Shown in pieces: positions 1 to 28,546 of a stretch of 28,546 nt of DNA. The notes beneath the pieces were generated by a model, which saw nothing but the letters and a program-made list of their open reading frames with translations, was not told the DNA's origin and did no database searches. This stretch comes from a virus, in the IMG/VR virus record IMGVR_UViG_3300046010_009191, positions 1 through 28,546 of that record, one strand, 5' to 3'. The first letter of the stretch is position 1, and the number at the start of each line of letters is the position of its first letter. Both the position numbers and the translations under genes were made by a program.

Positions 1-1
1 C

Positions 2-1129
2 GTATTGCGTCCACTTGGCGAAGCTATTTTGCCGCCACTTATTCAAATTTTAAATATTGGTATTGAGTGGCTAAATACAAAAGGCAGAACACTCGTAAAA
101 ATGTTTTCTGATTTTATAAAGCCAATGATTGAAAATCCCAAAGAGCTTTTCATAGGGCTTTCACAGATTGCAGACCTTTCAAAAGATTTTAAATCATCAA
201 TAGGCTTGGCCGGTGTTGCATTGTTGTTTATGCACCTTCAAGAGATTGTTCACTTCCTGGCAAAAATGCCTTTTATTGGCCCTGCAATGCAAGCACTTCA
301 GGCATTTATGGGAAGCATGAAGCCACTCCAGATGCTATTCGGTGGAATTACCTGGATTATGTCAAACCTTGGAACTGTTTTAAGATTCTTGTGGCCATTG
401 ATAAAAATAGCACTAGCTGGAATATTGCAATTCTCTGCTGGTGTTGCGGCTTTTTTAATTCCATTACAAGGATTAACCAGGGCTTTTTCCAGAGCAAAAA
501 TTGAGCTTGTTGATTGGGTTGCAGAAAACAGTGTTGCTATCGCATCAATAGCCAAAAGATTTTCAGAAGCATTTGGCGTATTCATGATGCCAATTCAAGA
601 CATGATTAAGGGATGGGAAGAACTATTCTATACAATCATTGGCGGCACAAGCGTTCTTGATTTTATGAAAGATCAGATCAAAACATTTAGCTATGGACTT
701 AAGTTATTAGCGGAAGGATTCCTATACACATACGCCGCTATCCGTGGATTCATTGCAGGATTTGTTGGTATGTGGGCCCAGGCAATTCTTAACATCAGCC
801 AGATTGTTCAAAACTTACTTTCTGGTAATTTCTCTGATCCTCTTTTTGGAACTGAGAATATCTTTGGTGAAGGCATGAAAAATGCTACTGAGGAGTTCAT
901 GAAAACTATTGGAAGGGCACAGTCACCTTTGCAGGATGGCAATGTGGACAATGCAAAAGTTTCCAATATGGTTAATAATTATGACGTTAAAATGACCAAT
1001 AACTTTAAGGAAGTGCTACAGCCAGACAGGATTGCATTTACTATTAAGGATCAACTTGAGAAATCAAGCCGTAATAGGACTAGCGCGACTGTAAGCGGCA
1101 CAGCAGCCTTACAACAAAAGTCAATCTAA
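2..1129 (+). CDS. Tail tape measure protein, C-terminal part (partial at left edge)
   Basis: The reading frame is open to the left edge of the window, so the TTG at position 5 is probably not the true start. The visible ~375 codons hold long hydrophobic stretches (about residues 65-100 and 105-165) and a polar C-terminus with no cysteine-rich or enzymatic motif. Tape measure proteins set tail length inside the tail tube and often have hydrophobic segments. The identification rests mainly on position: it directly precedes a LysM adaptor, hub and spike set in the order seen in Mu-like tails. Its TAA overlaps the next ATG by one base (TAATG), so the two are translationally coupled. It could instead be another tail-interior protein. 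Position is seen; the function is inferred. Confidence 0.65.
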   Translation, partial: VLRPLGEAILPPLIQILNIGIEWLNTKGRTLVKMFSDFIKPMIENPKELFIGLSQIADLSKDFKSSIGLAGVALLFMHLQEIVHFLAKMPFIGPAMQALQAFMGSMKPLQMLFGGITWIMSNLGTVLRFLWPLIKIALAGILQFSAGVAAFLIPLQGLTRAFSRAKIELVDWVAENSVAIASIAKRFSEAFGVFMMPIQDMIKGWEELFYTIIGGTSVLDFMKDQIKTFSYGLKLLAEGFLYTYAAIRGFIAGFVGMWAQAILNISQIVQNLLSGNFSDPLFGTENIFGEGMKNATEEFMKTIGRAQSPLQDGNVDNAKVSNMVNNYDVKMTNNFKEVLQPDRIAFTIKDQLEKSSRNRTSATVSGTAALQQKSI

Positions 1130-2256
1130 TGAGCTTGGTAAACGGATTCCAGGGAAAGGTTAATAGCCTACAGAATACCATCAGAAATCCTTTTGAGACT
1201 TCGGTGGAGCCACCTTTTGACGGCAATGACTTTGCCGAGGGTATGCTCATCCAGGAAATCCTGAATAGCGGATCAGAGGGAGACAGGGTTCGCCTGGTTG
1301 GCAATTTAATGCCCCAGGTTCCATTTAAGTTCGGTGGATCACAGAGAATTAAGAAGGAGTATTATTCCGGTTATTCAGAGCCAACAATGCACGTTTTGGG
1401 CCCTGAAGAAACTGACATAACCATCAATGGCGAGTTCAAAGACAAGCGTTACACAAACAGAGAGCTTAAGAATATTGCCACAGAGTTTCAGCAGCAGATT
1501 GATGCCATTCGTATTCGTGGTAATGTGGTTCGTATTACCATGGGAGAGTTTGATCGCTATTGCATTATCTTAAGAACTGATTTTGAAATGCAAAGACTGA
1601 GCAAGGTTAAGTATTCAATTACCTTTTCCATCATTGGATTTAACGCTCCAAAAAATGCAAGGTTTCTTCAAAGATCAAAAGAGATACCATTTGCCATTAA
1701 CAAAGACCTTATTGATGCTGCAATTGGATTCCAGGACACAAATAGCAATATTCCTGATTCTGTTCCTCGCAGTATTGGCGACCAGATCACCGCGCTAACA
1801 AGTGACGTTGCGGGGGCCATTGGAACTGTAACTGGATTCGTTGACCAGATTCTTAGCACGGTTCAAGACATTCAAAAATCAGTCACGCGAGCGAAGGGGC
1901 TTATTAAATATGCCCAGAATAAGCTTCGCACATATAAGCGCACCGTTGGGGCATTTAAAGCATTTGATGATACCGCAGCACTTACTGGCAGATACGAGTC
2001 GGCAAAGTTTTACACTGGAGCAATAAGACAGAGCGCGAGCCTTACGGCATTGTTGCAAAGACTTAAGGCGCGAGTGGCGCAATTAAATAGTGAATTACCA
2101 CTGGCAAGACACTTGGTTGTAGTTGGCGACAATTTGCAGAAGATCGCAATTAAGTTTTATGGATCACCTGACAATTGGAAGAAGATTTACGATTACAACA
2201 ATCTTACGACCACAGAGCTATCGGTTGGTTCATTGTTGGAGATTCCTAGACTATGA
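1129..2256 (+). CDS. LysM-domain baseplate/tail-tube adaptor protein
   Basis: A 375-residue protein. The C-terminal ~48 residues (from about 328) read as a LysM module: HLVVVGDNLQKIAIKFYG, then a WKKIYDYNN segment and an LEIPRL ending. The N-terminal half (about residues 60-185, starting near PFKFGGSQRIKKEY) is beta-rich and resembles the LysM tail proteins placed between tape measure and hub in myoviruses (T4 gp53-, XkdP- and Mu gp43-type position). In a virion this protein probably joins tail tube to baseplate, with LysM used as a structural module rather than for cell wall lysis. It is coupled to the upstream gene by TAATG and overlaps the hub gene by four bases. The LysM call is firm; the exact baseplate role is inferred from order. 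Confidence 0.8.
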   Translation: MSLVNGFQGKVNSLQNTIRNPFETSVEPPFDGNDFAEGMLIQEILNSGSEGDRVRLVGNLMPQVPFKFGGSQRIKKEYYSGYSEPTMHVLGPEETDITINGEFKDKRYTNRELKNIATEFQQQIDAIRIRGNVVRITMGEFDRYCIILRTDFEMQRLSKVKYSITFSIIGFNAPKNARFLQRSKEIPFAINKDLIDAAIGFQDTNSNIPDSVPRSIGDQITALTSDVAGAIGTVTGFVDQILSTVQDIQKSVTRAKGLIKYAQNKLRTYKRTVGAFKAFDDTAALTGRYESAKFYTGAIRQSASLTALLQRLKARVAQLNSELPLARHLVVVGDNLQKIAIKFYGSPDNWKKIYDYNNLTTTELSVGSLLEIPRL

Positions 2257-3647
2257 GTTTGTATTATCCCCAGGGCGGCGTAATTCTTAGGCCTCGTTGG
2301 GAGGACTTCGGATCAGGTAGCGCAATACTACAAGAGGTTAAGGATATACCTGTTTCATGCAGGAGCTTAAGCGTTGAGAGAAATGACTACTCTGAAGCAG
2401 ACACATTTAAGGCAACAATTGATTATGCGGCTTTTCCATTTGATCCACGCTGCATGAGAGCTTGCGCTGTCACCATTTGCATGGAAGACAGAAAGAAGAC
2501 TTATAACCTGGATAATAGCCTCAATCTTATTGAGCCCACTCCAGATAATACGGTTTTTATCGGATTCGCAGATGAGTCTTCAATTAAGTTTGATGACACG
2601 ACAAGAACGGTTCAGCTAGAGGGCAGGGATTACACATCTTTATTCATTGACCAGAAACGAGTCAATACTGAGCCAATTGCACTATCAAAGCCAATTGACC
2701 AGATCATCCAGGACTTAATCAACGAGCAATTAGCAACCAAGGATATTAAGGTTGATAATAGAACTGGCGAAAATCCAATGCCTACACTTGCGCAATTGGC
2801 ACCGGACTTTAATCCGGTAACATCAGTAAAAAATCAAAAGCGAAAAGAAACTTATTGGGAGATTATGCAAGACATAGTTTCTCGCGTTGGTTTTGTTGGA
2901 TTCATTGAGCTTGATAAGTACGTTATAACCAAGCCTCAAAACATTTACGAAAAGAAAAACATTAAGCATTTCATCTATGGTGGAAACATCAAGGATTTAA
3001 ACTTTACCAGGAAACTTGGTAGGGCCAAAGATTTTAACGTGCTGGTCAAGTCATTCAATCCTCTTGAGAAAAGAATTGAAGAAGCGAAGCTACCAGAAGA
3101 GGCGAAGGACGCGCAGTTTATAGCCAATTTTGGAAACGTCAGAACTACAGTGCCGCAATTGGATAAGGATGGTAAAAAGATTGATCCTCCAAAGGATGCA
3201 GACTTTTACACTTTCCTGGTCAAAGACATAACGAACAAAGAGCAATTGATTAAGATTGGTGAATCCATATTTGAGGAGCTTTCAAGACAGCAGATCGAGG
3301 GAAGTCTAACCACTTATGAAATGGAAGTTCCAGAAGAAAGAAATGAAGACACTTCACCGATCAAATTCTCACAAATGAGAAATGGTAGTGCTATCAGGAT
3401 ATTCTTGAGCCAGGCAGAGCTTAAAGAGATTGATTCAAATGCCAATAAGGCACAAAGAAAAGCTTTTCTATTGCGCAGAGGATACCCAAGAGAGCTTGCA
3501 GACGCTTGGGCCGATTCACTTTCTCGCATTAACACAGTTTTTTATGTAAAGTCAGTAATGTTTGAAATGGATATGGACAATGGTTTCACCATGAAGATTG
3601 ATTTCATTAACTTTATCGACCTGGATAGCAGTTTATTGGGGGAATAG
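2253..3647 (+). CDS. Baseplate hub protein (gp27 / late control D-like)
   Basis: A 464-residue protein starting at an ATGA overlap with the previous gene, with GGAG about 10 bases upstream. Near residue 95 is an FIGFADESSIKFDD segment followed by VQLEGRDYTSLFIDQK, the pattern of the first barrel domain in gpD/gp27-type hubs. The middle holds WEIMQDIVSRVGFVGFIE, and the C-terminus (about 420-455) is again beta-strand rich. Hub proteins form the trimeric baseplate centre that carries the spike. The next gene is a spike-like protein, as in Mu (gp44-gp45) and P2-like phages. The family assignment rests on pattern and synteny. Confidence 0.78.
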   Translation: MSLYYPQGGVILRPRWEDFGSGSAILQEVKDIPVSCRSLSVERNDYSEADTFKATIDYAAFPFDPRCMRACAVTICMEDRKKTYNLDNSLNLIEPTPDNTVFIGFADESSIKFDDTTRTVQLEGRDYTSLFIDQKRVNTEPIALSKPIDQIIQDLINEQLATKDIKVDNRTGENPMPTLAQLAPDFNPVTSVKNQKRKETYWEIMQDIVSRVGFVGFIELDKYVITKPQNIYEKKNIKHFIYGGNIKDLNFTRKLGRAKDFNVLVKSFNPLEKRIEEAKLPEEAKDAQFIANFGNVRTTVPQLDKDGKKIDPPKDADFYTFLVKDITNKEQLIKIGESIFEELSRQQIEGSLTTYEMEVPEERNEDTSPIKFSQMRNGSAIRIFLSQAELKEIDSNANKAQRKAFLLRRGYPRELADAWADSLSRINTVFYVKSVMFEMDMDNGFTMKIDFINFIDLDSSLLGE

Positions 3648-4289
3648 TTGAAGGGCTTTAACGAACTAAAAGAAATGTTTAGGGATGATCGCACTTACCT
3701 TATTCTTGGTTTGGTTAAAAAGCTTTATCTTGCCCAAGATCGCTCTTATCTAAAAGTGGAAGTGGAAACAATCCCTGAGCAAAGAAAGATCATTGCCACT
3801 ATGACCTGGGAAAATGTTGGCACAGAGTCAGGTGACTTTGAGTTCCCCACTCCAGGTGACTTGGTAATCGTTTGCAATGTAGAGGGCGACGACGATCAGG
3901 CTTATGTGATCCGCAGACTAAGCTCGCGGATTGATAAAATCCCAAATACTGCCACCAATGGAGACAAGGTTAATCGGGCATTGGCCGGAAAAAAGTTTTG
4001 GCTCACATCAAATTCTAGGATCAATCTTTCTCGCGGTGATACTGAGCCCACAGAAAACTTGGTTCTTGGTCAGGTTTTTAAGGCATTTGCCAGCTCACTT
4101 TTAAGCAGTTTATCCGTTCACGCAAATGATGATGCTGTTCATCAGCATATTGATTCGTTTGGATACCTTGTTACTGTTCCGATAAATAACTCTGACTATC
4201 TAGCTAGAAAGTCTGAGTATGATACACTAAAGGCAAGCCCAATTGATGATGAAGTCATCCTATCTGATTTGTCTTTTACGGAGAAATAA
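3648..4289 (+). CDS. Baseplate spike / OB-fold protein (gpV/gp45-like)
   Basis: A 213-residue protein beginning with TTG directly after the hub stop codon, with a GGGGGA ribosome site about five bases upstream; this supports the rare start. Residues about 17-90 form a compact beta-rich segment with FEFPTPGDLVIVCNVEGDDDQAYV-type features (shown in part), typical of the OB-fold of spike proteins. The C-terminal part is less regular and has no obvious metal-binding HxH tip. Its role would be to form the central puncturing spike on the hub. Position between hub and gp25-like wedge matches Mu gp45. A clear needle helix is not visible, so a separate tip protein may exist. Confidence 0.68.
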   Translation: MKGFNELKEMFRDDRTYLILGLVKKLYLAQDRSYLKVEVETIPEQRKIIATMTWENVGTESGDFEFPTPGDLVIVCNVEGDDDQAYVIRRLSSRIDKIPNTATNGDKVNRALAGKKFWLTSNSRINLSRGDTEPTENLVLGQVFKAFASSLLSSLSVHANDDAVHQHIDSFGYLVTVPINNSDYLARKSEYDTLKASPIDDEVILSDLSFTEK

Positions 4290-4290
4290 T

Positions 4291-4554
4291 ATGGCTTTAA
4301 ATACTACAGTCATAAAAAATGACCTTAAGGCAAAGATGCAATCGGCTCGCGGTGCTGCGTTTGATAGCGCACAACTTGATCTTATTTGCCAGGTATTTGC
4401 CGATTGGCTTTATGACCAATTAACATTAAACGCTGATGTTCAAATCCAGGCTGGTGATTTAACCGTTGCCCCAGGATCGTTTGCAAACGGCGGGGGCCCT
4501 GTTGGCGGCGTTGGTGAGGTTAATCCGGCCACGCTTATTACGAGGATCAAATGA
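4291..4554 (+). CDS. Small baseplate-region protein, unknown
   Basis: The ATG at 4291 is preferred over in-frame starts further upstream because GGAGAAATAAT lies just before it and it begins one base after the spike stop codon. The 87-residue product has a helical N-terminal half (about residues 5-50) and a glycine-rich stretch, FANGGGPVGGVGEV, near the C-terminus. I do not recognise it. Its place between spike and gp25-like wedge suggests a small virion component or spike accessory. It has no PAAR-type metal motif. Its end overlaps the start of the gp25-like gene by four bases. Confidence 0.7.
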   Translation: MALNTTVIKNDLKAKMQSARGAAFDSAQLDLICQVFADWLYDQLTLNADVQIQAGDLTVAPGSFANGGGPVGGVGEVNPATLITRIK

Positions 4555-4952
4555 GCCAGATTCAAGATTCATACCTGGAAGACCTGGAGTTCATAAAGGG
4601 CGATTTTAAGCCAGCTCCAAACAGTGATTTCCAGCTTATTAAAGGCATCGAAAATCTCAAGCAAGCACTGTATCATAGGCTAATTACGGTTCCAGGCACA
4701 CTGGTTCACCGTCCATTGTACGGTGTTGGCGTTAAAAGATGGCAGAATCAATTGGGGAGCCTTGCCAAGCAGCAAGAGCTTGCGCTGGTTATAAAGCAGC
4801 AGTTTGAGCAAGATTCTCGCGTAAGTGAGCTGGTTACAGTAAGATTTAAGCAAGAGTCAGACGGGCTTTTTACTGTTCAATATGTTGTTAATGCGGTTGG
4901 CACAGGTGAATTTTCCAATACAGTTGACCCGTTTGGCGACCTGACATTCTAA
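4551..4952 (+). CDS. Baseplate wedge protein, gp25/GPW-like
   Basis: A 133-residue protein of usual length for the gp25 family. The central segment LKQALYHRLITVPGTLVHRPLYGVGV matches, in shortened form, the family pattern of an L..RL.T..G...+...YG.G motif at about residues 35-60. A QQFEQDSRVSELVTVRF segment follows, giving the typical I...L..D.RV..V.V pattern. In T4, gp25 nucleates sheath polymerisation; Mu gp46 is the equivalent. The ATGA start overlaps the upstream gene and the next gene begins seven bases after the stop. This is one of the firmer structural calls. Confidence 0.85.
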   Translation: MSQIQDSYLEDLEFIKGDFKPAPNSDFQLIKGIENLKQALYHRLITVPGTLVHRPLYGVGVKRWQNQLGSLAKQQELALVIKQQFEQDSRVSELVTVRFKQESDGLFTVQYVVNAVGTGEFSNTVDPFGDLTF

Positions 4953-4959
4953 GGAATTT

Positions 4960-6132
4960 ATGGCAACAAAAGTAACATCATTAACAGAATTTTATGAGCT
5001 TTATAAAGCGGAAATTCTAGCTCAGGCCAGCGAGATTACCGATTTCTCAGAAGGTTCAATGCACGATATTCTTGCCGGAGCACTTTCGGCCGGATTGAAT
5101 GAATTGTCTGAATTGATCGTATCTGAATTTTCAAAAACATTTTTTGACTTGGCATCGGGCGCAGACCTGGATCGCTTGGCGGTTGACCACTTTGGGGATG
5201 GCTTTGCTAGACCGGAAGCGGCTAAGGCCACCGGAGAAATTACATTCTCAAGACCAAACACAAACGCCGGAAACGTGACCATTGCTATTGGTACGATTAT
5301 CAAGACGCAAAAGGATTCCAATGGCCAGGAGATTCGTTTTGTAACGACAGAAGCCGTTACATTGACCGGATTGACCGTTTCGGCTCAAATCGAGGCAATT
5401 GATGGCGGCACAAATGGAAATGCTGGAATTGCCAGAATTACCGTTTTGGAATCCACTTTATCTGATCCATCAATCTTAGTTTCAAATGCTGCGGCCATGG
5501 CCGGAGGAACTAACGCTCCAGAAGATGCTGAGTATCGTGACATTATCAAGAGTCTTATCCAGGCACTTGCAGGAGCCACTGAGGCAGCAATTAGAGGTGC
5601 TGCGCTTGCCACTCCAGGGGTATCTATGGCTGCGCCAATTACTATCGAGAGAGTGGTAATTGATTATGACATTGGTGGGGATCAAATTTTGCCAGGATCA
5701 TCTTACTTCAGGATTCCTTATGTTACGCTTTATATTGCCGACGCAAACGGAAACAGCTCTCAAGCTTTGATTGATGCTGTAAAGGCCAGACTTGTTGGCG
5801 TTAAGGCGGCAGGAGTTAATATTGAAGTAAGGGGAGCGGTTGCTATTCCATTGAATTGGACAGCTAGTATCACGCTCAATGCTGGTGGGCCCAACTATGC
5901 AGAGCTTCAGTCAGACGTAAGTAAAATCATTGAAACAATGAATGAATATGTGAATAAGGTTCTCTCTATTGGTGAGGGCTTTAATAAAATCCAAGCAAAC
6001 AATTATGTTTTATCAATTTGGGGGCCAGCAGGAACCAATGATCTAACAAATTTCTCAAGCTCGATTCCAGCAGGAAACGTGGCAGTAGCAGCAAATGAAA
6101 AACTTATTGCAGGAGCGGTGAGCATAGTATGA
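4960..6132 (+). CDS. Baseplate J-like wedge protein (Mu gp47-like)
   Basis: A 390-residue protein of normal length for the baseplate J family. The N-terminus has the family pattern of FSEGSMHDILAGALSAGLNE then FFDLASGADLDRLAVDHFG at about residues 28-85. A beta-rich middle follows (SRPNTNAGNVTIAIGTIIKT), and the ENAPEDAEYRD-type region (here GGTNAPEDAEYRDII) is near residue 185. J-like proteins form the wedge arms (gp6 in T4). AAGGAATTT precedes the ATG. Alanine and threonine content is high, as is common here. The next gene overlaps by four bases. Confidence 0.88.
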   Translation: MATKVTSLTEFYELYKAEILAQASEITDFSEGSMHDILAGALSAGLNELSELIVSEFSKTFFDLASGADLDRLAVDHFGDGFARPEAAKATGEITFSRPNTNAGNVTIAIGTIIKTQKDSNGQEIRFVTTEAVTLTGLTVSAQIEAIDGGTNGNAGIARITVLESTLSDPSILVSNAAAMAGGTNAPEDAEYRDIIKSLIQALAGATEAAIRGAALATPGVSMAAPITIERVVIDYDIGGDQILPGSSYFRIPYVTLYIADANGNSSQALIDAVKARLVGVKAAGVNIEVRGAVAIPLNWTASITLNAGGPNYAELQSDVSKIIETMNEYVNKVLSIGEGFNKIQANNYVLSIWGPAGTNDLTNFSSSIPAGNVAVAANEKLIAGAVSIV

Positions 6133-6749
6133 GCCTGACCCAGCAGCAATGGTTTGATAAGCTTAGGACGCTAATTCCTGCTTGGGTTCTCCAGGAGAAT
6201 ATTGATGCGCCTAAAATTTTCAATGCCGCCGCAAAGTGCTTGGCAGAGCTTCAGAAAGATTCTCAGATTCATTATGATGAAACTTTCATTGATACTGGAT
6301 CGGATGAATATGTGGCACTTCATGGAGAGGAAAGATCAGTTGATCGTCTGCCACTAGAAAGCCTTGGTTCTTATCGCCAAAGGGTAAAACTGATCGTAAA
6401 TAAATCAAATGTTCCGGCGATTAAGGCAATCGTTGATGGTTTGCTTATCAGAGGAGAGTGCTCAATTATTGAGCATAGCCAATTTTCTGGTAACTTTTTA
6501 AACCGAGAAAGTTTTTTGAATCGTAACATATTGGATTTTCAGGTTCTTTATAATGCTTTTACAATCATAATTCCATATCAGATTCCAGAAGCTACTTCAT
6601 TTTTTGACCGCGAGGCATTTTTAGACAGGGAGTTCTTGAACGGTTCTAGCGTTTCAAGCGATACTGTATTTGCCAACATAATCAAGGCAGTTAATGAGGC
6701 GAAGGCGTTTGGTACTGTTTATCGTTTAATAGAGAGGGTGCAAGAATGA
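6129..6749 (+). CDS. Baseplate/tail protein, gp48 (YmfQ)-like
   Basis: A 206-residue protein that directly follows the J-like gene, where Mu gp48 or P2 gpI-type proteins sit. Features include a helical N-terminus, then LHGEERSVDRLPLESLGSYRQRV near residues 63-82, a pattern found in YmfQ-like proteins (R.......E....YR.R+). A curious near-repeat, NFLNRESFLNRN and FFDREAFLDREFL, occurs near residues 120-130 and 160-172; each half has an FLxRExFL pattern. Such proteins connect wedges to fibres. The ATGA start overlaps the upstream gene. Confidence 0.72.
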   Translation: MSLTQQQWFDKLRTLIPAWVLQENIDAPKIFNAAAKCLAELQKDSQIHYDETFIDTGSDEYVALHGEERSVDRLPLESLGSYRQRVKLIVNKSNVPAIKAIVDGLLIRGECSIIEHSQFSGNFLNRESFLNRNILDFQVLYNAFTIIIPYQIPEATSFFDREAFLDREFLNGSSVSSDTVFANIIKAVNEAKAFGTVYRLIERVQE

Positions 6750-7756
6750 GACAACAGTTTAACGTAGGTCAGGAGATAATTTCACAAGACCTTAATTCGC
6801 TTCAGTCGCGTTTAGAACGTGGCATTTATGATCGTTTGCTTTATGAAATGATGGGAAGAAAAACTAACGCTTTTTTTAAAGATTCGTTTAGGATTCTTTA
6901 TCAGTCAGCAACTTCATTCGTCGTAAAGGCTGGTGTAGGTTTTCAAACTATTGTCACGGACTCAAAAGAGCCGGACAGAAAGCCATTGGTGAGGGATGCA
7001 GACGTTACTCTTAACATTGATACGCCGAATTCTTCTAACCCTCGCATTGATATTCTTGTGGTACGCCACGGGCGATTCAATACGCTAACAGAGTCTCGCA
7101 AATTTAAAGATGAATTTACAAATTTGATTTCAAATCAAAACTTTACCATTGCAACAGATTGGCAAGCTGAGATTCAGTATCTCGCTGGTACTCCAGCAGG
7201 ATCGCCAGTTGCTCCGGTCACTCCAGCAGGATGGATCAAGGTTGCAGAGCTTTATGTTTCCACTTCTACTGGTATTGCTAACCAGGCAGCGATTACTGAC
7301 TCAAGAGTTCTTTTGCCGATCATGGTTGCAACTAATGAAACTGGATCATCAGACTATGATGCAATTGTGGGCCTTGTAGGTGTTGACCAAGGGGTGACTC
7401 ACGCGACACTTAAGGGAGCACTTGATAACGCTCAGGATGGATGGAAAATACTTGTCCTCAGAAGTGAAGCTCCAGCAGCTATTCCGGTTGTTTTAAATAA
7501 CAATATTGAAATTGTTTTTAAGCGAGGCGTTACTATTTCCAAGGGTGCTACTATTACAGGACTCCAGGTTGATGGTGATGACTGTAAAATCGTTGGTGGA
7601 AGATTCTCAGGATTCGGTGTTTCTGGTGATTCAGGAATCCTTGTTTCTGCCAGTGCTGCAAGAACTGTAATAGATACACCAAGATTCCTTGGCTGTGACT
7701 CAAATGTGATTGATAATGGACAGGACACTTACGCAAATGTTCTGTTTACTGAATAA
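6746..7756 (+). CDS. Tail fibre-like protein with C-terminal beta-helix
   Basis: A 336-residue protein. The N-terminal ~190 residues (QQFNVGQEIISQDLNSLQSRLE start; VKAGVGFQTIV and RIDILVVRHGRF segments) look like the baseplate-anchoring module seen in many myovirus fibres. From about residue 210 to the end, short strand repeats such as IEIVFKRGVTIS, ATITGLQVDGDDCKIVGG and GILVSASAARTVI have the rhythm of a right-handed parallel beta-helix. It lacks a long shaft, so it may be a short fibre or the adaptor for the following protein. It overlaps the gp48-like gene by four bases. The beta-helix is inferred from the repeat pattern only. Confidence 0.7.
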   Translation: MRQQFNVGQEIISQDLNSLQSRLERGIYDRLLYEMMGRKTNAFFKDSFRILYQSATSFVVKAGVGFQTIVTDSKEPDRKPLVRDADVTLNIDTPNSSNPRIDILVVRHGRFNTLTESRKFKDEFTNLISNQNFTIATDWQAEIQYLAGTPAGSPVAPVTPAGWIKVAELYVSTSTGIANQAAITDSRVLLPIMVATNETGSSDYDAIVGLVGVDQGVTHATLKGALDNAQDGWKILVLRSEAPAAIPVVLNNNIEIVFKRGVTISKGATITGLQVDGDDCKIVGGRFSGFGVSGDSGILVSASAARTVIDTPRFLGCDSNVIDNGQDTYANVLFTE

Positions 7757-7767
7757 GGAGAGTTAGA

Positions 7768-10056
7768 ATGAGATTTTTATGGCTTTTGCTTTTGCCATTG
7801 ATGGCCTTAGCGCAATCAAACATTCCGCAGGATCAAGTCAAGATTGGCCGTCCACAAACGTCTGATGATAAACAGCTTGTTTTTGATACCAATGATGGCG
7901 TTTCAAACAAAAAGCTTTCGGTTGAAAAGACTTCAAAAAAGCTTAAGTGGGATGGAAACAACGTACAAATTGGTGATGGTGCAGCCGTTGATAAGGAAAT
8001 TCTTTTTAATGGCTCTACTGGAAAATATTTAAAATGGGATGCTTCATCAACTCAGTTTGAAATGAATGAAGACCTTGGGCTTGATTCTGGTGTTTTAAAA
8101 ACTAACACAATTGACGCTTTTTCTGGAACTCAAACTTCAATTGAACAAAACGGACGAGTAAAAGGTCATCTGCACATTGGCACAGGCCCTAACAGACTTC
8201 GAGTTAATGCAGGAAACCTAGAGTTTACCAATGATGGAACACTATTTAAAAAGATTGGTTCTGGTTCAGGTGGTGGAGAAGGCGGCGTAAATCTTTTGGA
8301 AAACGAATCTTTTGAAGATGGCTTATCTCCTGGATGGACTAATGTGGGTGGTACACTTACTCAGCAAACTTATCTTAATGGCCCTGAAGGTGACACAAAA
8401 TACGCTCAATTTGTAGCAAGTGGAGCCGGACAATATTTTGAAACTACGGCAAAAGCAATTCCAGATTTTTTAAACGGTGGATGCCTTGCTTATATAGAAT
8501 ATTCAACATCAAACAATAACGCATTTAAAATTTCAGTTTTTAATGGCGCAACAGAAATCAATAGCCAAACATTGCCAACAACAGAATCAAAATGGCTTGG
8601 AAGTCCATTCGTATCAATTCTTTGCCCTGCCATAGGCAATCTTGTTAAGTTAAGGATTGAATCACTCTTAGCAGGAACAATTCTTGCTGATAAAGGATAT
8701 TTGGGAAGTGAGAACCGGACGGTTACTTTACCGTGCCAAGGAACGACTGAATGCGAAGACGAATTTAGTGCAAGAGTTAATACCTCCGCTACAATCACAA
8801 CACAAACACTTGATTGGCTTGCATCTTGCTCGGGTACCACGACAAAAACATGTACCTTCAAAACAGGATTGTTTACAGTAGCGCCTAGTTGTCAGGTTAC
8901 TGCGGTACACGGTGGAAATAATTTCTACTATGGCAACGCTACATCTATATCATCTACTCAAATTTTAGCTCAAGTGTACAGGTCAGACTCAAGTATTGCC
9001 GTTAATGGAGAATTAACTATTTCTTGTCAAAAACAAGGAGTGGACCTTAATCAAGCCAAGCCTCAAACCGCCGTAACTAACGAAGCGAGCGCGTGGTTTA
9101 TTGATGCGAATATTGGGGGGGCTAACCCTACTCTTGGAACTGTTAGCGTCAGCTCTTACTCTCCAATTGAAAATGCTTCTCTTGATATGGTTTTACGACC
9201 AGGATCATCCAATGCCAAGATTGGTTGCTCATTAACAAATTCACCTAGTGGATTAACTTGTGCAGCAGGAAGTGAAAGCGTATCAGTTGCATGGGTGCCG
9301 CCATATACAGGTTTCTGGGATGTTTGTTTTGATATTACACATTTTATAAACTCTGGCACATCAGGAAGTCTTTTTTCTACATTTCAAGTCGTTGAAACAG
9401 CTATAAGTGCACAGGCAATAATCTTTGAGGGTGGTCAAAAAATTACATCTGGGGTTAGTGCAAACAGTGTAGCAACAGCAACACCAAGAACAGTTTGCGG
9501 AACATTTAACATTTCTGATACTTCTGAAAAAATGCACAGACTAATGTTTGAGCAGACTGCATCGGGTGGAGTTACCTCTAACTCAATAACAGCAGACAGG
9601 TCAGCAACTTCTGGCCAAGTAGATATTCGCGTAACGGTTCGCCCATCGACTCAGAATATTGCTAGACCTGTTTTGACGGGGGAGCAGGTGACAAAGCCAA
9701 ACACAACAAACGCAAAAGATTGTGTTTTTACTTTTGGAGGAGCTGGCTCAACAATATCCTCTCACACTGTAACCTCATCAACTCCATTGGTTGAAACTTA
9801 TGACGATTGCAATATGGTTTCATCGGCACCGATAAGAAACGGAGCTGGAGACTTTACAATATCAACATCAGGATGGAAGCCAAATGTTATGCTAAATTGT
9901 TCGGCAGAAGTAGGCGGCGGTGGATTTGGTGCCATGACAGGTATTCCTTACACGGACGGATCAGGAAACATGACTACAGGAATACGGGGAAGATCAGGCA
10001 CGGTTACAGTTGACGTAACAGGGGTGTCATTAAACTGTTCAGGAGATAGACAATAA
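7768..10056 (+). CDS. Large fibre-like or adhesin-like protein with signal peptide
   Basis: A 762-residue protein with a strong ribosome site (TAAGGAG) before the ATG. Residues 1-16 form a classical signal peptide (MRFLWLLLLPLMALAQ) with a probable cut after ALA. Residues about 30-160 are strand-rich with repeated GKYLKWD / KKLKWDG phrases. A GSGSGGGEGG linker near residues 163-172 leads into a carbohydrate-binding-like segment (NLLENESFEDGLSPGW, then a jelly-roll rhythm to about 305). The C-terminal half has many cysteines, often in CxxxxxC pairs, and many Ser/Thr. Position argues for receptor binding; the signal peptide argues for export before assembly or for a surface-displayed product. 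I do not know a close family. See the finding on this gene. Confidence 0.72.
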   Translation: MRFLWLLLLPLMALAQSNIPQDQVKIGRPQTSDDKQLVFDTNDGVSNKKLSVEKTSKKLKWDGNNVQIGDGAAVDKEILFNGSTGKYLKWDASSTQFEMNEDLGLDSGVLKTNTIDAFSGTQTSIEQNGRVKGHLHIGTGPNRLRVNAGNLEFTNDGTLFKKIGSGSGGGEGGVNLLENESFEDGLSPGWTNVGGTLTQQTYLNGPEGDTKYAQFVASGAGQYFETTAKAIPDFLNGGCLAYIEYSTSNNNAFKISVFNGATEINSQTLPTTESKWLGSPFVSILCPAIGNLVKLRIESLLAGTILADKGYLGSENRTVTLPCQGTTECEDEFSARVNTSATITTQTLDWLASCSGTTTKTCTFKTGLFTVAPSCQVTAVHGGNNFYYGNATSISSTQILAQVYRSDSSIAVNGELTISCQKQGVDLNQAKPQTAVTNEASAWFIDANIGGANPTLGTVSVSSYSPIENASLDMVLRPGSSNAKIGCSLTNSPSGLTCAAGSESVSVAWVPPYTGFWDVCFDITHFINSGTSGSLFSTFQVVETAISAQAIIFEGGQKITSGVSANSVATATPRTVCGTFNISDTSEKMHRLMFEQTASGGVTSNSITADRSATSGQVDIRVTVRPSTQNIARPVLTGEQVTKPNTTNAKDCVFTFGGAGSTISSHTVTSSTPLVETYDDCNMVSSAPIRNGAGDFTISTSGWKPNVMLNCSAEVGGGGFGAMTGIPYTDGSGNMTTGIRGRSGTVTVDVTGVSLNCSGDRQ

Positions 10057-10730
10057 TGAAATCACTACTTTTATTTTTAATCAGTTTCTCAGCAATGGCT
10101 TCCAACTGGATGCCATTGTCTAAGATTCAGTCACTTTCAACTCAGGCTTATCAGCTTCAATCAACTTGCGAAGCTACTGGTGAGCAATGCCTTGACGTTG
10201 GTGACGAGCCAGGGATTGTTTCTTTGGGATTTGTTTCACTAGAGGATAATTACCTCAAGTCCGAAACACTTGACTGCGTTGACGTTGAAGATTGTTCTGC
10301 AAAGTTCCTAGCACTTGTATGCTCTGAAGAAGATTGGACAAAAATCCAAAACAACGATTTGCTACAAGTTTATTGCGTCAAACTAGCAGGAAAGAAGCTT
10401 GTAAAGGACTTGGAAAGCTTTGACTCATACAAGGCTTCTCAGGCTTCACTAAACGCTCAAAAACAAGCTCTGGGGCAAGCCAAGTCTCTTCGTGAGTGCG
10501 GATCAGCAGTAATGGACTTGGTGCTCGTTAGAAACGCAGCCAAGGGCCTTACAACCAATCAGGTAAAACAGATAGTGAGTCTTTATGCTCCAATTAAGGG
10601 CCTACTGGAAACCGGATCACTTAACTCTGCCAAGGAAGAAGTGCAAGCAGTAACTCCGGATGGTACACTTATCACTGAAGGCGATAAAACGGCGGTAATT
10701 TCAGCAATTGATGTTTGTCTGGGGTTGTAA
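10056..10730 (+). CDS. Exported cysteine-containing protein, unknown
   Basis: A 224-residue protein with signal peptide MKSLLLFLISFSAMA (residues 1-15, cut likely after AMA). The mature part has about eight cysteines, most in the first half (STCEATGEQC, LDCVDVEDC, LALVCSEEDW), followed by a helical stretch rich in Ala/Lys/Gln and a final VCLGL. The gene starts with an ATG that overlaps the stop of the large fibre-like gene by one base, with GGAGATAG upstream, so the two are coupled. This suggests a partner or chaperone for the exported fibre-like protein. No enzyme motif is visible and I do not recognise the family. Confidence 0.68.
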   Translation: MKSLLLFLISFSAMASNWMPLSKIQSLSTQAYQLQSTCEATGEQCLDVGDEPGIVSLGFVSLEDNYLKSETLDCVDVEDCSAKFLALVCSEEDWTKIQNNDLLQVYCVKLAGKKLVKDLESFDSYKASQASLNAQKQALGQAKSLRECGSAVMDLVLVRNAAKGLTTNQVKQIVSLYAPIKGLLETGSLNSAKEEVQAVTPDGTLITEGDKTAVISAIDVCLGL

Positions 10731-10912
10731 TGGATCAGAAAGAATGGCGAGACTTAGTTTGGGAAGAAATCAAAGAACTAAGAAAAGAGAATAAGGCTAT
10801 TCTTGAAACTGTCACGACCTTAAAGCTAAAGATTGGCGTAGTTATGGCAGTATTTAGCTCTGCTGTTTCATTGGCTGTTTCATTTATTTATAAAAAAATG
10901 GGGCTCGATTGA
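10730..10912 (+). CDS. Small membrane protein, XhlA/holin-like
   Basis: The ATG at 10730 overlaps the previous stop by one base and is preferred to the TTG five codons upstream. The 60-residue product has a charged, probably coiled-coil N-terminal half (MDQKEWRDLVWEEIKELRKE...) followed by one hydrophobic segment (about residues 36-54, IGVVMAVFSSAVSLAVSFI) and a short KKMGLD tail. This is the layout of XhlA-type haemolysins and small phage lysis proteins. Its place at the head of a cassette ending in an amidase supports a role in lysis. It could be a holin, antiholin or membrane anchor; one transmembrane segment does not decide. Confidence 0.65.
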   Translation: MDQKEWRDLVWEEIKELRKENKAILETVTTLKLKIGVVMAVFSSAVSLAVSFIYKKMGLD

Positions 10913-11433
10913 CAGTCAAAACAAACATAAAAGTAACTGGTGGAACGGACAAGGATCGTAAAAAAATACTTGCCGCCGCAGTAATCCTTGAAGTGGTTGT
11001 AAATTCCCAGGAATTTAAAGACGCTATTTTGTCTCATGTTTGGGCCGGAAAAGTTCAATTTGCAGACAATGGTGGATTAACCAACAAGCAAATTTATGAA
11101 GTGATTATTTCGGGAAAAGAAGTTTTGCAGCCTGAGATTGATTATGAGTGGGATTTTGATGTTCGTCTTTATTCCAAAAGATTATCAAAAGTCATTGGGT
11201 ACACATATCCAAACATTACTTATATCAATTCAAACCTTAAGTTTATTCGTCCCATGACTATTGAGGAAGTAGCTGGTCACATGGCCCATGAATACTGTCA
11301 CAAGCTTGGCTTTGGGCATGATTTCAAGCTAACAAAAAAGCGTCCCTATAGTGTGCCGTATGCAGTAGGATATATTATCCGCGATATTGCGGAAAAATTT
11401 TTAGAGGAGAGTCAAGATGGAAAAGGCGTATGA
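10909..11433 (+). CDS. Metzincin-like zinc metallopeptidase
   Basis: A 174-residue protein with a TTG start overlapping the previous stop codon (GGGG lies about five bases upstream). Residues 127-138 read HEYCHKLGFGHD, a full HExxHxxGxxH/D zinc-binding motif: H127, H131 and H137 would bind zinc and E128 act as catalytic base. A following PYSVPYAVGYI segment may take the Met-turn position, although no methionine is present there. There is no signal peptide or membrane segment. It lies between the holin-like gene and the amidase, so it may act on peptidoglycan crosslinks, on virion proteins or on a host protein. The motif is seen directly; the substrate is unknown. Confidence 0.72.
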   Translation: MTVKTNIKVTGGTDKDRKKILAAAVILEVVVNSQEFKDAILSHVWAGKVQFADNGGLTNKQIYEVIISGKEVLQPEIDYEWDFDVRLYSKRLSKVIGYTYPNITYINSNLKFIRPMTIEEVAGHMAHEYCHKLGFGHDFKLTKKRPYSVPYAVGYIIRDIAEKFLEESQDGKGV

Positions 11434-11647
11434 TCCAAAAGAGCTAGTTAAGATTGCAAAGTCAAAAGGCTTAGACATTGCAGAGGAAGCAGCAAAAGAG
11501 CTTATTAAGTCTATTGGCGAATGGGCACAGGAATCTGCAAAGCTTGGTCAAAAGCCGCTTGTGGATGGCATCGTACTCGTTGCCGTTCCTGTTCTTGAAA
11601 AGTTTGCTCTTGAGCAAGCTGATAAAATTGATGGCGAAGTAGGTTAA
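11417..11647 (+). CDS. Small helical protein in lysis region, unknown
   Basis: A 76-residue protein overlapping the end of the peptidase gene by 17 bases; GAGGAGAG lies just before its ATG. It is largely helical, with an amphipathic Lys/Glu/Ala N-terminal half and a mildly hydrophobic segment (GIVLVAVPVLEKFAL, about residues 50-64). That segment is short for a true membrane span. Its place in the lysis cassette is the only hint at role. It is not a recognised family. Confidence 0.6.
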   Translation: MEKAYDPKELVKIAKSKGLDIAEEAAKELIKSIGEWAQESAKLGQKPLVDGIVLVAVPVLEKFALEQADKIDGEVG

Positions 11648-11649
11648 TT

Positions 11650-11856
11650 ATGTGGGCCAAGCTAGGACAATCGGTTGCTAAGTATTTACTGATTCCTCTG
11701 ATTCAACAGCTTGGCTCCAAAATTATTAAATCCATCCAGCATTGGATGGCAGAAAGAGAGCGAAAAAAGCAAGACGAGCTGGCCAAGATAAAGGGTGAGG
11801 AATATCAAAATGCGAAGCCTGGTACTGATTCTGATGAGTTTGGTAATCTTCCCTAG
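11650..11856 (+). CDS. Small membrane-associated protein, possible inner-membrane spanin
   Basis: A 68-residue protein starting two bases after the previous stop. A weak hydrophobic/amphipathic N-terminus (about residues 5-27, LGQSVAKYLLIPLIQQLG) is followed by a charged helix (HWMAERERKKQDELAKIKGEE) that could form a coiled coil. The next gene begins inside this one in another reading frame and encodes a lipoprotein-like N-terminus. That nested arrangement resembles Rz/Rz1 spanin pairs, in which the first protein sits in the inner membrane. This protein is shorter than typical Rz (about 100-150 residues) and its membrane segment is poor, so the call is tentative. Confidence 0.5.
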   Translation: MWAKLGQSVAKYLLIPLIQQLGSKIIKSIQHWMAERERKKQDELAKIKGEEYQNAKPGTDSDEFGNLP

Positions 11857-12163
11857 TTGCCAAACAAGACCAGAAATTTCCGATTTGCCTCAATGTTCAC
11901 CAGTATTAGTTTCTGAGCTAATATTGGCGGTTGATCCAATCAGCCAAGAAACATATCAATATGACGTAATCAATAAAGAAAAGTCATACTGCCAATGCAG
12001 ACCTTATCGCTTTTCTAAAAAATACATTGGCCCTAGCGGCACTGTCACGGTTCATCCAATTGAAAAATGCAACAAGATGGTAGGTTGGGAAACTCCAAAT
12101 TACATCAAGGTGGCAAGATTCTGGGAAGCCGTAAGGGTGATGATAAATGCCTCGGAAAATTGA
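11810..12163 (+). CDS. Putative lipoprotein overlapping upstream gene (possible outer-membrane spanin)
   Basis: The ATG at 11810 is chosen because GTGAGG lies nine bases upstream; a GTG start at 11795 is possible. The 117-residue product begins MRSLVLILMSLVIFPSCQTRP, a signal peptide ending at a cysteine (C17). The lipobox is imperfect, with FPS before the Cys. The mature part has further cysteines (LPQCSP, SYCQCRPYRF, EKCNKM). Its first 47 bases lie within the upstream gene in another frame, as Rz1 does in Rz, and it overlaps the amidase start. It is longer and less proline-rich than typical Rz1, so an exported periplasmic protein is the alternative. Confidence 0.55.
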   Translation: MRSLVLILMSLVIFPSCQTRPEISDLPQCSPVLVSELILAVDPISQETYQYDVINKEKSYCQCRPYRFSKKYIGPSGTVTVHPIEKCNKMVGWETPNYIKVARFWEAVRVMINASEN

Positions 12164-12584
12164 TTTAATAGTTGTTCATTGTTCAGATTCAGACAGGGCA
12201 CAACATGATAATGTTAAGACTATTAGGGCTTGGCATACTGATCGTGGCTTTACTGGCCCTGATGGCGTTCCTGGTACAGAGGACGATATTGGGTATCATT
12301 TTGTCATTACCAAAGACGGCAAGATTCATCATGGACGCGACGTTAATCGTATTGGTGCTCACGTTATGGGCCATAATTCAAATTCAATAGGCATTTGCCT
12401 AACCGGAAAAGATCGCTTTTCTGATGAACAAAAGCAAAGCTTAGAATCTTTGTGCAAAAAATTGTGTTCCGACTATAATCTTAAGAAGCTTGATATTCTT
12501 GGTCATCGTGACCTGGATCAGAAAGGCAAGACTTGCCCAAACTTTGACGTTAAACAGCTTACCGCTCAATGGATATGGCACTGA
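12147..12584 (+). CDS. N-acetylmuramoyl-L-alanine amidase endolysin (T7 lysozyme type)
   Basis: A 145-residue Amidase_2 (PGRP-fold) protein of about the same length as T7 lysozyme. Zinc ligands can be placed at H11 (IVVHCSDS), H120 (LGHRDLD) and C130 (KTCPNFD). Y50 (GYHF) and K128 match the catalytic Tyr and Lys of T7 lysozyme. The GHNSNSIGICLTG segment is also characteristic. It cuts the bond between N-acetylmuramic acid and L-alanine in peptidoglycan. There is no signal peptide, so release needs a holin. AAGGGTGA precedes the ATG, and the gene overlaps the lipoprotein-like gene by 17 bases. T7-type amidases can also inhibit a phage-type RNA polymerase, but none is in this window. Confidence 0.95.
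   Translation: MPRKIDLIVVHCSDSDRAQHDNVKTIRAWHTDRGFTGPDGVPGTEDDIGYHFVITKDGKIHHGRDVNRIGAHVMGHNSNSIGICLTGKDRFSDEQKQSLESLCKKLCSDYNLKKLDILGHRDLDQKGKTCPNFDVKQLTAQWIWH
12205..12390 (+). CDS. Hydrophobic ORF embedded in the endolysin gene (possible holin)
   Basis: A 61-codon ORF lies wholly inside the amidase gene in the +1 frame. It starts with ATG (second Met two codons later), with AGGG six bases upstream. The product has two or three hydrophobic stretches (LRLLGLGILIVALLALMAFLV; RTILGIILSL; ATLIVLVLTLWAII) separated by short charged turns, which is holin-like. Caution: the +1 frame of a gene with many T-ending codons tends to read as hydrophobic residues by chance, so this may be an artefact. 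It is listed because of the ribosome site, the uninterrupted length and the lack of a clear multi-span holin elsewhere. Confidence 0.22.
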   Translation: MIMLRLLGLGILIVALLALMAFLVQRTILGIILSLPKTARFIMDATLIVLVLTLWAIIQIQ

Positions 12585-12622
12585 TAGTGATACGATAGAA
12601 AACCATTTTTTGGAGGTTTCTA

Positions 12623-13345
12623 TTGCTTCACCTGGACGCCAGGGGCAAGAGAGTTCTGATTATATCAGATACTCATTGCCCTTACAGTCACCCGTATTTT
12701 TTACCATTTCTTTACATGATAAAGACCGTGCTGGAGCCGGATATTATCATCCATATCGGTGATGAGAGTGACTTCCATGGAATGAGTTTTCACGATAAAG
12801 AAGTGGAGCTATTTTCTGCTGGCCATGAATTAGAAAAAGCCATTGAAGAGGTTAGGGATGGAATCCAAAACATCTTCCCCAAGGTTTATCTTTTAGAGTC
12901 AAACCATGGCTCAATGATAATGAGAAAAGCCAAGCACCATCAGATACCAATTGCCGTTTTAAAGCCATTACCAGAGCTTTATCAATGCCCTGGATTTTCG
13001 TGGCATGAAGAAATTTTGCTGGATACTAATTTTGGCCCTGTTTATCTATGCCATGGGAAAACTGGTGGATATGGCAAATTGATGAAAGATATGGGAGTTT
13101 CTGCAATCCAGGGACACTTTCACGGAAAATTTGAAATCACTTATCACAAGACCACTATGGGAACCCGATTCAATATGTTTGTTGGATGCCTGGTGGATTA
13201 TAATTCATTAGCTATGAGATACGGCAGGAATAACATTCCTAAGCCAATCCTGGGGTGTGGATGGATAGACGAAAACGGGATACCAAAGCTGATTCCAATG
13301 CTGGTAAACGAGAAAAACGAGTGGATACGAAAGCTGACTCTTTGA
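12623..13345 (+). CDS. Calcineurin-like metallophosphoesterase
   Basis: A 240-residue protein with a TTG start supported by GGAGG six bases upstream. The metal-binding motifs appear in family order: D16-T-H18 (IISDTHCP), G46-D47 (IHIGDESD), N94-H95 (LESNHGS), an LCHGKTGG near residue 138 and GHFHGKF near 164. It should hydrolyse a phosphoester using two metal ions. The substrate cannot be told: phage enzymes of this family include nucleotide phosphodiesterases and DNA end- or cyclic-nucleotide-processing enzymes. It sits after the lysis cassette as the last large gene before the convergent operon. There is no signal peptide. Confidence 0.88.
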   Translation: MLHLDARGKRVLIISDTHCPYSHPYFLPFLYMIKTVLEPDIIIHIGDESDFHGMSFHDKEVELFSAGHELEKAIEEVRDGIQNIFPKVYLLESNHGSMIMRKAKHHQIPIAVLKPLPELYQCPGFSWHEEILLDTNFGPVYLCHGKTGGYGKLMKDMGVSAIQGHFHGKFEITYHKTTMGTRFNMFVGCLVDYNSLAMRYGRNNIPKPILGCGWIDENGIPKLIPMLVNEKNEWIRKLTL

Positions 13346-13446
13346 CAAAATTAAGTGCGCAGAAATCATTGGCAATTGAAAGGAATGACCAAAAGACCGC
13401 CCGTTTAATCCAGGCGGTCATTGATAGAATCAATCTTGAAAAGTGA
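13261..13446 (+). CDS. Small basic protein overlapping the phosphoesterase, unknown
   Basis: The ATG at 13261 (GGGGTG upstream) opens a 61-codon ORF overlapping the last 85 bases of the phosphoesterase gene in another frame, then continuing about 100 bases beyond it. The product is very basic and helical, with a short repeat: residues near 8 and near 23 both read DTKADS. Its end overlaps the convergent exonuclease gene by 17 bases, and the terminator of that operon lies within it. It may be a nucleic-acid-binding protein. Alternatively it may not be expressed, and the convergent region may simply be open by chance. Confidence 0.45.
   Translation: MDRRKRDTKADSNAGKREKRVDTKADSLTKLSAQKSLAIERNDQKTARLIQAVIDRINLEK
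13391..13419 (-). terminator. Rho-independent terminator for the leftward operon
   Basis: GACCGCC (13395-13401) and GGCGGTC (13413-13419) form a perfect 7-bp GC-rich stem with an 11-base loop. Read on the minus strand, the stem is followed by TTTT. It lies just past the stop codon of the minus-strand exonuclease, as expected for its terminator. The plus-strand side has no T-tract. The U-tract is short, so efficiency is uncertain. Confidence 0.65.
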
Positions 13447-14332
13447 TTTTCTTCTGAGTGGATGCTTTACCCACTTTTAAATAAGTTTCAGGAATGACAA
13501 GTTTCTCATCTTGCAAAAACTTGGCATAGTCCCAAGACTCACGGCCCTTTACTGAAATCTTTTGAATCTTGGCACCGTTACAAATTACGCTTGTGTGCTT
13601 GATCTTTTTAAAGATTTCTTCTTTCAATTTATCAAGGGTGGCACTAATACCATCAAGATCAGTTTCAAGCATTTTGTAGCGAGTAATCATATCAGAAAGC
13701 TCAGTATCATCAGATTGATCGAACAAGTCTTTTTTGCTCAATCCAGGCTTTTCTTTGGATTCCACGCAAGCCCAAAAATTTCTCAATGCTGGTAATAGTT
13801 CGTCACGGATATATGGAATGTCCGGCAAAACATCAACAGAAGCATAAGAAAGACCTTTTTCATCATCTTCGCGCATTACCGCAAGGATACATTTCTTGGC
13901 ACCTGTCAAAAGTAACTGCTGCTGAATCTGGGGGTAGTATTGCTCAATTGGCTGGCCAGCTTTTACTTGGTTGTAAAAATCAATTCCAACATATTTAGCT
14001 TCCAATACAGCATCAAGCTCTTTGCAGTAACCATCAAGAGAAGCCATTAAAAATGGATACTCTTCGCTAAGAACAACGATTGCCGGAAAGTCATATCCGG
14101 TATCAATCTCAAGAGCGGCGCGGATTTTCTCCTCCATTTTATGGCCCTTGGCCTGAATGAAGTTAGGCTCAGAATTACCTTCTTTTGGCTCGCCAATTTT
14201 TTGCTCCCACAATTGTAATGGAGTGGAAAACTTTGACTTACCCATAATAATGTTGGCCTCAGATGCACCCAAGCGCGTATTGCGTAGCTTGTGCCATTCT
14301 TCAGTGTTTTGGATCATATCAATTGTTTTCAT
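13430..14332 (-). CDS. YqaJ-type (lambda exonuclease family) viral recombinase nuclease
   Basis: A 300-residue protein. The YqaJ signatures are visible in order: EEWHKLRNTRLGASEAN at residues 11-27, GHKMEE (E67), ASLDGY (D100), then the metal-binding E111-A-K113, and YYPQIQQQLLLTGA near 148. These give the PD-(D/E)XK core (E67, D100, E111, K113). Such 5'-3' exonucleases resect double-stranded DNA to prepare ends for single-strand annealing. The C-terminal ~100 residues are helical and may bind the partner recombinase. AGGA lies eight bases before the ATG, and the gene starts two bases after the stop of the preceding minus-strand gene. A Sak4-like ATPase and SSB are encoded on the other strand and probably act with it. 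Confidence 0.9.
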   Translation of the reverse strand: MKTIDMIQNTEEWHKLRNTRLGASEANIIMGKSKFSTPLQLWEQKIGEPKEGNSEPNFIQAKGHKMEEKIRAALEIDTGYDFPAIVVLSEEYPFLMASLDGYCKELDAVLEAKYVGIDFYNQVKAGQPIEQYYPQIQQQLLLTGAKKCILAVMREDDEKGLSYASVDVLPDIPYIRDELLPALRNFWACVESKEKPGLSKKDLFDQSDDTELSDMITRYKMLETDLDGISATLDKLKEEIFKKIKHTSVICNGAKIQKISVKGRESWDYAKFLQDEKLVIPETYLKVGKASTQKKITFQD

Positions 14333-14334
14333 CT

Positions 14335-14649
14335 TTATATTCCTAGTGTGTTTTGAATTTTTAAAAGTGCATCAGATTGTTTTGTTGAAAGTCTCTTTCC
14401 TGAATAAACGTGGCGTTTCAAGGACTCAAGAAACTCAATGTCCCATCCCTTCGCTCTCGCGCAGTCTAAGCACTTAACAACTAAATCTCTTTCACTCATT
14501 GATTCTTTTTGCTTTTCTTCAATACCAGTTTTTGGAGCCTGGTATTCATTACCAAGCTCCATTTTTTTAATGCCATTGGATTCAAGTAACCGCTCCAAAA
14601 TATCCAAATGACCACGAATAATTTGAATTTGCGGATAAATTGAGTTCAT
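14335..14649 (-). CDS. Small protein in recombination operon, unknown
   Basis: A 104-residue protein on the minus strand, coupled by an ATGA overlap to the 57-residue gene before it and ending two bases before the exonuclease start. It has a helical N-terminus (IIRGHLDILERLLES), a polar linker, and a C-terminal domain with CLDCARAKGWD and FLESLKRHVYSGKRLSTKQ. The latter resembles the FL.SL......G..LS.KQ...L..I pattern I know from the ends of various phage replication and recombination proteins. It may be a small partner or adaptor of the exonuclease. No enzyme motif is visible. Confidence 0.7.
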   Translation of the reverse strand: MNSIYPQIQIIRGHLDILERLLESNGIKKMELGNEYQAPKTGIEEKQKESMSERDLVVKCLDCARAKGWDIEFLESLKRHVYSGKRLSTKQSDALLKIQNTLGI

Positions 14650-14819
14650 TTCTTCACGTTCAATTCGGCCAGAGCTTGATAATCAGACTCTTTAGGGAAA
14701 GAACGATTAAGTTCTTTTATCAAACGATCATACTGCTCAGGGTCGCGTTCCTTCAGGCGAACCTTTTGAACTGGTGTTAAACGGTTAAACTCCAAAACTG
14801 TGTACGTTTTTTGTGCCAT
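14646..14819 (-). CDS. 57-residue protein heading the leftward operon, unknown
   Basis: This ORF is short but well supported. The ATG (complement of 14817-14819) has GGAGA about six bases upstream on the minus strand, and its TGA overlaps the ATG of the next minus-strand gene (ATGA). The product is charged and helical: MAQKTYTVLEFNRLTPVQKV at the start, then a KERDPEQYDRLIKELN helix. There is no membrane segment or known motif. It is the first gene transcribed leftward from the divergent control region, so it is probably an early phage protein. Confidence 0.72.
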   Translation of the reverse strand: MAQKTYTVLEFNRLTPVQKVRLKERDPEQYDRLIKELNRSFPKESDYQALAELNVKK

Positions 14820-14840
14820 AAAATATCTCCTTTTTTGGCG

Positions 14841-14882
14841 TTGACAAACTTTGTACCAAAAAAATACATTACTTGTACCAAG
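14841..14882 (+). promoter_or_regulatory. Divergent early control region: promoter with twin operators
   Basis: TTGACA at 14841-14846 is a perfect -35 box; TACATT at 14865-14870, 18 bases on, is a fair -10. Two near-identical sites overlap it: TTTGTACCAAA (14850-14860) and CTTGTACCAAG (14872-14882). Both are TTG-TAC-CAA cores with palindromic outer arms, and their centres are 22 bases, two helical turns, apart. The first covers the spacer and the second the start region, so a dimeric repressor bound here would block rightward transcription. The Cro-like gene at 14911 is the likely regulator. The leftward promoter must lie in the same 90 bases but is not clear. Confidence 0.7.
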
Positions 14883-14910
14883 TTTTGCAACTGATTAAAT
14901 AAGGAGGATT

Positions 14911-15099
14911 ATGAAGAGTCAGCAGAAAGCCCTTTTATCGCAGCTAAAAACTGCAATCAAGATAAAGGGTCTTGCGTGGGTAACTAATGAACTAGGTTAT
15001 CGCTCAGGAAACACAATTATGTTTTGGTTCAAAAATGGAAAAATTCCTGACAGAACAGTTCCGTCAGTAATTGCTTTAACAGATAAAGGAGTAAAGTAA
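14911..15099 (+). CDS. Cro-like small helix-turn-helix regulator
   Basis: A 62-residue protein, the first gene of the rightward operon, with AAGGAGG four bases before ATG. The middle reads GLAWVTNELGYRSGNTIMFW then FKNGKIP, which fits a helix-turn-helix of the Cro/CI type: a first helix AWVTNELG, a turn at YRSG, a recognition helix NTIMFWFKNG and the KIP end. It lies immediately downstream of the twin operators and would be expected to bind them. There is no repressor gene next to it in this window, so the switch may be simpler than lambda's or may use a distant repressor. Function is inferred from motif and position. Confidence 0.7.
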   Translation: MKSQQKALLSQLKTAIKIKGLAWVTNELGYRSGNTIMFWFKNGKIPDRTVPSVIALTDKGVK

Positions 15100-16068
15100 A
15101 TGAGTATCTTATCCCAGGCCATTACAGGAAGAAAAATCAAACCACTTGCCATTCTAGTTTATGGCGTTCATGGCATTGGTAAAACAACACTTCCAAGCGA
15201 AGCGGCAAATCCGATCTATGTTGGTTCAGAAGAAAATGACGAGATTGATTCTGCAAGACTTCCAAAAGTTGTGAAGTGGAGTCAATTCATAGACCAGCTA
15301 AAAGCTTTGCGTGACGAAAATCACACATATAAGACACTGGTTATCGACACAATGGATTCACTTGAACAAGTTGCACAGGCAGAAATTCTTTCTGGCAAAG
15401 AAGCTAATAAGTCTATGGCCACAGCAATGGGCGGCTACGGCAAGGCTTACGAGAAAATGGCAGAAATGTTTTTGGACGTAAGAGATAATTTTCTGGCCCC
15501 ATTGCGTGATGCCAAAGGAATGAACATTGTCATTCTTGCACACGCTGAGAAGTCAAAGCATGAAGACCCTATGACGCTCACAAGCTATGACACTTTTTCG
15601 ACCTCGTTACATAAAAAGGTAAAACCGATTTTCCAGGATTGGGTTAGCGCAATTCTATTCATCAACTACTGGAGAGCCAAAACTTCATTGAATGATGGCC
15701 GTGAAGTTGCTTTGGGTGATGGCTCAAGAATGATTTATACAGAGGAGCGACCAAGCCACGTTGCCAAAAATCGCTTTGAGCTTCCTTATGAAATTGAATT
15801 TGAGAAGTCAGGAACATGGGCGAAACTTGTCAAGCACATCAAGGATCACTATGCCCAGGCACCACAGCCAGAGAAAAAAGAAGAAGCCCCAGAGATTGAA
15901 ACAAATGCAAACGCTGAAGCAATCCAGGTAATGAAGGCTATTGATGAGCTTTTTGCCAAGGTTCCAGATGAGCAAAAGGATCGCATTGCCACATCAATCA
16001 AAAGAGCTGGAAAAGAACTAAGTGAACTAAACCGCATTTATAAAAAAATGCAAACTTTGACCAAATAG
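15100..16068 (+). CDS. Sak4-like RecA-fold ATPase (AAA_24), recombination
   Basis: A 322-residue protein. Walker A is at residues 22-30 (GVHGIGKTT) and Walker B at TLVIDTMDSLE with D83. The YVGSEENDEIDSARLP segment between them and the HAEKSKHEDP region fit the phage AAA_24/Sak4 group, ATPases of the RecA-fold that promote single-strand annealing. The C-terminal ~60 residues are Pro/Glu-rich, then helical. The gene starts directly after the Cro-like stop. An SSB-like gene follows 10 bases later, the usual partner of Sak4 proteins. A role in recombination or replication repair is likely. Confidence 0.82.
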   Translation: MSILSQAITGRKIKPLAILVYGVHGIGKTTLPSEAANPIYVGSEENDEIDSARLPKVVKWSQFIDQLKALRDENHTYKTLVIDTMDSLEQVAQAEILSGKEANKSMATAMGGYGKAYEKMAEMFLDVRDNFLAPLRDAKGMNIVILAHAEKSKHEDPMTLTSYDTFSTSLHKKVKPIFQDWVSAILFINYWRAKTSLNDGREVALGDGSRMIYTEERPSHVAKNRFELPYEIEFEKSGTWAKLVKHIKDHYAQAPQPEKKEEAPEIETNANAEAIQVMKAIDELFAKVPDEQKDRIATSIKRAGKELSELNRIYKKMQTLTK

Positions 16069-16078
16069 GAGCAGACCA

Positions 16079-16603
16079 ATGAAAACAGGAAAAAATAAGT
16101 GCATTATTACCGATATGGGCGTGGGTGAGTCTAAAGAAAAGAAAACCCCATATTATGTTATTGGCTTTGAAAACGAAGAAGGCGAAAGCATTGACTACAT
16201 TGCTTACCTCACAGAAAACACCGCCGAGAGACAGCTTAAAGTCCTCGCAGACCTTGGATATAAGGGCAAGAGCTTGGCAGATATGGCAGACACCAACAAA
16301 AAGGTTTCTGACCTATTCCCTGCGCTTGAAGAGGCTATTTATGTTGTTGTGGAAGAAGAAGGCTACACAACAGACGATGGAATCCAAAAGACTCGCAAAG
16401 TTGCCAAGTGGGTTAATGTTGGCGAGCGTGGAGGCGTTAGCAAGCTTGAGCATAAGCAAGCCGTCACAGTCTTCAAGGCATTGAGCTTTGATGGCGACCT
16501 GGCAAGAATCCGTCAGGGACAAGCGGCTCCAAAGGCGGCTAAAAAGCCTGATACAAAGCCAGCACCAAACTCTGATTTTGTAGCAGATGACATTCCATTC
16601 TAA
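16079..16603 (+). CDS. Single-stranded DNA-binding protein with DDIPF tail
   Basis: A 174-residue protein with a beta-rich N-terminal domain of about 125 residues, an Ala/Lys/Pro-rich linker (AAPKAAKKPDTKPAPNSD) and an acidic C-terminal tip ending in DDIPF. That acidic, Phe-ending tail is the SSB hallmark for binding partner proteins. The N-terminal part is an atypical OB-fold and has no close match to cellular SSB. Its place next to the Sak4-like ATPase fits. GGAGCAGACC precedes the ATG. A strong terminator follows, so this closes the first early transcription unit. Confidence 0.85.
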   Translation: MKTGKNKCIITDMGVGESKEKKTPYYVIGFENEEGESIDYIAYLTENTAERQLKVLADLGYKGKSLADMADTNKKVSDLFPALEEAIYVVVEEEGYTTDDGIQKTRKVAKWVNVGERGGVSKLEHKQAVTVFKALSFDGDLARIRQGQAAPKAAKKPDTKPAPNSDFVADDIPF

Positions 16604-16609
16604 CCATCA

Positions 16610-16631
16610 GGGGCCTTCGGGCCCCTTTTTT
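16610..16631 (+). terminator. Rho-independent terminator after the SSB gene
   Basis: GGGGCC (16610-16615), a TTCG tetraloop and GGCCCC (16620-16625), followed by six T. This is a textbook terminator with a stable UUCG loop. It leaves only about seven bases before the next ATG, so the next gene depends on read-through, antitermination or its own start signal. Confidence 0.92.
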
Positions 16632-16638
16632 ATTTAAT

Positions 16639-17301
16639 ATGAAAATCACTTTTTTTGACCTGGAAACAACAGATAAATCAGCCGTAAATGGTGAAATCAT
16701 TACGGCGCATTTCACAACTATAAAGGACTTTGACTATGAAAGAAGTATTGATTCACTCGATATTAAACTCAAGCCACATACCTGGAAAGAAGAAGCAGCT
16801 AAGATTCACGGAATCACTAGAGAGGAAGCTTTTGATTTCCCAGAGCGACTACAGGGACTCAGAGCCGTTTATAGCTACCTCAAAAGGCACGTTGATGGCT
16901 ACTTTTGCTGTCATGCTAATGCTCACATTTTCGGCCGTCACGGGCATTTTGATTGGCTATCAATCGCCAATAACATGGCTCAAATAAGTGATAAGGCATA
17001 CTTCGCTTTCAATAATGAATTTGGACAAGCAAAAGTTATATCGACTCACACAATGGCAAAAAAACTAATTTCGCTCAATTCATATAAATTAACTGAATTG
17101 GCCAAAAATTTTAATTACCAATATAAAGCCCACGATGCAAAAGAAGACGTTTGGGCAATGATCCACGTCTTTAGGGAATTGACCCAAAAAATGAACCAAA
17201 GTGATTGGCAAAATCTTTACGATTTAGGACACTATTCAGGAACATTAAATTGGGACAGATGCAGAGTGGATCAAAACTTTTTACCCCTGGAGGGACTATG
17301 A
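16639..17301 (+). CDS. DEDDh-type 3'-5' exonuclease (DnaQ-like)
   Basis: A 220-residue protein with Exo I motif FFDLETT (D7, E9) and Exo III motif AHDAKED (H165, D170). The KIHGITREEAFDF segment near residue 55 is the region typical of DnaQ-type enzymes (IHGI). It would remove nucleotides 3' to 5', either as a proofreading subunit or in recombination. It starts only seven bases after the T-tract of a terminator and has no Shine-Dalgarno sequence, unlike almost every neighbour. This suggests leaderless or weak initiation. The next gene overlaps by four bases. Confidence 0.85.
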   Translation: MKITFFDLETTDKSAVNGEIITAHFTTIKDFDYERSIDSLDIKLKPHTWKEEAAKIHGITREEAFDFPERLQGLRAVYSYLKRHVDGYFCCHANAHIFGRHGHFDWLSIANNMAQISDKAYFAFNNEFGQAKVISTHTMAKKLISLNSYKLTELAKNFNYQYKAHDAKEDVWAMIHVFRELTQKMNQSDWQNLYDLGHYSGTLNWDRCRVDQNFLPLEGL

Positions 17302-17588
17302 CTAACAAGGCAGCCGTTGAATCGGCAAATGAAGTATCTGAGTACAAAATAAGAATTTTTGCCCAGGCGGTTCTTTATCAAAGAAAGAAAGTACCTCAAA
17401 CCAAGTTTGAAAATAATGGCTTTGGGATAACCGTACCAGTAACGATTGATTACGATGAATTTGAATGCCCACAATTTGCCACCAACTACAATGGCATTTA
17501 TATCAGAGAAAATGATCTTGATATGCTTATGAAAAAACTATGTGAACAAGTTAAAAACTCTATGAAGAAAAAGGGACTAATTATATGA
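17298..17588 (+). CDS. Small protein, unknown
   Basis: The ATG at 17298 (GGAGGG four bases before it, overlapping the exonuclease stop as ATGA) is preferred over upstream in-frame codons. The 96-residue product begins with a helix and then has strand-rich segments (FGITVPVTIDYDEFECPQF) and a final helix with KKLCEQVKNSMKKK. No enzyme motif or membrane segment is visible, and I do not recognise it. It belongs to the exonuclease-helicase operon. Confidence 0.68.
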   Translation: MTNKAAVESANEVSEYKIRIFAQAVLYQRKKVPQTKFENNGFGITVPVTIDYDEFECPQFATNYNGIYIRENDLDMLMKKLCEQVKNSMKKKGLII

Positions 17589-17857
17589 GTAACGATTTTG
17601 AAACCCATCCAATTGGAACAGCAAACAAACTTAAAGAACTGACTGAGCTGGTTGATAAAGGATCATTTGTTATGACCCAGATGAAGGGTATTAATGATTC
17701 AAACGTGGTAACCATTCACCGCCAAAATGTCACGATAAGTAACCTTGTTCAGACCAAGAACAAAGCGATAGAGCTGATGAAAAAGTTGATAGAGGATGCC
17801 CCAAGCAACAGCAAATCAATATTTAAGGCAAAACTTTTTATTCAAGAGAATTTATGA
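17585..17857 (+). CDS. Small helical protein, unknown
   Basis: A 90-residue protein starting with an ATGA overlap with the previous gene. Mostly helical (KLKELTELVDKGSF start; NKAIELMKKLIEDAP near the end), with a polar strand-like middle (NVVTIHRQNVTISN). It has no cysteine, no membrane segment and no recognisable motif. Tight coupling on both sides places it in the replication operon; its role is unknown. Confidence 0.65.
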   Translation: MSNDFETHPIGTANKLKELTELVDKGSFVMTQMKGINDSNVVTIHRQNVTISNLVQTKNKAIELMKKLIEDAPSNSKSIFKAKLFIQENL

Positions 17858-17931
17858 GTTTTTCAGTTTTTATGGAAATTGGTGCTATCTTGACAATTTT
17901 TCTAGCAATTTTAATTGTTTTATTTAACTGA
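17854..17931 (+). CDS. 25-residue single-span membrane microprotein
   Basis: A 25-codon ORF starts at an ATGA overlap with the preceding gene and stops six bases before the helicase ATG, filling the gap exactly. The product is MSFSVFMEIGAILTIFLAIL followed by IVLFN: a short polar tip and one strong hydrophobic span. The upstream AAGAGAA is a weak ribosome site, so translation would rely on coupling. Exact fit between two coupled genes supports a real gene; the small size means chance cannot be excluded. Confidence 0.5.
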   Translation: MSFSVFMEIGAILTIFLAILIVLFN

Positions 17932-17937
17932 GGATTT

Positions 17938-19458
17938 ATGAGCCTACCAACACCCAGACCATACCAAGCTCACGGACTTAATTTAACCAGAAAAGCATAC
18001 GCTGAAGGACACAGAAAAATATTGTTTTGGCTCGCAACAGGAGGCGGCAAAAGTGCCATATTTTTAAATTTGACAGCAAATCTATTAAAAAGTGGAAGTC
18101 CAACAATCATTGTCATGCGCAGACGACAATTGATATTCCAGACAAAAAATCATTTTGAAAAATGCGGCATTAAAGCATCAGTCATTATGGGTAACTCGGC
18201 AGGGTTCGATCCATCTTGCAATCTTCAAATTTGTTCAATAGATACCGTCATTCGCCGTGATCTATCGTTCCTTACAAGATTCAAAGCTTGCATTGTTGAT
18301 GAGTGCCATGATGCCACATCAGAATCGTATCAAAACTTTTTTACTAAGATTAACGTCCCTCTTTATATTGGTCTAACGGCCTCACCGTTTCCAGTAGGCA
18401 AAAAAGTTCATGATTTTTGGACTTGTTGTGTTAATCCAATCCAGGCATTTCAGCTAAGAGATATGGGATTTCTTGTTCCTTGTGATCTATTCATTCCACC
18501 GGAAGTGGATTTATCAGACATAGCCACAGACTCAAAAACTGGTGACTACAAATCAAAGCCACTTTCTGAAAAAATGTCAAAATTGGAAATTATTGGCGAC
18601 GTGGTTAAGACATACCAGGAAAAGGGTGGTGGTAAGCCAGCCCTTTGCTTTGGAGTGGATAAAGACCACAGCATCAAGCTGGCAGATGAATTTAATCAAA
18701 ATAACATTCCAGCCGTCCATTGTGATGAATCCACTCCGCAGGATCAGCGTGATCTTGCCATAGCCAAACTAAAGAGTGGCCAGATCAAAGTCCTATGCAA
18801 TGTGAACATTTTTTCCACCGGAGTTGATATTCCAGAGGCAGAAATTGGAATCATGGCAAGGCCCACAAAATCAGAAATTCTTTATATTCAGCAAGTGGGG
18901 AGGCTTTTGCGACCATATAGAAAATGCGGCAAATGCCAATCCGGCTACGATAACTCCCCAGCTTGCCCTGTTTGCGGCTACGACAAGCCGGAATACATCA
19001 AGACCAGGGCCATAATCCTGGATCATGGTGGTAACACCGGAAGGCATGGAGAGCCATACGCGCCAAGATATGCGGCATTGAAAGAAGAGGATAAGGAAAC
19101 TTCTGAAAAGGCTAAAAAAGAGCGTCCACTTATCAAGACTTGCACATCATGTTTTTATGCCTATTCAGCAAAATTATCAGTTTGCCCTTCATGCGGTAAT
19201 GAGAAGACCAGGGAGAGAATTGTTAAAACAGCAGATGGAAGCTTGCGACCTTATGATGAATTTGAGCTGATTAAAAACACATTGGCAGAGCTGGATACGG
19301 TTCAAAAGCTAAAAGGATTCAAGGCAAATTGGAAGTATTTTAAGCTTATTGAAAAATTTGGTGAGACAGCTATGAAATATCAAAAAGATTTCAATATACC
19401 TAAATTCGTACCTAAAGTAATAGCGCAGCAAAAGCAAAAGGGGATTGTTTATAATTAG
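17938..19458 (+). CDS. SF2 DEAD/DEAH-like helicase with two zinc ribbons
   Basis: A 506-residue protein. Motif I is at residues 32-39 (LATGGGKS), motif II is DECH at 121-124, motif III is TAS (GLTASPF), and motif VI is QQVGRLLRP from 318. The order of motifs matches RecG/UvrB/type-I-restriction-like SF2 enzymes. Two four-cysteine clusters follow: C330, C333 with ACPVCG, and C402-TSC with VCPSCG near 417. These zinc ribbons probably bind DNA or a partner. It would unwind or remodel DNA in replication or recombination. Start ATG has TGAGGA upstream. Confidence 0.9.
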   Translation: MSLPTPRPYQAHGLNLTRKAYAEGHRKILFWLATGGGKSAIFLNLTANLLKSGSPTIIVMRRRQLIFQTKNHFEKCGIKASVIMGNSAGFDPSCNLQICSIDTVIRRDLSFLTRFKACIVDECHDATSESYQNFFTKINVPLYIGLTASPFPVGKKVHDFWTCCVNPIQAFQLRDMGFLVPCDLFIPPEVDLSDIATDSKTGDYKSKPLSEKMSKLEIIGDVVKTYQEKGGGKPALCFGVDKDHSIKLADEFNQNNIPAVHCDESTPQDQRDLAIAKLKSGQIKVLCNVNIFSTGVDIPEAEIGIMARPTKSEILYIQQVGRLLRPYRKCGKCQSGYDNSPACPVCGYDKPEYIKTRAIILDHGGNTGRHGEPYAPRYAALKEEDKETSEKAKKERPLIKTCTSCFYAYSAKLSVCPSCGNEKTRERIVKTADGSLRPYDEFELIKNTLAELDTVQKLKGFKANWKYFKLIEKFGETAMKYQKDFNIPKFVPKVIAQQKQKGIVYN

Positions 19459-19504
19459 CTTAGTTGGTGCAAAATTTGTATAAATTATAAAAGGAGAAAA
19501 TTTT

Positions 19505-19951
19505 ATGAAAGATAAAATCAAAGAAGCTTGTAAGACATGGAAGGCGCATAATCTTAGTGGCGACCAAAGTATTTTAATCCATGACCTATGTGAAAGAGCA
19601 TGGCAAGCCTGCGCAGAATGGATGCTGAGTCAGGTACACGAAAAATTTGAGGACTATGAAAAAGAATATTGGGACACAGACTTATTATGCGGAAAAACCA
19701 GCAGAGAGTGGACTGACCAAAATCATGTTGAAATGGCTACATCGTATCAACGTCGAGCATGGGACGCAGCTCGCCTTTCAAGTGCCAAAGAGATTATGGA
19801 GAAAGATGAAAGAATTAAAAAATTAGAATCCCTTATTCTTTTGACTGACTATTCTGTGAAAGACCAGCAAATGAACGATGTCGCAATAGTTCAATGGCAA
19901 TCCTATTTGCTAGATTTCCCAGAACTCGCCAGCAAGAAGGAATCAACATGA
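19505..19951 (+). CDS. Unknown protein, W/E-rich helical
   Basis: A 148-residue protein with a strong AAAAGGAG site before ATG. TATAAA-like boxes and a TTGGTG at 19464-19491 could form a weak promoter. The product is helical with several Trp/Cys residues in the N-terminal half (CKTWKAHN, CERAWQACAEW) and a coiled-coil-like KEIMEKDERIKKLESL region. I do not recognise it. It opens a run of small genes, five of which overlap at stop/start codons. Confidence 0.68.
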   Translation: MKDKIKEACKTWKAHNLSGDQSILIHDLCERAWQACAEWMLSQVHEKFEDYEKEYWDTDLLCGKTSREWTDQNHVEMATSYQRRAWDAARLSSAKEIMEKDERIKKLESLILLTDYSVKDQQMNDVAIVQWQSYLLDFPELASKKEST

Positions 19952-20262
19952 AACCACAAGAAACCGTCAAAGACAGAGCAAGGCAAGCCTACTTAGATCA
20001 ACAGACTCAAGACTCTGAAGGTGGTTGTGGTCAGCCGATTGGGTTTATTTATGGCTTTATCGCTGGTGAAGAATCAGGCGAGCGAATCGCACTTGAGAGA
20101 TTGGCAGAGTCGTGCAAGTACGGAGATTGGTATGAAGCGTATAAAGATGAAGACTCTCCGAGATACTTTATTCCAGATTATAAAATTGAAAGATTTAAAG
20201 AGCGCGAGATCGAACTCCTTGCAAAAATTGAGCTACTGGAAAAAGAAAAGGAGAAACAATGA
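19948..20262 (+). CDS. Small protein, unknown
   Basis: The ATG at 19948 is chosen over an upstream in-frame start because AAGAAGG lies eight bases before it and it overlaps the previous stop (ATGA). The 104-residue product has a glycine-rich GGCGQPIGFIYGFIAGEESGE region near residues 24-44 and a coiled-coil end (KEREIELLAKIELLEKEKEK). The coiled coil implies an oligomer. No known family. Confidence 0.65.
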   Translation: MKPQETVKDRARQAYLDQQTQDSEGGCGQPIGFIYGFIAGEESGERIALERLAESCKYGDWYEAYKDEDSPRYFIPDYKIERFKEREIELLAKIELLEKEKEKQ

Positions 20263-20456
20263 TCTTTTTTAAGTTTATTTTTATAGTTTCACTTGTGCTT
20301 ATTTCCTTTATGGCAACTGGTAGCTTGTGGATACTGGTTCTCGGCTTATTTACAGACAGACTACCTACTGATTGGATAGTTCTTCTTCCTCCTGTGGTGC
20401 TAACGGTCGGCTTATGGTGTTTAATCGTAGTCAAAGCAAATAAGGAGAAAGAATGA
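20259..20456 (+). CDS. Two-span membrane protein, unknown
   Basis: A 65-residue protein starting at an ATGA overlap with the gene before; AAGGAG lies eight bases upstream. Two hydrophobic spans are visible: about residues 3-30 (FFKFIFIVSLVLISFMATGS...) and 40-59 (IVLLPPVVLTVGLWCLIVV), separated by a short TDRLPTDW loop and ending in a charged KANKEKE tail. Position within the early operon rather than the lysis cassette suggests host takeover or exclusion rather than holin function, but the layout alone cannot decide. Confidence 0.68.
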   Translation: MIFFKFIFIVSLVLISFMATGSLWILVLGLFTDRLPTDWIVLLPPVVLTVGLWCLIVVKANKEKE

Positions 20457-20812
20457 GCGCGATTAGTAACATCGAAGATTTTAAAAAAGAACCTATCATC
20501 TCACAGGTAAATGATCTGTTGGTTCACTATAAGCAGTCTCACGATGATCTGTATAAGCAAAAAGCAGCAATAGTTCGGGGAGAGCTAGAAGAACTCACCA
20601 AGCTACGCGCCCTTGTGAAGGATGCAAAAAATATGGCGGAGTTTTATGGTGAAAAAGATCATTGGTCTGCCGAGACAAGCAATCGGTGTAGCTCCATGTT
20701 AGCCGACGATCATGAAGATGTTTTTAGAGACTCTCACAAAGGATTTGTGGCCGGTCGCCACGCCAGAGAATTTTTATCCAAGCATAAAGAATTAGTTAAG
20801 GAGGAAGTGTGA
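20453..20812 (+). CDS. Small helical protein, unknown
   Basis: A 119-residue protein with AAGGAG five bases before an ATGA-overlapping start. It is helical and charged throughout, with a KQKAAIVRGELEELTKLRALVKD coiled-coil-like region near residues 35-57 (shown in part) and a FVAGRHAREFLSKHKELVKEE C-terminus. It contains no known catalytic motif. The C-terminal FVAGRHAREFLSKHK resembles the GxxxGxxxAxxxL tails of other small early phage proteins that I cannot name. Confidence 0.65.
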   Translation: MSAISNIEDFKKEPIISQVNDLLVHYKQSHDDLYKQKAAIVRGELEELTKLRALVKDAKNMAEFYGEKDHWSAETSNRCSSMLADDHEDVFRDSHKGFVAGRHAREFLSKHKELVKEEV

Positions 20813-21009
20813 AGGAAATAATGGAGATATTTAGAGCGCCGGAGCTTACCATTGACACAAAGATAAGTGTCATTGAGAAGCTTGGTAGGGCACTCGACGA
20901 TCAGTTTGGTATGAACTGGACAAAAGAAATAACCGATGAGTTGATAGGTATTCTTGAGGACGCCAAAGCGCAAATAAAAGAAGATGCCGAAAGAGAAGTT
21001 TTATTTTAA
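20809..21009 (+). CDS. Small acidic protein, unknown
   Basis: A 66-residue protein starting GTG at 20809, four bases after AAGGAGG and overlapping the previous stop codon. An ATG at 20821 with AAGGA four bases upstream is an alternative start that would trim four residues. The product is helical and acidic (KISVIEKLGRALDDQF, then EDAKAQIKEDAEREVLF). No family recognised. Confidence 0.6.
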   Translation: MKEIMEIFRAPELTIDTKISVIEKLGRALDDQFGMNWTKEITDELIGILEDAKAQIKEDAEREVLF

Positions 21010-21042
21010 CACCCGCCCATAGTGGCGAATAAAGGAATCGGA

Positions 21043-21240
21043 ATGATTAAACCACTCATAGCAATTGGCATAATGGCACACAGGCATTTTTTCGGTTATT
21101 GCGTAAAAGCAGACCTGGCACTTAAAATCGCTCCACCTATTTTTAGGATTGATTTTATTCTATGGTCTAACCTTGAATTTTTAATCGAAACACCGTTTTT
21201 TCATATCCACTTTTTTGTAAATCCACACGACCATGAATAA
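21043..21240 (+). CDS. Small His/Phe-rich protein, unknown
   Basis: The ATG at 21043 has AAGGA six bases upstream and is preferred over GTG at 21022. The 65-residue product is rich in Phe, Ile and His and is probably a beta sandwich: AHRHFFGYCVKADLALKIAP then FRIDFILWSN and FFHIHFFVNPHDHE. The clustered histidines near the C-terminus could bind a metal. Small phage proteins with a similar HRHFFG... pattern occur, but I cannot give a family. It overlaps the nuclease gene by eight bases. Confidence 0.6.
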   Translation: MIKPLIAIGIMAHRHFFGYCVKADLALKIAPPIFRIDFILWSNLEFLIETPFFHIHFFVNPHDHE

Positions 21241-21586
21241 ATACGCTGAACACCAGAGATTGCTTCAAGAAACAATCCTATTCACCCAACAGAAATTTCC
21301 AAAGATAAGAATTTTCCAGCGTCACGTTGGGCTTTTTTATACGGCAAACAACACGCCAATAAAGATCAATCAGCCTGGAATGGCAGATGCTTGGGGATGG
21401 CTTCCACTTTCGGAATATACGCTAATCATAGAGATTGAATTTAAAACTGGTAATGCAAAGCAATCAAAAGAACAAAAAGCATGGCAAGCTTTCTGTCATT
21501 CAATGGGAGTGCTTTACATTTTGTGCAGGGATAAAGAAGATGTTTCAAAACAAATAAGGGCCAGATTAAATGTTACTTTAAACTGA
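21233..21586 (+). CDS. VRR-NUC-like PD-(D/E)XK nuclease
   Basis: A 117-residue protein of the usual length for stand-alone VRR-NUC nucleases. Core motifs: PGMADAWGW (D in the GxxD position, near residue 51), then the metal-binding IIEIEFKTGNAKQSKEQKAW around residues 66-84 with the E-x-K-T-G pattern and Q near the GxxxQ position, and HSMGVLYILCRDKED at the end. Such enzymes act on branched or structured DNA, such as Holliday junctions. It sits just upstream of the primase-helicase. The start ATG overlaps the previous gene and has no clear ribosome site, so coupling is likely. Confidence 0.8.
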   Translation: MNKYAEHQRLLQETILFTQQKFPKIRIFQRHVGLFYTANNTPIKINQPGMADAWGWLPLSEYTLIIEIEFKTGNAKQSKEQKAWQAFCHSMGVLYILCRDKEDVSKQIRARLNVTLN

Positions 21587-21617
21587 CCCTTAAAAACCCC
21601 AGACCAATGGAGTCACG

Positions 21618-24101
21618 ATGATAATAGAAAATGCTATTCAAGAAATCAACAGCAGATATGCTGAAAAAATTACCGCATTAACACTGGATGGTAAAATCCA
21701 CCGATCAGGGGATAAAGACCATGTTTGGTACGTTGGGCACACATGGGAATACAAGGGCAATTCATATTCCCAGATCAATTACGGCTCTTGGAGACAAGGC
21801 GACCAGCACACCATAAATTCATGGGATACCAGCCTCAATAAAGACCGTAATTTCATCAAGAACTATAAAAAGCACGTCCAGGAGTCCAATGCCAAATTGG
21901 AAATGGAAAAGCAGCGCAAGCATAAAGAGTGCCGCGAGAAGTGGAAGCCCATTTTTGCCCGTGCCACCGCCGGAAAGCTTCATCCTTACCTGGATTATAA
22001 AGGCGTAACAGATAGCTATATCTCAAGAGTTGACCAGAATGAAGTCCTACTCATACCCGTTTATAACTCAAGTGGGTTCGTTGGAGTCCAGCGCATATTC
22101 AAAAATGAATTAACCGGAAAGTTTGAAAAGCGTTTTTCAAGTGGAATTGAGATTGAATACGGTTTTTGCCCACTGACTAAGGTTGATTCAGAAGTCATTT
22201 ATGTTTCAGAAGGCTTTGCCACCGCCGCCAGTATCCAGATGGCATTTCCGGCAAATCAATCCGTTTGCGTTTTTAACGCCGGAAACATACCCAAGGCGAT
22301 TAAAGAACTAAGAAAGATCAAGCCGGATTGCCGGATCGTCATTTGCGCCGACCGCGACAAAAACGGCGTGGGGGAAAAATATGCCCGTCAGGCACAAAAG
22401 CAAAACGCCAACATAGTTATCAGGGTTCCTCAATTCGGCATAAAGAACGATGCCTGGAGTGACTTCAATGACCTTCACCAATTCGAGGGAATTGATAAAC
22501 TCCGTGAACAATTGGCAATTGATCGCCTAGACTTCACTGAGCTTCATTGCCTCGGATACATGGAATCAGAGTATTATTACTCTTCATCGGATAATAACCA
22601 AATTATCAGAATATCAGCATCCGGTCACAGTAACGTACTAAATATGCTCCAGCTAATTCCCGTTGAATGGTGGAAAAAAACCTACGGCATAAAAGATGAG
22701 GAGAGTGATAACGTCATAGTTCCCTGGAAAGAAGTGGCCAGCAAATTGATGGATCAGTGCCGTCAGGCCGGATTATTCAATCCTGAGAAAGTTCGTGGAA
22801 TCGGCGTTTGGGAAGATGGCTCACACTTCATCGTAAACAATGGCCAGGAAATACTGCCAAAGGTTAATCCAATCTCTCAGTACCATTACCAAAAATTGGT
22901 CAAATCAGAACACGCTCTTTCAAGAGAATTAGATCAAGATGAGCTGGATTACCTATTAACCGGATTCATGAATATCCATTACAAAAACCCAAAGGATTAC
23001 CTTTATCTTTCGGCGTGGATCATCCAAGCACAAATCTTCTCAGTATTACCTTGGCGTTTTCACCTATGGCTCACAGGACAGCGAGGAAACGGAAAGTCTG
23101 AAATCGTTAAGTGGTGCAGCCAATTGGTTCCAAACTCCCTTCTAACCATGAACGCGACCGCCGCAGGGATTCGCCAGGAACTAAAGAACAATGCTCGCGC
23201 AATTTGTTTTGATGAGTCTGAGCCGGATTCTGGCCGTATTGATGGAATCATGGAACTCGCACGACAAATGAGCACAAACAGTGAAGCCAAAGTCCTAAGA
23301 GGATCAGCTCACGGTGATGCAATCCGAACCAACACCCAATGCCTATTCCTCATGGGATCAATCCAGACCGTGAATTTTAACTCAGCAGACGCTTCCAGAT
23401 TCTTCGTGGTGGAAATCACACCACCAAAGAATCAGACCGCAGAGCAGTTTGATGAACTCTCCACCGTTTTCAGCCTAATCTCAAAAGATAAGGCAAACCT
23501 ATTCACCACAGCTTTTAATGCTATCCCAAGCATCCTATCCAGCATCAATATTTGCAAAAGGCATTTCCGCGACCATTACCGGATGGAATCACGCCTCGCA
23601 GATCAGCTATCCGCAGCCGTGGCTTGCTTTTGGGTATATTCATCCAGAAAGCCGATCACAACAGCAGAATTGGATAGCGTTGTAGAAACCTATGGATTGA
23701 TCCAATCCGATTACATGGAATCAAACCAATCCCAGGACTCAGAATCTTGTTACCACGACATAATGAACTGTAACCCTGATATTCGTGAGAATAAGACACT
23801 CGCCAGGATCATTGAACAGGTTATGGTCAATCAATCCAAACCGGAATATGGGGATGGTAATTCATGCCAATTTACCGCCCTATTATCTTCACTAGGAATC
23901 AGGGTAATTGATAGCAAACGCCTATTCCTGGCATCCAATAGCTCCAAGCTCAAAAAGATCGTTCCCAAGTGGAGCGACTACGCCAGAATCCTAACCAGGG
24001 ATAAGGAATATTGCATTGAGCCGAGAAAGAATATGAAGATAAAAGGCTATAACGCCGGATCGGCGACCAAGGGAATAATTATCAAAATGCCGGAGGTTTA
24101 A
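21618..24101 (+). CDS. Toprim primase fused to AAA/SF3-like helicase
   Basis: An 827-residue protein with GGAG six bases before ATG. Residues about 100-300 hold a Toprim domain: E198 in VSEGFATAAS and D245-R-D247 in ICADRDKNG are the catalytic acidic residues. A linker leads to an ATPase domain: Walker A G487-QRGNGKS (K493, S494) and Walker B AICFDES (D532, E533). Sensor-like regions follow (CLFLMGSIQTVNF). The fusion makes primers and unwinds DNA, as in P4-alpha-like or DUF927-type phage proteins. No N-terminal zinc finger is visible. This is the main replication protein in the window. Confidence 0.88.
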   Translation: MIIENAIQEINSRYAEKITALTLDGKIHRSGDKDHVWYVGHTWEYKGNSYSQINYGSWRQGDQHTINSWDTSLNKDRNFIKNYKKHVQESNAKLEMEKQRKHKECREKWKPIFARATAGKLHPYLDYKGVTDSYISRVDQNEVLLIPVYNSSGFVGVQRIFKNELTGKFEKRFSSGIEIEYGFCPLTKVDSEVIYVSEGFATAASIQMAFPANQSVCVFNAGNIPKAIKELRKIKPDCRIVICADRDKNGVGEKYARQAQKQNANIVIRVPQFGIKNDAWSDFNDLHQFEGIDKLREQLAIDRLDFTELHCLGYMESEYYYSSSDNNQIIRISASGHSNVLNMLQLIPVEWWKKTYGIKDEESDNVIVPWKEVASKLMDQCRQAGLFNPEKVRGIGVWEDGSHFIVNNGQEILPKVNPISQYHYQKLVKSEHALSRELDQDELDYLLTGFMNIHYKNPKDYLYLSAWIIQAQIFSVLPWRFHLWLTGQRGNGKSEIVKWCSQLVPNSLLTMNATAAGIRQELKNNARAICFDESEPDSGRIDGIMELARQMSTNSEAKVLRGSAHGDAIRTNTQCLFLMGSIQTVNFNSADASRFFVVEITPPKNQTAEQFDELSTVFSLISKDKANLFTTAFNAIPSILSSINICKRHFRDHYRMESRLADQLSAAVACFWVYSSRKPITTAELDSVVETYGLIQSDYMESNQSQDSESCYHDIMNCNPDIRENKTLARIIEQVMVNQSKPEYGDGNSCQFTALLSSLGIRVIDSKRLFLASNSSKLKKIVPKWSDYARILTRDKEYCIEPRKNMKIKGYNAGSATKGIIIKMPEV

Positions 24102-24102
24102 A

Positions 24103-24309
24103 ATGATTACCAATCCAATTGTTTACTCAAAATTGTGCAAACTGGCAGACGATGAAAATGTCTCAGTTTCATATATTATTAACAAACTTGTGTTTGATGA
24201 ACTCAAAAGAAAAGGGCTTATTGATGATGATTTTGAGCCAAAAAAGAAACCCAAAACGGGTAAAAAAAGTCATTACTCAATAGCAAAAGAACATTGGAAA
24301 AGGGCTTAA
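24103..24309 (+). CDS. Small basic protein, possibly ribbon-helix-helix
   Basis: A 68-residue protein starting one base after the primase-helicase stop, with CGGAGG before the ATG. Residues 6-37 (VYSKLCKLADDENVSVSYIINKL...) fit the two helices of a ribbon-helix-helix fold, although a clear N-terminal strand is missing. The C-terminal half is very basic (PKKKPKTGKKSH), suggesting nucleic acid binding. It ends inside the stem of a terminator, closing the operon. DNA binding near the repeat region would make sense but is inferred. Confidence 0.62.
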   Translation: MITNPIVYSKLCKLADDENVSVSYIINKLVFDELKRKGLIDDDFEPKKKPKTGKKSHYSIAKEHWKRA

Positions 24310-24323
24310 AAAGCCCTTTTTTT
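24298..24323 (+). terminator. Rho-independent terminator closing the replication operon
   Basis: AAAAGGGCTT (24298-24307), loop AAA, AAGCCCTTTT (24311-24320), then further T to 24323. The stem overlaps the stop codon of the gene at 24103. Its partly symmetric A/T ends could let it work in both directions. Confidence 0.9.
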
Positions 24324-24338
24324 ATGCCATAATTAGTC

Positions 24339-24545
24339 ATGGACGATAAACTTTTACCATTTAGACCAAAAGAATTAACGCCGGAAGAAATGCTGGAAAA
24401 GCTCGCCGGATCAACAAAATTCGTCATTGCCTTCTACGACTCGCCAGAATCCCTCAACACTTTTATTGGTGACGACCTGACCCACATGGAGCTGGTTTAC
24501 ATCATCGACACCCTCAGAAAACGGTCAGACGACCTTTTTGAGTGA
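24339..24545 (+). CDS. Small acidic protein before the repeat region, unknown
   Basis: A 68-residue protein starting 15 bases after the terminator T-tract. There is no ribosome site before the ATG. A CATAAT hexamer at 24328-24333 would place a transcript start at or near the A of the ATG, so a leaderless message is possible. The product (LTPEEMLEKLAGSTKFVIAF, then ESLNTFIGDDLTHMELVYII) is helix-strand-helix in pattern and acidic. It has no known family. It is the last plus-strand gene before the repeat region. Confidence 0.6.
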   Translation: MDDKLLPFRPKELTPEEMLEKLAGSTKFVIAFYDSPESLNTFIGDDLTHMELVYIIDTLRKRSDDLFE

Positions 24546-24649
24546 GTTTGGTTACCAGTTACCAAGCCAAGTTACCAGTTGGTAATCGTCCATCTATTTG
24601 AGATCATTGACTTTTTCGGAAAAGTTACCAGGTTACCAGAAAAACAGGG

Positions 24650-24755
24650 TACACCCCCCCTACCCCCTTATATTTTGATTCTCCTCCTCCTCCTCCTCGC
24701 CTGGGGTCTTATTATTATTATCTGGTAACTTGGTAACTAATAATACTAATAAGAA
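24650..24755. repeat. Central simple-sequence tracts (C-runs, CTC x6, TTA/TAA)
   Basis: Between the two halves of the repeat array are C7 and C5 runs separated by TA (24654-24667), six CTC triplets (24681-24698), four TTA triplets (24709-24720) and a TAATAATACTAATAA-type AT-rich stretch (24738-24752). The minus strand is therefore G-run and GGA-repeat rich here, which could form a quadruplex, while the TTA/TAA part would melt easily. This pattern suits an unwinding element. Confidence 0.75.
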
Positions 24756-24775
24756 CAAAATCAATGACATAGCGC

Positions 24776-24805
24776 GGTTACCAGGTGGTAACTAGCCTGG
24801 TAACC
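24776..24805. repeat. Perfect 10-bp inverted repeat (hairpin) in the repeat region
   Basis: GGTTACCAGG (24776-24785) and CCTGGTAACC (24796-24805) are perfect complements with a 10-base loop that itself contains GGTAAC. There is no T-tract after it, so it is not a simple terminator. AGGTAACC at 24806-24813 can pair with the same left arm, allowing two alternative structures. It may be a protein-binding or nicking structure in an origin or cos site. Confidence 0.8.
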
Positions 24806-24814
24806 AGGTAACCG

Positions 24815-24985
24815 CTAATCTTCGCTTGCTGGTTCGTATATTACCTCAGTTTCAACCTGATTATCAGGCTCACCAAGTTCCCATGAAAGATGCTGGGGCT
24901 CAGGATCGTCGTCCTGCACAATTGGCAGCTCATCCTGGTAGAACAAGAACTGAGCCAAGACCAAAGCTAAGATTGTTTGCCTCAT
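24815..24985 (-). CDS. Possible small exported or membrane-anchored acidic protein
   Basis: A minus-strand ORF of 56 residues, taking the ATG complementary to 24983-24985. The N-terminus MRQTILALVLAQFLFYQ is signal-like or a short anchor; the rest is strongly acidic (DELPIVQDDDPEPQ, then VETEVIYEPASED). There is no ribosome site, but CATAAT lies six bases before the ATG on the minus strand, the same hexamer and spacing pattern as for the plus-strand gene at 24339. An upstream in-frame start gives a longer N-terminus of less natural composition. It may be spurious. Confidence 0.33.
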   Translation of the reverse strand: MRQTILALVLAQFLFYQDELPIVQDDDPEPQHLSWELGEPDNQVETEVIYEPASED

Positions 24986-25070
24986 GGTTCTATTATGCCC
25001 TAAAATTGATTTTATGGTCGGGGTGCTACGGATGGTATTCTGGCCATACAAAATATGTTAGGATGGATAT

Positions 25071-25631
25071 ATGAACCCACTAGACGGCTTAAACGCCCGA
25101 CAAATTCAATTCTGCGAGCACTACATCATGAACGGTGGTAATGGTACGCGCGCCGTACTAGATGCAGGGTACAAAATGTCTGAAAAGGCTGCTGGAGTTC
25201 ATGCTATTGCGCTCCTAGCAAAACCTAGGATAGCTGCGTATATCCAGTCCCACCTCGATAAACAAAAGCAACGAGTCAACGAACTACACAAATTCGATTT
25301 AAACAAAGCGACTGATTTGCTGGTTAAAATCGCTTTTGACGGCATGGAGGAATTAGTCCAGGTAAGCGAAGGGGGGCACCTTGAAATCAAGCCTGACGCA
25401 AATCTTGGGCTCCTGGATGGCGTTTCCTACTCGCGCTCAGAATCACATGGCAAAGATGGCTACTCCAAATCAAAATCATTTAGCTTCAAGCGGTCTGACC
25501 GACTTAAAGCGTTAGATATGCTAATTAAATTATCCGGTGGATACGATGAATCTGAAAATGGAGCTGGTGGAGAGTCTAAGAAACTTGCCCCAGGAAGAGT
25601 TCTCGCGGCTCTTGCAAAACTTACAAAATGA
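25071..25631 (+). CDS. Terminase small subunit
   Basis: A 186-residue protein. The N-terminal segment LNARQIQFCEHYIMNGGNGTRAVLDAGY (residues 6-33, shown in part) is the Terminase_2 helix-turn-helix pattern: L...Q..F...Y...GN...A...AGY. KPRIAAYIQ follows near residue 58, also typical. It binds the packaging site and delivers DNA to the large subunit. AGGATGG precedes the ATG. The packaging site is often close to this gene, and the repeat region lies directly upstream. Its C-terminal 28 codons overlap the large subunit gene in another frame. Confidence 0.92.
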   Translation: MNPLDGLNARQIQFCEHYIMNGGNGTRAVLDAGYKMSEKAAGVHAIALLAKPRIAAYIQSHLDKQKQRVNELHKFDLNKATDLLVKIAFDGMEELVQVSEGGHLEIKPDANLGLLDGVSYSRSESHGKDGYSKSKSFSFKRSDRLKALDMLIKLSGGYDESENGAGGESKKLAPGRVLAALAKLTK

Positions 25632-27180
25632 CTATGATGCTTTTATGGAAGCACTTATTCATCGGTGTGCTACGGATATTCAGCTATTCGCTATCACTTT
25701 TTTTCCGCATTATTGCCGACACGCTTTCAATCGCTTTCATCGAGATACGTTTGCTCAGTACAAATTTGGCGAGAGAGCTATTCGTCGGGCTTCAGCCGCA
25801 CCTCGCGGATACGCCAAGAGTACGAATAAAGTTCTTATTAAGCCGATCCATGACGTTTGCTACCGATTGGAGAAGTTCATTGTCATCATATCTAACACCG
25901 ACGCTCAGGCAGTACAAAAAGTCAAAGACATACAATCCGAGTTCATTGGCAATGATGATCTTATTTCTGCTTTCGGTAACTTTATACCAAGCAGAAAAAT
26001 TGGTTCGACAGATTTTGTTGCTCACAATGCAGATCATCCATGCCGTATTCTTGCGCTTGGCTCTGGTACGGAAATGCGAGGAATCCGGTTTGGTGACGTT
26101 CGACCAACGAAAATCATTCTGGATGATATTGAACACTCTGAAGAAGTTGAAAGTGAAATGCTCAGAGAAAAGCAGCTCAATTGGTACAATGATGTTATTT
26201 CCAAAATCGGTGATGAACAAACAAACATTGAGCTGGTTGGCACTGTTCTTCACCGCGAATCATTGCTGGTAAAGCTAATCAACAATCCCAGGTATCAATC
26301 CGCAGAATATCGAGCAATCGAATCATGGTCACAACGAAAAGACCTATGGGACAAATGGAAAGGCATTTATTGTAACCTGGATGATGGTGACAGGATCATA
26401 AATGCCAAAGCATATTTCATGCAAAATGAAGCTGAAATGCTAAAAGGCACAGAAGTTTTATGGCCAGAAAAAGAGCCTTATTATGCTCTCCAGGAAGAAA
26501 TCATCGAAACTGGTATCCGGTCATTTATGAAGGAAAAACAAAACTCTCCAATGAGTGATGAGGAAAAGGTTTTCGCCCCTGAAAATATTTGGTGGTATCA
26601 AGAGCAAGAAAAGGGATTGTTCATTGAAAAAACTAACACGCTTATCCCTTGGAATATGCTCACGGCATACGGGACGATTGACCCTTCTACTGGCCAGCGA
26701 AAAGTCACATCAAATAAGAAGCCTGACTTCACATCAATCTTATCGGGTTATGCAGATCAGAGGAATCGGCTATTTGTTCATGAAGCTTATCTTAAGCGGG
26801 TTGCGCCTAGTGTTTTCATCAGGGAAATATTCGACTTACACGCTCGGCTTAATTACTTTAAGTTTGGGGTGGAAACAAACTTATTCCGCGAATTACTACT
26901 GGATAACATTCTCAAAGAAAGAAAAAGAATTGAGCAAGAGCTTAAGAAAATGATCCAGATTAAGTTTTATGAAATCTATCTGACTGAGAACAAGGAAAAA
27001 CGGATATACTCAATTGAGCCCAAAGTGGCACATGGACTAATCCTGTTCAACAGAAACTTATCCCAGGAGTTCATGAACCAGCTTTATGACTTTCCAAAGG
27101 GTACGCATGATGACGGGCCAGATTCCCTTGAAATGCTATGGGGATTGGTCAACAATAAGTACAAGGTGGGAGCATTATGA
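25546..27180 (+). CDS. Terminase large subunit
   Basis: About 544 residues from the ATG at 25546; GTG at 25537 and ATG at 25558 are alternatives. The ATPase has a variant Walker A, APRGYAKST (K91 by this start), and Walker B ILDDIE with D193-D194. The nuclease domain shows YGTIDPS near residue 377, and a final HDDGPDSLE segment supplies the typical acidic pair. It pumps and cuts phage DNA. The N-terminal LRNLPQEEFSRLL pattern is common in this family, so translation truly begins within the small-subunit gene, giving an overlap of about 86 bases in different frames. GGTGG lies about six bases before the ATG. Confidence 0.93.
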   Translation: MNLKMELVESLRNLPQEEFSRLLQNLQNDYDAFMEALIHRCATDIQLFAITFFPHYCRHAFNRFHRDTFAQYKFGERAIRRASAAPRGYAKSTNKVLIKPIHDVCYRLEKFIVIISNTDAQAVQKVKDIQSEFIGNDDLISAFGNFIPSRKIGSTDFVAHNADHPCRILALGSGTEMRGIRFGDVRPTKIILDDIEHSEEVESEMLREKQLNWYNDVISKIGDEQTNIELVGTVLHRESLLVKLINNPRYQSAEYRAIESWSQRKDLWDKWKGIYCNLDDGDRIINAKAYFMQNEAEMLKGTEVLWPEKEPYYALQEEIIETGIRSFMKEKQNSPMSDEEKVFAPENIWWYQEQEKGLFIEKTNTLIPWNMLTAYGTIDPSTGQRKVTSNKKPDFTSILSGYADQRNRLFVHEAYLKRVAPSVFIREIFDLHARLNYFKFGVETNLFRELLLDNILKERKRIEQELKKMIQIKFYEIYLTENKEKRIYSIEPKVAHGLILFNRNLSQEFMNQLYDFPKGTHDDGPDSLEMLWGLVNNKYKVGAL

Positions 27181-27398
27181 GCACTGAATTACAGAAATCA
27201 AAGAATATAAAGTTTTGCGCATATCTCAGGCTTATGGGAATCTCCCCGATTGAGGTAATTAAGTTCGAGCGCGGAAAAGCTGAATATGCCTACAAGATGA
27301 GTTCAGGTGATTGGCACAAATACCAAGTTCAATTCAATCAATCTAAATTCCTAGAATATGCACAGCATCTTGAAGGGATTAAGGACTTGGCGTTTTAA
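27177..27398 (+). CDS. Small protein after terminase, unknown (DUF5659-like?)
   Basis: A 73-residue protein starting at an ATGA overlap with the terminase stop. The pattern FCAYLRLMGISPIEV, then GKAEYAYKMSSGDW and a C-terminal helix, suggests a small alpha-beta fold. It loosely recalls DUF5659 proteins, which have L...G......V......+..F.F, but I would not rely on it. Tight coupling to the terminase suggests late expression. No catalytic motif is visible. Confidence 0.65.
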   Translation: MSTELQKSKNIKFCAYLRLMGISPIEVIKFERGKAEYAYKMSSGDWHKYQVQFNQSKFLEYAQHLEGIKDLAF

Positions 27399-27409
27399 AA
27401 AGGAGATTT

Positions 27410-27574
27410 ATGTTTGGATTAATTAAAAGCATTGGTGGATTAGTTTCTGATGTGACTGAGATTGCAACAGCTCCACTAGAGGTTGCCGTTGATCTTACAA
27501 GAGCAGCCACTAAGCCGATTGCCGATACTGCAAAAGAAATTGCTCAAGAAATTAAAGAAATTACCGAGGACTAA
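27410..27574 (+). CDS. 54-residue helical protein, unknown
   Basis: A 54-codon ORF with an excellent ribosome site (AAAAGGAG, five bases before ATG) and a TAATG overlap with the next gene. The product begins MFGLIKSIGGLVSDVTEIAT, a mildly hydrophobic amphipathic segment, and continues as an Ala/Thr/Glu-rich helix ending EIAQEIKEITED. Small proteins with MFG..KS.G..V..V..I.TAPL patterns occur near phage head genes. It has no true membrane span. It may be a small virion or assembly component. Confidence 0.72.
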   Translation: MFGLIKSIGGLVSDVTEIATAPLEVAVDLTRAATKPIADTAKEIAQEIKEITED

Positions 27575-28503
27575 TGAGCGTAAAACTCTCCAGGTACGTT
27601 TTCAGAAAGATTGGAGGCAAAATTGTTCCTATCCGGAAAGGATTGGAAGTTGCTACCAAGTCTCAAAGTAAGCTGGCAGAAATGATCCTTAATGATCCAG
27701 ATGGAAAGAAAAACGCAAAAAAAGTTGTTAGCTTCTTTGAAAAAAGAAATAAAAACCCAAAAGAATGGCTATTTAAAATTGGTGAAGGCGTTGACTCAAG
27801 AGCCTTTATGCGTATGCCAGCCCAGGATTTTGTTATCAAGGTTCCAAAGGGCACAAAAGGAACTGAGGCAAGCAAGGCGTTAATGAAACGCTACCCAGAG
27901 GTAAAGGACAAGCTCGCAGTTGCCAAGGCGATTGCTGACAATGCCCCTAATTACGGCATACCAATGACCGAGACTAATATTATCCGGCTATCTAAATCCA
28001 AGCGTGGTTTGCTTCAGAAATACATTACAAATAAAAGGGACGAGCCTTCAGGGTGGATAATCAGAGAAGGTGAAAAGGTATTTAAAAATGAGGGCCTTAA
28101 TCTTGATATTCATAACGGTAATATAATAGATGGCACTGTCATTGATACTGGTGCAGCTCTTAATAAGACCAGAGTAACAAAGCTAACAGACGCAGGAAAA
28201 GAAATCCTTGGCGTTGAAGGCTATTGGAACACAAAGGTTAAGGACTTGGTGGGCAAGTCAACAGTCATGAGTGAAAAGGCAGTCATTGAGGGCCAGAGCC
28301 CAAAAGCCCTGAGAAAGATCAACCAACTATTAAAGTCTGGTTACAAATTCAAACAAACAGGCAAAAATCAATATAAGCTTTATCCCCATAAGCTTCCTGA
28401 AAAAACAGCAAGCTCAATAGACCAGCGCATAAATGATCGCGCTAAGGGTATTCGCTTTATCAGGAAAAATGGTAAGATAATTCCAATAAGGACTAAAGAA
28501 TGA
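27574..28503 (+). CDS. Kinase-like protein with terminal GKIxPIR motifs
   Basis: A 309-residue protein. A possible kinase fold is marked by a Gly-loop-like GEGVDSRAF (residues 70-78), a strand lysine in FVIKVPKG (K89), a catalytic-loop-like LDIHNGNI (D178, N183) and a DFG-like VIDTGAA (D191). The D-x4-N then D layout resembles APH/ABC1/Rio-type kinases. The N-terminus (FRKIGGKIVPIRKG, from about residue 10) and the C-terminus (FIRKNGKIIPIRT) carry the same short motif. Its place beside terminase suggests a virion, injected or assembly role. It overlaps the preceding stop by one base. The kinase assignment is inferred from motifs. Confidence 0.62.
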   Translation: MSVKLSRYVFRKIGGKIVPIRKGLEVATKSQSKLAEMILNDPDGKKNAKKVVSFFEKRNKNPKEWLFKIGEGVDSRAFMRMPAQDFVIKVPKGTKGTEASKALMKRYPEVKDKLAVAKAIADNAPNYGIPMTETNIIRLSKSKRGLLQKYITNKRDEPSGWIIREGEKVFKNEGLNLDIHNGNIIDGTVIDTGAALNKTRVTKLTDAGKEILGVEGYWNTKVKDLVGKSTVMSEKAVIEGQSPKALRKINQLLKSGYKFKQTGKNQYKLYPHKLPEKTASSIDQRINDRAKGIRFIRKNGKIIPIRTKE

Positions 28504-28546
28504 ATGGCAAGGGCAAACAGTACAATATTGGAGAAAGGACTTTTTT
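28500..28546 (+). CDS. Start of next gene (partial at right edge)
   Basis: An ATG at 28500 overlaps the kinase-like gene stop as ATGA and opens a frame beginning MNGKGKQYNIGERTF. A second ATG four bases later (28504) opens another frame beginning MARANSTILEKGLF. AAGGA lies about nine bases before the first ATG. Too little is present to choose or identify it; by position a portal or head protein would be expected. Confidence 0.5.
   Translation, partial: MNGKGKQYNIGERTF

Follow-up and report, generated by a model that had tools for sequence, protein, structure and literature searches.

Twin candidate operators at a Cro-like gene between divergent exonuclease and Sak4 recombinase genes of a viral genome

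The window, by which we mean the whole 28,546-bp stretch of viral DNA analysed here, carries two recombination operons that point away from a 91-bp gap at positions 14820-14910. Rightward, the first gene (14911..15099, plus strand) has the Shine-Dalgarno sequence AAGGAGG at 14901-14907 and encodes a 62-residue protein, which we call mini-Cro and propose to be an autorepressor. A gene for a Sak4-like recombinase (15100..16068, plus strand; phrog_124, E 4e-47; AAA_24, E 3e-39) begins with its ATG directly after the mini-Cro stop codon. Leftward, the gap is followed by a gene for 57 residues (14646..14819, minus strand; Shine-Dalgarno AAGGAGA at 14826-14832), to which small genes in the leftward operons of two related loci, L007 and L009, look similar by eye; by a gene for 104 residues (14335..14649, minus strand) with no clear Pfam or PHROG family; and by a YqaJ/RecE-like exonuclease gene (13430..14332, minus strand; PF09588, E 8.7e-21; phrog_434, E 1.5e-43). 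A preliminary description of the window had placed a divergent exonuclease operon opposite the small gene, and the YqaJ match bears this out. The RNA folding of both leaders is unremarkable (z -0.98 and -1.35).

Relatives of mini-Cro were reached through Sak4 and exonuclease alignments; a direct search with the window's 62-residue protein returned none in viral_contigs or phage records, and the exonuclease protein alone as query also found no relatives. A profile built from seven members gathers 16 distinct members at E <= 1.7e-7, namely the window, L004, L007 (to which L008 is nearly identical), L009, L010, L011, L012, L092, L180, L148, L139, L097, L127, L093, L104 and L095. Sak4 lies directly downstream on the same strand in all 16 loci, overlapping mini-Cro by a few bases in L007, L009 and L010, and a divergent leftward YqaJ exonuclease is present in 15, none being seen in L180. 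The window has all three parts of this module: a mini-Cro that matches the profile, Sak4 next to it on the same strand, and a divergent YqaJ exonuclease. The converse survey started from 155 distinct Sak4 loci, from which 33 with less than 1.5 kb upstream were set aside (two of them with mini-Cro and exonuclease). Among the 122 with at least 1.5 kb upstream, mini-Cro is found in 14, and 13 of these 14 have the divergent exonuclease, against one of the remaining 108, in counts that are biased toward the association by the collection of Sak4 loci partly through exonuclease similarity. The single exception is Bdellovibrio phage phi1422, in which the slot between divergent exonuclease and Sak4 is occupied by gp11 (L005:5784-5993), an XRE-type helix-turn-helix (HTH) protein of another subfamily (HTH_3, E 0.00028, just under Pfam's cut-off) that is annotated merely as a hypothetical protein. 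Searching bacterial and archaeal genomes for Sak4 relatives gave none in either of two scans, so that a prophage copy is not known.

The window mini-Cro alone matches no Pfam or PHROG family, and its classification draws on the family. An alignment with the 15 relatives yielded a four-helix model with a mean pLDDT of 90 and helices at residues 2-19, 21-28, 34-42 and 50-60. The best solved match of the family profile is the Cro protein of the Xylella prophage Xfaso 1 (3bd1, E 0.0042), itself an all-alpha Cro, which also ranks second in VIA-align (Z 6.5, rmsd 2.8, 53 aligned residues). The VIA-align matches are mostly XRE/Cro proteins with Z values of 4-6.7, all below 8, the tool's caution level. 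When the 16 members were tested against Pfam, five matched YdaS_toxin, three HTH_17 and one Cro, all weakly, and three of the 16 matched the transcriptional repressor family phrog_35 (best E 0.00014). Model, VIA-align and profile thus agree on a single small HTH domain of Cro/XRE fold in the window protein, and the Cro-like character first ascribed to the gene has held up. Foldseek against the PDB gave no match below E 1 for the model, and we therefore regard the fold class as likely and the family assignment as not firm. Unlike mini-Cro, 3bd1 comes from a putative prophage, and the two are 19% identical; the scores would not sustain a definite assignment to its family.

The preliminary description had also noted that no larger repressor lies next to mini-Cro, and no CI- or LexA-type repressor was found in the window or in the 15 related records. 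Profiles for tyrosine integrase (PF00589), serine recombinase (PF00239), S24/LexA peptidase (PF00717) and HTH_3 (PF01381) each matched in none of the 16 records at E 0.001, in searches whose positive controls matched in 10-14 of 14 genomes; the records range from fragments of 5-16 kb, of which there are several, up to 40-52 kb, and PF01381 misses the mini-Cro genes too. Neither a second CI-type repressor nor an integration function, which together would mark a lambda-type bistable switch, was found in the 16 records. The window does encode a possible second phage regulator, a 68-residue protein at 24103-24309 (plus strand) with a weak Arc-like match (phrog_3180, E 0.0027), so that the circuit may involve more than mini-Cro.

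The predicted promoters of both operons fall within the 91-bp gap. The rightward early promoter (14841..14870, plus strand) consists of a -35 box TTGACA at 14841-14846, an 18-bp spacer and a -10 box TACATT at 14865-14870, with a predicted start near 14877. It has 10 of 12 consensus matches, the top score in 14000-15800 in a consensus scan, whose matches are predictions that need not hold in the host. The candidate leftward promoter (14861..14890, minus strand) has a -35 box TTGCAA at 14890-14885, an 18-bp spacer and a -10 box TATTTT at 14866-14861, with a predicted start near 14854; it is weak at 8 of 12 matches and falls below the cut-off of the main promoter scan. Of the other minus-strand matches, three lie inside Sak4 (15680, 15515 and 15275) and one (14847) ends at the start codon of the 57-residue gene. 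The two predicted starts are 23 bp apart, and the opposed -10 boxes share 2 bp. We considered a wholly mirrored promoter here. An imperfect inverted repeat (14840..14891) has 20-bp arms at 14840-14859 and 14872-14891 with 15 of 20 pairs, which 14 of 500 shuffles reach; the score of the best ungapped inverted repeat of the gap is attained in a fraction of 0.208 of 1,000 shuffles, which is not significant; and a pair of opposed TTGACA boxes within one mismatch is absent from the gap. Because these symmetry statistics are weak, a mirrored promoter in the window is at most something that we infer.

The same gap contains the twin sites. The 9-mer TTGTACCAA occurs in it as two exact copies, at 14851-14859 and 14873-14881, centred at 14855 and 14877 and therefore 22 bp apart, as originally claimed. 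The first copy belongs to the candidate operator O1 (TTTGTACCAAA, 14850..14860, plus strand), a TTTG-TAC-CAAA dyad with 4-bp arms; the second belongs to the candidate operator O2 (CTTGTACCAAG, 14872..14882, plus strand), whose ACTTG-TAC-CAAGT dyad has 5-bp arms and makes up the 13-bp sequence ACTTGTACCAAGT. O1 falls in the rightward -35/-10 spacer and on the predicted leftward start point, and O2 on the predicted rightward start at 14877; the earlier placement of one site in the spacer and one near the start point of a TTGACA promoter agrees with this. We judge it highly improbable that this promoter gap, being AT-rich, repeats the 9-mer by chance. The pair was chosen by eye out of 28.5 kb, some 9-mer repeat is present in 83 of 2,846 overlapping 91-bp tiles of the window, and, in shuffle tests that were all framed post hoc with the sites already seen, a repeat of at least 9 arises in 21 of 2,000 shuffles of the gap under a relaxed rule (at least 2 G/C) and an exact 9-mer repeat containing three or more G/C in 68 of 20,000 dinucleotide shuffles. 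The latter frequency, however, drops to 4 of 20,000 once at least three of the four dyad pairs are also required, and chance would have to explain as well why one copy sits in the spacer and the other on the start point, and why two related gaps have comparable twins. A search for more copies elsewhere in the record had been suggested as a check: one further exact TTGTACCAA exists, at 26181 on the minus strand within the terminase gene, and the 11 one-mismatch copies are at chance level (8.3 expected). The search for an additional operator yielded only one such one-mismatch copy, at 19464-19472; it reads TTGCACCAA on the minus strand and lies in a short gap (19459-19504) ahead of a gene at 19505, where it overlaps what may be a weak promoter with TATAAA at its end, and it too is at chance level.

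The site is not conserved as a sequence, since TTGTACCAA is absent, within one mismatch, from all 13 relatives' gaps tested. The preliminary description had counted absence of the sites from related phages with the gene against the operators, and formally such absence is what we found. It does not refute the operator reading, because the relatives' mini-Cro proteins, at only 21-35% identity to that of the window, have other recognition helices, and because different twins are present in two of the relatives. In L139, the 16-bp ACAAATTAATCATTAA occurs twice, 33 bp apart, the first copy running from the -35 box into the spacer and the second lying at the start point; in L093, the 12-bp CTGTTATAACGG occurs twice in tandem, 12 bp apart, over the promoter core. 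Neither arrangement was matched in 2,000 shuffles; the promoter was positioned by the promoter scan in L139 and by eye in L093. Significant direct twin repeats are confined to three of the 16 gaps. Two pairs of relatives suggest that the site sequence follows the recognition helix. L148 and L139 share ETNAINNWI in the recognition-helix region, and TTAATCA elements are carried by inverted arms in the L148 gap, which are perfect over 20 bp (TGATTAATTTTGTGTTGACA and its mirror), enclose a 22-bp loop, contain both -35 boxes and were not equalled in 1,000 shuffles. L093 and L095 have SSTAI and RGR in common near the recognition helix, GTTAT/ATAAC dyads are present in both gaps, and the L095 gap has 10-bp inverted arms (3 of 1,000 shuffles). 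As these pairs are few and related, the match between helix and site is a lead rather than a test. A significant inverted repeat in the L004 gap was discounted as an operator, as it extends into the Shine-Dalgarno regions. For the gaps of L009, L010, L097, L104 and L180, none of the three tests (inverted repeats, opposed boxes, direct repeats) was significant, nor were the latter two for that of L127.

The same comparison bears on whether some other protein binds the twin sites, be it a host regulator, the Arc-like phage protein at 24103-24309 or a repressor unseen elsewhere in the genome. The Arc-like match itself, a 28.5-kb record that may be incomplete, and site sequences that are not conserved along with the mini-Cro gene would all allow for this. 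A Cro-fold gene nevertheless adjoins the gap in 16 of 16 members, and different twin repeats stand beside mini-Cro genes with other recognition helices; we consider a different binder quite improbable.

Half of the gaps point to two opposed promoters lying over one another. Opposed TTGACA/TGTCAA boxes, 22-29 bp apart and with at most one mismatch in all, are present in seven of 14 gaps (L004, L007, L011, L012, L092, L148 and L139). Among control tiles, they occur in two of 1,448 hundred-base tiles from other parts of these loci and in 12 of 3,178 AT-rich tiles taken across all loci. The 14-gap tests left out L127 and L093, whose gene starts are unclear; both were later checked for opposed boxes, which they lack, and for direct repeats. 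In each of the seven gaps, two promoters would occupy the same stretch on opposite strands, their predicted starts separated by 31-37 bp. The seven do not count as independent cases, as several of these relatives are akin: the proteins of L004, L007 and L092 are 51-62% identical, and those of L148 and L139 49%. The window is not among the seven, and its own leftward promoter, weak at 8 of 12 and outside the opposed-box signature, would suit a simpler arrangement in which the rightward promoter alone is controlled, mini-Cro being a plain autorepressor of the Sak4 operon and the exonuclease operon being transcribed from an unregulated or different promoter. The consensus scan, however, found no stronger leftward promoter in 14820-14910, and within a 91-bp gap O1 and O2 would overlap most leftward starts. 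Control of the rightward promoter alone is, in our view, rather unlikely.

The reading that we prefer, and think probable, is that mini-Cro is an autorepressor of the Cro type without a CI partner, that O1 and O2 are its operators on its own promoter, and that it throttles both recombination operons as a brake or timer. Host RNA polymerase would fire the promoter region early in infection, one rightward transcript yielding mini-Cro and Sak4 and the opposite strand of the same stretch yielding the exonuclease operon transcript. As mini-Cro accumulates, its dimers would occupy O1 and O2 next to each other on the same helix face, the 22 bp between the centres being about two turns, and so close the rightward promoter. 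At the leftward start near 14854, O1 would cover the start and O2 the spacer; because each site covers the spacer or start of the opposed promoter, the exonuclease operon would also be turned down. Sak4 begins directly after the mini-Cro stop codon, and its supply would therefore track the mini-Cro feedback closely. We infer binding, dimerisation and repression by mini-Cro, together with the start points and the early timing; the step on which this model is probably weakest is the leftward promoter in the window itself. The preliminary description had envisaged a minimal one-protein switch. The Cro-like protein, the twin dyads and the lack of a CI- or LexA-type repressor agree with it, whereas the notion of a switch fares less well: without a repressor or an integrase, a switch would have no second state to go to, and a negative-feedback brake fits better; the Arc-like candidate is also present. 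A lysis-lysogeny switch is thus unlikely, and a feedback brake more likely.

The proposed arrangement recalls phage lambda, in which the first gene of an early operon encodes Cro, a small HTH protein of one domain that binds repeated dyads about two turns apart over its own promoter and acts on pR and pL. Mini-Cro resembles it in size, domain, gene position and twin dyads, and a rightward and a leftward effect is proposed for it; the turning down of pR and pL would be compressed into one 52-bp site. Unlike lambda, the mini-Cro locus lacks an adjoining CI gene and prophage promoter, a single shared site stands in place of two separated operator regions, and the leftward genes are directly recombination genes. 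Warman et al. 2026 (PMC12825309) describe bidirectional promoters as two opposite-strand promoters that are not occupied simultaneously, have their symmetry in the -10 element and most often start 18 bp apart, 10 and 23 bp also being common. The 23 bp between the predicted starts of the window is therefore a common distance there, whereas the seven opposed-box relatives mirror their -35 boxes, have predicted starts 31-37 bp apart and adjoin a dedicated phage regulator. The Cro of the telomere phage PY54 (PMC4488713) has a simplified operator set with a single 16-bp site and is said to repress cI, not itself; mini-Cro would likewise have a simplified set, but its candidate sites lie over the promoter of its own gene, and a cI is lacking. 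SaPI2 Stl2 is reported (PMC11846896) to be a large satellite repressor that binds a Sak4-type recombinase of a phage. Mini-Cro shares the link between a repressor and a Sak4-type recombinase, and differs in having 62 residues and in being co-encoded with Sak4.

A bolder generalization, which we hold to be unlikely, is that a class of phages without integrase or CI sets the ratio of end-resecting exonuclease to Sak4 by one protein of about 53-80 residues on a mirror-symmetric promoter that polymerase uses in one direction at a time. In its boldest form, the co-encoded Sak4 would titrate mini-Cro off its operators, much as the SaPI2 Stl repressor is titrated by phage recombinases, and recombination demand would then feed back on supply. 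Cro-type repression itself is already known; what would be new here is a Cro without CI at a recombination promoter, a compact and testable case in which one small protein and one promoter-operator apparently govern both recombination arms. Searches of open-access PMC for Cro-like autorepressors in virulent phages and for Bdellovibrio phage Cro, judged by titles and abstract openings, turned up no description of the mini-Cro module. Its 16 members, with differing recognition helices and, in some, different promoter repeats, offer natural material for a Cro recognition code. They would also serve to ask how overlapping opposed promoters are regulated, of which nothing was known according to the abstract of Warman et al. 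2026 (PMC12825309).

Two smaller observations concern the sites themselves. A third TTGACA lies just ahead of the mini-Cro start codon in two relatives (L007:2702-2707 and bases 84-89 of the L092 gap), too near the codon for an ordinary mini-Cro promoter, and is perhaps part of an operator in this subgroup. In a GC-rich phage contig with an unrelated gene context (L246:278-430), CTTGGTACAAAG, approximately the same dyad as the window sites, occurs as four exact copies in two pairs (278, 292, 396 and 419); one pair was picked by the pattern search, and the other two copies lie outside that selection.
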